From assembly GCF_029633915.1 (NCBI RefSeq), contig NZ_CP091092.1:1550001-1614000 (forward strand): DNA of 64,000 bases. Direction: 5' to 3'. Position 1 is the stretch's first letter, and each line of letters opens with the position of its first letter. The position numbers and the translations under genes were made by a program. Source of the stretch: Methanomicrobium antiquum. GTDB lineage: Archaea > Halobacteriota > Methanomicrobia > Methanomicrobiales > Methanomicrobiaceae. Shown piece after piece: positions 1 to 64,000 of the stretch. A model generated the notes under the pieces. It was not told where the DNA came from and did no database searches. It was given only the letters and a program-made list of their open reading frames with translations.

Positions 1-615
1 GTGGATTTGGCAATATCCAGGTTTGCAGAAGAAATATCTCCATACTGTGCATCATCATCAGATTTCACAGAAAAGCTTGGCAAATGGCTTCTCATGAAAA
101 ATCCAAAAGGAAAATCAGTTCTTTCTGAATGTACAAAGGCAGGCGTTCCCGTATTTATTCCGGCAATATGTGATTCATCAATAGGGATAGGACTTTTAAT
201 GGCAAGAAGAAAAGGAGCTGATATTTCTGTTGATCAGATTGCAGATGTAGATGAGATTACTAGAATTGTCGAACTCTCAGACAGAACCGGAGTAGTATAT
301 GTCGGCGGAGGCGTTCCTAAAAATTTCATTCAGCAAACGCAGGTAATCGCATCCATTCATGATGCCGGAAAAGAAGGGCATCATTACGCCATACAATATA
401 CAACCGATTCCCCGCACTGGGGCGGACTTTCCGGATGCACTTTTGAAGAGGCAATAAGCTGGGGAAAAGAAACACCGGACTGCAGAAATGTTCAGTGCTT
501 CTGCGATGCGACAATAGCACTTCCTGTTGTAGTATCAGGTCTTGTATCCAAAAATCCGATCAGGAAAAATATACCGGATGTCAGAAAAATGACTGGTGCA
601 GGACAGAAAAATTAG
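1..615 (+). CDS. dys: deoxyhypusine synthase, 5-prime truncated by window edge
   Basis: This enzyme transfers the aminobutyl group of spermidine to a lysine of aIF5A, the first step of hypusine formation. The visible 204 residues are the C-terminal two thirds; family members are usually about 300 residues or more, so the GTG at base 1 is probably an internal valine codon. Recognisable motifs are GVVYVGGGVPKNFIQQ (about residues 97-112), the TDSPHWGGLSG segment (135-145) and EEAISWGK (149-156), where Lys156 matches the lysine that forms the enzyme-substrate imine. It is the last gene before a 518-base gene-free stretch that leads into the ribosomal operon. Confidence 0.93.
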   Translation: MDLAISRFAEEISPYCASSSDFTEKLGKWLLMKNPKGKSVLSECTKAGVPVFIPAICDSSIGIGLLMARRKGADISVDQIADVDEITRIVELSDRTGVVYVGGGVPKNFIQQTQVIASIHDAGKEGHHYAIQYTTDSPHWGGLSGCTFEEAISWGKETPDCRNVQCFCDATIALPVVVSGLVSKNPIRKNIPDVRKMTGAGQKN

Positions 616-750
616 CTTTTTTATTTAGCAGTAATAACTCATTTAGCAGTACTAACTCCATACCAGAACATATTTTCTTTTAATTTAACTGTTTTTTAAA
701 TTCAAATGGTTTTGTTGCAGTTTAAACAGATATTCATGATTGAATTATTG

Positions 751-812
751 AAAAAACATTCATGAAACAAATTTTTCATGGACCGGTTTCATGGTAAATC
801 ACGATTAGATTA
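751..812 (-). repeat. dispersed two-hairpin intergenic repeat, copy 1
   Basis: Read on the minus strand, this carries the hairpin CATGAAA-AATTTG-TTTCATG followed by a T-rich tail (GAATGTTTTTT), the hallmark of the repeat family seen best at 921-990 and 58494-58562. The first hairpin is shortened to ATC-GT-GAT. A further TTTCATGAACTTTTT fragment lies at 878-892. Confidence 0.6.
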
Positions 813-920
813 TTGAAAATTAATTAAATCAGAAAAATCATAAAGATAATTTTTTATAACTGCGATAAAGCAAATGTTTCATGAACTTTTTCTTGTATGA
901 AGAACAATAACAATATTGCA

Positions 921-990
921 TTTACCATCAAAATCACTTTGTGATTTACATGAAACTGTTGCATGAAGCCTTAGTTTCATGAACGTTTTT
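921..990 (+). repeat. dispersed two-hairpin intergenic repeat, copy 2 (near full length)
   Basis: A near-complete copy of the 65-70 nt family. Hairpin 1 is ATCAC-TTT-GTGAT (932-944). Hairpin 2 is CATGAAGC-CTTA-GTTTCATG (962-981), with a G.T wobble where other copies have A-T. The tail reads GAACGTTTTT. It differs at only a few positions from the copy at 58494-58562, 57 kb away. It lies in the gap between the deoxyhypusine synthase gene and the tRNA-Ser promoter; no gene overlaps it. Confidence 0.8.
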
Positions 991-1061
991 TCTAAATTCT
1001 CTGTAAAATCTACAAGAGGACAATTGTTAAACCACAACCCTTAATAGTAAATCATACCCAT

Positions 1062-1069
1062 CTATATAA
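1062..1069 (+). promoter_or_regulatory. TATA box for the tRNA-Ser/ribosomal protein operon
   Basis: CTATATAA is a good archaeal TATA element. A start site about 25 bases downstream (around 1090-1095) would give a roughly 40-base leader before tRNA-Ser and about 155 bases before rpsM. Confidence 0.55.
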
Positions 1070-1083
1070 GCAACATTCATGGA

Positions 1084-1106
1084 GCAACACATATCTTTGG
1101 TGTTGC
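1084..1106. promoter_or_regulatory. inverted repeat at the predicted operon start site
   Basis: GCAACAC (1084-1090) and GTGTTGC (1100-1106) form perfect 7-bp arms around a 9-base spacer. The repeat spans the transcription start expected from the TATA box at 1062. It could therefore be an operator or, if transcription starts earlier, a leader hairpin. The symmetry is seen; the function is not known. Confidence 0.4.
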
Positions 1107-1133
1107 GAGTGTCGAAAGATGCGAGATTACTCT

Positions 1134-1217
1134 GTTGAGGTAGCCAAGCCAGGCATGGCGCGGGGTTGCTAACCCCGTGTCCCTTGGGACTCGGGGGTTC
1201 AAATCCCTCCCTCAACG
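1134..1217 (+). tRNA. tRNA-Ser (GCU anticodon)
   Basis: The acceptor stem GTTGAGG pairs with CCTCAAC. The anticodon arm GGGGT-TGCTAAC-CCC presents GCT, and the long variable arm (about GTGTCCCTTGGGAC) is typical of class II serine tRNAs. The T arm contains GGTTCAAATCC. CCA is not encoded. It stands 32 bases upstream of rpsM and is probably cut out of the ribosomal operon transcript. Confidence 0.93.
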
Positions 1218-1249
1218 CTTTCGAGCAAATCTCACTGTGAGGCAATTGA

Positions 1250-1699
1250 ATGGAAGAAAAAGAGATTAATTACTTTGTTAGGATTGAAAACGCTGATCTT
1301 GACGGTACAAAATCAGTCCAGATTGCTCTGACAGGACTTCCGGGAATCGGGCTTCATACCTCTGTAAACATTGCAAAAATGGCAGGAGTAGATCCCCTTG
1401 CAACTCTCGGTCTTCTTGATGAAGAGCCGGTCGACCGCATTCGTGAGGTTATTGCAACCTACATAGAGCGTGTTCCAACCTGGATGCTCAATCGCCAGAA
1501 AGACTACTATTCAGGAGCCGCAAAACAGCTTTTGGGTTCAGACTTAAACATGGCGATTGATGATGACATCAACCGTATGAGAAAAATTCGCTGTTACCGT
1601 GGTATCCGCCACGAAACAGGTCAGAAAGTTCGCGGTCAGCGCACAAAATCCACAGGCAGGCGCGGAAGCACTGTCGGTGTCAGCAGGAAGAAGAAGTGA
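1250..1699 (+). CDS. rpsM: 30S ribosomal protein S13
   Basis: S13 sits in the head of the small subunit and contacts the large subunit through an intersubunit bridge. The 149-residue product has the archaeal-type N-terminus, the [19 protein letters not shown] helix-turn region (about 28-46), and the basic C-terminal tail [22 protein letters not shown]. The ATG is preceded by GTGAGG at 7 bases spacing, which supports this start. It is the first protein gene after tRNA-Ser and is followed 12 bases later by rpsD, the usual archaeal order. Confidence 0.97.
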
Positions 1700-1711
1700 A
1701 CGGTGGTATAA

Positions 1712-2260
1712 ATGGTATATCCGGGAAAAAATCATAAATCATACGAAACTCCCAAAAGACGTTTTGAGAAGACCCGTATTGAAGATGAGAACCGTCTCGT
1801 AATTGAGTTTGGTCTTAGAAACAAAAGGGAACTCTGGAAAGCCCAGAGTACACTCAGACGCTACCGCCGTGCAGCAAGAGATCTTCTCGCACTTAAGTCC
1901 TCATCAACAGATGCAGTTCTTATAGAGCGAAAAGAAGATGAGCTTTTAGGCCACCTTGCACGCTACGGTCTTCTTGGAGAAAATGCAAATATCGGAGATG
2001 TTCTTGCATTAAAGGCTGAAAACGAGTTGGAACGCCGTTTACAGACAATTGTCTACAGACGCGGTCTTGCCCGTTCACCAAAGCAGGCACGTCAGATGGT
2101 TACACACGGACACATATCTGTCGAGGGAAGAAAAGTAAACATCCCAGGATACCGTGTAAGAAAATCTGAAGAGTCCTCAATAGCCTATTACAGCACATCA
2201 CCGATGAACGATAACGCTCATCCTGAGCGTAGCAGAATTCTGTCAGGAGGCAGAGCATAA
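1712..2260 (+). CDS. rpsD: 30S ribosomal protein S4
   Basis: S4 is a primary binder of 16S rRNA that starts assembly of the small-subunit body. The 182 residues match archaeal S4 (shorter than the bacterial protein), with the S4 RNA-binding domain around residues 104-150 ([21 protein letters not shown] region, then [17 protein letters not shown]). The stop codon overlaps the rpsK start by one base (TAATG), so translation of the two is probably coupled. Confidence 0.97.
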
Positions 2261-2658
2261 TGGCAGCAGACCCAAAAGAGAAATGGGGTGTCGCACACAT
2301 ATTTGCGTCATTCAACAACACTGTTATTACAGTTACTGATCTTTCCGGTGCAGAGACAGTCACAAAGTCAAGCGGCGGAATGGTTGTTAAACAGGCAAGA
2401 AACGAAAGCTCCCCATACGCTGCAATGCAGATGGCAATCAACATTGCACAGGCTGTAAAAGACAAAGGCTTTGTCGGACTTCACGTTAAAGTGCGTGCTC
2501 CCGGCAGAGGAAAACAGCGCAGTCCGGGTCCCGGAGCACAGGCGGCAATTCGTGCACTTGCCCGTGCAGGGATGAGGATTGGACGTATTGAAGATGTAAC
2601 GCCCGTTCCACACGACAGCATTCGTGCCAAGGGTGGAAGAAGGGGCAGGAGAGTCTGA
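2260..2658 (+). CDS. rpsK: 30S ribosomal protein S11
   Basis: S11 lies on the platform of the small subunit and contacts the mRNA path near the E site. The 132-residue protein contains the family signatures [20 protein letters not shown] (about 13-32) and [19 protein letters not shown] (about 91-109), and the basic C-terminus GGRRGRRV. It starts on an ATG overlapping the rpsD stop, with CAGGAGG a few bases upstream inside rpsD, and is followed after 3 bases by rpoD. Confidence 0.97.
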
Positions 2659-2661
2659 TTA

Positions 2662-3483
2662 ATGGATATTGCGTTCAGCAGACTTGAGGGCGAAGTCGCA
2701 AAGTTTGTTATTTCCGGAGCTAATCCGGCATTTGCAAATTCACTGCGCAGAACAATGATTGGTGAAGTGCCAAAACTTGCAATCGAAGATGTAATGATCT
2801 ATGACAACAGCAGTGCACTCTTCGATGAAATGCTGGCACATCGTCTTGGTCTGATTCCGCTCAAAACAAACCTTTCAGAATACAAAAAAAAGTCCGAATG
2901 CTCCTGTGAAGGCAAGGGGTGTTCTGCATGTGAAGCAATATATACAATCAGTATTGAAGGGCCATGTGTTGTTAAAACCAGTGATTTACTGGCACAAAAC
3001 CCTGAAGCATCACCAGTAAGCCCGAATATTCCTATTGTTAGTCTGGAAGCAGGGCAGAAAGTGGTTCTTGAAGCACATGCCGAGATAAACACCGGCCTGG
3101 AACATGCCAAATGGCAACCCACACTTGCCTGCGGATACAAATCATATCCTGTCATCAAAATCGATGAGAGATGTGATGCCTGCGGACATTGTGTTGATGA
3201 ATGCCCAAGAGATGTCCTTAAACTGAATAAAAAATCAGTTGAAGTCATTGAAGGAAAACTTATCGACTGTTCCATGTGCAGACTTTGTGAAAAGGCCTGC
3301 ATGGCAAGCGGGATTAAAAACTCTGCAATAAAAGTAGAGCCTGACACTACAAAGTTTATATTTGTAGTTGAAAGTGACGGTTCACTTCCTGTAAAAGAAA
3401 TAATTCTAATCGGGCTTAACAATCTGAAAGGCAAATCCGACAGTCTGGTGGATGTACTAACCAATATTTCCGGAGCGATCTAA
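2662..3483 (+). CDS. rpoD: DNA-directed RNA polymerase subunit D with two ferredoxin-type cluster motifs
   Basis: Subunit D (Rpo3) is the alpha/Rpb3 counterpart and forms the assembly platform of archaeal RNA polymerase with subunits L, N and P. The alpha-type core begins with SGANPAFANSLRRTMIGEVP (about 18-37). An inserted ferredoxin-like domain carries C171-x2-C174-x2-C177-x3-C181-P and C203-x2-C206-x2-C209-x3-C213, enough for two [4Fe-4S] clusters. A further cysteine group (CSCEGKGCSAC, about 80-90) lies in the middle domain. Methanosarcina subunit D is known to bind such clusters; that they form here is inferred from intact cysteines. Confidence 0.97.
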   Translation: MDIAFSRLEGEVAKFVISGANPAFANSLRRTMIGEVPKLAIEDVMIYDNSSALFDEMLAHRLGLIPLKTNLSEYKKKSECSCEGKGCSACEAIYTISIEGPCVVKTSDLLAQNPEASPVSPNIPIVSLEAGQKVVLEAHAEINTGLEHAKWQPTLACGYKSYPVIKIDERCDACGHCVDECPRDVLKLNKKSVEVIEGKLIDCSMCRLCEKACMASGIKNSAIKVEPDTTKFIFVVESDGSLPVKEIILIGLNNLKGKSDSLVDVLTNISGAI

Positions 3484-3485
3484 AA

Positions 3486-3848
3486 ATGAAGAGAGCTGCA
3501 AAGACAAATCCGCGCTATACTGCCCTGGTTTCGATGTTAAAAGAGGCATCAAGGGTAAATGAATCAGGCGTCTGGCGTGAGATTGCAAAAAGGCTGGAAA
3601 CACCAAGCAAAAACTTCGCTGAAGTTAACCTGAGTAAAATCAGCAGGTACGCCCGCGAAGGCGAAACCGTGATTGTGCCGGGCAAAGTGCTTGGAAGTGG
3701 CATACTTGAATCAGGAATAGCAATTGCCGCACTGAATTTCAGTGACTCTGCCGCATCCAAAATAAAAGATGCCAACGGGACCTGTATGACAATAGAAGAC
3801 CTCGTAAAAAACAACCCTGAGGGTAAAAAAGTAAGGATTCTGAGGTGA
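3486..3848 (+). CDS. rpl18e: 50S ribosomal protein L18e
   Basis: L18e is an archaeal/eukaryotic large-subunit protein related to bacterial L15. The 120-residue product shows the [16 protein letters not shown]-terminus, the [11 protein letters not shown] strand-turn and the closing region [11 protein letters not shown]. It starts 2 bases after rpoD and its stop lies within the Shine-Dalgarno stretch for rplM, so it belongs to the same tightly packed operon. Confidence 0.96.
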
Positions 3849-3853
3849 AGATA

Positions 3854-4276
3854 ATGGTTACAGTAATTGATGCAACAGATCTTCGTCTTGGAAGACTTGC
3901 AAGCATTGTTGCAAAACGCGCCCTTATGGGTGAAGAGATTGCAATCATAAATGCTGAAAATGCAGTTGTTTCAGGTGCAAAAGCACGCGTTCTTGGAGAC
4001 TACGACAGAAAACGCAGGCGTGGTTCAAGAGAAGGCGGTCCGTTCTTCCCAAGAAGACCTGAACATATCATAAAACGCACAGTTCGCGGAATGCTTCCAT
4101 ACAAAAGGCAGCGTGGTGCAGAAGCGCTTAAACTTGTCAAAATTTATGTCGGCGTTCCTGTACAGTTTGCTGAAGCTGAAGTAGAAATTATCGAATCCGC
4201 TCATATAGACGGTCTTTCTACACCAAAATATGTAACAATTGGTGCAGTAAGCAAAAGCCTGGGAGCAAAGTTCTAA
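3854..4276 (+). CDS. rplM: 50S ribosomal protein L13
   Basis: L13 is an early-assembling large-subunit protein. I place the start at ATG 3854 ([16 protein letters not shown]), because GAGGTGA at 3842-3848 is then an ideal ribosome site. The in-frame GTG at 3845 lies inside that site and would add only three residues. The 140-residue product has the L13 core [20 protein letters not shown] and [22 protein letters not shown]. rpsI follows after 15 bases. Confidence 0.94.
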
Positions 4277-4291
4277 AGGGGTTTTTAGAAA

Positions 4292-4693
4292 ATGTCTAAA
4301 GTTGTTAATACAAGTGGTAAAAGAAAGACAGCTATTGCCCGTGCAACCTTAAGGGAAGGAAAAGGTCGTGTACGTATCAACTCAGTTCCTCTTGAAATAT
4401 ATGGAACCGAGCTCTCACGTATGAAGATTTCAGAACCCCTTTTACTTGTTCCCGGCGTTCTTGACGAAATCGATGCAACAATCGATGTCTACGGCGGCGG
4501 ATACATGGGCCAGGCAGAAGCAGTAAGAACAGCACTTTCACGCGGCATTGTAGAATGGCATAATGACCCGAAAATCAAAGACATATTCCTTGAATATGAC
4601 AGGACACTTGTTGTCAATGATTCACGTCAGAAAGAAGCCAAAAAACCACACGGCCGTGGTGCAAGAAAGAAATTCCAAAAGTCTTATCGTTAA
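4292..4693 (+). CDS. rpsI: 30S ribosomal protein S9
   Basis: S9 extends a basic C-terminal tail toward the P-site tRNA. The 133-residue product carries the N-terminal [20 protein letters not shown] segment, the [20 protein letters not shown] motif (about 67-86) and the conserved end [12 protein letters not shown], ending in the invariant-type arginine. It lies in the ribosomal/RNA polymerase operon between rplM and rpoN. Confidence 0.96.
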
Positions 4694-4725
4694 GACTTGC
4701 AAAAATATAAGGGAGAGATCAAAAA

Positions 4726-4914
4726 ATGATACCAGTCCGGTGCTTCACCTGTGGAAAAGTAATCTCCACAGAATGGGAAGAGTTTAAGAAACGAAGAGAT
4801 GCCGGAGAGAATCCGGGAATGATTCTCGATGATCTCGGACTTGAGCGCTATTGTTGCAGACGTATGCTGCTCACACATAAAGAGATCATTGATGATCTCA
4901 ACCCTTATCAATAA
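4726..4914 (+). CDS. rpoN: DNA-directed RNA polymerase subunit N
   Basis: Subunit N (Rpo10) is a small zinc protein of the D-L-N-P assembly platform, homologous to eukaryotic Rpb10. The 62 residues contain the zinc ligands CFTCG (Cys6, Cys9) and the paired cysteines RYCCRRM, together with the [11 protein letters not shown] loop typical of the family. GGGAGAG a few bases before the ATG is the ribosome site. The stop is only 8 bases before tRNA-Pro. Confidence 0.97.
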
Positions 4915-4922
4915 ATTTAGGA

Positions 4923-4995
4923 GGGGTCGTGGGGTAGCCTGGAATCCTATGGCGTTCGGGATGCTGTGACCTGAGTTCGAATCTCAGCGACCCCA
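4923..4995 (+). tRNA. tRNA-Pro (CGG anticodon)
   Basis: The acceptor stem GGGGTCG pairs with CGACCCC with discriminator A4995. The D arm begins GGGGTAGCCTGG as in archaeal proline tRNAs, and the T arm is CTGAG-TTCGAAT-CTCAG. The anticodon loop TTCGGGA gives CGG, though the anticodon stem needs several wobble pairs. No CCA is encoded. It lies between rpoN and rpoK and must be excised from the mRNA. Confidence 0.9.
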
Positions 4996-5042
4996 TTTTC
5001 CAAAAATTATTGTAAATTTATGAAAAAAATTGTGGAGTCATG

Positions 5043-5210
5043 ATGGAATCATACACCCGCTATGAAAGAGCCAGAATTGTTGGAGCCCGCTCCCTTCAGA
5101 TATCTATGGGAGCGCCCGTTTTGGTCAAAACAGACAAGATCGATCCTTTAGAGATCGCACTTGCAGAGTACCAAAAAGGTATCATACCTATTACTGTAAA
5201 AAGAAAGTAG
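5043..5210 (+). CDS. rpoK: DNA-directed RNA polymerase subunit K
   Basis: Subunit K (Rpo6, the omega/Rpb6 counterpart) stabilises the largest polymerase subunit. This 55-residue gene is easy to miss. The product has the family core [21 protein letters not shown], followed by [20 protein letters not shown]. Two ATG codons are adjacent (5040, 5043). GGAG at 5034-5037 is only 2 bases from the first and 5 from the second, so 5043 is preferred. It lies 47 bases after tRNA-Pro and 20 bases before rpsB. Confidence 0.95.
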
Positions 5211-5230
5211 AAATTATTGGAGCTGATGTA

Positions 5231-5839
5231 TTGAACGCAAACGAAATAGAAATTGAACTTAAGGAATCACTAGTTCCTGTTGAGGATTACCTTGCAGCAG
5301 GTGTACACATTGGTACACAGCAGAAAAGCCAGGATATGAAAAAATTCATCTACCGCGTACGCGGAGACGGTCTTTATATTCTTGATATTCAGCAGACTGA
5401 TGACCGTATCAAAACCGCTGCAGAATTCCTCTCTAAATTTGATCCTGCAAAGATACTTGTAGTCACCTCCCGTCAGTACGGTCAGTACCCTGCAAGGAAA
5501 TTTGCAGATTCGATAGGTGGAATGTCAAAAGTAGGACGCTTCATTCCGGGAATGCTTACGAACCAGAGAATCTCTCAGTACGTTGAACCTGAAGTTGTTG
5601 TGGTAACTGATCCTATTGGAGATTCACAGGCAATCAATGAAGCAGTACAGTGCGGAATTCCTGTAGTTGCACTTTGTGATACAAACAACATCACACAGTA
5701 TATCGATATTGTAATCCCGACAAACAACAAAGGAAGAAAAGCTCTTAGTATGATCTATTACCTCCTTACAAGGGAGATTTTAAAATCACGCGGAGTTACA
5801 ACCTCACTTACTCCTGAAGATTTTGAGATAGACTTATAA
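5231..5839 (+). CDS. rpsB: 30S ribosomal protein S2
   Basis: S2 binds between head and body of the small subunit. The 202-residue product includes [29 protein letters not shown] (N-terminal half, in two conserved pieces), [33 protein letters not shown] and a short acidic C-terminus, matching the archaeal family length. It appears to start on TTG 5231, with GGAG 8 bases upstream; the nearby ATG (5226) is in another frame and stops after two codons. Confidence 0.95.
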
Positions 5840-5864
5840 TCTTTTTTGAATTATATCATTTTTA

Positions 5865-6680
5865 ATGGTATTACGAAGGGCTACTTTTGCCGGGATGTTT
5901 TATCCTGATAATCCTGCCCACTTAAAACAGATTCTTGACAAATTTTTTAAAACCGTATCTGAAAATTCAGAATCTGCAAATTTGGGCAAAACGTTTGGAA
6001 TTGTATCTCCACATGCAGGTATTGCATATTCAGGTCTGTCTTCAGCTTTTGCATATTCAACAGTAGATTTGAACTTTTCAGGAACTTTTCTGGTAATAGG
6101 GCCAAGTCATTCAGGTTACCCTGACTCTTCAACAACACTTTCCTGGGAAACACCTTTGGGAGTTGTTGAAAATGACATCTCTTTTTCAAAAGCACTTTCA
6201 GAGTATATTCCAACAGATGATTTCGTTCATAATCAACGGGAAAACTCAATTGAAGTCCAGATGCCCTTTATAAAATACAGATTTCCAAACGCAAAAGCAA
6301 CAGCGATTCTTATGGGTAATCAAAGCCTTAAAAATGCAAAAAGAGTGTCTGATGCAATATATAATACGGTTTCAGTTACAAAATCAGATGTAATAGTTGT
6401 TGCATCTTCCGACTTTTCGCATTATATTCCAAAAAGTCAGGCAGAAAAATATGATAAATATGCAATAGACGCATTAAAAGACCTCAATACGGATGAATTT
6501 TATCGCCGTATTCATGATGAGGGAATAAGCGCGTGCGGGTACGGTCCGATAACGGCAATGGTTGAATACTGCAGGAAGAAAGGAGCAAAAAAAGGAAGAC
6601 TCCTTCATTATTCAACAAGCGGTGACATCACAAAAGACTTTTCGCAGGTGGTCGGTTATGCAGCAATATCAGTGGAGTAA
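5865..6680 (+). CDS. MEMO1-family protein (AmmeMemoRadiSam component B)
   Basis: MEMO proteins share the fold of non-haem iron dioxygenases. In prokaryotes they co-occur with an AMMECR1 protein and a radical SAM enzyme, but the reaction is not established from this sequence. The 271 residues start with the family opening RRATFAGMFYPD. Conserved histidines lie in VSPHAGIAYSG (His50) and GPSHSGYPD (His82), and the later motifs SSDFSHYIP and ACGYGPITA are present. It stands 25 bases after rpsB and 9 before mevalonate kinase, a placement known from other euryarchaea. Confidence 0.88.
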   Translation: MVLRRATFAGMFYPDNPAHLKQILDKFFKTVSENSESANLGKTFGIVSPHAGIAYSGLSSAFAYSTVDLNFSGTFLVIGPSHSGYPDSSTTLSWETPLGVVENDISFSKALSEYIPTDDFVHNQRENSIEVQMPFIKYRFPNAKATAILMGNQSLKNAKRVSDAIYNTVSVTKSDVIVVASSDFSHYIPKSQAEKYDKYAIDALKDLNTDEFYRRIHDEGISACGYGPITAMVEYCRKKGAKKGRLLHYSTSGDITKDFSQVVGYAAISVE

Positions 6681-6689
6681 GATATCAAT

Positions 6690-7589
6690 ATGGCTACCTG
6701 GAGTGCACCTGGCAAAGTGTTTTTGTTTGGCGAGCATGCCGTGGTATTTGGAAAACCAGGCATTGCGATGGCCATTAAACCCAGAGTATATGTAACTGTA
6801 AGAAGATCCAGAAACCCTGCACGAGTTAATTCACCTTACATCGAAGGGTGTTTTGAGGAAACCGGAGTTACCGGAAGTGTTTATATTCATTCACAGCTTC
6901 CAAGCTCATCCGGTCTTGGATCATCAGCGGCAGTCACGGTTGCGACACTTTCAGCAATAAATGATGAATTTGGTCTCGGCCTTGGACGTTCTGATATAGC
7001 ATCAATTGCCTATAAAATAGAAAAAAAAGCACAGAGGGGACGTGCAAGCCCGACAGATACATTTGTATCAACATATGGAGGGCTTGTTTTGATAAAAGAC
7101 GGGAAAAGAAGAAGGCTTCCACCTGAAAATTTCAATCTTGTCATTGGAAACACGCTTGTCTCTCACAAAACATCAGAACTTGTTGCAATGGTTGGCGAAT
7201 TCAGGATGAGCAATCCGCTTGTGGTCGATCCAATTCTGGATGCAATAGAAGCTGTAACTCTTCGTTCAATGCACAATTTTCATGACTTAAAACTTCTTGG
7301 AAGATATATGGATGTAAATCATGCCCTCCTTGAAGCACTTGGTGTTGGACATCCTGCACTTTCGAAGCTTGTTTCAGCTTCACGTGCCGCGGGTGCATAT
7401 GGTGCAAAGATGACAGGTGCGGGGGGAGGCGGATGTATGATAGCCCTCTGCCCAAAACGCTCAAAAAGCAAAGTTGCAGGTGCAATTGAAGCCGCAGACG
7501 GCAAGGCAATAATCACAACAATAGATACAGACGGCGCGAGAAAAGAGGACGAATATGGCAGAACTGATTATCTTAAAACTAGGCGGTAG
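6690..7589 (+). CDS. mvk: mevalonate kinase
   Basis: This enzyme phosphorylates mevalonate to 5-phosphomevalonate in the isoprenoid pathway. The 299-residue GHMP kinase has an N-terminal SAPGKVFLFGEHAVVFG with Lys9, the ATP-binding loop LPSSSGLGSSAAV (70-82), a likely catalytic Asp123 in RASPTDTFVSTYGG, and the C-terminal glycine motif KMTGAGGGGCMIAL. Its last 35 bases overlap the start of the isopentenyl phosphate kinase gene, so the two are co-transcribed and probably translationally coupled. Confidence 0.95.
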   Translation: MATWSAPGKVFLFGEHAVVFGKPGIAMAIKPRVYVTVRRSRNPARVNSPYIEGCFEETGVTGSVYIHSQLPSSSGLGSSAAVTVATLSAINDEFGLGLGRSDIASIAYKIEKKAQRGRASPTDTFVSTYGGLVLIKDGKRRRLPPENFNLVIGNTLVSHKTSELVAMVGEFRMSNPLVVDPILDAIEAVTLRSMHNFHDLKLLGRYMDVNHALLEALGVGHPALSKLVSASRAAGAYGAKMTGAGGGGCMIALCPKRSKSKVAGAIEAADGKAIITTIDTDGARKEDEYGRTDYLKTRR

Positions 7590-8319
7590 CGTAATAACTG
7601 ATAAATCCGGAGAATGCCGGGTTGATAAAGAGAGGATTTCCTCCCTTGCAAAAGAGATTGCATCCCGGAAAAACATAATTCCTATAATAATTCATGGAGC
7701 AGGATCATGCGGTCATCCTGAGGCCAAAGAACATCACCTTGATAAAGGGCTAGATACAACAAATAAAGCAGGTATATTTATCACTCATCATGCTGTCCGA
7801 AGACTCAATGATGCAGTGGTAAACGCGCTTCGTGCCAGTGGTGTGGAATCTGTAGGAATTCACCCGCTAGATGCATGTACTGCGAAAAACGGACGTCTAA
7901 TATCATTTGAATGCGGACCCATAAAACTCCTGCTGAAACACGGCATTGTTCCTGTTATGCATGGGGATGTTGTGATGGATGAGGAGAAAGGTGTCTGCAT
8001 TGTATCAGGAGATCAACTGGTAAGTTATCTGGCAGTAAATCTTCATGCAGAAAGAATAGGTCTTGCAACCGATGTGCCGGGTGTATTAAAGGATGGAAAT
8101 GTAATTCCGGCAATAAACAAAAAGACCATTTCAAATCTTGAGATAAATGAATCAGGAAATACAGATGTTACCGGCGGAATGAGAGGAAAGATAAACGAAC
8201 TCTTAATGCTTGCTGAAATGGGAATTGAATCAAATATATTTCATGTCTCAAGAACAGATGATTTCCTTGACGGGCGCGACCATGGCGGCACAATTGTCAC
8301 CAAAAAAACCACTCTTTAA
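7555..8319 (+). CDS. ipk: isopentenyl phosphate kinase
   Basis: The enzyme phosphorylates isopentenyl phosphate to IPP, the last kinase step of the modified archaeal mevalonate pathway. The 254-residue amino-acid-kinase fold protein has ILKLGGSVITDK (6-17), IIHGAGSCGHPEAKEH with His54 at the position of the essential family histidine, VPVMHGDVV, and SGDQLVSYLA, then TDVTGGMRGKI near the C-terminus. GAGG upstream of ATG 7555 lies within the mvk coding region. Confidence 0.95.
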   Translation: MAELIILKLGGSVITDKSGECRVDKERISSLAKEIASRKNIIPIIIHGAGSCGHPEAKEHHLDKGLDTTNKAGIFITHHAVRRLNDAVVNALRASGVESVGIHPLDACTAKNGRLISFECGPIKLLLKHGIVPVMHGDVVMDEEKGVCIVSGDQLVSYLAVNLHAERIGLATDVPGVLKDGNVIPAINKKTISNLEINESGNTDVTGGMRGKINELLMLAEMGIESNIFHVSRTDDFLDGRDHGGTIVTKKTTL

Positions 8320-8338
8320 AGTAAGCAGAAAATGACCC

Positions 8339-8370
8339 TGACAGAAGATATTTTCTGTCATCTTTTCTTC
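8339..8370 (+). terminator. hairpin and pyrimidine tract after ipk
   Basis: TGACAGAA (8339-8346) and TTCTGTCA (8353-8360) form a perfect 8-bp stem with a 6-base loop, followed by TCTTTTCTTC. It lies 20 bases after the ipk stop and before a 220-base AT-rich gap, so transcript end or partial termination is plausible. In archaea the T-rich tract matters more than the hairpin. Confidence 0.4.
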
Positions 8371-8579
8371 TGAAAATAAAAAGAGGTTAAATTAAACAAA
8401 ATATTCGGACTTTGATGAAATCATGAGTCATATCAGCAAATATTACTCATATGAATGCAACGCAGGCTGAAATGATGAAATAACTCATTAAAGATGCAAA
8501 AGATTTCCTTTCAAAGACGGGTTAAAAAAAATTAACCAATAAATTTGTCAATAGTCTGACTGAAGATAAAAAAAAGGGG

Positions 8580-9635
8580 TTGGAACAGATAAAAAAATCA
8601 GAATTTACTTCTTCACGCAAAAGAGAGCATCTTGAGATTTGCTGTGAGAATGATATAGAAACCGGTTTTGCCGGATTTGATGATATAAGACTTGTACACA
8701 ACGCACTTCCGGAATGTAAACTTGAATCAATTGACATGTCTGTCAGATTCTTAGGACACAATCTGTCTTCTCCCGTCTTCATAGCCGCAATGACAGGAGG
8801 TCATCCTGATACCTTGCAGGTGAACAAAAATTTGGCACTGGCCGCAGAGCACTTCAATATCGGAATGGGTGTTGGATCACAGCGGGCGGCACTTGAAAAT
8901 CCACAACTTTCGGACAGTTTTACAGCTGTTCGTGAGGCGGCACCAAAAGCATTTTTGTGCGGCAATTTAGGTGCAATTCAGCTTGTAGAAAAAGGGCCGG
9001 AATGGGCAGACAAAGCAGTGGAAATGATTGACGCCCAGGCACTATGTATTCATTTAAATCCTTTACAGGAAGCAATACAGCCTGAAGGCGATCATGATTC
9101 AAATGGCTGTCTGAAAGCTATTGATGAACTTAGCAGGACCTCAAAATATCCTGTTATTGTAAAAGAGACCGGATGCGGAATCTCACGTGAAACTGCACAA
9201 AAATTATGGAGTGCAGGTGTAAGTGCAATTGATACAGGCGGACTTGGAGGAACATCCTGGGCCGCTGTTGAAACACTACGTGCAGAAGATAAAAATCTTA
9301 TTAATCTGGGCAGGAATTTTTCAGACTGGGGAATTCCAACAGCAGTATCTTTAATAGAGATTGCCGGCTTTGAAAAGCCTGTTATCGCAACCGGTGGAAT
9401 AAGAAGTGGAACAGATATAGCAAAAGCAGTGGCTCTTGGTGCAAATCTTTGTGGTATGGCTCTTCCGCTTTTAAAACCGGCAATGGAAAACTCCGACTCT
9501 CTGAATAAAGCAATAGATAATATTCATAGAGAACTTGCAGTATCCATGTATTTAACCGGTTCAAAAAATATCACCAGTCTTTCAAAGTCAAGGACGTATA
9601 TTACAGGAATAACCCGGCAAATGGCCGGTTTTTAA
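8580..9635 (+). CDS. fni: type 2 isopentenyl-diphosphate isomerase
   Basis: This FMN- and NAD(P)H-dependent enzyme interconverts IPP and DMAPP. The 351-residue product has SSRKREHLEICCEND near the N-terminus, the FIAAMTGGHPDT strand (about 63-74), GVGSQRAALENP, VIVKETGCGIS, the DTGGLGGTSWAA loop and VIATGGIRSGTDIAKAVALGA for FMN phosphate binding. No ATG lies upstream of the conserved region, so TTG 8580 is the best start; the GGGG just before it is very close for a ribosome site, so the exact start is uncertain. Confidence 0.93.
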   Translation: MEQIKKSEFTSSRKREHLEICCENDIETGFAGFDDIRLVHNALPECKLESIDMSVRFLGHNLSSPVFIAAMTGGHPDTLQVNKNLALAAEHFNIGMGVGSQRAALENPQLSDSFTAVREAAPKAFLCGNLGAIQLVEKGPEWADKAVEMIDAQALCIHLNPLQEAIQPEGDHDSNGCLKAIDELSRTSKYPVIVKETGCGISRETAQKLWSAGVSAIDTGGLGGTSWAAVETLRAEDKNLINLGRNFSDWGIPTAVSLIEIAGFEKPVIATGGIRSGTDIAKAVALGANLCGMALPLLKPAMENSDSLNKAIDNIHRELAVSMYLTGSKNITSLSKSRTYITGITRQMAGF

Positions 9636-9657
9636 AAAAAACAGGAGAATATAAAAT

Positions 9658-11004
9658 ATGGATGTAGAGATAATTGCTGTAGGCGGTTATAACGAAGTCG
9701 GCAGAAATATGACTGCTGTCCGCTATGGCAAGGAAATTGTAATATTTGATATGGGTCTCAGGCTTGACCAGATAATGATCCATGAAGATGCCGAAGTAGA
9801 GAATATGCATTCTCTTGATCTTATCGAGATGAAGGCAATCCCTGATGATACAATAATGAACACTGTCGAAGGCAGTGTCAAGGCGATTGTATGTACACAC
9901 GGACATCTGGATCACATTGGTGCAATACCAAAGCTTGCCCACAGATACAATGCACCAATTATTGGAACACCTTATACAGCAAAGTTAATTGAACAGCAGA
10001 TTGAAGGTGAGAAAAAATTTGGAGTTTCCAATAAGGTTTTTGCCCTAAATGCAGGCTCAAAATACAGATATGAAATATCAAAGGACTTAAGTCTTGAATT
10101 TGTAAACGTTCAGCACTCAATCATAGATACTGCAATGGCAGTTCTTCACACTCCGGCAGGAATCATTGTTTATGCAAACGATTTTAAGCTTGACAGAACA
10201 CCTGTTCTTGGAAACCCTCCGGATTTTGCACGTATGCGTGAACTTGGACGTGAAGGTGTTTTAGCACTTATCATTGAGAGTACAAACGTCAGGCTTCCGG
10301 GAAGATGTCCAAGTGAAAGAATTGCACAAAAACTTGTCCGCGATGCAATGACAAGTTATGAAGATGATAAAAGTGCAATAATAGTAAGCACGTTTTCATC
10401 ACATATTGCACGAGTTAAGACAATTGCCGAATGTGCACACGAGATTGGAAGAAAGCCTGTACTTCTTGGAAGATCGATGGAGAAGTATTCTTCAACAGCA
10501 GAACAGCTAAAACAGGTCAGTTTCCCAGAGACATTGTCAATGTTTGGAAACCGAAAGACTGTAGACAGGACAATCCGCCGTATCATGAAAGAAGGAAAGG
10601 ATAAATATGTCCCTATTGTAACCGGACATCAGGGAGAACCAGGTGCTATTCTGACACGACTTGCGGCAGGAAACACTCCATATCGCCTTGACAAGGGTGA
10701 CAAAGTGATGTACAGTGCAAACATTATTCCAAATCCAATGAACTTCGGGCAGAGGTATCATCAGGAAACACTTCTCAGGATGAAGGGTGCACGCATATTT
10801 GAAGGTCTTCATGTAAGTGGTCATGCCCAAAGAGAAGATCACTACGAGATACTAAATCTGTTAAATCCACAGCATATCATTCCCTCACACGGAGATGTTG
10901 ATATGACAGGTGAATACATGAAGCTTGCAGTAGAATGTGGATATACTCTTGGAAATGATGTACATATCCTAAGAAACGGAATGAGACTTTGCGTAACAAA
11001 ATAA
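9658..11004 (+). CDS. rnj: archaeal ribonuclease J (metallo-beta-lactamase/beta-CASP)
   Basis: RNase J is a 5-to-3-prime exoribonuclease in euryarchaea. The 448-residue protein has IIAVGGYNEVGRNMTAV at the start, the zinc motif THGHLDH (80-86), the beta-CASP part with IIVSTFSSHIARV and VTGHQGEPGAIL, and C-terminal histidine motifs SGHAQREDHYEIL and IIPSHGDVDMTGEY. CAGGAGA precedes the ATG. It stands between two isoprenoid genes, an arrangement shared with other methanogens as far as I recall. Confidence 0.93.
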   Translation: MDVEIIAVGGYNEVGRNMTAVRYGKEIVIFDMGLRLDQIMIHEDAEVENMHSLDLIEMKAIPDDTIMNTVEGSVKAIVCTHGHLDHIGAIPKLAHRYNAPIIGTPYTAKLIEQQIEGEKKFGVSNKVFALNAGSKYRYEISKDLSLEFVNVQHSIIDTAMAVLHTPAGIIVYANDFKLDRTPVLGNPPDFARMRELGREGVLALIIESTNVRLPGRCPSERIAQKLVRDAMTSYEDDKSAIIVSTFSSHIARVKTIAECAHEIGRKPVLLGRSMEKYSSTAEQLKQVSFPETLSMFGNRKTVDRTIRRIMKEGKDKYVPIVTGHQGEPGAILTRLAAGNTPYRLDKGDKVMYSANIIPNPMNFGQRYHQETLLRMKGARIFEGLHVSGHAQREDHYEILNLLNPQHIIPSHGDVDMTGEYMKLAVECGYTLGNDVHILRNGMRLCVTK

Positions 11005-11042
11005 CATCATAAATTATTGCAAATAAAATGAAGGGATAATTA

Positions 11043-12008
11043 ATGAAACTTGAAGAATATCTTGAAAAAACAGCAGAGGATGTTGATCTTGAGCTTGACA
11101 GGCTCTTTGGTGCGGCTCCCGGAGAACTAAGTAAGGCAAGTGCCCATCTGCTCATTGCCGGGGGAAAAAGGTTACGACCAGCTGTTACAATTCTTGCGGC
11201 AGATCTTGTTAATAAAGGCTGTTCACGTGAGATTTTCCCTGCGGCTCTCGCACTTGAGGTTACACACACTTTTACCCTTGTTCATGATGATATCATGGAC
11301 GATGACTCAAACCGCCGCGGCGTCCCGACAGTTCACTGTAAATGGGATACACCTACCGCAATTCTTGCAGGTGATGTATTGTATGCAGAGGCGTTTGAGC
11401 TTATTACACGATCTATTGCAGATAATCTTGCAAAAGTACTTAGTGTGGAAATTCTGGCAAGAACCTGTGTTGAAATCTGCCAGGGACAGCATGAGGATAT
11501 GTCTTTTGAGAAGAGGAATGATGTCTTAGACTACGAATACATCGACATGGTAGGAAAAAAGACAGGAAAACTCTATGCAGCCGCGGCCGCAATTGGTGGA
11601 ACACTTGCAGGCGGAAATGTGAAGCAAACTCAGGCGCTTCATGACTGGGGATATTTCAGTGGAATTGCATTCCAGATTCAGGATGATTTAATTGACCTTA
11701 TAACACCCTCCGAGAAGAGCGGAAAAGATCAGGCATCTGATCTCTCAGAAGGCAAGCAGACTCTTGTTGCAATTAAGGCAAGAGAAGCAGGTGTTGATTT
11801 GTCAAAGTTCAGAAAACAAAATCTCTCATCAGAAGAAATAAAAGAAGCAATTGATATGCTCGAAAAGGCCGGCATAATTGATGAAGTCAGAAAAACAGCA
11901 GAGGATTATGTAAACCGTGCAAAAGAGATGCTTTCGATATTCCCTGACTGCGATGAGAAACGACTTCTCACAGAAATCACAGATTATTTTATTACCAGAG
12001 GCTTTTAA
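11043..12008 (+). CDS. idsA: geranylgeranyl diphosphate synthase (short-chain prenyltransferase)
   Basis: The enzyme extends DMAPP with IPP to the C20 chain of archaeal lipids. The 321-residue protein has the first aspartate-rich motif HDDIMDDD (D82-D86) and the second QIQDDLIDL (D214-D218), plus GGKRLRPAV (40-48). Phe77, five residues before the first motif, is the position that influences chain length; an aromatic residue there fits archaeal GGPP synthases. FPP cannot be excluded as an additional product. AAGGGAT precedes the ATG; gltX follows closely. Confidence 0.93.
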   Translation: MKLEEYLEKTAEDVDLELDRLFGAAPGELSKASAHLLIAGGKRLRPAVTILAADLVNKGCSREIFPAALALEVTHTFTLVHDDIMDDDSNRRGVPTVHCKWDTPTAILAGDVLYAEAFELITRSIADNLAKVLSVEILARTCVEICQGQHEDMSFEKRNDVLDYEYIDMVGKKTGKLYAAAAAIGGTLAGGNVKQTQALHDWGYFSGIAFQIQDDLIDLITPSEKSGKDQASDLSEGKQTLVAIKAREAGVDLSKFRKQNLSSEEIKEAIDMLEKAGIIDEVRKTAEDYVNRAKEMLSIFPDCDEKRLLTEITDYFITRGF

Positions 12009-12037
12009 AAGATGTCTGTTAATCCAAAAGAATTTTT

Positions 12038-13696
12038 TTGATTCATGCCCTTCATAATGCTGTAACACATAACAGCGTTCCAAAGGCAGGCACTGTTCTT
12101 GGGATGCTCATGGGAAAGCATCCTGAGTTTCGGCCACAGGCCAAAGAGATGTCTGCAATTCTAAATGAAGTCTTAATAGAAGTTGAAGCACTATCGCCGG
12201 AGGAGAGGGCAGAAAAGCTCTTCGAACTTGCACCTGAAATGCTTTCTGAAAAGAAAGAAAAAAAGGAGAAGATAAGAGGACTTCGTGCACTTAAAAACGT
12301 TGATGAGAAGGGCGTTGTAATGCGTTTTGCACCAAACCCAAGCGGCCCGCTTCATCTCGGGCATGCACGTGCGGCTTATCTGAATGACTATTACATAAGG
12401 CAGTATGGCGGACGATATGTCTTAAGAATTGAGGATACCGACCCAAGACGTGTTGAACCGGAAAATTATGAACTTCTGCTGGATGACATCAAATGGCTTG
12501 GAATAAACATAACAGAGACTGTATATCAAAGCGATAGATTTGATATCTATTATGAATATGGCAGAAAACTTATAGAAATCGGGGGAGCTTATATCTGCAC
12601 CTGCGATTCTGAAGTTTTCAGGGATCTAAAAAACAGCAAAAAAACATGTCCGTGCCGTGACCAGAGTGTTGAAGAAAACTTACAGCTTTGGGAGAAAATG
12701 CTCAACGGAGATTTTCCTGAAGGAACAGTCACAGTGCGTGTGAAAACCGAAATAGATCATCCCGACCCTGCTATGCGTGATTTTTCAATATTTCGGGTTG
12801 TTGACCATCCGCATCCTAAAATTGATGCCAAAGTCTATCCTATGATGAATCTTTCAGTTGTAATTGACGATCATCTTTTAGGAATCACCCATGTAATACG
12901 CGGAAAAGACCATATTGCAAATACAAGACGCCAGAGGTATATCTATGATTACTTCGGATGGAATCCGCCTGAGTATCATCATTACGGCAGAATGTCTATC
13001 GGAGATGTTGTTTTATCGACAACTGCCATAAAAGAGGGCATAAAGTCCGGGGCATATACCGGATGGGATGATATTCATCTTGGGACATTAAAGGCAATTG
13101 CAAGAAGAGGAATACTGCCTGAGGCTGTCAGAAACTCAATGATTGACATTGGTGTCGGACAGACTGACATTAAATTTTCGTGGGAAAACCTGTTTGCCGA
13201 GAATAAAGCTATTGTCGATCCTGTGTCAAACCGTTATTTCTTTGTTGAGAATCCTGTAAAATGCAGGGTTGCCGGCGCCCCTGATATGACTGCAAAAGCG
13301 CTTTTAAATCCGAACGACGAATCAAAAGGCGCAAGAGAACTTGTATTTAAACAGGAACTTTTTGTCTCGGAAAGTGATCTTAAAGGATGCTCCATGGTAA
13401 GATTTAAGGATTTATTCAACGCTGAAGTATCCTATGACGGCAGTGAATATTCACTGAAATATGCAGGAGGTCTTTTGGAGGATGCAAGAAAGAATAAAGC
13501 ACCGATTATCCAGTGGCTTCCGGCAAAAGATAATTTAAGATGCACCCTTCTCTCGCCGGAGGGCAACTGTGAGGGGCTCTGTGAAAGGGGAGTTCTCCTT
13601 GAAGAGAACAACGTCGTTCAGTTTGAAAGAGTCGGCTTTGCAAGAATTGACTCGGTTAAAGGCGAAAATGTGACAGCTTATTTTGCCCATCACTAA
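12038..13696 (+). CDS. gltX: glutamyl-tRNA synthetase, apparent frameshift at the 5-prime end
   Basis: Class I synthetase charging tRNA-Glu. The 552-residue frame has an archaeal N-terminal helical extension, the HIGH-type motif APNPSGPLHLGHARAAY (about residues 103-119), RIEDTDPRRV, and LSTTAIKEGI in the place of the KMSKS loop. The open frame begins at TTG 12038 with no ribosome site. An ATG at 12012, three bases after idsA, opens a frame that runs into the T7 tract at 12033-12039 and stops at 12039. One more T there (or a -1 slip) would fuse MSVNPKEFF to LIHALHNAVTH, giving a family-like N-terminus. See findings. Confidence 0.92.
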   Translation: MIHALHNAVTHNSVPKAGTVLGMLMGKHPEFRPQAKEMSAILNEVLIEVEALSPEERAEKLFELAPEMLSEKKEKKEKIRGLRALKNVDEKGVVMRFAPNPSGPLHLGHARAAYLNDYYIRQYGGRYVLRIEDTDPRRVEPENYELLLDDIKWLGINITETVYQSDRFDIYYEYGRKLIEIGGAYICTCDSEVFRDLKNSKKTCPCRDQSVEENLQLWEKMLNGDFPEGTVTVRVKTEIDHPDPAMRDFSIFRVVDHPHPKIDAKVYPMMNLSVVIDDHLLGITHVIRGKDHIANTRRQRYIYDYFGWNPPEYHHYGRMSIGDVVLSTTAIKEGIKSGAYTGWDDIHLGTLKAIARRGILPEAVRNSMIDIGVGQTDIKFSWENLFAENKAIVDPVSNRYFFVENPVKCRVAGAPDMTAKALLNPNDESKGARELVFKQELFVSESDLKGCSMVRFKDLFNAEVSYDGSEYSLKYAGGLLEDARKNKAPIIQWLPAKDNLRCTLLSPEGNCEGLCERGVLLEENNVVQFERVGFARIDSVKGENVTAYFAHH

Positions 13697-13791
13697 ATTT
13701 TAAAAAAGACTTTTTTAATATTCATTTTTTTGGGATTTAATCTAATAAATCAAAACCCTCATTACAACACAAAGCTAAAATATCAGGCACT

Positions 13792-14745
13792 ATGCCAAAT
13801 CTTAATGTCGCTATGCTTGGCGCTCCTGAATATTCAAAAAATGTCGGAAAGAAGGGAACTACCTCAGATATTGTCTTTTATAATCTTAAAAAAGGTGAGG
13901 ACACTGTAACTATAATAGAGCCTTTGAGGTATCCGGAACGTCTTCCGCCTCTTTTTTACACCGCATCAATGTCTGACTGTGCAGTTTTGATTGTCGATGC
14001 AATAACTCCTGAATTTGGAGAAACTGTTGTAATGTTAGACTGCGCCGGTGTAAAAGACGGATATATTATTCTTAGAAATTATATTGATAAATCACAGATT
14101 GCTCCTCTTATTCAAGGAACTGTTCTTGAAAACTACTCTTACATGGAAGACGACCCAAATCTTCTTCGTGAGACATTAATTGAAGACGCCGCCAAAAAAC
14201 CTCGTGAATTAACAGATATTGCAGGTGTAGTCTCAGTAGATCACCATTTCAATGTGAAGGGAATAGGAACTGTTGTTTTGGGAGGCGTTGAATTTGGCTC
14301 GATAAAAACGCATGACACACTTAAAGTTCTTCCAACCGATAAGACAGCACAGGTTCGCTCCATCCAAAGGCATGATACAGACTGCCCTGATGCAACAAAA
14401 GGTGACAGAGTAGGACTTGCACTTAAAAATATAACATCAGAAGAGCTTGACAGAGGCTATGTCCTGACCGCAAGCAAGGATGTGTGGACTGCAGATAAAT
14501 TCACCTGCCGCTTAAATATTGTGAAATACTGGCAAACTCCTGTTACAGAAGGAATGACTATTCATCTTGGCCACTGGATGCAATATATCTCAGGGAAAAT
14601 AGAGTCTGTCAGCGGCGATCCAAAAAACCCTGATATTGTTATTGCCCTTGAAAAAGAGATGGTCTATCTTTTGAATGACAATGCATTGCTCTTTCACTTA
14701 GATGCCGGAAAATTACGTGTTGTTGGAACAGTTTCGTTAAACTAA
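13792..14745 (+). CDS. EF-Tu/SelB-like translation factor homologue lacking an intact P-loop
   Basis: The 317-residue protein resembles translational GTPases in layout: an N-terminal part about 120 residues long in the place of the G domain, then a domain-2-like beta barrel (GVVSVDHHFNVKGIGTVVLGGVEFGS, in two motifs, about 145-170) and a domain-3-like end. The place of the GHVDHGKT loop reads GAPEYSKNVGKKGT, and no NKxD motif is visible, so GTP hydrolysis is doubtful. Similar proteins are annotated as EF-Tu-like in methanogens; the function is unknown. The gene stands alone, with about 95 bases of AT-rich DNA before it. Confidence 0.75.
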   Translation: MPNLNVAMLGAPEYSKNVGKKGTTSDIVFYNLKKGEDTVTIIEPLRYPERLPPLFYTASMSDCAVLIVDAITPEFGETVVMLDCAGVKDGYIILRNYIDKSQIAPLIQGTVLENYSYMEDDPNLLRETLIEDAAKKPRELTDIAGVVSVDHHFNVKGIGTVVLGGVEFGSIKTHDTLKVLPTDKTAQVRSIQRHDTDCPDATKGDRVGLALKNITSEELDRGYVLTASKDVWTADKFTCRLNIVKYWQTPVTEGMTIHLGHWMQYISGKIESVSGDPKNPDIVIALEKEMVYLLNDNALLFHLDAGKLRVVGTVSLN

Positions 14746-14891
14746 ATCTTTTATATTTCATTTCTTTTTCACTTGTTTTTAACATAATCTTTACTTGTTT
14801 TTCATTTGTTTTTCAAAAAGAGTAGATTATGACTTCGGTTTTTTTCGAAGTCAAAGATAGAATTAATATAATAAACATCCATTTTATCCAT

Positions 14892-15629
14892 ATGTCAATC
14901 AGATTCAGATATTTAATGGCTGTTTTTGTTGTGCTACTGGCAATTTCATCATTTGCCGGCATTACAGCCGCGGCAGAAGAAGATGAAAAACTTATTCATG
15001 TATCAGGAACCGGCAAAGTGACTACAAGTCCTGACGTAGCTGAAATCTCACTTGCAGTGCAGACTGAAGATCAAGACGGCCTTTTTGCCCAGCAGGAGAA
15101 TGCACGCAGGATGAGCGAATGCATCTCAGCTTTAAAGACACTTGGTCTTACAGATGAAGATATAAAAACAACAGGCTACAGCATGTACTCCTACAAGACA
15201 GATTCAGACTCACCATTTGGAGGGGAAAAAACAGTTTATCGTGTTACAAACACACTTCTTGTGAAAACCACAAAGACCGATATGGCAGGGGAAATAATTG
15301 ACAAAGCTATTGCAAACGGTGCAAACAGTGTGAACTATGTTTCATTTACTCTTTCAGATGAAAAAAGCCAGTCACTAAGATCAGAAGCACTTACAAAGGC
15401 TGTAACACAGGCACGCCTTGATGCCGACTCTGTTTCAGCCGCTCTTGGAGTGTCAATACTTGGTGTTCAAAGCGTCAATGTAGGTTCAAGCTACACACCT
15501 TACACATACGCAGAATCAAACTATAAGAGCATGTCAATGGATTCAGCGGCAGGCACATATCCAACACCGATTCAGGCTGACACTGTTGATGTTACAGCTT
15601 CGGTTTCGATATCATACATCATCAGATAA
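14892..15629 (+). CDS. secreted SIMPL-domain (DUF541) protein
   Basis: SIMPL proteins form oligomeric rings or pores outside the cytoplasmic membrane; the role in archaea is unclear. I start at ATG 14892, because the product then begins with a signal-like segment (MSIRFRYLMAVFVVLLAISS followed by FAGITAAAEE) suited to cleavage near residues 27-29. The longer frame from 14829 would bury it. The rest (HVSGTGKVTTSPDVAEISLAV, then a long repeated alpha-beta body) is the whole domain, 245 residues in all. Confidence 0.85.
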   Translation: MSIRFRYLMAVFVVLLAISSFAGITAAAEEDEKLIHVSGTGKVTTSPDVAEISLAVQTEDQDGLFAQQENARRMSECISALKTLGLTDEDIKTTGYSMYSYKTDSDSPFGGEKTVYRVTNTLLVKTTKTDMAGEIIDKAIANGANSVNYVSFTLSDEKSQSLRSEALTKAVTQARLDADSVSAALGVSILGVQSVNVGSSYTPYTYAESNYKSMSMDSAAGTYPTPIQADTVDVTASVSISYIIR

Positions 15630-16017
15630 GTTGAATCAAAAAAGTCAGTTTCGGGATTAAGAATCTTTATTTCAAAACCAGAAATCTCTATTTTTAACCC
15701 TTATTACTTTGTTATAAAAGACTTTACAACAATTATTTCATTATGAAATTTTTAATAATCAAATTTTCCCTTAATGATAAAGGTTTTAAAAAATTTATTT
15801 TTTCATAATCGTTTTAAAAAAACGGATTATTCTGCAAATATGCACAGAGTAAACAGATTCTTAAATTTAGCTTTCAAATTTAACTTTTCTTTTTTCATAG
15901 AAATGTTTCATAAAATTTTTCAAATTTTAATTTAATGCTTCACTGAGGTTTTCAAATGAATCTTTAAAAAAAGTTATTTGCCTTTTAAAGCAACTAATAA
16001 AAAGACGGTTTTGGTTT
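15630..16017. other. gene-free AT-rich gap before rpiA
   Basis: About 390 bases with very low GC, including several T-rich and A-rich runs. I see no tRNA, no convincing small gene and no copy of the repeat family. The last 30 bases (AACTAATAAAAAG near 15991) can serve as the rpiA promoter. Confidence 0.5.
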
Positions 16018-16704
16018 ATGTCTGAAAATATAGTAAATTCAAAGAAAAATGCCGGCAATTATGCGGCAGATCTTGTAATAGACGGCAACATTGTTGGGCT
16101 TGGCACAGGCTCGACAGTTCTTTACACAATGGAGCGTTTGTCATACAGAATAAAAGAGGAGGGACTGATGATAAAAGGTGTCCCTACATCATATCAGACC
16201 GCAGTCCGTGCAAGAAATCTTGGCATTCCTCTTACGACACTTGACGACTTCCCAAAAATTGATATTGCAATTGATGGTGCCGATGAGGTCGACTCTGATT
16301 TTAACCTTATAAAAGGAAGAGGTGCCGCTCAGACACGTGAGAGATGTGTTGCCGCCGCCGCAAAACAGTTTATAGTTGTTGTTGATGAAAGCAAACTTAC
16401 AAAAAAGCTGTCTGCAGTTGTTCCTGTGGAAGTTATTCCATTCGCACTTGCAGTATTGTGTGATAAAGTAAAAAGTCTTGGAGGAAACGCAATTGTGCGG
16501 GAAGGCGTTAAAAAAGACGGACCTGTAATTACCGACAATGGACAAATAGAAGTGGACTGCGATTTTGGAGAGATAGATAATCCCGAAAGTCTGGAAACTG
16601 AACTGAATAATATACCAGGTGTTTTGTCCTGCGGAATATTTACGGAATTTAAGGAAAAAACAGTTGTGATTGCAGGAAATGCAACCGGTATTGAAATTCT
16701 ATGA
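16018..16704 (+). CDS. rpiA: ribose-5-phosphate isomerase A
   Basis: Interconverts ribose 5-phosphate and ribulose 5-phosphate, supplying ribose for nucleotides. The 228 residues include the phosphate loop VGLGTGSTV (26-34), PTSYQT, the catalytic region DIAIDGADEVD (about 82-92) and a KG-rich loop. In that loop the usual KGGGA reads KGRGAAQTRER, with arginine in place of one glycine. Whether this is lineage-normal needs an alignment. The 3-prime end overlaps the convergent regulator gene by 6 bases. Confidence 0.94.
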   Translation: MSENIVNSKKNAGNYAADLVIDGNIVGLGTGSTVLYTMERLSYRIKEEGLMIKGVPTSYQTAVRARNLGIPLTTLDDFPKIDIAIDGADEVDSDFNLIKGRGAAQTRERCVAAAAKQFIVVVDESKLTKKLSAVVPVEVIPFALAVLCDKVKSLGGNAIVREGVKKDGPVITDNGQIEVDCDFGEIDNPESLETELNNIPGVLSCGIFTEFKEKTVVIAGNATGIEIL

Positions 16705-17076
16705 AACCAGAATTTCTCTTATTTTCTGAATCAGCTTAAGCTGTGTTTCAATTTCTTCTTTTTTATCGGACTCTATTGTATCAATAATGTCCTTTGCCGG
16801 TTTTGAGAGGCAGTAAATCTTCACAGGCCTGCCCTTGCTTTCAGCCTTGCTCTCACGGTTCTCGATCCATTCTTTTTCATTTAAAGTCCGCATGGCAATG
16901 CTAACTTCAGGCTGGCGGAGATCTGTTCCGCGTTCAATGTCGCGTGATGTTGCTTCGTTTGTATTTGCAAGATATACCAAAACCTTGGCTACATTACGTT
17001 TTAGTCCAACATCGGTGAGAAGAGTTGCTAATTCTTCCTCCTTCTCTGTAAAAGTAAGCACTTTTTCAAGTTTCAT
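16699..17076 (-). CDS. winged-helix transcriptional regulator (TrmB/ArsR-like)
   Basis: The 125-residue product has a helix-turn-helix core around VGLKRNVAKVLVYLANTNEATSRDIE (two segments) and LRQPEVSIAMRTLNEKEWI, typical of small archaeal winged-helix regulators. A basic wing (SKAESKGRPVKIYCL) and a C-terminal helix for dimerisation follow. I start at ATG 17076, since GGTGAG lies just upstream; the longer frame to 17145 adds an unlikely hydrophobic N-terminus. No effector domain is visible. It points toward rpiA from the other side; a functional link is not shown. Confidence 0.82.
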   Translation of the reverse strand: MKLEKVLTFTEKEEELATLLTDVGLKRNVAKVLVYLANTNEATSRDIERGTDLRQPEVSIAMRTLNEKEWIENRESKAESKGRPVKIYCLSKPAKDIIDTIESDKKEEIETQLKLIQKIREILVS

Positions 17077-17216
17077 TTTCTCACCAGAAATTACTCTTAA
17101 TATTCTGTTTAACAGATATAAATAGATATTTATCAAACTCAACACATATTAGTGGTTGTTGAAAAATATTTTATGAAAGTAGTATTAAAAGAAAAAATAT
17201 TTTTTTTTGCCGATCC

Positions 17217-17783
17217 TTACTGCTGAATCAATCCCAGATTAGATAAGTCTGAAATTATTTTTATTACCGCCTTTCTGGCATCTTCCGGAAGTTTACCTCC
17301 TGTAATTATCAGTTTGCCTGATCCAAACAAAAGAACAACAACTTTGGGCTCTTCAAGACGATAAACAAGTCCCGGAAACTGCTCAGGTTCGTATTCAATT
17401 CTGTCAAGGTTAAAGCCGACAGCAATTTTATTAAGATTTATAGGAGTTCCAAGATCTGCTGATGTTACAATATTCTGAACTTTGTATTCCAGATCTTTTG
17501 GAATATCTATCTTCAATTCACGCAGTTTATTGCCCAGGATTTCAAGACCTTTTGAAAGGCTGTCAATGCTCTTTGCACCTGTCAGAACAACTTTTCCTGA
17601 ACCAAAAACAAGCGCCGCAATCTTTGGATCCTGCATCCTTAAAACGACACCCGGAAATCTCTTTTTGTTATATTCGGCGTCTTTTATTTTTTCATTTATC
17701 ATCTGCAGATCCAGCGTTTCGGCAACTTTTGCTGAAGCGACAATGTTCTCGATTTTTAATGACTCTTCAGGATTGACCTTCAT
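17217..17783 (-). CDS. tbp: TATA-box-binding protein
   Basis: TBP binds the TATA box and recruits TFB and RNA polymerase. The 188-residue protein is the usual archaeal size and consists of two direct repeats of about 90 residues: IENIVASAKVAETLDL...FPGVVLRMQDPKIAALVFGSGKVVLTGAK and VQNIVTSADLGTPINL...FPGLVYRLEEPKVVVLLFGSGKLIITGGK (quoted in parts). A palindromic TATA region lies 12-32 bases upstream, so the message is nearly leaderless and self-regulation is possible. Confidence 0.97.
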   Translation of the reverse strand: MKVNPEESLKIENIVASAKVAETLDLQMINEKIKDAEYNKKRFPGVVLRMQDPKIAALVFGSGKVVLTGAKSIDSLSKGLEILGNKLRELKIDIPKDLEYKVQNIVTSADLGTPINLNKIAVGFNLDRIEYEPEQFPGLVYRLEEPKVVVLLFGSGKLIITGGKLPEDARKAVIKIISDLSNLGLIQQ

Positions 17784-17794
17784 ATTTATAAAGT

Positions 17795-17815
17795 GATTTA
17801 TATGGTATATAAATC
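17795..17815 (-). promoter_or_regulatory. palindromic double TATA element of the tbp promoter
   Basis: GATTTATAT (17795-17803) and ATATAAATC (17807-17815) are perfect 9-bp inverted arms around GGT. Read toward tbp, the distal arm lies about 28 bases before the ATG at 17783, the correct distance for a leaderless archaeal promoter. The symmetry would let TBP or a repressor bind in either orientation. Confidence 0.6.
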
Positions 17816-18019
17816 GTTGGGTGATTTTTGTCCCATTTGAATACTCTTGCCAATCAATCAGAGATGAAATTTTATTTCATCCCATTTATCATTTTTAATG
17901 ATTAACAATTACAAAATTTTATCTATAAATTAGTTCAATAAACTGTAAGCAAAATTTGAACGAATTTTAATTCGACATTTGTTGAAATAGTAATTTGGAC
18001 ATGAAAATTCTCTAAAGAA

Positions 18020-18079
18020 AAGTTTCATAAACTGCATCATGAAACTGTTGCATGAAATGATAATTTCATGAACATTTTC
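18020..18079 (+). repeat. dispersed two-hairpin intergenic repeat, copy 3
   Basis: Hairpin 1 is AGTTT-CAT-AAACT, quite different in bases from other copies yet still perfectly paired. Hairpin 2 is CATGAAAT-GATA-ATTTCATG, with the inner C-G pair of other copies replaced by T-A. The tail is GAACATTTTC. The element lies in the 368-base gap between tbp and the acyl-CoA synthetase; nothing else is evident there except AT-rich DNA. Confidence 0.75.
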
Positions 18080-18151
18080 AATAGAAAATTGATTATGAGA
18101 ACAGCTTTGGAGAAAAAATGTGAATTAACTAAAAAGTTAGTGAGGTAAAAT

Positions 18152-20212
18152 ATGGCAAAATGGATGTTAAGTGAGGCTGAAGGTTACGACTTCCTTAAAA
18201 AATATGATGTGCCGGTTCCTGAATACAGAATTGCAACATCAGCAGAAGATGCGGCAAAAAAAGCCACAGAGGTTGGATTTCCGGTTGTAATGAAGATTGT
18301 TTCCCCCCAGATTCTTCACAAAAGTGATGCCGGCGGTGTTATTGTCGGTGTAAAAGATGAAAAGGAAGCAAAAGAAGCATACGAGCAGATTATTTCAAGC
18401 ATAAATAAGCACAAGCCCGATGCAGATATTGAAGGTATTATTATAGAAGAGATGGCAAAGCCAGGTGTTGAGTTAATTATCGGAGGAAATACAGACACTG
18501 CTTTTGGAAAGACAATAACCTTCGGTATTGGCGGAACACTTGTCGAATTTGTAAAAGATGTTTCACTTAGAATTCTGCCGCTTACCGAAGCAGAAATCAG
18601 GCAGATGGTCAGGGAAATCAATTCATATAAATTAATATCCGGATATAGAGGCTCTGCGCCTAAAGATGAAGAAACACTTGTAAAAACAATAATTAATGTC
18701 TGCCGAGCGTTTGAGGAGAACGAAGAGCTAAAGGAGTTTGACATAAACCCGCTAAGGCTCTATGAAAAAGGTGCATGTGCCGTTGATACAGCCTTTATCT
18801 TCAGCGATGAACAGTCAACCAAAAAGGTTTCAGACAAACCTGTTGATGTAAGTATTTTTGAGCCGCAATCAATCGCCGTTATTGGTGCATCAGAAACTCC
18901 GGGTAAAATGGGATATGCTGTCATGCACAAGCTTTCGACATTTCCGGGAAAACTCTATCCTGTAAATCCAAAACGCGATGTAATTATGTGCTTTAAGACA
19001 TATCCAAGCCTTCACGATATTGCCGACAATGTAGATATGGCAGTAATTACAGTCCCTTCCGCCCTTGTTCCTGAAGTGATGGAAGACTGTGGTAAAAAAG
19101 GAGTTAAAATTGCGGTAATAATCACTGCCGGATTTAAGGAAATGAATGAAGAAGGCAGAAAATTAGAGGAGCAGACAGTTGCAATCGCTAAAAAATACGG
19201 CACAAGAATTGTCGGTCCAAACTGTCTTGGTTTAATCAGCCCGCACAAGGGATATGATACAACATACGTTCAGAGATCTCCTGCTCCCGGAAACATTGCA
19301 TTCCTTTCACAAAGTGGTGCTATTGTAAACGCTGTTGTTGACTGGAGTTTAACACACAATGTCGGATTTTCTTCTGTAGTTTCTGTTGGAAACCAGTCTG
19401 ATCTCAACTTCTTCGACTACCTTCACTGGGCTGAGTCTGATCCAAACACAGAGGCGATTATTATGTACATTGAGGAAATAAACAATGGAAAGGGATTCCT
19501 TGATGTAGTATCAAGAATTGCAAGGACAAAACCGGTTGTTGCAATAAAGTCAGGTTCTTCTGAACGCGGTCGTGCCGCAGCAGCGTCACACACAGGTTCT
19601 CTTGCAGGAAGCTATGAAGTGTATATGGAGGCTTTCAGAGAGGCTGGAGTTTTAAGTGTCACAAATCTTGAGGATGCTTTCCTTGCCGCAGAATTCTTAT
19701 CACACAACAAGCACTATCCAAAAGGAAAACGTGCAGTTATTGTCACCAACGCAGGCGGTTTCGCAGTTCTTTCAAATGATTATGCAGAACGTTATGGAAT
19801 TGAGATTGTTGATCTTCCAAAGAACGTAATTGATGAGATGGATAAATTTCTGCCACCGTTTTGGAATCGTGGAAACCCGATTGATCTCTTAGGAGATGCA
19901 GACGGAGCACGGTTTGCAAAGACATTTAGTGTTCTTGCAAAGCACGATGACCTTTGGGATATCTGCATGGTAATAGGATTCCCAAACCTTGTGTTAACAT
20001 CAGAACGTTTTGCAAAGCAGATTATGATGCTCTCAGAGTCCACTGAAAAGAGAATTGTATCTGTGTTAATCGGCGGTTCAGAGATGAACGGAGGACGTGA
20101 AATATTAAGGGAGAACAAAGTTCCGCCGTTTGAAGAGCTTGAGACTGCATTCAGGGTTGTTGGAAGGACACTCCAGAGCAAATACCGTGTCAAAGGACAG
20201 GGTCTGTTCTGA
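18152..20212 (+). CDS. ADP-forming acetate/acyl-CoA synthetase, fused beta-alpha subunits
   Basis: The enzyme interconverts acyl-CoA, ADP and phosphate with acid, CoA and ATP. The 686-residue chain has an ATP-grasp (beta) domain first (about 1-220, with GFPVVMKIVSPQILHKSDAGG and a DINPLRLYEKG end). A CoA-binding Rossmann domain (SIAVIGASETPGKMG, from about 245) and a succinyl-CoA-synthetase-type flavodoxin region follow. ASHTGSLAG near residue 480 holds the histidine expected to be phosphorylated. The order beta then alpha is reversed relative to the common alpha-beta fusion. Acetate versus aryl-acid specificity cannot be read from sequence. Confidence 0.92.
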   Translation: MAKWMLSEAEGYDFLKKYDVPVPEYRIATSAEDAAKKATEVGFPVVMKIVSPQILHKSDAGGVIVGVKDEKEAKEAYEQIISSINKHKPDADIEGIIIEEMAKPGVELIIGGNTDTAFGKTITFGIGGTLVEFVKDVSLRILPLTEAEIRQMVREINSYKLISGYRGSAPKDEETLVKTIINVCRAFEENEELKEFDINPLRLYEKGACAVDTAFIFSDEQSTKKVSDKPVDVSIFEPQSIAVIGASETPGKMGYAVMHKLSTFPGKLYPVNPKRDVIMCFKTYPSLHDIADNVDMAVITVPSALVPEVMEDCGKKGVKIAVIITAGFKEMNEEGRKLEEQTVAIAKKYGTRIVGPNCLGLISPHKGYDTTYVQRSPAPGNIAFLSQSGAIVNAVVDWSLTHNVGFSSVVSVGNQSDLNFFDYLHWAESDPNTEAIIMYIEEINNGKGFLDVVSRIARTKPVVAIKSGSSERGRAAAASHTGSLAGSYEVYMEAFREAGVLSVTNLEDAFLAAEFLSHNKHYPKGKRAVIVTNAGGFAVLSNDYAERYGIEIVDLPKNVIDEMDKFLPPFWNRGNPIDLLGDADGARFAKTFSVLAKHDDLWDICMVIGFPNLVLTSERFAKQIMMLSESTEKRIVSVLIGGSEMNGGREILRENKVPPFEELETAFRVVGRTLQSKYRVKGQGLF

Positions 20213-20481
20213 AGATATAATAATTAATTTTTAAAAAACTGAATTTAAAATATCATATTTCAAACACATTTTAAAAAATAAGTCTCAATAATATTTATTT
20301 TACGCAAAAATTGTCATTTTGAGCAGATTTTAGTTTTAGTTAATAAAAAAAGTTCATAAAACTAATTTTCTTACACGTCATCATAAAATTAAGATTCTAG
20401 ATAAATTTGAAATCAAATTAAAACTTTAAAAAAATTTTAAAAAAAAATTTAAAAAATCAGATTTTATTTTCAAGGGACAAT

Positions 20482-20796
20482 TTAGTCGTATTCACGCCAG
20501 GTGTGCCTGCACTTTGTACAACGGAAAAAGCGCACTTCACTTTCATCAGCTGAACGAAGCTGTCTTAACCACCATTCAGCAGTATTATTGCCGCACTCAG
20601 GACATTTTATTTTTGTTGTCGGAAGTGTTGCAATATTTTGATCTTCTTCAACAATTGTTATCTCCTTCTCAACCCTCTGCCTTGTTTTCAAAAGCTGGGT
20701 TTTATCGGATATGTCTTTTTCATAACCGCATTTTGGACATCTGAGTTTTCCTTCGTATGACTTAAGCATGCTTTTGCATTCTGGACAGAACATCAT
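20482..20796 (-). CDS. tfs: transcription factor S
   Basis: TFS stimulates transcript cleavage by backtracked RNA polymerase, like TFIIS. The 104-residue protein has two zinc ribbons: Cys4/7/20/23 in the N-terminal one, and CPECGN with CTKCRHTW in the C-terminal one. The catalytic acidic pair is in RSADESEVRFFRC. Two ATG codons are adjacent at the start; I cannot decide between them and there is no ribosome site. Confidence 0.95.
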   Translation of the reverse strand: MMFCPECKSMLKSYEGKLRCPKCGYEKDISDKTQLLKTRQRVEKEITIVEEDQNIATLPTTKIKCPECGNNTAEWWLRQLRSADESEVRFFRCTKCRHTWREYD

Positions 20797-21077
20797 CGGC
20801 TATATTATTTGTTGCTATTTGATTAATTGTTATGGATTATCATATTTAAAAAAAAAATCAATCTTCGCCTTTTAATATCCGAATTTCAAAAAATTTGCCG
20901 GATTTTAGAAAAACCCGGATATCTCAGCAAAATTCTTTCATTGATTTATAGTATAATCTAAAATTATTCTCTCTAAGAATCTATTTTCATTAAATCATTC
21001 TTGAAATTATATTTCGTGTAACAGATTCATGTAAATTACAAAGTAGCTTTTTATGTAGCAGACAAATATTATAATCA

Positions 21078-21890
21078 ATGGAAGCGGCCCTTGTTTTATT
21101 GTCAGCCATTTTTTTTATCGGGTTTTTAATTGTTCCCGGAAAATTAAGAAAATACCTTGCAATATCCGGATGGTTTTTTATTGTACTGGCGCTGATTCTT
21201 GATATTCCACACTACATATTCGAAGAAAATAACTTTATGTACCCTGTTTTAGGAATACTGGGAATCCCGTTTTTATATGTCACAATACCGGGACTTTTAG
21301 AAGAGAACAAATATGTTTTGTCATTAAGCCGCGGCGCGGCAATTGCATTTTTGATATATTTCCCGTTTGCCTATATCCCGATGGCAGGTGATTTTTTAAT
21401 AGCCGCTGTTACACAGCAGGTTTACGCTATAGGAACACTCCTAAATCTTCCTTTCAACCAGATTGCATGGAACATGCTTGAACATAACGGATTTCGCGTT
21501 GAAATAATCCTTGCATGCACCGGCATTCAAAGCATTGCAATAATGCTTGGAATTGCATATGCACTCCCAATAACAGTAAAACAAAGAATAATATCGTTTA
21601 TTCTGGTTGTGCCGGTAATTTACTTTTTGAATCTCCTGAGAAACGTATTTGTTGTTGCGGCATACACAGGCCAGTGGTTTCAGTATTTGCCTGAGATTGC
21701 ATCAAACGGAGAATATGGATACGAGAGTTTCTTTTGGGCACACAATGTTCTGGCAGAGCTTGGAGCACTGGTATTTTTAATTATCCTTGCACTGTGTCTT
21801 TTTAAAGTAATTCCCCAGCTAGGAGATTTCGCAGACGGATTAATAAAATTGTATATAGAAAAGCTCAGAGGTGTATATAAAGATAAATAA
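21078..21890 (+). CDS. artA: archaeosortase A
   Basis: ArtA is a membrane transpeptidase-like enzyme that processes PGF-CTERM surface proteins and links them to a lipid. The 270 residues form about eight hydrophobic segments. The catalytic triad is recognisable: Cys147 in EIILACTGIQS, Arg188 in NLLRNVFV and His222 in FFWAHNVLAELG. A TTTTTATG element 22-28 bases before the ATG suggests a leaderless transcript. The 3-prime end overlaps the convergent phosphatidyltransferase gene by 26 bases. Confidence 0.92.
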   Translation: MEAALVLLSAIFFIGFLIVPGKLRKYLAISGWFFIVLALILDIPHYIFEENNFMYPVLGILGIPFLYVTIPGLLEENKYVLSLSRGAAIAFLIYFPFAYIPMAGDFLIAAVTQQVYAIGTLLNLPFNQIAWNMLEHNGFRVEIILACTGIQSIAIMLGIAYALPITVKQRIISFILVVPVIYFLNLLRNVFVVAAYTGQWFQYLPEIASNGEYGYESFFWAHNVLAELGALVFLIILALCLFKVIPQLGDFADGLIKLYIEKLRGVYKDK

Positions 21891-22506
21891 TCCTCTGAAG
21901 CGCTGATAGATTTGTGCAGACTGCAATTATTACAACCGCCGGTGCAATAAGGCCGAAAAGTCCTCCTGCAACCAAAAACAAAATTGTTTCAGGCCTCCCA
22001 AAAAACCCGACTCTTTCTAAGGGATCGTCAATTTTGCCATCTTCTCTTTTCTCAAAACCGACCTCCGCATATGTAACAGGTTTTATGAAAGTATTCATAA
22101 GAGAGCCAATAATTGCAAGAGCTACGATTGCAAAATCAATAATATAACTGTTTACTCCGTTTATTGCGACATAAGGACTTATTATTGCAACACCTGAAAG
22201 TCCGATTCCCAAAATTACAAGGCTGTCAACATACTTATCAACTATCCAGTCAAAAACTGCACCAAATTTGCTTTCATTCCCGGTTTTTCTTGCAACAGTC
22301 CCGTCAACAAGGTCCAAAACCGCAGAAATTAAAAGAAATATTGCCCCTATAAAAAAATTCTCTCTGAAGAAGAAATAAGCTGTTATTAGCCCTGCTATAA
22401 GAGACAATACCGAGATCATATTTGGTGTGAATCTCAATTTTATGAATATATCTGCAACAGGCTCTAAACATCCGATAAATTTTGGTCTAAGTGCAGTAAT
22501 ATTCAT
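21865..22506 (-). CDS. CDP-alcohol phosphatidyltransferase (archaetidyl-lipid synthase)
   Basis: This integral membrane enzyme moves a CDP-activated archaeol unit onto an alcohol to make polar lipid headgroups. The 213-residue protein shows the complete family motif D65xxD68GxxAR73(x8)G82xxxD86xxxD90 in a background of several membrane helices. Inositol phosphate, glycerol phosphate and serine are all possible acceptors; the archaetidylinositol-type assignment is my weak preference. The neighbouring archaeosortase makes a lipid-anchoring link attractive. Confidence 0.88.
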   Translation of the reverse strand: MNITALRPKFIGCLEPVADIFIKLRFTPNMISVLSLIAGLITAYFFFRENFFIGAIFLLISAVLDLVDGTVARKTGNESKFGAVFDWIVDKYVDSLVILGIGLSGVAIISPYVAINGVNSYIIDFAIVALAIIGSLMNTFIKPVTYAEVGFEKREDGKIDDPLERVGFFGRPETILFLVAGGLFGLIAPAVVIIAVCTNLSALQRIIYLYIHL

Positions 22507-22618
22507 ACCATTATAATTGGAATCACTCAGATATAGGTTTCACTAAATGAATTCCTTTATTTTTATAGGGCTAACTTCTTAAATTATACAGGACAATTAA
22601 CCATTAAGAAAGATAATC

Positions 22619-23302
22619 ATGGCACAAGATATTAAAAAACCCCATGTTATGATAATGTCAGAGATTACCGTAGACGGCAAACTGACATTAAAAAAAGGAG
22701 CTTCCAGCAAAATCCTTATGAAATACATGAGCCACGAAACTGACATACTCCTTCATAAAACAAGGGCAGAATATGATGCAATAATGGTAGGCTCAAATAC
22801 AATAAAAATTGACAATTCTTTTCTTACTGTCAGATATGTAGAAGGAGAAAACCCTATACGTGTTATTCCAAACAGCAGCGCAGACATTCCGCTTAACTCA
22901 AATGTTCTTGGAAAAGATGCAAAGACAATAATTGCCGTAGGAAAGGCGGCACCTGCAGAAAAAATTGAAGCTTTAGAAGAAAAAGGTGCGGATGTAATAA
23001 TCAGTGGTGAGGAAAGAGTTGATTTTACATATCTTATGAATATCCTTGCGCGTGAATATGGTGTGAAAAAACTGATGGTTGAGGGCGGGCCAACTCTTAA
23101 CTACTATATGCTTCAAGACCGTCTTGTTGACGAAGTCAGACTTATTCATCTGCCTTTCATCGTTGGCGGGGCTGACACCCCCTCACTTGTCGGCGGCATG
23201 CACATAGATTCAGAAGATGAAATGTTTCGTCTCAATCTCAAGAGTCATTATATGTGCGGGACAAACCTTGTCACCGAGTACGATGTTTTGTACGGTGAAT
23301 AG
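22619..23302 (+). CDS. arfC: 2,5-diamino-6-(ribosylamino)-pyrimidinone 5-phosphate reductase
   Basis: The enzyme reduces the ribosyl side chain of the diaminopyrimidine intermediate to ribityl in archaeal riboflavin and F420 precursor synthesis. The 227-residue RibD-C-type protein begins with PHVMIMSEITVDGKL, has DAIMVGSNTIKIDN and the nucleotide-binding region KKLMVEGGPTLNYYML, and ends in a short C-terminal strand. It is probably co-transcribed with sppA two bases downstream. Confidence 0.9.
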   Translation: MAQDIKKPHVMIMSEITVDGKLTLKKGASSKILMKYMSHETDILLHKTRAEYDAIMVGSNTIKIDNSFLTVRYVEGENPIRVIPNSSADIPLNSNVLGKDAKTIIAVGKAAPAEKIEALEEKGADVIISGEERVDFTYLMNILAREYGVKKLMVEGGPTLNYYMLQDRLVDEVRLIHLPFIVGGADTPSLVGGMHIDSEDEMFRLNLKSHYMCGTNLVTEYDVLYGE

Positions 23303-23304
23303 GC

Positions 23305-24162
23305 ATGTCATGGCTTGAAAAAGAGATTGAAAAAACAAAAAAGGCAAAGCTTCGCAAAAATGGAATTAAATGGTTTATTTTTGGTGTTTTTGCAGCGATA
23401 GCTTTGATTGCAGTATTTTCGCTTATTCCCTATTCCCAGGATGCAGGTGTCAAGGTAATCCGCATTGAAGGAACACTCACTACCGGAAATATTTACAGCG
23501 GCGGATATGCAGGAAGTGACTATATCGGCGCACAAATAAGAGCCGCGGCAGATGATCCCTTGACTGAGGGAATTGTCCTTCGTATAAACAGCCCGGGGGG
23601 TTCTCCATCCTCATCACAGGAGATAATTCGTGATATTGATTATGCAAAAGAAAAAAAGCCGGTTGTTGTCTCAATGGGAGACATGGCAACTTCTGCGGCA
23701 TATCACATAAGTTCTCATAGTGACTGGATATTTGCAAACCCTGATACAATGACAGGGAGTGTCGGGACAATCTGGACTTTTTATGACACCAGCGAGTCAC
23801 TTGATCGTGAGGGAGTTGAAGTCTCAGTTGTTAAATCCGGCGATCTGAAAGATTTGGGAGCATCTTTTCGCGGCTTAAGTGATGATGAGCTTTCATATGT
23901 TCAGAAGATGGTTGATGACAGTTTTGAGCTTTTTATAACCGATGTTCTGACTCAGAGAAATATCAACCGTTCTGATATAGAAGAAGCACAGCTCATACGG
24001 GGAGAGGATGCATTAAAGCTTGGACTTGTTGATGAGATGGGAAACCTCTTTGATGCAATTGAATACGTAAAAAAGCGTAAATATAACCTGAATCTAATTC
24101 CGGCCACATCTGATTCAGAAAAGGAAGATGAAGATGAAGATGAAAATAAAGACAGCCTGTAA
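23305..24162 (+). CDS. sppA: signal peptide peptidase SppA (S49 family)
   Basis: SppA cleaves leftover signal peptides at the membrane using a Ser-Lys dyad. The 285-residue protein has a basic cytoplasmic start, one transmembrane helix (about 21-42), the RINSPGGSPSSSQEI region, the nucleophile Ser130 in GDMATSAAYHIS, and the base Lys182 in KSGDLKDLG. The C-terminus is highly acidic (about the last 18 residues, repeated Glu-Asp). It uses GGTGA inside the end of arfC as its ribosome site. Confidence 0.93.
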   Translation: MSWLEKEIEKTKKAKLRKNGIKWFIFGVFAAIALIAVFSLIPYSQDAGVKVIRIEGTLTTGNIYSGGYAGSDYIGAQIRAAADDPLTEGIVLRINSPGGSPSSSQEIIRDIDYAKEKKPVVVSMGDMATSAAYHISSHSDWIFANPDTMTGSVGTIWTFYDTSESLDREGVEVSVVKSGDLKDLGASFRGLSDDELSYVQKMVDDSFELFITDVLTQRNINRSDIEEAQLIRGEDALKLGLVDEMGNLFDAIEYVKKRKYNLNLIPATSDSEKEDEDEDENKDSL

Positions 24163-24302
24163 TAAACAGCTGATAAATCATCCGAAAACTCCTCTTTTGG
24201 AACTCCTCTTCTGATTTAGACTAAGAAGAATCAGATATGCAAAATTGAAAATTTAAAAGAAAAAATTGGTTAAGATTTCAAAATCAATCCAATTCTATAA
24301 TT

Positions 24303-24367
24303 AAATCATATTTTCAAATCATATTTTCAAATCTTATTTTCAAATCTTATTTTCAAATCTTATATTT
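24303..24367. repeat. 13-bp tandem repeat, about five units
   Basis: The unit AAATC(A/T)TATTTTC is repeated at 24303, 24316, 24329 and 24342, with a degenerate fifth unit to 24367 and related bases (CCTGTTTTCAAATC) after that. It lies in the intergenic gap between the convergent sppA and truD genes, so it is presumably slippage-prone filler or part of bidirectional termination. Confidence 0.85.
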
Positions 24368-24421
24368 AATCCTGTTTTCAAATCCCCCGATTAAATCCAC
24401 TTATTGAAGATCTATTTTTAA

Positions 24422-25705
24422 TCATGCCATATTTTTGGGATCAGCTTTCATTATTTCCCTACATACTGTTGTTGCATAATGACCAGGCGGAAGTGTAAAC
24501 TTAAGAGCCATACTTTTTTCTGAAATAATTCCTGATATCTCTGTTTGTAATCCTGCAGGTCGCACTGCACCGGTAAATCTTGCTCCTACAAGCTCTGAAA
24601 TATTTGCATATCCTTCTGCAGTTATTCCAAGTTCATTCATTATATCAGAGGCATATTCATCCATGTATCCATAGCGGGTGAAATTCTCTGATCCCGGCAT
24701 AAAAATTCCAACCGAGCATTTTCCGCGCCTTGTATGAATTTTTGCTGTTGCAATGTTTCTTTCATCAACAACCTCTTCTCTCCCATCCAAAAACACAAGT
24801 CTGTCGCCAATTTCCGGTTTCAAAATATCTCCTGCTCTGTTTTCAATCCTAAGACTTAAAACACGGTTAAAAAGATATGACTGAAAAGCGCTTACAAACA
24901 TTGAGAGAAGCTTTGGAGGAATAACTGCAAGTGCACCTTTGTAATCATTTGGTTTTTCCACGAGGTGATGAAGAATCGAACGTTCATAATGCATCTGTTC
25001 AGGCATCAGAGAAAGTGCCTCTTTTGGATCTTCATTTTTATCAAATGCTTCTCTTGCCGCTTTAGTCATTTCATTTTCATCTTCGCAGGGATACCCGGCA
25101 TATTTCATCACAGCGTCTTTGTAGTCGCCCTTAAGCATTGCAATTCCTACAAGGTGTGACACAGGTCTTTGCGTTCCAAATCTCTGTATTCCATAATAGT
25201 TTGGAAGACCTTCAGATGCTTTTGTCTTCAATTCATCAAGGGCTTTTTGAAGCTGAGATTCAGATGATTCCTGACAGTCGCTGATTTTTATTTCAAACTC
25301 ATTTCCCTTAAGATCGCCAAGAGACATCTGCATTCTTGCAAAACCAAGGGGTTTTAATTCAATATCTTTTAGGTGAACTTTTTCGATATCCTCGGGTTTT
25401 ACACCATATACAGAAATTAACTGAGTTGAAACAGCACGTTTGTCCTTTGTTCCACCCCAGGAAATCCTTTTGTAGCTGATGCCAAGCCTTTTTGAAATCT
25501 CCTTTGCCGCACGCTGAAGCTCCCAGTTTGTCTTTTTAAGCTCGCATATCAGATGGGGGCCTCCTGTTAACTTAATGTCTGCAAAAATTTCGTTTACAAT
25601 AAAATCAGAAGGCTCTTTTCTAAGAATCCCACCGACACCTGAAGAATCGGTTAAATAATACTCCATTCCAAGGATTTGTTCTGTTTTATAGGGACTTTTC
25701 ATCAT
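24422..25705 (-). CDS. truD: tRNA pseudouridine(13) synthase TruD
   Basis: TruD converts uridine 13 of certain tRNAs to pseudouridine. The 427 residues show the TruD-specific catalytic motif WGGTKDKRAVSTQ with Asp88, NYYGIQRFGTQRP (about 179-191) and the inserted TRUD domain in the C-terminal half. The gene overlaps the upstream pth2 stop by 4 bases, so both lie in one operon acting on tRNA. Confidence 0.95.
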   Translation of the reverse strand: MMKSPYKTEQILGMEYYLTDSSGVGGILRKEPSDFIVNEIFADIKLTGGPHLICELKKTNWELQRAAKEISKRLGISYKRISWGGTKDKRAVSTQLISVYGVKPEDIEKVHLKDIELKPLGFARMQMSLGDLKGNEFEIKISDCQESSESQLQKALDELKTKASEGLPNYYGIQRFGTQRPVSHLVGIAMLKGDYKDAVMKYAGYPCEDENEMTKAAREAFDKNEDPKEALSLMPEQMHYERSILHHLVEKPNDYKGALAVIPPKLLSMFVSAFQSYLFNRVLSLRIENRAGDILKPEIGDRLVFLDGREEVVDERNIATAKIHTRRGKCSVGIFMPGSENFTRYGYMDEYASDIMNELGITAEGYANISELVGARFTGAVRPAGLQTEISGIISEKSMALKFTLPPGHYATTVCREIMKADPKNMA

Positions 25706-26064
25706 AATAATGCAAGAGAGCCTGTTATTTTGTCAAGTTCTTCAGATTTTGCAGGACCAAGACCCAGTGCAGTAATTGTTCCCGGCTCAATTTCTGTCAT
25801 TCCGGCATCGGTAATAAGGGCGGTTGATATTCCTGCCATGTCAGCCATTGTCTTTAATTCATAAATCTGCTTTAAAGAATCTGCTTTTAAGGCTACTTTC
25901 TTCATGCCCTCCTCATACCATCTTTTCTTTGTAATTTTATCAGCATGATCGTAAGCTATCACTGCCGCATGTGCAAGCTGTGCGCACTTCTTTCCACATG
26001 ACATTTTTATGTCATTTCGGATGATTAAGCACTGCTTGAATTTGAAATCAGGCTCTTCTCTCAT
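25702..26064 (-). CDS. pth2: peptidyl-tRNA hydrolase, archaeal type
   Basis: Pth2 releases peptides from prematurely dropped peptidyl-tRNAs. The 120-residue product has FKQCLIIRNDIKMSCGKKCAQLAHAAV (two motifs, residues about 9-35) and the C-terminal TEIEPGTITALGLGPAKSEE region that is diagnostic of the family. It is the first gene of the pth2-truD pair and starts about 90 bases from the divergent geranylgeranyl reductase gene. Confidence 0.96.
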   Translation of the reverse strand: MREEPDFKFKQCLIIRNDIKMSCGKKCAQLAHAAVIAYDHADKITKKRWYEEGMKKVALKADSLKQIYELKTMADMAGISTALITDAGMTEIEPGTITALGLGPAKSEELDKITGSLALL

Positions 26065-26153
26065 AATAATTGCTCAATATATATGTTCTAAAGGCAAAAA
26101 AGTGCTCTGACAGTTACAGGTTTTATATCGCCACTGACAAAACATTAAATGAG

Positions 26154-27317
26154 ATGTATGACGTCATTGTTGCAGGCGGCGGTCCGACAGGAAGCTCAGC
26201 GGCACGGTTTTGTGCTGAAAGAGGACTTAACACACTCCTAATTGAAGAGCATTCAGAATTTGGCCGCCCTGTTCAGTGTGCCGGGCTTTTAAGCAATAAT
26301 GCCTTTTCAGAGTGCAGAGTGTCTGATAAAAGTGTTCTAAACGAAGTCTCAGGTGCAAAAATTATATCAGGACTTGGTTCAGAGCTTTTTTTTGATGCTG
26401 AAAAAACAATGGCATATGTTGTTGACAGAAGTGCGCTCGATCTGGAAATGGCAAAAAATGCCGCTGATTCCGGTTGCGATATCCGCCTGAAGACTTCTGT
26501 TATCGGATATAAAAATTCAGAAGTTATTGTATCAGGAATAAATGGAAAAGAATCAATTCCATGCAGGATGGTTATTGCCGCAGACGGACCCCGCTGTGTT
26601 TTTACAAGGTTTCTTGAAATGGAGCGTGCACCTGTATACCTTTCCGGCATTCAGGCAGAGATTCCCCTGGATACTCAAAAAAATATAGTTGAGCTTCATC
26701 CTTATGCATCACCTGAATTTTTCGGATGGGTAATCCCTTCAGGAAACAAAAGGGCAAGGGTCGGTCTTTGCGGCGAGAAGAACGTATATCAAAACTTTAT
26801 GAAATTTTTAAGCAGGTTTGACAGTTCATGCATAAACCTGGTTTCCGGCACAATACCTCTGGGAATTCTTCCAAAAACTTATGGAGGCCGCGTTTTATTC
26901 TGCGGAGATGCCGGAGGTTTTGCAAAGCCGACATCCGGGGGAGGTGTTTATACTGGAATTAAAACAGCACTTCATGCATCCGATATTGCATTAAAATGCT
27001 GTGAATCAAATGATTTTTCGGACTCTTCACTAAAAGAGTATGAGAAAAAGTGGAAAAGCGACATAGGCCGTGAGTTGTCAATTGGAATGGCGCTTTACAA
27101 AATGAGGCAGAACATATCTGATGAGCGTATAGAAAAACTCTGCAGGTGTATGAATTCTCCTGAAATCCGCGAAGATATCATAAAATATGGTGATATGGAC
27201 CGTCCGCAGAAAATTATTAAAAAAATGCTTCTAAAACCATGTGTCGCAAAATCTCTTGGTGGAATGATGGGTGCAGAGATAAGGTGGCTTCTTTTAAGAT
27301 CGACAGGGTTAAAATAG
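26154..27317 (+). CDS. geranylgeranyl reductase family flavoprotein
   Basis: Such FAD enzymes saturate the isoprenoid chains of archaeal lipids; others act on chlorins or quinones, so the substrate is inferred. I start at ATG 26154 (MYDVIVAGGGPTGSSAARF), because a TTTTATATC element near 26121-26129 puts the transcript start almost on this ATG. The 28-residue upstream extension is unlike the family. The 387 residues have the dinucleotide fold at the N-terminus, PVQCAGLLS, and the second FAD motif FCGDAGGFAKPTSGGGVYTG (in part). Confidence 0.87.
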   Translation: MYDVIVAGGGPTGSSAARFCAERGLNTLLIEEHSEFGRPVQCAGLLSNNAFSECRVSDKSVLNEVSGAKIISGLGSELFFDAEKTMAYVVDRSALDLEMAKNAADSGCDIRLKTSVIGYKNSEVIVSGINGKESIPCRMVIAADGPRCVFTRFLEMERAPVYLSGIQAEIPLDTQKNIVELHPYASPEFFGWVIPSGNKRARVGLCGEKNVYQNFMKFLSRFDSSCINLVSGTIPLGILPKTYGGRVLFCGDAGGFAKPTSGGGVYTGIKTALHASDIALKCCESNDFSDSSLKEYEKKWKSDIGRELSIGMALYKMRQNISDERIEKLCRCMNSPEIREDIIKYGDMDRPQKIIKKMLLKPCVAKSLGGMMGAEIRWLLLRSTGLK

Positions 27318-27338
27318 AAAAATGTGTTAAAAAATAAT

Positions 27339-27647
27339 ATGAGCAGTCAGTTTGGAAGAGGTTTCATAACAAATATTATGCTTATATCAAAGCATGCAGG
27401 TCTTCCCCCACAAAGAGCATGGATAGGTCTTGCAGATCATCTGAATGAGGCAGTTTTACCCCCGTCGTTTAAGGGAACAGAGATCGAAGAGTTATTCTCA
27501 CTACTCCGTCAGAAGATTATGTGGCACCAAAACGGCCTCATGGATGAGGAGGACCTGGAAGGCGTCAGAAAGACTCTTCGCAGGCTTGTTGTTGCAATCG
27601 ATAAAGAACTTGGAATAGAAAATGCAGATGCCGGAAAGTATGACTAA
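27339..27647 (+). CDS. conserved hypothetical protein, 102 residues
   Basis: I do not recognise a named family. The product is a mostly helical soluble protein with a hydrophobic-positive N-terminus (SSQFGRGFITNIMLISKHAG) and amphipathic helices toward the C-terminus. ATG 27339 is chosen over GTG 27324, because the five extra residues look non-conserved. It follows the reductase after about 20 bases and is likely co-transcribed with it. Confidence 0.65.
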   Translation: MSSQFGRGFITNIMLISKHAGLPPQRAWIGLADHLNEAVLPPSFKGTEIEELFSLLRQKIMWHQNGLMDEEDLEGVRKTLRRLVVAIDKELGIENADAGKYD

Positions 27648-32362
<4,715 letters not shown>

Positions 32363-32399
32363 TCTCTATTATTTTTTTAATTCTCACTTTTAAAAAAAT

Positions 32400-32495
32400 C
32401 ATGAAATTAATTTTTCATGAACCATTATTTTGAAATTTCACTTTTTTTATGCAAAAGTTCATGAAATCATATTCCACGCAACTTTTCATGTAAAA
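32400..32495. repeat. decayed copies of the two-hairpin repeat
   Basis: CATGAAA-TTAATT-TTTCATG (32400-32419) is a plus-oriented hairpin 2 with tail GAACC. A second, minus-oriented partial copy lies at about 32456-32495 (TTCATGAAATCATATTCCACG then TTTTCATGTAAAAG, bases given in parts). It leads directly into the 73-nt tandem units. Confidence 0.5.
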
Positions 32496-32638
32496 GCACC
32501 ATGATGAGCTTTTTTCATCATGCAAAAATCCTGATAAGTTTATCAGGAATCTTAACTTTTATAGCAACGCACATGAAGCTTTTTTCATCACACAAAAACT
32601 GATGAAAGTCTATCAGGATTTTAGACTATCATAACAAA
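32496..32638 (+). repeat. two tandem copies of a 73-nt hairpin-rich unit
   Basis: Unit 1 spans 32496-32568 and unit 2 spans 32569 to about 32638; both begin GCAC(C/A)ATGA(T/A)GAGCTTTTTTCATCA-like and end near AGCAAC or ATAACAAAT. Unit 1 forms ATGATGA-GCTTTT-TTCATCAT and CTGATA-AGTT-TATCAG. In unit 2 the segment CATCA can pair downstream with TGATG. The same unit occurs twice at 33698-33847. It lies between gyrA and the convergent SSSCA1-like gene. Confidence 0.75.
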
Positions 32639-32727
32639 TATTATTGAATTTTATTTTATAGTCCATTAATTTTTTAAATATTCCAATTAATTGATTAAAA
32701 ATCCATCAAATCCATAAATTAGCATCA

Positions 32728-33219
32728 TTACAAACGCTTTTTGTATGATTCAAGTTTTTTAAGTGCATCAATTCCGGAATTAACAGATTTCATAAGACAT
32801 AAACAGTCTCTTGGTTCTTTTTCTGTTTCAATGCGCCTGCAAAGAGCTGATATGGCATCACTTATTTCATTGTAAAGAATCTCGTCAAATACATATCTCT
32901 GATGTGGTGCTGACCCTGATTTTTCTTTAGATACGGATTTTAGTTCCTGAGAAGATATGTCTTCAGCGTCTTTTGGCTCTTTTTTATAAGTAACATTTTC
33001 TGTTTTTTTAGTTTCTTCTGTTTCTACTACAGATTTCAAAGCCTGATTTTTATTTGGCGCCGGCGCGGAAGTGTTTTTATTTTCATAATCCCTGCATACA
33101 ACACAATATGTTTCACCTTTTACGTTAAACAGGGGCAGACCACATTCCGGGCAGGATTTATCCAGCATTTTTGCGCCCTTTAGCAAATAATCAGCCATTA
33201 TATCTTCAGGATTTTTCAT
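32728..33219 (-). CDS. SSSCA1/UPF0148-family zinc-ribbon protein
   Basis: The 163-residue protein has the family N-terminus MADYLLKGAKMLDKSCPECG (residues 8-27), with zinc ligands Cys23, Cys26, Cys39 and Cys42. A long, charged, low-complexity middle and a helical C-terminus rich in Glu and Lys follow. The human relative is an autoantigen; the archaeal role is unknown. Translation may begin at either ATG of MKNPEDIM. It is divergent from the UPF0147 gene. Confidence 0.85.
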   Translation of the reverse strand: MKNPEDIMADYLLKGAKMLDKSCPECGLPLFNVKGETYCVVCRDYENKNTSAPAPNKNQALKSVVETEETKKTENVTYKKEPKDAEDISSQELKSVSKEKSGSAPHQRYVFDEILYNEISDAISALCRRIETEKEPRDCLCLMKSVNSGIDALKKLESYKKRL

Positions 33220-33245
33220 AATATGTACACCATTTCTCGTTCATC

Positions 33246-33253
33246 TTATATAT
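33246..33253. promoter_or_regulatory. shared TATA element between divergent small genes
   Basis: TTATATAT lies 27 bases from the SSSCA1-like start (minus strand) and about 38 bases from the UPF0147 start (plus strand). The element reads as a TATA box on both strands (TTATATAT and ATATATAA). I see no second element in the 71-base gap that suits the minus gene. Confidence 0.45.
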
Positions 33254-33290
33254 GCCGGAGCATAAATTAATAATAGAATGGTGATGTTAA

Positions 33291-33554
33291 ATGGCAGACC
33301 CTCAAAGTACAATAAATTACTGCATTCAGATGCTTACAGCAATCATGGATGACTCAACAATACCCCGCAATATCAGACGGGTGGCAGATGAGACAAAAAA
33401 GGTTCTTATGGACAACTCACAGGGACTTGGTCTTCGTGCCGCAACAGCACTCTCTTTAATTGACGAAGTTTCAAACGATCCAAATATGCCTGTTCATGCA
33501 AGAACACGTATCTGGGAACTTGTATCACAGCTTGAGACCCTGCCTCTTGACTGA
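33291..33554 (+). CDS. UPF0147 family protein
   Basis: A small, all-helical 87-residue archaeal protein of unknown function. The sequence matches the family pattern closely ([18 protein letters not shown], then [19 protein letters not shown] and [20 protein letters not shown]). GGTGAT lies 5 bases before the ATG. It faces the convergent YjbQ gene across a repeat-filled gap. Confidence 0.93.
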
Positions 33555-33626
33555 AAACAAAAAAAACTTTCATGAAATTTTTCATTTCATACTTTTTTTA
33601 TTTTTTTTCCTGCACAAATAATCACG

Positions 33627-33696
33627 TAAAAACGTCCATGAATGTATATTTCATGCACCGGTTTCATGTGAGTTACGAAGTAACTTTCATGTAAAA
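33627..33696 (-). repeat. dispersed two-hairpin intergenic repeat, copy 4
   Basis: On the minus strand hairpin 1 is GTTAC-TTC-GTAAC, a different but fully paired stem compared with ATCAC-TTT-GTGAT elsewhere. Hairpin 2 is CATGAA-ATATACA-TTCATG, with tail GGACGTTTTTAC. It abuts the tandem units that begin at 33698, the same arrangement as at 32.4-32.6 kb. Confidence 0.75.
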
Positions 33697-33697
33697 C

Positions 33698-33847
33698 GCA
33701 CATGATGAGCTTTTTTCATCACACAAAAAGTGATGAAAGTTTATCAGGAATTTTTGACTTTCATAGCAAACGCACATGGTGAGCTTTTTCCATCACACAA
33801 AAAAGTGATGAAAAGTCTATCAGGGATTTTTGACTTTCATTGCAAAT
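33698..33847 (+). repeat. two tandem copies of the 73-76 nt hairpin-rich unit
   Basis: Unit 3 is 33698-33771 (74 nt) and unit 4 is 33772-33847 (76 nt). Each has GATGAGCTTTTTTCATC or GGTGAGCTTTTTCCATC, a covarying stem (GATGA/TCATC against GGTGA/TCCATC), then CATCAC-ACAAAAA-GTGATG and TATCAGG(A/G)ATTTTTGACTTTCAT. Because CATC(A) can pair with either flank, two exclusive folds exist. A shortened plus-oriented copy of the other repeat follows at about 33845-33880. Confidence 0.8.
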
Positions 33848-33916
33848 CATAAAAATAATTTTGATTTACATGAACGTTTAAGATAAAATCTCTCAAAAAA
33901 GAATTTTTAATTTTGA

Positions 33917-34366
33917 TTAAGTTTTGATTTCAGTTTCTTTTTTAATTCCGGTCACAGTGCAATGTATCCGTCGGTTTCTTTTCTCTTTCACGTCAAGTTC
34001 GACCAGAACAGGCTGTTGCCACACACCAAGAGCAGGTTTTGAGCTTCTGATGGGAATTTCAAGTGAAGGCCCGATTATTGCTGCTTTTACATGGGAACGG
34101 CCGTTTCCATCACCCCATGCCATATCATGTGAATATGCGATATTTTCAGGTGCAATTTTAGACAGCGCCTCTTTAAAATCCATAAGAACTCCCGATTCAT
34201 ATTCAATTGTTGTAACAGCGGCAGTAGATCCTTCAACAAAAAGATTCAAAACTCCTGTTTTTATCTCGCTTTTATCAATTACTTCCATTATAAAAGGTGT
34301 GAGATTGATAATATCTCCCTCTCCCGAAGTTGTCAGCTGAATTGTATCCTCAAAGACAGAAAACAT
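33917..34366 (-). CDS. YjbQ/UPF0047 family protein
   Basis: The family is annotated as secondary thiamine-phosphate synthase from weak complementing activity in E. coli YjbQ; the true role is open. The 149 residues have the typical TGVLNLFVEGSTAAVTTIEYE segment (in parts, about 37-57), the HDMAWGDGNGRSHVKAAIIG core and the GVWQQPVLVELD end, and are full length. It is convergent with UPF0147 and follows the membrane protein gene after about 40 bases. Confidence 0.9.
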   Translation of the reverse strand: MFSVFEDTIQLTTSGEGDIINLTPFIMEVIDKSEIKTGVLNLFVEGSTAAVTTIEYESGVLMDFKEALSKIAPENIAYSHDMAWGDGNGRSHVKAAIIGPSLEIPIRSSKPALGVWQQPVLVELDVKEKRNRRIHCTVTGIKKETEIKT

Positions 34367-34405
34367 GGGTTAAGTATTCTCCTTTTTAAATCTCTCTGTA
34401 ATCTC

Positions 34406-35065
34406 TTACTTCCGTGTGTAAATATAAGTCTCTTCAGCTTCAACCGTTCCGCCGCTTGGAAGCGATGCTGTTATTTTTATCTGCCCGATTCCTCTGTCAT
34501 ACTCACCTAAGCTTAAATCACTATATGCGATTCTAATCCCGGCAAGAGGGCCGCCTTCACCCTGATCAGAATTTGTTATTGTCGCATATCCTTTATAGAG
34601 GACTTTACGTGGATTTACACTTCGCATCAGCCGGTCAGTCGTTGGTGTATAGACGTTTACAACACAGTCTATTGAGCTTCCCGAAAAGATTACTTTTCTG
34701 CCCTGTTCATCATAAAAATTAAAATGGATTACAATACCATCATTTCCAACAACAGAATCCCAGTCAACAGGTTCAACATAAAGATCCATTTCTTTTATAG
34801 CAGACGGGGTTGCGTAGACCTCTCCTGCATGGACATATGAAATCTGTGAGGGGTAATTTATATTATCTGTACCTGCACTCTGCTGTTGTGAGGCCTGAGG
34901 AGAGGTCTGGTATGTGACATATGTATTTCCGGACGTCTCTTTTGCATTACTACCAGAAATGTTTAAAAGATTTGGATAATTCTTGTAAACAATGTATCCA
35001 CCCGCTACAATCAGAGCGATTACAAGAATTATTATCGCTAATTTTCCTTTATCCATAGTCTTCAT
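34406..35065 (-). CDS. membrane-anchored extracytoplasmic protein of unknown function
   Basis: The 219-residue product has a short basic start (MKTMDKGKLA), one hydrophobic helix (about 8-27), and a Ser/Thr/Gln-rich linker (about 38-68). The rest is a beta-rich domain with GNDGIVIHFNFYDEQGRKV. There is no lipobox cysteine, so it is probably anchored by the uncleaved helix and faces outward. I do not recognise the domain, and nothing in the neighbourhood tells its task. Confidence 0.75.
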   Translation of the reverse strand: MKTMDKGKLAIIILVIALIVAGGYIVYKNYPNLLNISGSNAKETSGNTYVTYQTSPQASQQQSAGTDNINYPSQISYVHAGEVYATPSAIKEMDLYVEPVDWDSVVGNDGIVIHFNFYDEQGRKVIFSGSSIDCVVNVYTPTTDRLMRSVNPRKVLYKGYATITNSDQGEGGPLAGIRIAYSDLSLGEYDRGIGQIKITASLPSGGTVEAEETYIYTRK

Positions 35066-35183
35066 TTGGGGCAGTAAAATATAATAATACTCTCATTGCT
35101 AAGACGCATTTTAGCAAATAGAGCATCAGGCAATTTTTTAATGAACATTCCTAAAAATGTGTATTTAAAAAGTGATTATTTAT

Positions 35184-37652
35184 TTAAAAATTCTGATAAA
35201 CATGCCTTGATGTTTCATATATCTTCTTTGCAGTTTTTTCACCAATTCCGTCTACTGCCATTAACTCTTCTTCAGAAGCCTTTATTATATTTTCAATTGT
35301 TCCAAAATTTTCAAGAAGAATTCTTGCACTTTTAAGACCTGTTTTTGGAAAAGATGAGATTATGTATTCAAGTTCTTCACGCATACTCTTGTAGGATTTA
35401 TGGTAATGGGGTGATTTTAAACCGCCTTCTTTTCCCTCTTCTCTGTTTGCGATAACAAAGAGCATCTCTGCGGTCTCTTCAGGTGTTTTTGTATAAAATA
35501 TGCTTGTTCCAAGGTTCAGCGCAATAGCAGTCAACGCACCTCTGACAGCGTTAGGATTGATGTTTCTCTGCGAATACAAATCCTCACCTTCGATTATCAA
35601 AACGGGCTTTAAAACCGCATCTGACATCCTCTTGATCTGACCTAAAAGATCGCGTTCAACCAAAGTGTCCATGAAATCACGGCTTGTCTTTCTCTCAACA
35701 ATTATCCTGTCGCCAATTGCATAATCGCCGTATTCAAGACGCTGGAGTGATATAAGAGCGCCAGATTTATGCAGACATTCAACAACCTTTGATGAACTTT
35801 CCCTGTCATCCGCGATTATCAGGGGACCGCTTTGTTCAAAGGCTGTGATGTTTGCCTGAACTTCCCCGGGAATAGTTGTCCTGCCTGAAAATTCTCTTCC
35901 GGAAAAACTGCCTGCAGTTGTGCCGGGAGGTATTTCTTCTTTGCCGGCAGTCTGTAAAAGAGAAGGTTGTATCACTTTTTGTGCCTCATTTTGTTCCTTT
36001 GCAGTCTTTGACAGAAGTGATATGCCTTTTTTCATTGATTTTTCACGAACACGGCTTACGTGTGTAAAGGTCTCATCAGACGTTCCTTTTGTTACAAGTA
36101 CAATGATGCTTCCTGTGCCATGTCTTCCCGTACGTCCTTTTCTCTGAATGCTTCTTATCTCGGATGGAACAGACTCATAAAATATCACAAGATCTGTTGA
36201 AGGAACATCAAGACCCTCCTCTCCGACTGATGTTGCTACGAGAACTTTGAATTCACCTTCCCTGAAATTTGCAAGTGTTTCTATCTGTTTTTTCTGGGAA
36301 AGTCCTTTCGAGGAGTCCTTTGATGCCTGCCCAATGAATTTTCGTGCGTCAATTCCTGATTTTACCATATAATCGCACAGGAGACTTACAGTATCACGAA
36401 AATTTGCAAAAATTATCACCCTGCTATCAGGAAATTCTTCAAGCTGAGTGCTTACAATTTTTCTTGCAGTCTCAAATTTGGGAAGGAGCTCTTCTTCCCA
36501 TTTATCAGACTCGTTAATGAGGCTTACAAAAAGGGGATCACGTACCAGGCGGCGGCTTGCCTTTGTTCCGGAAGGAGCTGTACCTTCGGCGGCCAGCTTG
36601 TTTAAGTACAGCTTTAAGATGTCGCTTCCCTGTGATTCTGCAAGGGCAATAGCATGGCGGATTTTCATTATTTCTGCATGTATTGACGCCGCCATATATG
36701 CATCGGTGTTTTTGTTCAGGATATTTCTCTGAATTTGGCCATTAATCCCATTTAAAGCCGCCATTGTTAGTTTTTCAGGATGCGGAACAATATATCCGGC
36801 CGATGATAAAAGAGACAGCCTGTCTTCAAGAAGTCTTTTTAGTGTAATTACTGCAAATTCAAGTTCAGGGGGAAGTTCGATATTTACATATTTTATATCC
36901 CTTTCATGGATATAGGGTCTGACATCAGTATCTGTTTCAGTCCGGGTCTCTACAATTTTAACATATAAATTCTGGCAGACTTCCATTAACTTTTCTTCTT
37001 TACTTCCAGGAGATGCAGTCATACCAAGAATCAGGGGATTTTTTGCAGTTTTCTGATATTCCTCAGTGATGAAGACGTATGCATAGTTTCCTACTGCCCT
37101 GTGGCATTCATCAACTATTAAAAGAGATACATCCTTCAAATTATATCTTCCTGCAATAATATCGTTTTTTATCACCTGTGGTGTCGCAAGAATAACTGTT
37201 GCAGAATTCCACATCATAAGGCGTTTTTTAGCATCTGTCTCGCCTGTAAACATTGCAAAACCAGAAAAGATTCCATCATCAGGCTTTTTTGAACCGGATT
37301 TTTCAGAATCTTCTTTATCGAAAGATTCAGATTCAGATTCAGATTCAGAATTATTCAGTTCATATGCATCTTCCTGAATTTTTCCGGAATCAGAATGTGG
37401 AAGAATCAGTTTATCCATGAAAAGTTTTTTGTGCTGGTCTACAAGCGGTTTTGTTGGCGCAAGCACAAGTACCTTGCCGCCGCATTTTTTTAGCCTCATT
37501 GCAGAAGAGAGAAGTGCAACTGCAGTCTTCCCAAGACCTGTAGGCAGAACAACTAATGTATTGTCTTCTGCCGCATGAAGTGCTATTGAAAGCTGATATT
37601 CTCTATCCTCAAGGCTTTGAGGTTTTATCAGCGGATGGCTAATGTATTTCAT
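35184..37652 (-). CDS. hef: Hef helicase-nuclease (FANCM/XPF family)
   Basis: Hef processes stalled forks and branched DNA. The 822 residues have a superfamily 2 helicase (PTGLGKT at 37-43, DECH at 181-184, HELICc region with SRVIIFANFRDTV and QRKGRTGRHGTG), then an XPF-type nuclease motif with GDYAIGDR and VERKTSRDF. Helix-hairpin-helix motifs close the C-terminus (LLENFGTIENII, VDGIGEKTAKKIYE). An odd SESESESES run (102-110) with acidic flank lies between the first helicase motifs. Confidence 0.95.
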   Translation of the reverse strand: MKYISHPLIKPQSLEDREYQLSIALHAAEDNTLVVLPTGLGKTAVALLSSAMRLKKCGGKVLVLAPTKPLVDQHKKLFMDKLILPHSDSGKIQEDAYELNNSESESESESFDKEDSEKSGSKKPDDGIFSGFAMFTGETDAKKRLMMWNSATVILATPQVIKNDIIAGRYNLKDVSLLIVDECHRAVGNYAYVFITEEYQKTAKNPLILGMTASPGSKEEKLMEVCQNLYVKIVETRTETDTDVRPYIHERDIKYVNIELPPELEFAVITLKRLLEDRLSLLSSAGYIVPHPEKLTMAALNGINGQIQRNILNKNTDAYMAASIHAEIMKIRHAIALAESQGSDILKLYLNKLAAEGTAPSGTKASRRLVRDPLFVSLINESDKWEEELLPKFETARKIVSTQLEEFPDSRVIIFANFRDTVSLLCDYMVKSGIDARKFIGQASKDSSKGLSQKKQIETLANFREGEFKVLVATSVGEEGLDVPSTDLVIFYESVPSEIRSIQRKGRTGRHGTGSIIVLVTKGTSDETFTHVSRVREKSMKKGISLLSKTAKEQNEAQKVIQPSLLQTAGKEEIPPGTTAGSFSGREFSGRTTIPGEVQANITAFEQSGPLIIADDRESSSKVVECLHKSGALISLQRLEYGDYAIGDRIIVERKTSRDFMDTLVERDLLGQIKRMSDAVLKPVLIIEGEDLYSQRNINPNAVRGALTAIALNLGTSIFYTKTPEETAEMLFVIANREEGKEGGLKSPHYHKSYKSMREELEYIISSFPKTGLKSARILLENFGTIENIIKASEEELMAVDGIGEKTAKKIYETSRHVYQNF

Positions 37653-37760
37653 ATTTTGTGATGTTCATCTTTTGTAATTTTGATGTTTTTAATGAGTATT
37701 AAAAAATAAGGCCTTAGAGCCTTTAATGACTCTCATCAAAAGAACTCTTCTTTTAAATCC

Positions 37761-39479
37761 TTATTGTAAATTTTCAAATGTTTTTCTGCCGCGTATTAAA
37801 TCTCTTAAAATTTCAGGGACTTCTTTTATACTACACCTAATCTGGTTCATTGAGTCACGGTCACGAAGAGTCACTGTATTGTCCTCTTTTGTGTCATAGT
37901 CAATTGTAACGGCAAAAGGTGTTCCAATCTCATCCTGTCTCCTATAACGTCTCCCAATAGCACCTGAATCATCGTACTGGGCAATTAGTCCTTCCTCCTG
38001 TATTTTATCCATCAGTTCAAGCGCAATTGTATCCAGACCATCACGTGACATAAGCGGAAGGACTGCAACCTGTACTGGTGCAATGCGGGGCTTCATATGA
38101 AGAATCTTTCTTATTTCCCCTTCTACTTCTTCTTCCTCATATGTGTGCTCAAGAATGGTATACAAAATTCTGTCAATACCATATGATGGTTCAATCACAT
38201 GCGGCCTTACATCTTCCCCGCGTATCTGTGTCTCCTGCTCACGGATTTCATAAAGATCAGGAGTGATCAGAATTTTTTCACCATCGAGGATAATTTCAGC
38301 CCCTTTGTCTGTCGGTTCCGAGTCTGAAAGAGCGTCTGCAACAGCCTTTGCTTTCCCTCTGAATCTTGGCCCGAGTGCACCCATATCAGGGACAATCTTC
38401 TTCTCAAAACCGATCTTTGGCTCATCATATGGAATAAATACTGTAAATGAATCCCCGCTTTCACCGGCATGAGCCTTTAAGTCATAGTCAGTCCTGTCTG
38501 CAATTCCAACTGTCTCTACCCAGCCGAATCTCTCAGAGAGAATTTCAGCATCCCAACAGTCGGTTGCGTAGTGTGCACGCTCGTCAGGGAGATGCTGTCT
38601 GAATCTTATCTTTTCTGGATCAGCACCGCATGTGACTAAGAAGTCATGCGTTAATGCGACATAATATGCTACATACTCATTTGCAACAATTCCGGATGTG
38701 ACAGCATCTTTCATTGTGATTTCGATTGGGTTGCTGTCAGTCTGTTGCTGTTTTATACCCCAGAGCGGAACTACCCTTTGTGCATAACGGGTGAAATTCG
38801 GATGATCCTTCTTCTCAGGGTGAACAAAAATTTCAGCTTCTGCCTGTGTAAATTCACGAAGACGAATCATTCCCTGCCTTGGTGAAATTTCATTCCTGTA
38901 TGATTTTCCTATTTGAACAGCACCGAATGGAAGTTTATCCCTGTAAAATCGAAGAAGCCTTGAAAAATCCGTGAAAATTCCCTGTGCAGTCTCAGGTCTT
39001 AGGTATCCGACCCTCTGACTTCCGGGACCGATTGTCGTGTTAAACATCAAATTGAAATAATAAACTTCTGAACCTTCAAAACTCTCTCCACAGACAGGGC
39101 AGGGAAGTGTTTTTAGAATTTCAGTTAATTCCACGAGTGATTTGGTCTCGGCGTATTCAATATCATGTGCGGCACAGACATGGTCAGCTCTGTGGTACTC
39201 TTTGCAGTGAGGACACTGAATCATCTTGTCTGCAAAGCCTTTCACATGACCTGATGCAAGATATATTGACTCAATGCCAACAGTCGGACATTCAATTTCA
39301 AAATATCCTTCACGGGCAACATAAAAGTCACGCCAGACATTCTCAATTTTTCTTTTCATCATCGCGCCCAAAGGTCCATAATCGATAAACCCGGCAACTG
39401 ATCCATAGCACTCAGAAGAAGGCCATACAAAGCCGCGTCTTCTGGCAAGTTCTATTACTTTATCATAAATATCAGCCAT
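37761..39479 (-). CDS. glyS: glycyl-tRNA synthetase (archaeal/eukaryotic type)
   Basis: Class II synthetase that charges tRNA-Gly as a dimer. The 572 residues contain the motif 1-like RRGFVWPSSECYG opening, motif 2 in RNEISPRQGMIRLREFTQAEAE (in parts), a zinc-ribbon-like insertion (CPHCKEYHRADHVC and LPCPVCGESF), and the C-terminal anticodon domain from about residue 470. The 91-base gap to hef holds no other gene. Confidence 0.96.
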   Translation of the reverse strand: MADIYDKVIELARRRGFVWPSSECYGSVAGFIDYGPLGAMMKRKIENVWRDFYVAREGYFEIECPTVGIESIYLASGHVKGFADKMIQCPHCKEYHRADHVCAAHDIEYAETKSLVELTEILKTLPCPVCGESFEGSEVYYFNLMFNTTIGPGSQRVGYLRPETAQGIFTDFSRLLRFYRDKLPFGAVQIGKSYRNEISPRQGMIRLREFTQAEAEIFVHPEKKDHPNFTRYAQRVVPLWGIKQQQTDSNPIEITMKDAVTSGIVANEYVAYYVALTHDFLVTCGADPEKIRFRQHLPDERAHYATDCWDAEILSERFGWVETVGIADRTDYDLKAHAGESGDSFTVFIPYDEPKIGFEKKIVPDMGALGPRFRGKAKAVADALSDSEPTDKGAEIILDGEKILITPDLYEIREQETQIRGEDVRPHVIEPSYGIDRILYTILEHTYEEEEVEGEIRKILHMKPRIAPVQVAVLPLMSRDGLDTIALELMDKIQEEGLIAQYDDSGAIGRRYRRQDEIGTPFAVTIDYDTKEDNTVTLRDRDSMNQIRCSIKEVPEILRDLIRGRKTFENLQ

Positions 39480-39646
39480 TTTTATATCACTTACAAATCT
39501 TTAAATTCTTCATTGATTAGATATGAATATCAAAATTTGATTGATAACATATGTTTGATTTCAGGCATCAAACTTGCTTATCTGTTTTCAACAGAGATAG
39601 TCCTGATTAATTGCTTAGAAGCATTCACGAATTAAATATTTCTTGT

Positions 39647-39714
39647 AAAAACGTCCATGAAATTATATTTCATGCACGGTTTCATGTAAGTTACGAAATA
39701 ACTTTCATGTAAAA
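39647..39714 (-). repeat. dispersed two-hairpin intergenic repeat, copy 5
   Basis: On the minus strand hairpin 1 is GTTAT-TTC-GTAAC (T.G wobble), hairpin 2 is CATGAAAT-ATA-ATTTCATG, and the tail is GGACGTTTTTAC. It lies in the 400-base gap between the divergent glyS and Cmi4-like genes. The rest of the gap has only AT-rich DNA and the promoter of the plus-strand gene (TATATATT near 39834). Confidence 0.78.
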
Positions 39715-39879
39715 CCAAAACCTTAACAAAAAATTTGGCCTGTGGAAATTCTATCTTTATAATTCGACCGTAGATTATAAAAGATATAATCACACATTAT
39801 AACTCTGTAATCGCAGGCCAGTTTAAAAACAATTATATATTAATGAGAACACTATAAAGGGAAATCTGGATTGATCAGC

Positions 39880-40515
39880 ATGGCTGCAGTAAGAAAGAAA
39901 AAGAAATTAAACACTTCGGATCGTAAAAAAGAGCTTTTAAGCTTATTTAGCAATATTTCCGGAAAAACAGAGATTGTCGAGCCGATGAAAAAAATTCATG
40001 GCACTTTGCGCGACAAGGATGCAATAGAGCGCGAAGTAGCTTTGATTATGCGTGAAATCCTTGATCAGGGCCATTTCAAGACCAAATTAAAACCTCGTGA
40101 TCTTGCATGTCTTGTATGCGGCTACTATGAAGGCAGAAATGATACCGAGATCGCACGCGAACTCGGTGATGAGAAGCTTTCAAAAACAGTTGCAAGGGCA
40201 CGTGTGAGACTTAAGCTGTTTAGGGATCTTGATTTTAAGATGCCGTTTGAGCGAGCCTCAATGGAAAAATTGCTTGAATCCGGCAAAACAATGAAAGAAG
40301 TCAGTGAAGAACTTGGAATAAGTCCTTCTACCCTTCGCGAGTACAGGCACGTCATCGAACAGGAACAGGACATCACACTCGATCCATTCCTTGAACGCAT
40401 AAAAGATGTTATGGAAGACCGCGATTTAACTGAATCCATGACAGGAACACTTGCAAACGATGGATTATCTGAAGCTATTGACGCAACAGAAGCAGAACTG
40501 GCTGATATTACCTGA
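39880..40515 (+). CDS. conditioned-medium-induced protein 4 (Cmi4)-like HTH protein
   Basis: The 211-residue protein resembles Haloferax Cmi4 in layout, from memory. It has a basic N-terminus (AAVRKKKKLNTSDRKKE), a helical region with DLACLVCGYYEGRNDTEIARELGDEKLSKTVARARVRLKLFR (quoted across two helices) that looks like a sigma-like or LuxR-like helix-turn-helix, and a second HTH in TMKEVSEELGISPSTLREYR. It may thus bind DNA. ATG 39880 is preferred over TTG 39871, given a TATA element near 39834. Confidence 0.7.
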   Translation: MAAVRKKKKLNTSDRKKELLSLFSNISGKTEIVEPMKKIHGTLRDKDAIEREVALIMREILDQGHFKTKLKPRDLACLVCGYYEGRNDTEIARELGDEKLSKTVARARVRLKLFRDLDFKMPFERASMEKLLESGKTMKEVSEELGISPSTLREYRHVIEQEQDITLDPFLERIKDVMEDRDLTESMTGTLANDGLSEAIDATEAELADIT

Positions 40516-40939
40516 TACACTGATTAAATAAATATTTTATATTAAATATTTTTAGATCTCCTGGATTTTAGAAAATAATTCAGATTTCAGTTATAATCAA
40601 ATAAATAATTACTCAACCAAAAAACAATGAAATCAATTTTATTTTTTTAGGTTATTAGATGAAATGGTGTATAAATCAAAATTTCATAGGCTTTTTATTG
40701 ATTAGATTATTTTTTGACTAATTTTTTGGATTTTTACCTTAGATATTAAGAGCTTAAAAAATAATAATCAGGCATTGACAGGATAGACTGGCAGATTACG
40801 ATTCTACTGATATTGCACAAAAAAACAGGGCTTAAAGGATAGCTGTTTCGTTATGAAAAAGGGTGGCAGGTATTACTGGCAGTATAGCAGATATTAGTAT
40901 AACAAATTTTATTAGTTTTCTACTCTGATTAAAGTCACA
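40516..40939. other. gene-free AT-rich gap
   Basis: About 420 bases. A 14-codon frame (40854-40898) looks accidental. No RNA gene or repeat-family copy is seen; ACTGGCAG occurs twice (near 40788 and 40876). The region ends in the promoter of the downstream hydrolase gene. Confidence 0.4.
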
Positions 40940-41608
40940 ATGATAATTAAGTGGCTTGGCCATTCCTGTTTTTTTCTGGAGGGCTCAAAGAAAATTTTGA
41001 TTGATCCTTTCATGCCGTATGGAGACTTTAACTGCGTTTCTGATATTGTTGCACTGACTCATGCGCACGATGATCATCTTGGAGATACTATTTCTCTTAA
41101 AAAAACAACAGTCTGTCCAAATGAACTTGCAAAATTACTGCGTGAAAAAGGTCTTAAAACTGAACCTATGAACATTGGCGGTTCAATAGAAATTGACTCT
41201 GTCAAATTCACAATGGTTTATGCCTCTCACTCCTCAGAATTTTCTGACGGGGATAAAAAACTCTATGGAGGCCCTGCATCAGGCTTCATAATAAATATGG
41301 ATGATGTATGCGTGTATCATGCAGGTGATACAGGCCTGTTTTCAGATATGAGGCTTATTCATGATATGTATCATCCCGATGTTGCAATGCTCCCAATAGG
41401 AAGCAGATACACAATGGGACCGTCTGAGGCAATGATGGCGGCGGAGTTTGTTGGTGCTCCTTTAGTTATTCCAATGCACTACAATACTTTTCCTGCAATT
41501 GAACAGAACGGAGAAGCTTTTGGATCTGCTATTGAGAAAGTAACAGATATGAAAGTTGCTGTATTAAAGCCTGGAGACAGTTTAAATACTGATGATTACC
41601 TGAAATAA
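40940..41608 (+). CDS. UPF0173 metal-dependent hydrolase
   Basis: A 222-residue metallo-beta-lactamase-fold protein. It opens with IIKWLGHSCFFLEG, has the metal site THAHDDHLGD (about 41-50), VYASHSSEF, VYHAGDTGLF (about 125-134) and the final MHYNTFP, which is the UPF0173 pattern. The substrate is unknown for the family. The gene stands alone; the next gene begins about 135 bases on. Confidence 0.92.
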   Translation: MIIKWLGHSCFFLEGSKKILIDPFMPYGDFNCVSDIVALTHAHDDHLGDTISLKKTTVCPNELAKLLREKGLKTEPMNIGGSIEIDSVKFTMVYASHSSEFSDGDKKLYGGPASGFIINMDDVCVYHAGDTGLFSDMRLIHDMYHPDVAMLPIGSRYTMGPSEAMMAAEFVGAPLVIPMHYNTFPAIEQNGEAFGSAIEKVTDMKVAVLKPGDSLNTDDYLK

Positions 41609-41743
41609 ATTATTTAAAATGAAAATGATGTTCTTAATTTTACAAAATATGATATGACATACTCACTTCATTTTTTTTTGCCTTTTTTTCAAACCTTACG
41701 AAGATGCAAAATAATTTCTCTTAATCGTGTAGTTATAATAATA

Positions 41744-42604
41744 ATGAATCTTGATTCTTCTTTTAAAGAGTCGGTAATTATCAGGACAATGCATCCGGAT
41801 GAAACTGAACTTGCATTTCACGGTGCAACAGATGAAGGCTGGAATCCCGGTCTTTATGATATTGATTGTCATTATACAGTTGATCCAGAAGGATGGTTTA
41901 TTGCCGAATATGAAGGCTCTCCTATTGGAATGGTTATGTTTTCAAATTACGATGATAAATTTTCATTCGGCGGATTTTTGGTTGTAATGCCCAAATTCAG
42001 AAATCACGGTATAGGAGAACTTTTAATCTCAAAAGCTCTTTTGCATGCAAATGACAGAATTTGTGGAATTGACGGTGTGTTTGAGATGCAAAATACATAT
42101 TCAAAAAATTATGGATTTTTGCCGGCTTACAGAAATATCCGATGGGAAGGTGATGTAAAAGGGGTTTTGCATCACAATTTCATCAAAGCTGAGAATGTTT
42201 CTTTTGAAAAAATTCTTGATTATGACACAAGACATTTTTTCACCAAAAGACGGAGTTTTCTTGAGAAATGGATTGAGCAAAAAGACAGCACCTGTCTTGT
42301 AAGTCAAAATGGCAATAACATCACAGGTTACGGGATGATAAGAAGATGTGTTGCGGGACACAAAATAGGCCCATTATTTGCAGACAATCCTGAAATCGCA
42401 GAAGATCTTTTCCTCGCCTTATGTGGCTATGTAAACAATGGTCCTATATATTTTGATACACCTGAGCCTAACGGGAATGCACTGGCAATCGCGAAAAAAT
42501 ACAACATGAACGAGGTTTTTGGAACTGCGAGAATGTACACAAAAGAAATTCCCAAACTACCTGTTCAAAATATATATGGTGTTACTTCGTTTGAAATGGG
42601 ATGA
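41744..42604 (+). CDS. GNAT-family N-acetyltransferase with C-terminal extension
   Basis: I start at ATG 41744 (MNLDSSFKESVIIRTM); the longer frame from 41654 adds a hydrophobic stretch foreign to the fold. The 286 residues begin with a GNAT domain, including the acetyl-CoA loop RNHGIGELLISKAL (about 87-100) and an aromatic NYGFLPAYR motif. A second half resembles the YitH/HolE4-type C-terminal domain (GYGMIRRCVAGHKIGPLFADN, in parts). The substrate cannot be told. Confidence 0.82.
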   Translation: MNLDSSFKESVIIRTMHPDETELAFHGATDEGWNPGLYDIDCHYTVDPEGWFIAEYEGSPIGMVMFSNYDDKFSFGGFLVVMPKFRNHGIGELLISKALLHANDRICGIDGVFEMQNTYSKNYGFLPAYRNIRWEGDVKGVLHHNFIKAENVSFEKILDYDTRHFFTKRRSFLEKWIEQKDSTCLVSQNGNNITGYGMIRRCVAGHKIGPLFADNPEIAEDLFLALCGYVNNGPIYFDTPEPNGNALAIAKKYNMNEVFGTARMYTKEIPKLPVQNIYGVTSFEMG

Positions 42605-42741
42605 AAAAGATTTTTTTAATTTTATCCTGTTTTTCAACTATTCCAAACAAACCAAACAATAATTCATTTTATGAAATATAACCTATGAAATTAAAAGAAT
42701 AAATTAATTTAAAAAAATAAAATTCTTACCTACTTTTTAAT

Positions 42742-43188
42742 CTATCTGACTACAAGTGTTGATATATGGCTGTGGTTTGAAATATAGCTTGAGACGCTTC
42801 CCATGATAACTCTTGTTGCCAGTCCTTTTCCTGTTGAGCCAAGAACAATCAGGTCTGCACCAATTTCTTCTGCGAGATCCATTATGGCATGCCTTGGATC
42901 TCCTCTTTTAACATGAAATGTATATTCAATATTTTTACACCCGCACATATCTTCAATCATACAAACAGCTTCATCTTTTCCTTTTTCAAGAATTTTTCTG
43001 GTAATTTCATGCGGAGATTCAACACCGTCATATGAAGTTTCAGATTCAATAGCACTGAAAGATTTGATATTCATTATGTGCACCACGTGTAAACTGGTGT
43101 GTTTGCTCATACAACCGTCAATAGCGGCACAAAGTGCTTTTTCTGATTGCGGGGAACCATCACATGCCACAAGAATAGTAGAAAACAT
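42742..43188 (-). CDS. universal stress protein (UspA family)
   Basis: The 148-residue protein starts with the family opening MFSTILVACDGSPQSEKAL and has the nucleotide-binding loop GSTGKGLATRVIMGSVSSYI (about 117-136), so it is probably an ATP-binding Usp. I start at ATG 43188 rather than the 43284 frame, as the preceding 32 residues are basic and unlike Usp. The gene stands alone between an acetyltransferase gene and the end of the rRNA operon. Confidence 0.92.
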   Translation of the reverse strand: MFSTILVACDGSPQSEKALCAAIDGCMSKHTSLHVVHIMNIKSFSAIESETSYDGVESPHEITRKILEKGKDEAVCMIEDMCGCKNIEYTFHVKRGDPRHAIMDLAEEIGADLIVLGSTGKGLATRVIMGSVSSYISNHSHISTLVVR

Positions 43189-43499
43189 AGTCCATTCTGC
43201 TATTTTTGTATATTTATTCTTTTTTATTCGAGACCAAAATTGTTTAATCAAAATATCATAATTAAAAAATTGAAATTCTATCATATTACATAATAAACCA
43301 ATACTTTGTTTTTATATTATGAATTAAAACTTAATTATATGAAAAATACATAATAGAACTAAAATATAGCTTATATACTTAAATTCCCAAACAATTTCAC
43401 AATGAATTTTCTGAAAAATTCTTAAATTATTTCATGAAAAACTTCATACTTCCCAGTAGAACATAAAAGATGAAACTAAAGCAAAATAGAACTTTAAAC

Positions 43500-43520
43500 A
43501 TAAAAAAACTAACAAAAAAG
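43500..43520 (-). terminator. T-rich terminator of the rRNA operon
   Basis: Read on the minus strand after the 5S end, CTTTTTTGTTAGTTTTTTTA (43501-43520) gives two long T runs, the archaeal intrinsic terminator pattern. The stretch 43189-43499 beyond it is AT-rich and otherwise holds only the promoter region of the stress-protein gene. Confidence 0.65.
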
Positions 43521-43537
43521 ACTTTCTCTTTCAAGAA

Positions 43538-43660
43538 CAATTGCAGCGTTAGATGTTTTCCGAGAACTCGCGTATCTCAGTACCGCATCTGACGTAAACG
43601 GGCTTAACTGCCGGGTTCGGAATGAGTCCGGGTGTTGCCCCGTTGCTGTGGCCGCAATTG
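43538..43660 (-). rRNA. rrf: 5S ribosomal RNA
   Basis: The minus strand reads the conserved CCCGGACTCATTCCGAACCC and CGGCAGTTAAGCCCG, the 5S core. CAATTGC at the 5-prime end pairs with GCAATTG at the 3-prime end (43538-43544 with 43654-43660), defining a 123-nt molecule; ends may be off by a few bases. It is the last gene of the rRNA operon. Confidence 0.93.
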
Positions 43661-43748
43661 AAAACCGGAAGTAAGGACTGAACCTTACGATTCTTATATT
43701 TTTTTCCGGTGACGGATAAGTATACAACACAATCTAGATTTCGTCTGA

Positions 43749-43774
43749 ATTTTAGCGGTTTTAACCGTATATTA

Positions 43775-43781
<7 letters not shown>
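43749..43781 (-). other. 23S processing stem, 3-prime strand
   Basis: This pairs with 46681-46718: ATTTTAGCGG-TTTTAACCG here is complementary to CGGTTTAACCGCTAAAAT there, and GAATT near 43777-43781 with AATTC at 46681-46685. The pair encloses the 23S gene, and the outer helix is where a bulge-helix-bulge for the splicing endonuclease is expected. Confidence 0.6.
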
Positions 43782-46680
<2,899 letters not shown>

Positions 46681-46690
<10 letters not shown>

Positions 46691-46718
46691 TTTTTTGTAT
46701 CGGTTTAACCGCTAAAAT
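46681..46718 (-). other. 23S processing stem, 5-prime strand
   Basis: Partner of 43749-43781 (see there). Between this and tRNA-Ala lie about 140 bases of internal spacer with no gene. Confidence 0.6.
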
Positions 46719-46858
46719 CCATTTAACGTCTAGTGTGTTGTATACCTGTGCATGTCATCAACGAGTCAGTTGCGTCGCGTGCTGACTCTCAGACCTTCCC
46801 CGGTAATTCACATTTCCGGGTGCATCGTAAAGCTGAATCGGTTAAAATTCAGCTTAAG

Positions 46859-46931
46859 TGGACCCAGGGGGATTTGAACCCCCGGCCTCGGCGTTGCAAA
46901 CGCCGCGCTCTTCCAGCTGAGCTATGAGCCC
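46859..46931 (-). tRNA. tRNA-Ala (UGC anticodon) in the 16S-23S spacer
   Basis: On the minus strand the acceptor stem GGGCTCA pairs with TGGGTCC and the anticodon arm GGCGT-TTGCAAC-GCC exposes TGC; the T arm holds GGTTCAAATCC. Exactly 73 nt with discriminator A and no encoded CCA. This is the usual spacer tRNA of euryarchaeal rRNA operons. Confidence 0.95.
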
Positions 46932-46952
46932 CTGAACTTTATTCTCTATTTC

Positions 46953-46996
46953 TGTTGGCATCGACAATTTTACGGTCTATTTAGTAACCAGCTAAT
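46953..46996 (-). other. 16S processing stem, 3-prime strand
   Basis: TCTATTTAGTAACCAGCTAAT (46976-46996, 21 bases in two halves) is complementary, with one bulge, to ATTAGCGGTTACTAAATAGA (48588-48607). Further out, GTTGGCATCGACAA pairs with TTGTCAATGCCAAC (48615-48628). This long helix encloses the 16S gene. Confidence 0.65.
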
Positions 46997-47009
46997 GTGT
47001 GATCTGTCG

Positions 47010-48479
<1,470 letters not shown>

Positions 48480-48587
48480 TAATTATTATTGAAGATACTT
48501 TTCACTTCGGCACACTTGTTCTATCGACTTGTATAAACCTGTAAGCTATAAGCTCACATTATTTCAGTTTTTTAAAATCACAAAGGA

Positions 48588-48628
48588 ATTAGCGGTTACT
48601 AAATAGATTTCCGCATTGTCAATGCCAA
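48588..48628 (-). other. 16S processing stem, 5-prime strand
   Basis: Partner of 46953-46996. Beyond it (48636-48668) is a GC-rich imperfect hairpin (CGCCC / GGGCG) in the otherwise AT-rich leader, which stands out in base composition. Confidence 0.6.
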
Positions 48629-48884
48629 CGTCAGAACCGACGCCCCCATCCGGGCGGTTTCGGCTCCCCATCAAGAATTGTGAGATAACATATTGGCGTT
48701 ATTAGATTATAAAGCCTGTTGTTTGTCTCGCATAAATTCAGGAAACTCGTAACAGATGACTGAGTCATCTGAACAGTCCACATACTTAATTTATTTTCCG
48801 TATATTCGGCGTTTTTTACTTTCAGGCACTTTTAGAGCCTTTTTCACCAGAATACTTCGGCCTTACAAAGTGGTATTTTGTCAC

Positions 48885-48892
48885 ATATAAAC
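48885..48892 (-). promoter_or_regulatory. probable rRNA operon TATA box
   Basis: On the minus strand GGTTTATATG contains a good TATA core. Transcription would begin near 48862, leaving a leader of nearly 400 bases before 16S. A second candidate (CCTATAAAAAG, minus strand, about 48975-48985) lies further upstream. The remaining 48893-49177 shows no gene. Confidence 0.5.
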
Positions 48893-49177
48893 CTTGTTAA
48901 GTTATAGCAGATTTTGTGCGTTTTGGTCACTTTAGGGTGGTGTCAAAAACGTTGATTCGGTCTTTTTCTGGTTCTTTTTATAGGTACGCGCAAAACAATA
49001 CATATCAGGATCACATTTCAAACTGTTTTTGTACACCAATATGTGCGCACCAAAAACATCAGAAAAAAATTGAATTTACTGACCTTTCAAGCTAAAATCA
49101 AGTGAATCAGAATTATTATTCAGAAGAAGTCAATACCAAATTTAAATTATAGCAGATCATAATATGTCAGAAATAGC

Positions 49178-49906
49178 CTATGCCTCACTGCCGTCAGGCA
49201 TAACTGAAGACCATTCGGAAACTGTAATTTCGCCAAAAAATTCCTCCTGTTCCAAAATCAGCTTTCCCTCAAGCATGAGAAACAATAAAGGAAGATAAAC
49301 AGAACGAAGATCTTTTTTCATATCTGTGCAGATATCAGACAAAGTAACTTTTTTTCTTTTTTTTGACAAATTCTCAAATGACGAATAAACAGAAGATGCC
49401 GCATCAGAAAAATCCTCCTCATGGGCAACTCCGACAATATCCTCCGCCTCAAAGAAAAATTCAGGCTGGGTATCTCCTTTTCTCCTCTGCCGGCGCCTAA
49501 ACAGTTTTTCAGCAGTTTTTAAATCTTTAATAAGCTCATAAAGAGTAACCGGGCGTTTTCTTTGATCCTTTCTTTTAAGACGCCTCTGAATCTCACGCTC
49601 AAGCCTTTCTACAGGCTCTGTAAATTCTCCAAATGAAAAAACGTCATCTTCAATCGAGTAATCATCTAAAAAAAGCTCTGCTTCATCTTCAGGCTGAGGC
49701 TCTGGTTCTTCAAGATATTCAGATTTCATCCTAAGAAGAGTTGAGGCAAAAAAAAGTGTCCTGCCTGAAACTCTTAAATCAAGCTTTTGCATGCGATCAA
49801 GCTCCTGCAAAAACCGATCTGTCACCTCGACAATATCAATATTCCAGGGGTCAATCTCTCCAGACTCAGCAAGCCTTACAAGAATCTCAACAGGCTCTTC
49901 ATCCAT
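49178..49906 (-). CDS. scpA: segregation and condensation protein A
   Basis: ScpA is the kleisin that bridges the heads of the Smc dimer. The 242-residue product has the kleisin N-terminal pattern EILVRLAESGEIDPWNIDIVEVTDRFLQEL (in parts), a charged middle and a winged-helix C-terminus (about 190-242). The start overlaps the smc stop by 8 bases, so the two are co-translated. No scpB follows in this window. Confidence 0.93.
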   Translation of the reverse strand: MDEEPVEILVRLAESGEIDPWNIDIVEVTDRFLQELDRMQKLDLRVSGRTLFFASTLLRMKSEYLEEPEPQPEDEAELFLDDYSIEDDVFSFGEFTEPVERLEREIQRRLKRKDQRKRPVTLYELIKDLKTAEKLFRRRQRRKGDTQPEFFFEAEDIVGVAHEEDFSDAASSVYSSFENLSKKRKKVTLSDICTDMKKDLRSVYLPLLFLMLEGKLILEQEEFFGEITVSEWSSVMPDGSEA

Positions 49907-52900
49907 TGCTCTTTACACCAGTAACATATGTTGACTTATCAGGCCTTATCGTAACTCCGATTATCCTGTCAGAGCGCTCAATTGTAGGCCTTCTTAAAGA
50001 TACACAAATAGTCTGGGCATTTGCTGAAAGTTCACTTATCATTGATGAAACCCTTTCGACATTTGAACCATCAAGCATCATATCAACCTCATCCAGAGCA
50101 TAGAACGGCGCAGGCATATATTGCTGAATAGAAAAAATAAACGCCAGAGTCGTAAGTGACTTCTCACCACCGGAAAGAGAAGACAGAAGATGTACTTTTT
50201 TGTCACGCGGTTTTACTGCAAAAGTCATTCCCCCTTTGAAAGGATCGTCTTCATTTTCCAGAACAAGCTCACCTGTACCTTCAGTAAGTTTTGCAAAAGT
50301 TTTCCTGAAATTTGCATCAATTGCCTTAAAAGCATCCATGAAAGTTTCAAACTTCATCTTCTCGTAACTTTCAATACGCTCAATTAATGTCGCCCTCTCC
50401 TTTGACAAAACATCTTTTTTTGCAGTCCTCTCAGAAACCCTGTTGCTTGTCTTTTCATACTCCTCAATTGCAAGCATGTTAACAGCGCCAATCTTTTTTA
50501 TGCCCTTCTCTGCCTTTTCAATTCCTGCTTCAATATCTGAAAGAGGCATATCAGATGTTATATCCCCGGCCTCTTCTTTTAAAATTTCCATCCGGTTTAA
50601 GAGGACACTTTTTCTCTCGTCCAGCGATTTCATTGAAAGCCTGATTCTTTCACTTTCACCATCAATTTCTATAATGCGTTTTTCTTCGGCAAAAATATCC
50701 TCATTTAAAAGATCACGCTTTTTCTGAAGCTCATTTAACTCATCTGAAAAGCTGATTCTTTTTTGCTCAAGCTCTTTTACTGCCACTTCGTTATCAGAGA
50801 TAATTTCTTTAAGACCGGCTATTTCATCATCTGTACTCTTAATTTCGCCCTCTGCCTTATCTCTCTCTGCAGTCATCTCAGAGAGACGCTTTTTATAATG
50901 CTCTCTTTCACGCTGACTGTCTTCGATATCATAATCCTTGAGTTTCAGCCTTCTTTCATCATCCTCCGTCTTTTTTCGAAGATCCTCAAACTGCTCTGAA
51001 AGTTCAGGAATTCCGGTATCAGAGAGCTTTTTTTTCAGCTTTTCAGACTCTTGTGTAATAGAGGAGATCTCATCTCCAATTAATCTTAAAGACTCTTCAA
51101 GGGCAGATAGCTTCTCGCCACCTGATTTAACCTCTTCTGCCATTTCAGAGCGGCGAATGGTTATTCCTTCTTTTTCACTTTCAAGCTCACTTAAACGGCG
51201 GGTATTTTCATCCAGAATATATTCGTAACGGGAAATGCTGTCTTCAATCTCTTTTCTTCTCGATTTTTTCTCATCCGATTCTGCCGAGTATCTTGAGATT
51301 GCATCAGAGATCAACGATTCCTCCTGAGAAAGACCAGAAATTGCCATTCTTATCTCTTCAATCTCATCATCAGCAGAAACACCAAAGCCGGCCATCTTTT
51401 TCTGGACAGAACCTCCGGTCATTGCACCTGCTTTTTCAACAAGATCACCTGAAAGTGTAACCATTCTGTACTGGCCAATCATTGTTCTTGCAGTTTCAAG
51501 ATCAGAGACAACCACGGTTGAACCAAAGATATAGCGGAATACCACATCATACAAAGGATCGAAATCGAGAAGGTTTACTGCATAATCTATTACTTTTTTA
51601 TTGTTAAGAGAAGGCAGAGTGTTTGCATGAAGTTTGTTCAGTGGAAGAAATGTCGCACGACCAAGCCTGTTTTCTTTTAAATAACGAATGCCTTCAGCCG
51701 CAACCCTGTCACTTTCACATACAATGTTTCTGATTCGCCCTCCAGCGGCAATATTAAGAGCAGTTGAATACTCAGACGGCGCTTTCCCAAGCTGACCAAC
51801 TGTTCCATACACGCCATCCATACCCAAAATTGCCTCCATCTCACGCCCGCCAGGACCTCCGGCCACATTTTGCTGGGCTTCGATACGCATGAGTTCGCGT
51901 TCTTTTAATTTAATTTCAGATTTTATCTTTTCAAGAGCAGAACGATTTTCAAAAATTTTTCCTTCAGTCTTTGAAAGCTCGGATTCTAAAACTTTCTTCT
52001 CAGCGTTTAGGGATTCAACAAGTTTTGTATGCTCATTTACATGACCGGACTTTTCTGAAATTTCTGACTCTATCAGCGCTATCCGTGATTCAATCCGCTC
52101 TTTTTCCTCAGTCCTCATCCGGCTTTTTTCAATTAAAATATCCTGATCACGTAAAATCTCAGATCTCTTGTTCTTCTTCTCCTCAAGAGAGCTTATGAAT
52201 GAAAACAATTTTTCCTTTGCACCTTCAAGAGCGCTTGTCTTTTCATCCAGGACTTTTTTTACGTTTTCCAGTTCAGCACGGCCTGAAGAAAGTTCCATAT
52301 TAAGGTTTGATCTGTCAATTGAAAGATCCCGGATTTTATCGGTAATCTCAGATATTCTGGTTTCCGCACGTTTGGAATCGATAAATATCCTTTGTAATGA
52401 CTCTTTCTTTGTCTCTTTTGACTGAATCAGCTTTTCAATTGTTTGTTTGGAAAGACTTATTTTCCCTTTGGCACTTTCTATCTCAGATAGAAGCTCAATA
52501 TACTCTTTTCCGCTCTTTTCGTTGATCTCGGCCTCAAGCTCTTTTATCTTTTCACGAAGGGAGGAAATTTTTGACTCCACCTCAATACGGCGGGAATTTA
52601 GCCCTTCAATTTTTTTGTTCTGATCATCTTCAAGATTAGAGAGACCTTCAAGTTCAAGTTCACATTCTCTTAATTTTGCAGCGGAAAGACAGCTCTTTAA
52701 GAATTCAAGCTTCTCAGACAGCTCCATATATAATACTGCCTGTTCTTTTTCGGTTTCAAGCTCACATATTCGCTTTTGAAGTTCGGCAAGCAAAAGCTCC
52801 TCCCTTTCAATTCTTTCACGCACCACTTCAAGCTCATTTAAAGACTGTTCTTTTTTCTTGTCAAACTCTGAAACACCGGCAATTTCATCAATTATCTTTC

Positions 52901-53339
52901 TTCTTTCTGTGTCACTCATCTCAGTAATCTGAGTGATATCCCCCTGCATCACAACATTATAACCTTCAGCTTTTATCCCGTATTTTGCCAGATATTCAAT
53001 TACATCACCCTGTTTGCATGCACGATCATTTATGTAATTGTAGCTGTAATAGCCGTGAGGTGTTCTCTTAATCCTGCGCCGGATTTTAGTTTCGTCTGAA
53101 AAAGTGATGGAGACTTCTGCTGTGTTTTTATTTGTATTCAGATTAATCAGGTCAGTTAACTTCTCAGCCCTAAGCCCCCTTGCACTGGAAAGCGCAAGGC
53201 AGAACAGAATACTGTCAATTATATTGCTCTTGCCCGAACCATTAGGTCCGGACACAACAGTAAAACCTTCAAAAAATGGAATTTTGGTCTTTTTGCCAAA
53301 AGACTTGAAGTTATCTATTTCAAGTTCGGTTATATACAA
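49899..53339 (-). CDS. smc: chromosome segregation protein SMC
   Basis: SMC compacts and separates chromosomes. The 1146 residues have the Walker A GPNGSGKS (31-38), a long coiled coil, the hinge (about 505-660, with GVYGTVGQLG and FLPLNKLH), a second coiled coil, then the signature LSSLSGGEKSLTTLAF and Walker B FYALDEVDMMLD. The start codon is TTG (53339), preceded by AGGGGTATCCGGGCA. It is the middle gene of a coiled-coil-protein, smc, scpA operon. Confidence 0.96.
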   Translation of the reverse strand: MYITELEIDNFKSFGKKTKIPFFEGFTVVSGPNGSGKSNIIDSILFCLALSSARGLRAEKLTDLINLNTNKNTAEVSITFSDETKIRRRIKRTPHGYYSYNYINDRACKQGDVIEYLAKYGIKAEGYNVVMQGDITQITEMSDTERRKIIDEIAGVSEFDKKKEQSLNELEVVRERIEREELLLAELQKRICELETEKEQAVLYMELSEKLEFLKSCLSAAKLRECELELEGLSNLEDDQNKKIEGLNSRRIEVESKISSLREKIKELEAEINEKSGKEYIELLSEIESAKGKISLSKQTIEKLIQSKETKKESLQRIFIDSKRAETRISEITDKIRDLSIDRSNLNMELSSGRAELENVKKVLDEKTSALEGAKEKLFSFISSLEEKKNKRSEILRDQDILIEKSRMRTEEKERIESRIALIESEISEKSGHVNEHTKLVESLNAEKKVLESELSKTEGKIFENRSALEKIKSEIKLKERELMRIEAQQNVAGGPGGREMEAILGMDGVYGTVGQLGKAPSEYSTALNIAAGGRIRNIVCESDRVAAEGIRYLKENRLGRATFLPLNKLHANTLPSLNNKKVIDYAVNLLDFDPLYDVVFRYIFGSTVVVSDLETARTMIGQYRMVTLSGDLVEKAGAMTGGSVQKKMAGFGVSADDEIEEIRMAISGLSQEESLISDAISRYSAESDEKKSRRKEIEDSISRYEYILDENTRRLSELESEKEGITIRRSEMAEEVKSGGEKLSALEESLRLIGDEISSITQESEKLKKKLSDTGIPELSEQFEDLRKKTEDDERRLKLKDYDIEDSQREREHYKKRLSEMTAERDKAEGEIKSTDDEIAGLKEIISDNEVAVKELEQKRISFSDELNELQKKRDLLNEDIFAEEKRIIEIDGESERIRLSMKSLDERKSVLLNRMEILKEEAGDITSDMPLSDIEAGIEKAEKGIKKIGAVNMLAIEEYEKTSNRVSERTAKKDVLSKERATLIERIESYEKMKFETFMDAFKAIDANFRKTFAKLTEGTGELVLENEDDPFKGGMTFAVKPRDKKVHLLSSLSGGEKSLTTLAFIFSIQQYMPAPFYALDEVDMMLDGSNVERVSSMISELSANAQTICVSLRRPTIERSDRIIGVTIRPDKSTYVTGVKSNG

Positions 53340-53369
53340 TGCCCGGATACCCCTGAAAGCTTAAAAATT

Positions 53370-53960
53370 TTATCTTCTCTTTCTTTTTATCTCTACGGTA
53401 TCATCGTCATCATCCGCATAGATAAGGGGTTTTCTGTCAATTGGATCACGCTCACCCGGACGGCGCTTCAAGTTTGTACCTACGCGCCCTCCCCTGTTGT
53501 CAGCAACAATCATTTCATCGCCAAACTTGGTCTCACGCTTCATTGTTCCATCCGGCTGAATTATCAAAGCTTCTTCCGGTTCTTCTTCCTCCTCAACCTT
53601 TGAAGAGTTTGAAAGAAGACTTTTTTCAGCTGTTTTTCTCTCTGCAACTACCTTTGGGGACTCAACTGTCGGATAATTCTTAGACTTTATATCATCGGTT
53701 TTTCTAACAGGCTTTTCGTCCATTGATTTTGAAAGCTTCTGTACACAGGCTTTTAAATCAAGCATCTCTGCAGTCAGACCCCTGATAAGACCGTCAATTT
53801 CCTTTAAGTCCCTTTCAATTTGTATAACCCTCTCTTCATTTACAGGGTTAATGTTGTTATATTCATGAATGCTGTCTCTTAACATCTGAATCTCCCGCTC
53901 CTTCTCCTCAATTATATGTTCCATGTCTCTGATTTTTGCATCGCTTTCTTTAATATCCAT
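53370..53960 (-). CDS. coiled-coil protein of unknown function upstream of smc
   Basis: The 196-residue product begins with a coiled coil of about 80 residues (DAKIRDMEHIIEEKEREIQM and following heptads). It then has a disordered Lys/Glu/Ser-rich middle and a small motif-like part (EEALIIQPDGTMKRETKFGD, MIVADNRGGRVG), and ends in acidic DDDDDT and basic KRKRR. I do not recognise a family. It lies 30 bases upstream of smc in the same direction, which suggests a job in chromosome organisation. Confidence 0.7.
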   Translation of the reverse strand: MDIKESDAKIRDMEHIIEEKEREIQMLRDSIHEYNNINPVNEERVIQIERDLKEIDGLIRGLTAEMLDLKACVQKLSKSMDEKPVRKTDDIKSKNYPTVESPKVVAERKTAEKSLLSNSSKVEEEEEPEEALIIQPDGTMKRETKFGDEMIVADNRGGRVGTNLKRRPGERDPIDRKPLIYADDDDDTVEIKRKRR

Positions 53961-54144
53961 TTAAGGCACCCCGGATATATGAAAAGTTATCGTTTATGTT
54001 TAATAATATTCTTATGTAGAATGCGCTTTTTATAGATATTGCCTTTTTTTGAATAAAAAATCAGTTGATTTTAAAATATTTCATAAATCTGTAAGCCCGA
54101 TATTCCAAAATGCTTAATCAGCTTACAAACCAACACTTTTCCAT

Positions 54145-55416
54145 ATGTCTTATCTGGCCGATTATGACCCGGAAGTCTATGATATTATAGAAAAAGAGCG
54201 CCTCCGTCAGATTAACGGATTAGAGCTCATAGCGTCTGAGAATGTAGTAAGCAAATCTGTCCTTGAGGCAGTCGGGTCAATAATGACCAACAAATATGCC
54301 GAAGGATATCCTGGTAAGAGATATTACGGGGGTTGTGAATTTCACGACATGGTCGAGAATCTGGCACGCGACCGCCTTTGCAAACTCTTCGGCGCGGAGC
54401 ATGCAAATGTTCAGGCAGTATCAGGAAGCCAGGCAAATCAGGCTGTTTACTTTGCTTTCATGAAACACAACGATAAGATGATGAGCCAGGATCTCTCGCA
54501 GGGCGGTCACTTATCACATGGATCACCAGTCAATATTACAGGAAAATGGTATTCTGTCTCACACTATGGTGTTGACAAAGAGACAGAAATGCTTGACTAT
54601 GCACAGATTGCGGATCAGGCAAGGCGCGAAAAACCTAAGATGATTGTCTGTGGTGCAAGTGCATATCCAAGAACAATTGACTTTAAGGCATTCAAAGAAA
54701 TTGCAGAAGAGGTGGGCGCGTACTGTACTGCCGATATCGCACACATTGCAGGACTTGTCGCCGCAGGTGAACATCCGACATCAGTAGGTGTTGTAGACTT
54801 CACAACCACCACAACACATAAAACACTTCGCGGGCCACGCGGCGGTGCAATTATGTGCTCTGATGAATATGCAAAGGATATTGACAGATCAGTATTTCCC
54901 GGAATGCAGGGCGGACCTTTAATGCATGTTATCGCAGGAAAGGCAGTCTGCTTTAGAGAAGCACTCACTCCTGACTTTAAGGAATATGCAAAACAGATAA
55001 TCAAAAATTCACAGGCAATGGCCAATGTTTTGATTGGTGAAGGCTTTGACCTTGTATCCGGCGGTACAGATAACCATTTAATACTTCTCGACCTTACAAA
55101 CCTCTCAGAGAACGGGGATCATTTAACAGGTCTTGAGGCAGAGACATTCCTTGGAGAAGCAGGAATTACAGTCAATAAAAACACAATCCCACGCGAAAAG
55201 TTAAGCCCGTTCGTCACCTCCGGTCTTCGTATCGGAACACCGGCAGTAACATCACGCGGAATGAAGGAAAAAGAGATGGAGCAGGTTGCAGTCTGGATTT
55301 CAAGAGTCTTAAAAGATGTCTGCAAAAACAGAAGCTCAAAGACAGAAATCGATGCAGTCAAAAAGGAAATAACCGAATTTGCATCAAAATTCCCGCTGTA
55401 TCCTGAAGTAGCATGA
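54145..55416 (+). CDS. glyA: serine hydroxymethyltransferase
   Basis: A PLP enzyme that moves the serine hydroxymethyl group to a tetrahydropterin, making glycine and a methylene-C1 unit. The 423 residues have [11 protein letters not shown] (26-36), [13 protein letters not shown] (51-63), and the PLP lysine Lys226 in [15 protein letters not shown]. Length is normal. The folD start overlaps its stop by 4 bases (ATGA), so the C1 enzymes are coupled. The divergent gap to the coiled-coil gene is 184 bases. Confidence 0.96.
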
Positions 55417-56249
55417 TAATAAACGGAAAAGAAATTTCAGAAAAGAGGCTTGCGGCATTAAAAGAGGAGATTAAAACCTCAGGTCTTAATCCCTGCCTTG
55501 CAACTGTAATTGTAGGCGAAGATCCTGCATCACAGATGTATGTGCGAATGAAGCACAAAGCATGTGAACAGGTTGGAATAAAATCAACAGGTGTTGTTCT
55601 TCCTGAAAACTCAACAACAAAGGAAATTTTGGCAGAGGTTGAAAAATTAAATTCCGACAATCTGATTCACGGCATACTTGTCCAGCTTCCACTCCCAAAA
55701 CATGTTGATACAGAAGCTGTGATTGAAGCTGTCTCACCGGAAAAGGATGTTGACGGATTTCACCCTTACAATACAGGCAGGCTTTTTTCAGGAATGCCTG
55801 AATTCGTGCCCTGCACACCGGGTGGAATTATGACACTGCTTAAAGAATACAAAATTGAAACATCCGGCAAAAAGGCAGTTGTTGTTGGAAGATCAGTTGA
55901 TGTTGGAAGGCCAATGGCCGCACTTTTAATAAATGCAGATGCGACTGTAACAGTCTGTCACTCAAGGACAAAAAACCTTGAAGATGAGATGAAAGCGGCT
56001 GATATTTTAATAAGTGCTATTGGAAAAGCAAAATTTGTGACTGCTGAGATGGTTAAATCCGGTGCAGTTGTAATTGATGTAGGAATAAACCAGGACGAGA
56101 ACAAAAGACTCTGCGGTGATGTTGACTTTGAATCGGTAAAAGACAAGGTCTCTGCAATCACCCCTGTTCCCGGCGGAGTCGGGCCTATGACAATTGCAAC
56201 GCTTATGGAAAATACACTGAAGTCAGCAAAAATGCATGCAAAACTGTAG
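55413..56249 (+). CDS. folD: bifunctional methylene-THF dehydrogenase/cyclohydrolase
   Basis: FolD oxidises methylene- to methenyl-tetrahydrofolate and opens it to 10-formyl-tetrahydrofolate for purine synthesis. The 278-residue protein has the catalytic Tyr43xxxLys47 in [15 protein letters not shown], the LVQLPLPKH motif, DVDGFHPYN, the NADP loop [11 protein letters not shown] and the signature [11 protein letters not shown]. It lies in a glyA-folD-folP cluster. Confidence 0.96.
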
Positions 56250-57042
56250 AATAAAAAATCTGGAAGTAGGGGGCGGCGCGCCTGTAAGGTTAATGGCGGT
56301 TATAAACCTAAGTCCCGAATCTTTTTTTAACAAATCATACACTCCGCCTGAAAAAGTCTTTAACAAAGCATGTGAACTTGTAGAAAACGGTGCTGACATA
56401 ATAGATATCGGTGCCAGAAGCACTGCACCAAATTCAGCTCCTATCTCTGTAACAGAAGAGATTAAAAGGCTTAAATCAACACTAAATGAATTTCTTGGAA
56501 GCGGGATTTTGATATCTGTTGATACCATGTATCCTGAAGTACTGGAAGAATGCCTAAGATATGAAATTCACTGCATCAACGACATAAACGGTCTTGCAAA
56601 TGACGCCTATGCAAAAGTTGCCGGTGACAGCGGTCTTCCTGCTGTTTTGATGGCCACATTGAAAAAACCAGGCGATCCCGTAGGATTTGACTCTGTTTAC
56701 TCTGCACTTGAAACAGTTATGAAAAGAGCTGAAAATGCAGGAATTAAAGATTTTATTCTTGACCCTGCTGTTGGGAAATGGTCTGATTCCAGAACATCAG
56801 AGAATGATTGGGAACTTTGCAGGAGATTTTCTGAGTTTAAAAGACTAAAAAAGCCGCTTCTTGCCGCAGTTTCAAGAAAAACATTCATCGGCGAACTTTT
56901 GGTAAAAGAACCACAGGACAGACTTTCAGGCACACTTGCACTCACCTACAGCCTTTTGACAAGCGGTGCTTCGATTGTAAGAGCACATGATGTTTCAGAT
57001 ACAAAAGATTTAATCAGAGTATTTGAAAAATTAAACAGATAA
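56236..57042 (+). CDS. folP: dihydropteroate synthase family protein
   Basis: DHPS joins a pterin diphosphate to p-aminobenzoate (or, in methanogens, possibly to a ribosylated aminobenzene for methanopterin). The 268 residues follow the DHPS barrel: [44 protein letters not shown] and [10 protein letters not shown]. Several motifs differ from bacterial DHPS (DIGARST instead of DIGGEST), so the acceptor may differ. It overlaps folD by 14 bases and precedes cofE by 3. Confidence 0.8.
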
Positions 57043-57045
57043 TAA

Positions 57046-57834
57046 ATGGCCATTTCATTTCAGGTTTTTGGAATAAAAACAAAAATTCTGGTACCGGGCG
57101 ATGATATTGCGGCGATTATTGAAAAAGAGACCAAACAGGCAGGAGGTCTTTTTGACGGCGATATCATTGCGATAGCTGAAAGTGCACTTGCAACAGCAGA
57201 AGGCTCAATAATAAAGCTGTCTGATGTTTGTCCTTCAGAGGAGGCTTTGGAATATGAAAAAGCCTATAAAATTGATGCCAGACTTGCAGAGGTTGTAATA
57301 AATGAAAGTGACAATATTGCCGGAGGAATACCCGGATTTTTATTAAGCCTGAAAAAAGGAACACTTCTTCCAAATGCAGGCGTTGACGAATCAAACGCAC
57401 CGGAAGGATATGTTGTAACACTTCCAAAAGACCCTGACAAAAGTGCTGAAAATATTTACAGAAAAATCTATGAGCTTACAGGCAAAAAAACAGGCATTTT
57501 AATCATTGATTCAAGGACACATGCAATGCGGCTTGGTTGCAGTGGTGTGGCAATCGGATGCTTTGGAATTACTGCTGTTTCTGACGAGAGGGGGAAAAAA
57601 GATCTTTTTGGGCATCAGCTTGAAGTAACAAGGCTTGCAATCGGCGATAACCTTGCATCAGCAGCCGAACTTGTAATGGGGGAGTCTGATGAATGCACCC
57701 CTGTTGCAATAATCAGGGGTATGTCTAAGCATTTATCTGAAAATAGTTTTGGTGTGGAATCTATTGAGCCTTCAGAGTGTTTATTCATGGGTACTGCGAT
57801 GAACGCCAACCCTGCCTTTTTCAACAGAGATTGA
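57046..57834 (+). CDS. cofE: coenzyme F420:L-glutamate ligase
   Basis: CofE adds gamma-linked glutamates to F420-0 in a GTP-dependent reaction. The 262-residue product has the family start FQVFGIKTKILVPGDDI, GDIIAIAESALATAEG, the DSRTHAMRLGCSGVAIG motif (about 151-167), and TRLAIGDNLASAAELVMGESDE (in parts). It follows folP after 3 bases. Its last 54 bases are antisense to the end of cofC. Confidence 0.93.
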   Translation: MAISFQVFGIKTKILVPGDDIAAIIEKETKQAGGLFDGDIIAIAESALATAEGSIIKLSDVCPSEEALEYEKAYKIDARLAEVVINESDNIAGGIPGFLLSLKKGTLLPNAGVDESNAPEGYVVTLPKDPDKSAENIYRKIYELTGKKTGILIIDSRTHAMRLGCSGVAIGCFGITAVSDERGKKDLFGHQLEVTRLAIGDNLASAAELVMGESDECTPVAIIRGMSKHLSENSFGVESIEPSECLFMGTAMNANPAFFNRD

Positions 57835-58410
57835 AATTTCTAAACTCTCAAGATATTTTTTGCTTTTTCCTTCACTGTGAAGAAGCACTTCCACAAGATC
57901 CTCTTTTTCATCAATATCAGTAGAAAGCTTAAATGAATCCACAACTTCTACCATAAGACCGTTTCTTTTCGCAATATTCATGTGATCAACAAAACTCGCG
58001 CCATAAAAATCAGCAGTAAAACGTCCCGGTTCTTTGACAAAAATTACATTTGTGCCCCCGCCGATTCCGGGAACTATTGCCATATCTTTTTCTGTGGATA
58101 TTACACGCAAAACAGATTCCTTTGTTAAAAGAGGGATATCTGACATTATAATCATTACAGGCTCAGTAAGAACGGACAGGTATTCATTTAAAGCTTCATT
58201 TAACCCGAGTTCCTTTACAACCGTTTCTGCCCCGTCCATACTGACAGGTGATGTTGAAAGAAGAGTTGCTTTGCATCCCACAGATTTTATTACAGATATT
58301 ACATCGGCAAGCATGCTCTTTGCAAATTCTTCACGCTCTTTTTGATTTAATATACATGAAAGCCGCGTCTTTGGATTTACAGGCCTAAAAGGGATGACTG
58401 CGTTTACCAT
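57781..58410 (-). CDS. cofC: 2-phospho-L-lactate guanylyltransferase
   Basis: CofC activates 2-phospho-L-lactate with GTP to make the LPPG donor for F420 side-chain synthesis, two steps before CofE. The 209 residues have the nucleotidyltransferase opening VIPFRPVNPKTRLSCIL, MIIMSDIPLLTKESV (about 93-107), and PGIGGGTNVIFVK. Its 3-prime end overlaps cofE tail to tail, so full messages of the two are complementary over that stretch. Confidence 0.92.
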   Translation of the reverse strand: MVNAVIPFRPVNPKTRLSCILNQKEREEFAKSMLADVISVIKSVGCKATLLSTSPVSMDGAETVVKELGLNEALNEYLSVLTEPVMIIMSDIPLLTKESVLRVISTEKDMAIVPGIGGGTNVIFVKEPGRFTADFYGASFVDHMNIAKRNGLMVEVVDSFKLSTDIDEKEDLVEVLLHSEGKSKKYLESLEISISVEKGRVGVHRSTHE

Positions 58411-58493
58411 TATTATCAGATTTTAACTGTTATCTTCTAAAAACATTCGGAATTAATCTAAAAAATAAAAATTCAGCATTTTAATTATTTTGA

Positions 58494-58562
58494 TTTACCA
58501 TAAAAATCACTTTGTGATTTACAAGAAACTGTTGCATGAAACCTTAGTTTCATGAACGTTTT
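58494..58562 (+). repeat. dispersed two-hairpin intergenic repeat, copy 6 (near consensus)
   Basis: Hairpin 1 is ATCAC-TTT-GTGAT and hairpin 2 is CATGAAAC-CTTA-GTTTCATG, both perfect, followed by GAACGTTTT. It is the best candidate for the consensus with the copy at 921-990. It lies in the 160-base gap upstream of cofC and downstream of the FTR gene (both minus strand). Confidence 0.85.
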
Positions 58563-58570
58563 AGTAAATA

Positions 58571-58867
58571 TCATTTGTAAAAGAGATGACAATGGCAGTT
58601 TCCGTCAGTTTCTATCTCATCCCGGTGATAAATACAGGGACAGATTATTTCTTTGTCTTTTTCAGAGTCACCAGAGCGGATTCTGCACGGACAGTATCTT
58701 TCTCCAAATTTCAAAGTATTTCTGGCAAGACCTTTTACAACAGCGCCAAGCTGTTTTTCGTCAGGATTTATCTTCCAGCCATTTTCTCTGGCATAGCTTT
58801 TTGCCCACTCCAAAATTTCTTCTGAAAGAGCGTCAACACTGCCATTGAATTTCTCTTCATCTGACAT
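58571..58867 (-). CDS. ferredoxin-thioredoxin reductase catalytic-chain-like protein
   Basis: Such proteins use a [4Fe-4S] cluster next to a redox disulfide to pass electrons from ferredoxin to thioredoxin-like partners. The 98 residues (start ATG 58867, MSDEEKF) contain the complete pattern CPCR (59-61), CPCIYH (76-78) and CHCHLF (91-93). No variable (alpha) subunit is nearby, as usual for archaeal versions. The preceding nine codons of the longer frame do not resemble the family. Confidence 0.88.
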   Translation of the reverse strand: MSDEEKFNGSVDALSEEILEWAKSYARENGWKINPDEKQLGAVVKGLARNTLKFGERYCPCRIRSGDSEKDKEIICPCIYHRDEIETDGNCHCHLFYK

Positions 58868-59008
58868 ATTAATCAACCAAATTTTCCACTGCAATAAATT
58901 ATTCTTTTATTTATTCTTTTATTAACCAGTTTTAATTTATATCATTTTAGTAAAAAAAGCGCCAGGTATAAGCTCTTTTTTTAACTTATTCTGTTTCAGG
59001 ATATAAAT

Positions 59009-59704
59009 TTATACTGATTCAAGGTATTTTATCATAGAGTCAAATATTTTTTTGCCATCTGATGAGCCGAGAATATCCTCCGATGCTCTTTCAGGATGAG
59101 GCATCATTAGAAGAACATTATCATCTTCTCCCAAAACACCGGTAATATTGTTTAAAGCTCCGTTTGGATTTGAGTTAATGGTAACATTTCCCGATTCATC
59201 ACAGAAACGAAAGGCAACCCTTTCATTATCCTCAAGTTTCTTAAGATTCTCAGGAGATGCAACAAAACGGCCTTCTTTATGTGCAATTGGTATTCGGATT
59301 ACCTCGCCTTTTTTGTAAAGTGAGGTGAAAGGAGAGGAGTTATTTTCAACCTTCAAAAATACGTTGTCACAGATAAATTTTGGATATTCATTTATTGTAA
59401 ACACTCCGGGAATCAGACCTGCTTCTGCACCAATCTGTGCACCATTGCAAATTCCAAGAACAAGACCGCCATTTTTAGCGTGCGCAATCACATCTTTCAT
59501 AACAGGAGTTCTTGTTGCAATAGCACCTGCGCGAAGGTAATCTCCGTATGAAAATCCTCCGGGAAGAATAATCGCATCATATTTTCTACCAAGACCTTCT
59601 TTATACCATACGAGATCTGTTTTTACACCACATACGTCCTCTAACACATAGAGTGCATCGCGATCGCAGTTGCTTCCTCCAAACTGAAGAACAGCAAATC
59701 TCAT
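59009..59704 (-). CDS. purQ: phosphoribosylformylglycinamidine synthase subunit PurQ
   Basis: PurQ is the glutaminase part of FGAM synthase, the fourth step of purine synthesis. The 231-residue class I amidotransferase has VLQFGGSNCDRD, the oxyanion region LPGGFSYGDYLRAGA, nucleophile Cys86 in LVLGICNGAQIG, and the His-Glu pair in MMPHPERASED. It follows purS after 2 bases in the purC-purS-purQ series. Confidence 0.95.
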   Translation of the reverse strand: MRFAVLQFGGSNCDRDALYVLEDVCGVKTDLVWYKEGLGRKYDAIILPGGFSYGDYLRAGAIATRTPVMKDVIAHAKNGGLVLGICNGAQIGAEAGLIPGVFTINEYPKFICDNVFLKVENNSSPFTSLYKKGEVIRIPIAHKEGRFVASPENLKKLEDNERVAFRFCDESGNVTINSNPNGALNNITGVLGEDDNVLLMMPHPERASEDILGSSDGKKIFDSMIKYLESV

Positions 59705-59706
59705 AC

Positions 59707-59949
59707 TTATTTTACCTCTACAGAATAACTGTGGATTACAGGATTTGCAAGCAGTCTTTCACACATCTCTTCTGCCTTTTTCTGAGCTGAACCAATATCT
59801 GAAGCATCAAGACCTATCTCAAAAACATCTGCAGTTTTTAAGTATTCGGTCTCAAACCCAAGATTTGAAAGTGCATGCTGAATTGCACGGGCCTCAGGGT
59901 TTAGCATTCCACTCTTTAGGGATATTGTAATTATTACATCAAACTTCAT
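59707..59949 (-). CDS. purS: phosphoribosylformylglycinamidine synthase subunit PurS
   Basis: PurS is the small bridging subunit between PurQ and PurL. Starting at ATG 59949 (MKFDVIITISLKSGML), which overlaps the purC stop by 4 bases and has GGAG upstream, the product has 80 residues, normal for the family. The longer frame adds seven residues inside purC. LNPEARAIQHALSNLGF and FEIGLDA are typical motifs. purL is not in this window. Confidence 0.93.
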   Translation of the reverse strand: MKFDVIITISLKSGMLNPEARAIQHALSNLGFETEYLKTADVFEIGLDASDIGSAQKKAEEMCERLLANPVIHSYSVEVK

Positions 59950-60671
59950 TTTAGGTGCTCCTTTTTCCACTCTTCTATTTTAGCCACAATTTTGCCATAG
60001 GCATCCATGACATTACCCTTATTATAACGATATACATCCTTATCAAAAGACTCTTTTGTATCTTTATCCCAGAGTCGCATTGAATCCATACTTATCTCAT
60101 CGCCAAGGAGAATCAAATCACCATATCTTCCAAATTCAATCTTAAAATCAACAAGAATCAGATCAAGTTCATCAAAAAAATCATATAAAAGGCGGTTTAT
60201 TTTGAGAGTCGTCTCTTTTAAGGCTAAAAGTTCATCTTTTGTCAAAAGACCCAGTGCCAAAATCAAATCGTCATTAAGAGAAGGATCACCTCTTGAATCA
60301 TCCTTGTAGTCCGTTACAATCACCGGTGGATTTAGCAGCTGACCTTCGGTGAAAGGCAGTTTTTTTGTGATAGAACCTGCGGCAACATTGCGCGCTATGA
60401 TTTCAAGTGGGATCATTGTCATTTTTTTGACAACCATCGTACTTTCATCAAGCATTTTGACAAAGTGTGTTTTAACGCCGTTTTTCTCAAGATAATCAAA
60501 GAAAAAAGCAGAAACTGTTGCATTATATGCACCTTTACCTGAGAATGTGTCTTTTTTCTCGCCGTTAAAGGCAGTCATATCATCCCTGAAACAGGATATA
60601 AGTTCGCCATCCTTCTCTGACGCATAAAGGGATTTTGCTTTTCCCATGTAGATGAGCTCTCCTTTTTCCAT
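59946..60671 (-). CDS. purC: SAICAR synthetase
   Basis: PurC condenses CAIR with aspartate in purine synthesis using ATP. The 241 residues have YMGKAKSLYAS (8-18), the SGKGAYNATVSAFFFDYL segment, MIPLEIIARNVAAGS, DFKIEFGRYGDLIL and LLGDEISMDSMRLWD, all typical. It follows cofG after 31 bases and is translationally coupled to purS. Confidence 0.95.
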   Translation of the reverse strand: MEKGELIYMGKAKSLYASEKDGELISCFRDDMTAFNGEKKDTFSGKGAYNATVSAFFFDYLEKNGVKTHFVKMLDESTMVVKKMTMIPLEIIARNVAAGSITKKLPFTEGQLLNPPVIVTDYKDDSRGDPSLNDDLILALGLLTKDELLALKETTLKINRLLYDFFDELDLILVDFKIEFGRYGDLILLGDEISMDSMRLWDKDTKESFDKDVYRYNKGNVMDAYGKIVAKIEEWKKEHLK

Positions 60672-60702
60672 AAGTAATACAGCCCCGATAAATGTTCACT
60701 AA

Positions 60703-61689
60703 TTATTTGGTGCTTCTAATGTGAATATCTTTGTTTAGTTGTCCTATAAGGTCTGATAAAAGGGAAGGATACCATCCTCTGTCAATAAATCTCTGATATA
60801 TGCAAAGTCGCTCTTTTAGCTCTTTTTCTCCGGCAATTTTCTTCAACTCATCTATTGCCGGCCAGGGGTGTTCAGGATTTACATAATCGATAGTGACAGG
60901 AGACACTCCGCCAAGGTCATCAACACCACAGTCGATAAGAATTTTTGCATCTACCAGATTTGGCGGAATCTGTATGCTTATCTCATCAGACAAAATTTCG
61001 CATGCAAGCTTTATTGTGTTACAGATCTCTTCTGTCTTTAAAGCAGGCCATTTTTCCATAGGAGTATTAGGCTTTGGGCAGAAATTCTGAATTATTACCT
61101 CCTGAATATGACCATAGCGCCTGTGAATACCTTCAATTACCTCAAGAGATTCTTCACGGTCCTTTTCAGTCTCTCCAATGCCCAATAAAAGTCCGGTTGT
61201 GAAAGGAATTTTCAGCTTTCCGGCATCCTCGATCATTGAGATTCTAACAGCAGGGTCTTTTCCCGGACTGTTTTTATGCGCAGGAATATCTGCTGTTGTC
61301 TCAAGCATAAGGCCCATGCTTGCATTGACCTCTTTTAGATGTGATAATTCATTATAGTCTAATATACCGGCGTTTGTATGGGGCAAAAGACCGATCTTAA
61401 TTGCCTTTTCTGACATCGCATAGCAAAATTCAAGAATTGAATTATAGCCTGTTTTTTTAAGATGTCTTATAAACCCATCTTCAAGTTCAGGCCTTTCACC
61501 AAATGTAAACAGTGCCTCTGTACAGCCAAAAGACGCACCTTTCCGGAGAATATCAGTGACTTCACCCTCACACATGACACAGCCATCTCTTACAGGCTCT
61601 CTGAAAATACAGTATGCGCACCTGTTATGGCATACATCTGTCAGCGGCAGAAAAACATTTCGTGAGTAGGTTAGAACACTGCTTTGCAT
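60703..61689 (-). CDS. cofG: 7,8-didemethyl-8-hydroxy-5-deazariboflavin synthase subunit CofG
   Basis: CofG is one of two radical SAM partners that make the F420 chromophore; its partner CofH is not in this window. The 328 residues have the cluster motif C20-x3-C24-x2-C27 in DVCHNRCAYCIF, PHTNAGILDYNEL, TTGLLLGIGETEKDR (substrate region) and NFCPKPNTPM. It appears to head an operon with purC, purS and purQ. Confidence 0.93.
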   Translation of the reverse strand: MQSSVLTYSRNVFLPLTDVCHNRCAYCIFREPVRDGCVMCEGEVTDILRKGASFGCTEALFTFGERPELEDGFIRHLKKTGYNSILEFCYAMSEKAIKIGLLPHTNAGILDYNELSHLKEVNASMGLMLETTADIPAHKNSPGKDPAVRISMIEDAGKLKIPFTTGLLLGIGETEKDREESLEVIEGIHRRYGHIQEVIIQNFCPKPNTPMEKWPALKTEEICNTIKLACEILSDEISIQIPPNLVDAKILIDCGVDDLGGVSPVTIDYVNPEHPWPAIDELKKIAGEKELKERLCIYQRFIDRGWYPSLLSDLIGQLNKDIHIRSTK

Positions 61690-61833
61690 GAAAAACAGTT
61701 TTGTAATTTAGACATATTCAACCAATCGGATAATTTCATATAAAAAAATTTTTTATTCTGCCGGAGAACTTCATGAAATATTTATTAAGACATTCATGAG
61801 GTATTTTTTGTCAGGTTCTGTTTGGATATCTAA

Positions 61834-61900
61834 AAAACCTTCATGAAACTAAGGTTTCATGCAACAGTTTCATGTAAATAACAAAGTGATTTTCATGGCA
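61834..61900 (-). repeat. dispersed two-hairpin intergenic repeat, copy 7
   Basis: On the minus strand hairpin 2 is the perfect CATGAAAC-CTTA-GTTTCATG with tail GAAGGTTTT. Hairpin 1 is ATCAC-TTT-GTTAT, with one mismatch. It lies in the gap between cofG and fen. A degraded hairpin of the same type (TTCATGAAATATT...ATTCATGAGG) lies at 61768-61802. Confidence 0.82.
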
Positions 61901-61966
61901 AAAGAGAGGTTTCAGTCATTTCTGTAACTGAAATATATAAATCGGGAATTTTGGGATAATTGTTTT

Positions 61967-62968
61967 TTAAAACCACTGTTCAAGTGTTTTTTGACCCTGC
62001 TTTACATTCAGCTTCTCTAAAATGGCATCAATTCTACCGCGTGAAAATTCGTAATCACCACAGAGATAATCTATTATTCCATCAAAATCAACGGCTTTCC
62101 ATTCAAGATTATAATCAGATGAATAAGGAGGATTTAAGAAAAATTCCTTAACAGGGTCAGGGTCAAATCCTGGAAGTTTCTCAGATACTGTTTCTGCAAA
62201 TTTTCCTTCACGCACAATCTTAAGCGCAGTTTTTGCACCGACTCCCCTTACTCCTTCATTAAAGTCAGTTCCTATTAAAATGCCCATCTCGATTAACTCT
62301 TCGCGTGTTATCATCAGGCCTGACAAAACATCAGAAAGCACAATCTTTTCAGGATTTACAGAAATAGTTCTTCCTCTTACCTTCCTTCTCCGGCTTACAG
62401 TCATATTGCGAACAAGCCTTGGTGCTCCAAACAAAAGTGAGTCATAATCCTGCGAGATGGAATATTTCACATCTCCGCTCATTGCCATTACAGCCGCCTG
62501 TGCCTCACCTTCACCAGGTGCTTCAAAATATGGCACTCCCATAAGCTTCAGAAGTTTTTTGGAACTCTCAATAATTTCTGAGTCCACCTTAGTTGCAGAT
62601 CGTGCCTGTCTGAAGGCCTCTTTTGTATCGCCGACTGCTATTGCCTCCATGTATGCCTCTTTTGCTTTTTCCTTTTTCTCCCGCCGGATAATTATTGTTT
62701 CAGATTTGAACTGTGGCGGTTTTCCGTCAAATATGAAAACAGGATGCATACCGTTTTCCAAAAAATTGGAAAGCCTAAAAAAAAGTCCGGAAAGATGCGA
62801 TGTAACACGCCCGCCCGTATCCATAAGAGGCGTTCCGTCAGGCTGTCTTATGGTTGTCAAAAACTGATATAGTGCATTATTTCCATCAACTGCACAATTT
62901 CCGGCAAGCTCATTCCAGTCCACCGGATTCTTATAATCCAAAAGAATATCCCTTAAAGCAACTCCCAT
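61967..62968 (-). CDS. fen: flap endonuclease 1
   Basis: FEN1 removes 5-prime flaps in replication and repair. The 333 residues include the N and I nuclease regions (AVDGNNALYQFL, FIFDGKPPQFK, EAPGEGEAQAA, ISQDYDSLLFG, IGTDFNEGVRGVGAKTALK). A perfect PIP box QKTLEQWF at the very C-terminus binds the PCNA clamp. Length and order are those of the archaeal enzyme. Confidence 0.97.
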   Translation of the reverse strand: MGVALRDILLDYKNPVDWNELAGNCAVDGNNALYQFLTTIRQPDGTPLMDTGGRVTSHLSGLFFRLSNFLENGMHPVFIFDGKPPQFKSETIIIRREKKEKAKEAYMEAIAVGDTKEAFRQARSATKVDSEIIESSKKLLKLMGVPYFEAPGEGEAQAAVMAMSGDVKYSISQDYDSLLFGAPRLVRNMTVSRRRKVRGRTISVNPEKIVLSDVLSGLMITREELIEMGILIGTDFNEGVRGVGAKTALKIVREGKFAETVSEKLPGFDPDPVKEFFLNPPYSSDYNLEWKAVDFDGIIDYLCGDYEFSRGRIDAILEKLNVKQGQKTLEQWF

Positions 62969-63024
62969 GATAAAACCTTATAATTATTAAGCATTAAAAT
63001 TGGACTTTATCCATTATACAATAT

Positions 63025-63054
63025 ATGAACCATTAGTTTCATGAACGTTTTTTT
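63025..63054 (+). repeat. partial copy of the two-hairpin repeat
   Basis: ATGAACC-ATTA-GTTTCAT, followed by GAACGTTTTTTT, is the 3-prime half of the family: a weakened hairpin 2 and the conserved tail. No hairpin 1 precedes it. Confidence 0.55.
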
Positions 63055-63093
63055 GCATTTTTTTCTGGCAATTTTTTTTAGATTCTTTCTTTC

Positions 63094-63147
63094 TTTTTAG
63101 TTTTCTCTCTTTTTTTTCTGTTTTTAGTTTTCTTTCTTTTTTTTTTG
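63094..63147 (+). repeat. 27-bp direct repeat in a 90-base T-rich tract
   Basis: Two adjacent 27-base units (63094-63120 and 63121-63147) begin TTTTTAGTTTTCT and agree at 25 positions. They lie in a T/C-rich tract from about 63050 to 63155. The tract sits upstream of fen, which is on the other strand, where it reads as A/G-rich. Confidence 0.75.
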
Positions 63148-63258
63148 TTATTTGCCTGCCTTAAGCTGTATTAAAGAACGTATATTAAAAAATTACACTA
63201 AGCGGTTCACACTGAACCTGACAACTGACTTTGACATAATTGTGTAATTATTCTGAAT

Positions 63259-63293
63259 GTCAGCCTCTTTAAAAAATCAGGTGAAAGGCTGAC
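63259..63293 (-). terminator. hairpin after the small membrane protein gene
   Basis: GTCAGCCT (63259-63266) and AGGCTGAC (63286-63293) form a perfect 8-bp stem with a 19-base loop, about 30 bases after the stop of the minus-strand gene. It lacks a clear T run on that strand, so a transcript 3-prime-end stabiliser is as likely as a terminator. Confidence 0.4.
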
Positions 63294-63323
63294 AGTTGCG
63301 ATATCCTGCCTTTAATATAGAAT

Positions 63324-63638
63324 TTACCTGTAAACGCGTCTTGAGAGAGCCTCGATTACATCCTCAACTTCGTCTGACATTGCATCGCATCTCTGGTTGA
63401 CATGTTTTGAGACTTCCTCTAAATTTATCCTCATTGTTCTCTCGCGGGCGGCAATGCTTTTTTCAAGCCTTTTTATCTTTCTGCAAAGGGACAAAATAAG
63501 ACCTGCCAAAGAGATCATCATGAGACCGGTTGACACAGCAACTATCCAGTCCTGCCACAGCCTGACCACCATTGCAAGAGTGGATATTACAAGAATCACA
63601 GCAAGAATTGTATCTTTTGTACTATCCGAATCATCCAT
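63324..63638 (-). CDS. small membrane protein with C-terminal helical domain
   Basis: The 104-residue product has a short charged N-terminus (MDDSDSTKDT), two hydrophobic helices (about 11-26 and 30-52) and a charged C-terminal helix (about 53-104) likely to form a coiled coil in the cytoplasm. I do not recognise a family and see no catalytic motif. Its neighbours do not point to a role. Confidence 0.65.
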   Translation of the reverse strand: MDDSDSTKDTILAVILVISTLAMVVRLWQDWIVAVSTGLMMISLAGLILSLCRKIKRLEKSIAARERTMRINLEEVSKHVNQRCDAMSDEVEDVIEALSRRVYR

Positions 63639-63870
63639 ACTTTAAAATGCATACATACTGCATATTAATCTAACTGAATATTTCTGAGATGTTTCTTTTT
63701 TCTATTCAAAAGCTTCAAATCCACATCCATCCATTTTGAATCATCTCATCATAATAGCATAAATACAGCAGAAAAAATGTCAATTACAAAAATCGACAAT
63801 GCAAAAAAATAACAACAAAATTAACAACAACAAAAAAAGAAAAAGCATCAATTATATTCATCAATATTCA
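63639..63870. other. AT-rich gap near the right edge
   Basis: About 230 bases with A-rich runs (AACAACAAAATTAACAACAA near 63811). I see no RNA gene or repeat-family copy. The first 60 bases should contain the promoter of the membrane protein gene. Confidence 0.35.
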
Positions 63871-64000
63871 TCACTTATTTTTAACGCCTGCAATCCTTTT
63901 TTTTATCACTTTCAATATTATTTCTATTATTATCTTCAATATGAATCCATCCAGACAGAATAATGGATAACCGGATGTCCTCTCAAAAAATAATCGGGAT
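63871..64000 (-). CDS. possible 3-prime end of a further gene (weak)
   Basis: On the minus strand an open frame enters from beyond the window and ends at TGA 63873-63871, giving 42 residues that finish with a basic, isoleucine-rich helix (IILKVIKKRIAGVKNK). GC rises toward the window edge as in coding DNA here. The stretch is short and could be chance. Confidence 0.25.
   Translation of the reverse strand, partial: SRLFFERTSGYPLFCLDGFILKIIIEIILKVIKKRIAGVKNK

Follow-up and report, generated by a model that had tools for sequence, protein, structure and literature searches.

The locus downstream of idsA in Methanomicrobium antiquum raises the question of whether gltX, the gene for glutamate--tRNA ligase (GluRS), is genuinely broken just behind its start codon or was deposited with a base missing. 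The window analysed here is a stretch of 64,000 nucleotides from the chromosome, which is a single contig of 2,438,126 bases and carries one GluRS gene. Three bases separate the stop codon of idsA (TAA, 12006–12008) from ATG 12012, and the frame opened by this ATG is closed by TGA 12039–12041 immediately behind a run of seven T. The frame of the remaining gene is open from TTG 12038, its first possible in-frame start, to a stop ending at 13696, giving 552 residues. The initial annotation had described both the interrupted ATG frame and the open TTG frame, and every coordinate proved exact; the frame break in gltX had been correctly seen, and its size is one base. The features of the locus are collected in Table 1. 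For idsA, IdsA-type models are the best matches, but the scores fall under their cut-offs; the gene is also the upstream neighbour of gltX in both same-genus genomes (G001 and G004).

Table 1. Features at the idsA–gltX junction, in positions of the window.
Feature	Position	Strand	Remarks
idsA, short-chain isoprenyl diphosphate synthase	11043..12008	+	polyprenyl_synt PF00348; directly upstream of gltX, same strand
AGAGG, Shine-Dalgarno-like site for ATG 12012, within idsA 3' end	11997..12001	+	duplex with 16S 3' tail ATCACCTCCT, -5.80 kcal/mol
gltX ATG start and first nine codons, MSVNPKEFF, ending at TGA as deposited	12012..12041	+	homologous to orthologue N-termini
T7 tract, one T fewer than the orthologue frame needs; T8 in nearest relative	12033..12039	+	
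gltX remainder, archaeal-type glutamate--tRNA ligase	12038..13696	+	-1 frame relative to ATG 12012
8-bp hairpin AATGCTGT-N8-ACAGCGTT in gltX coding sequence, one G-U	12056..12079	+	probably chance

The gltX product is an archaeal-type glutamate--tRNA ligase, scoring 634.3 bits against TIGR00463 (cut-off 401.75) and 752.8 bits against NF003169 (curated cut-off 516), and it is 56–86% identical to its orthologues within the order. Set beside this family and its structure 3AII, the gene has complete catalytic and anticodon-binding domains, the only part in another frame being its first nine codons. In the deposited record, the start codon with its ribosome site and the whole N-terminus do not share a single frame with the body of the gene; this concerns the record and is no criterion of the protein family. 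Substitution rates against G004 (dN 0.103, dS 1.68) are close to those of the neighbouring idsA (dN 0.105, dS 1.47) and gene 13792 (dN 0.132, dS 1.65), and this resemblance of dN and dS to the neighbours' was found against two relatives, which indicates a functional gene that is not decaying. GluRS is indispensable to the cell. As the genome has no other such gene and purifying selection acts on gltX as on the genes beside it, the enzyme must be made. A gltX in the course of being lost, with another enzyme taking over, would account for the frame break itself, but it is contradicted by the single GluRS gene, the intact 552-codon frame and the neighbour-like dN and dS, and we give this explanation practically no weight.

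We then read orthologue N-termini at 39 loci besides the copy in the window (L002–L040), 34 of which belong to the same order (L002–L035, including two duplicates). In all the orthologues fetched from Methanomicrobiales, the N-terminus and the IHAL-type motif lie in a single unbroken frame from ATG, for example MSVDPQNFF-LIHALHNAV (L002/L031, the nearest relative), MPVDPKEFF-LVYALENAV (L003), MSVDPREFF-YIHALQNAV (L004) and MSVDPREFF-LIHALSNAV (L005, L007). No frame break in gltX was present at the 34 loci of the order (two being duplicates), including those of the two same-genus genomes. Because MSVNPKEFF matches orthologue N-termini whose frame runs straight into the LIHALHNAV segment, the join of the two frames is no chance open reading frame. 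The nearest relative has eight T (AAC-T8-A) where the window has seven, so that the break is explained by one missing T; with one T added, the window reads MSVNPKEFFLIHALHNAV, matching MSVDPQNFFLIHALHNAV of that relative. The comparison of orthologous 5' ends, which the initial annotation had asked for, therefore bears out its proposals that the two frames fit together exactly given one extra T or a -1 slip, and that the TTG 12038 frame lacks the first residues ahead of IHALHNAV, which the orthologues carry in one frame. The open frame of 557 codons in the window is shorter than that of every full-length orthologue found (561–678 codons), and hydrophobic positions just ahead of the IHAL motif are retained as far as the Thermococcus and Lokiarchaeota sequences. 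An exact-pattern scan of viral contigs found no second copy of the junction.

The translation start signals distinguish sharply between the two possible starts. The 3' end of 16S rRNA in this genome is GGATCACCTCCT; one of the three 16S rRNA genes lies on the minus strand of the window (47012–48479), accompanied by a tRNA-Ala at 46858–46931. The AGAGG site ahead of ATG 12012 has a strength equalled in 40% of the reliable starts versus 9% of random positions, and its sequence is common to L002/L031 and L004. TTG 12038, in contrast, had been suspected of lacking a ribosome site, and the duplex upstream of it amounts to only -0.10 kcal/mol versus -5.80 kcal/mol at ATG 12012, that is, no Shine-Dalgarno site. 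TTG codons account for 23 of the 184 reliable starts of the genome and have a mean duplex energy of -5.23 kcal/mol, which makes an ordinary start at TTG 12038 unlikely. If the seven T are real, the remaining routes to the enzyme would be a slip on the tract or reinitiation on the TTGA stop/start overlap.

A slip could also be programmed, as the initial annotation had considered. On this reading, -1 ribosomal frameshifting would regulate GluRS synthesis, and fucA1 of Sulfolobus solfataricus would be its archaeal counterpart. Frameshifting of the -1 type does exist in archaea (PMC8211752), and an 8-bp hairpin lies downstream of the T tract. The zero-frame codons are GAA TTT TTT TGA, however, which form the heptamer A TTT TTT rather than X XXY YYZ, where the first three bases would be identical, and which permit perfect -1 re-pairing of tRNA-Phe on the second TTT only. 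The hairpin starts 16 nt past the tract rather than at the usual 5–9 nt (PMC8211752); examined as a stimulator, it was rejected, being weaker, altered or absent in 13 relatives; of the 14 loci compared, the window alone has it in this form. There is no internal Shine-Dalgarno-like stimulator before the T tract, and no Rfam element was found near the site. Neither the slippery site nor the frame arrangement is conserved, all fetched orthologues, including the 34 unbroken loci of the order (two of them duplicates), being read in one frame. With none of the tested defining features of programmed frameshifting found here, this proposal is not supported, and we regard it as very improbable.

A recent one-T deletion in a mutable T8 would instead leave full-length GluRS to be made from a minority of slippage events. 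In one route, the P-site tRNA-Phe would re-pair from TTT 12036–12038 to TTT 12035–12037 with TGA in the A site; in the other, RNA polymerase would add one U on the T7 tract. The backstep of one base restores the orthologous protein exactly, the re-pairing on the T run is perfect, gltX is under normal constraint, and no second such indel occurs in the rest of the assembly as covered by 352 checked genes. Endosymbionts, mitochondria and chloroplasts provide known cases of such corrective frameshifting (PMC5009743; PMC8254509). Against these points, an essential enzyme would hang on a low-yield event, and the arrangement is seen in no relative. For slippage during transcription, the T7 tract is also short of the length of about nine A/T that applies in many bacteria, although the archaeal polymerase may differ; in those bacteria, runs of about nine are evidently selected against (PMC1088944), and A8 was insufficient for slippage in chloroplasts (PMC8254509). 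We consider rescue by slippage unlikely.

Reinitiation appears still less likely, though it too would begin with a real T deletion. Ribosomes ending at TGA 12039–12041 would restart on the overlapping TTG 12038–12040 and produce GluRS minus its first nine residues. The TTGA overlap resembles the ATGA arrangement, which in archaea supports termination-reinitiation (PMC6728339), TTG is among the usual start codons of this genome, and the nine lost residues all precede the segment where the best PDB match, 3AII, aligns. Set against this, TTG 12038 is without the Shine-Dalgarno site that TTG starts here carry on average, and the extra N-terminal residues are kept in all fetched relatives of the order, with hydrophobic positions kept as far as Thermococcus and Lokiarchaeota. 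Taken together, slippage and reinitiation on a real deletion, which would be recent and confined at most to this strain, form a minority possibility. We hold the corresponding biological claim equally tentatively, namely that a free-living methanogen may make its sole GluRS by slippage on T7 or reinitiation on TTGA, as a case of natural corrective recoding in an essential archaeal gene.

The weight given to a sequence error depends on the quality of the remaining assembly, and to assess it we set 704 kb of this chromosome against stretches of G001, G004 and G006. The survey set comprised 352 genes of the genome whose orthologue was at least 50% identical, or about 340 kb of coding sequence. 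Only gltX had its coding sequence in two frames, and no further frame-splitting indel was found in the 351 other orthologue-checked genes of the 704 kb, either inside them or at their ends; a systematic fault would be expected to produce further errors, which a sporadic one need not do. Within these 352 genes, 65 A/T tracts of at least eight are intact, by which we judge that T8 is not systematically undercalled and that the assembly is good. Just nine of the 65 are as near a gene start as the gltX T tract, and all open reading frames of at least 150 aa in the 704 kb contain about 120 such tracts. Several survey candidates were rejected: three frameshift candidates of the first survey turned out to be antisense or tRNA-region shadows, the second survey contributed two that lie in noncoding or antisense sequence, and the other rows were, by eye, either short matches due to chance or extensions of reference open reading frames upstream of the true start. 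The N-terminal candidate at G000:1536786 proved to be a conserved leader outside any gene.

This leader (G000:C1:1536786–1536845, about 13 kb before the window) is an observation separate from gltX. It spans 60–80 nt, contains CACAGACATACATCCGAACGAYTGGAATGTCTTTGGGG and lies directly upstream of a gene whose product, by eye, resembles a cis-prenyltransferase. It is near-identical in G001 and in G006, which represents a different genus, and shares no common reading frame with the gene; its sequence is possibly that of a conserved regulatory RNA or promoter.

We consider a residual sequence error, in the form of a homopolymer indel, to be the most likely explanation of the gltX break, with a probability of roughly 0.65 that reflects judgement and not calculation. 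The true chromosome would have eight T like its nearest relative, and the deposited one would be a T short through an indel left over from sequencing or assembly. The actual gltX would begin at ATG 12012 directly behind idsA, preceded by a Shine-Dalgarno site of its own, and its product would be an ordinary archaeal GluRS of 561 residues beginning MSVNPKEFFLIHALHNAV. We infer an error rather than a mutation because the gene is essential, its constraint is not relaxed, the change is found in no relative and the tract is of an error-prone type (PMC9262707). The base is missing relative to orthologues, and the gene is otherwise functional and under selection. Homopolymer indels causing frameshift errors are documented in long-read assemblies (PMC9262707). 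In our judgement, a finished long-read assembly can retain a single isolated indel in about 340 kb of coding sequence; the literature yielded no account of the sequencing of this genome. A mutation is favoured, conversely, by the position of the break at codon 10, where a real frameshift would be best tolerated, and by the quality of the remaining assembly. A single isolated indel is compatible with a sporadic error and a rare mutation alike. The homopolymer error that the initial annotation had listed among its explanations is consequently the most probable one, given T8 in the nearest relative, the single copy and the normal constraint. If the break is an error, the matter is one of annotation only, the GluRS protein record being truncated or flagged as frameshifted. 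If it is real, recoding would be keeping an essential archaeal gene functional, a rare situation in a field with few demonstrated cases from archaea (PMC8211752).

Among known systems, fucA1 (PMC8211752) likewise has a one-base break at a homopolymer in an archaeal gene, joined by a -1 slip, and full-length homologues in relatives that differ by one base in the tract. Unlike fucA1, gltX has no classical heptamer and no conserved stem-loop, and it is essential. The chloroplast atpB gene of Oenothera I-iota (PMC8254509) shares with gltX a one-base indel in the homopolymer of an essential gene, potentially rescued by slippage. Its corrective frameshifting was shown experimentally and on a longer A tract, whereas rescue of gltX by slippage is a proposal. 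The homopolymer indels of long-read assemblies (PMC9262707) would offer the same picture, one base undercalled in a stretch of eight identical bases that breaks one frame of an otherwise conserved gene. The gltX case differs from systematic homopolymer undercalling (PMC9262707) in that other runs of at least eight are read properly in this assembly, so that an error here would be a sporadic one.
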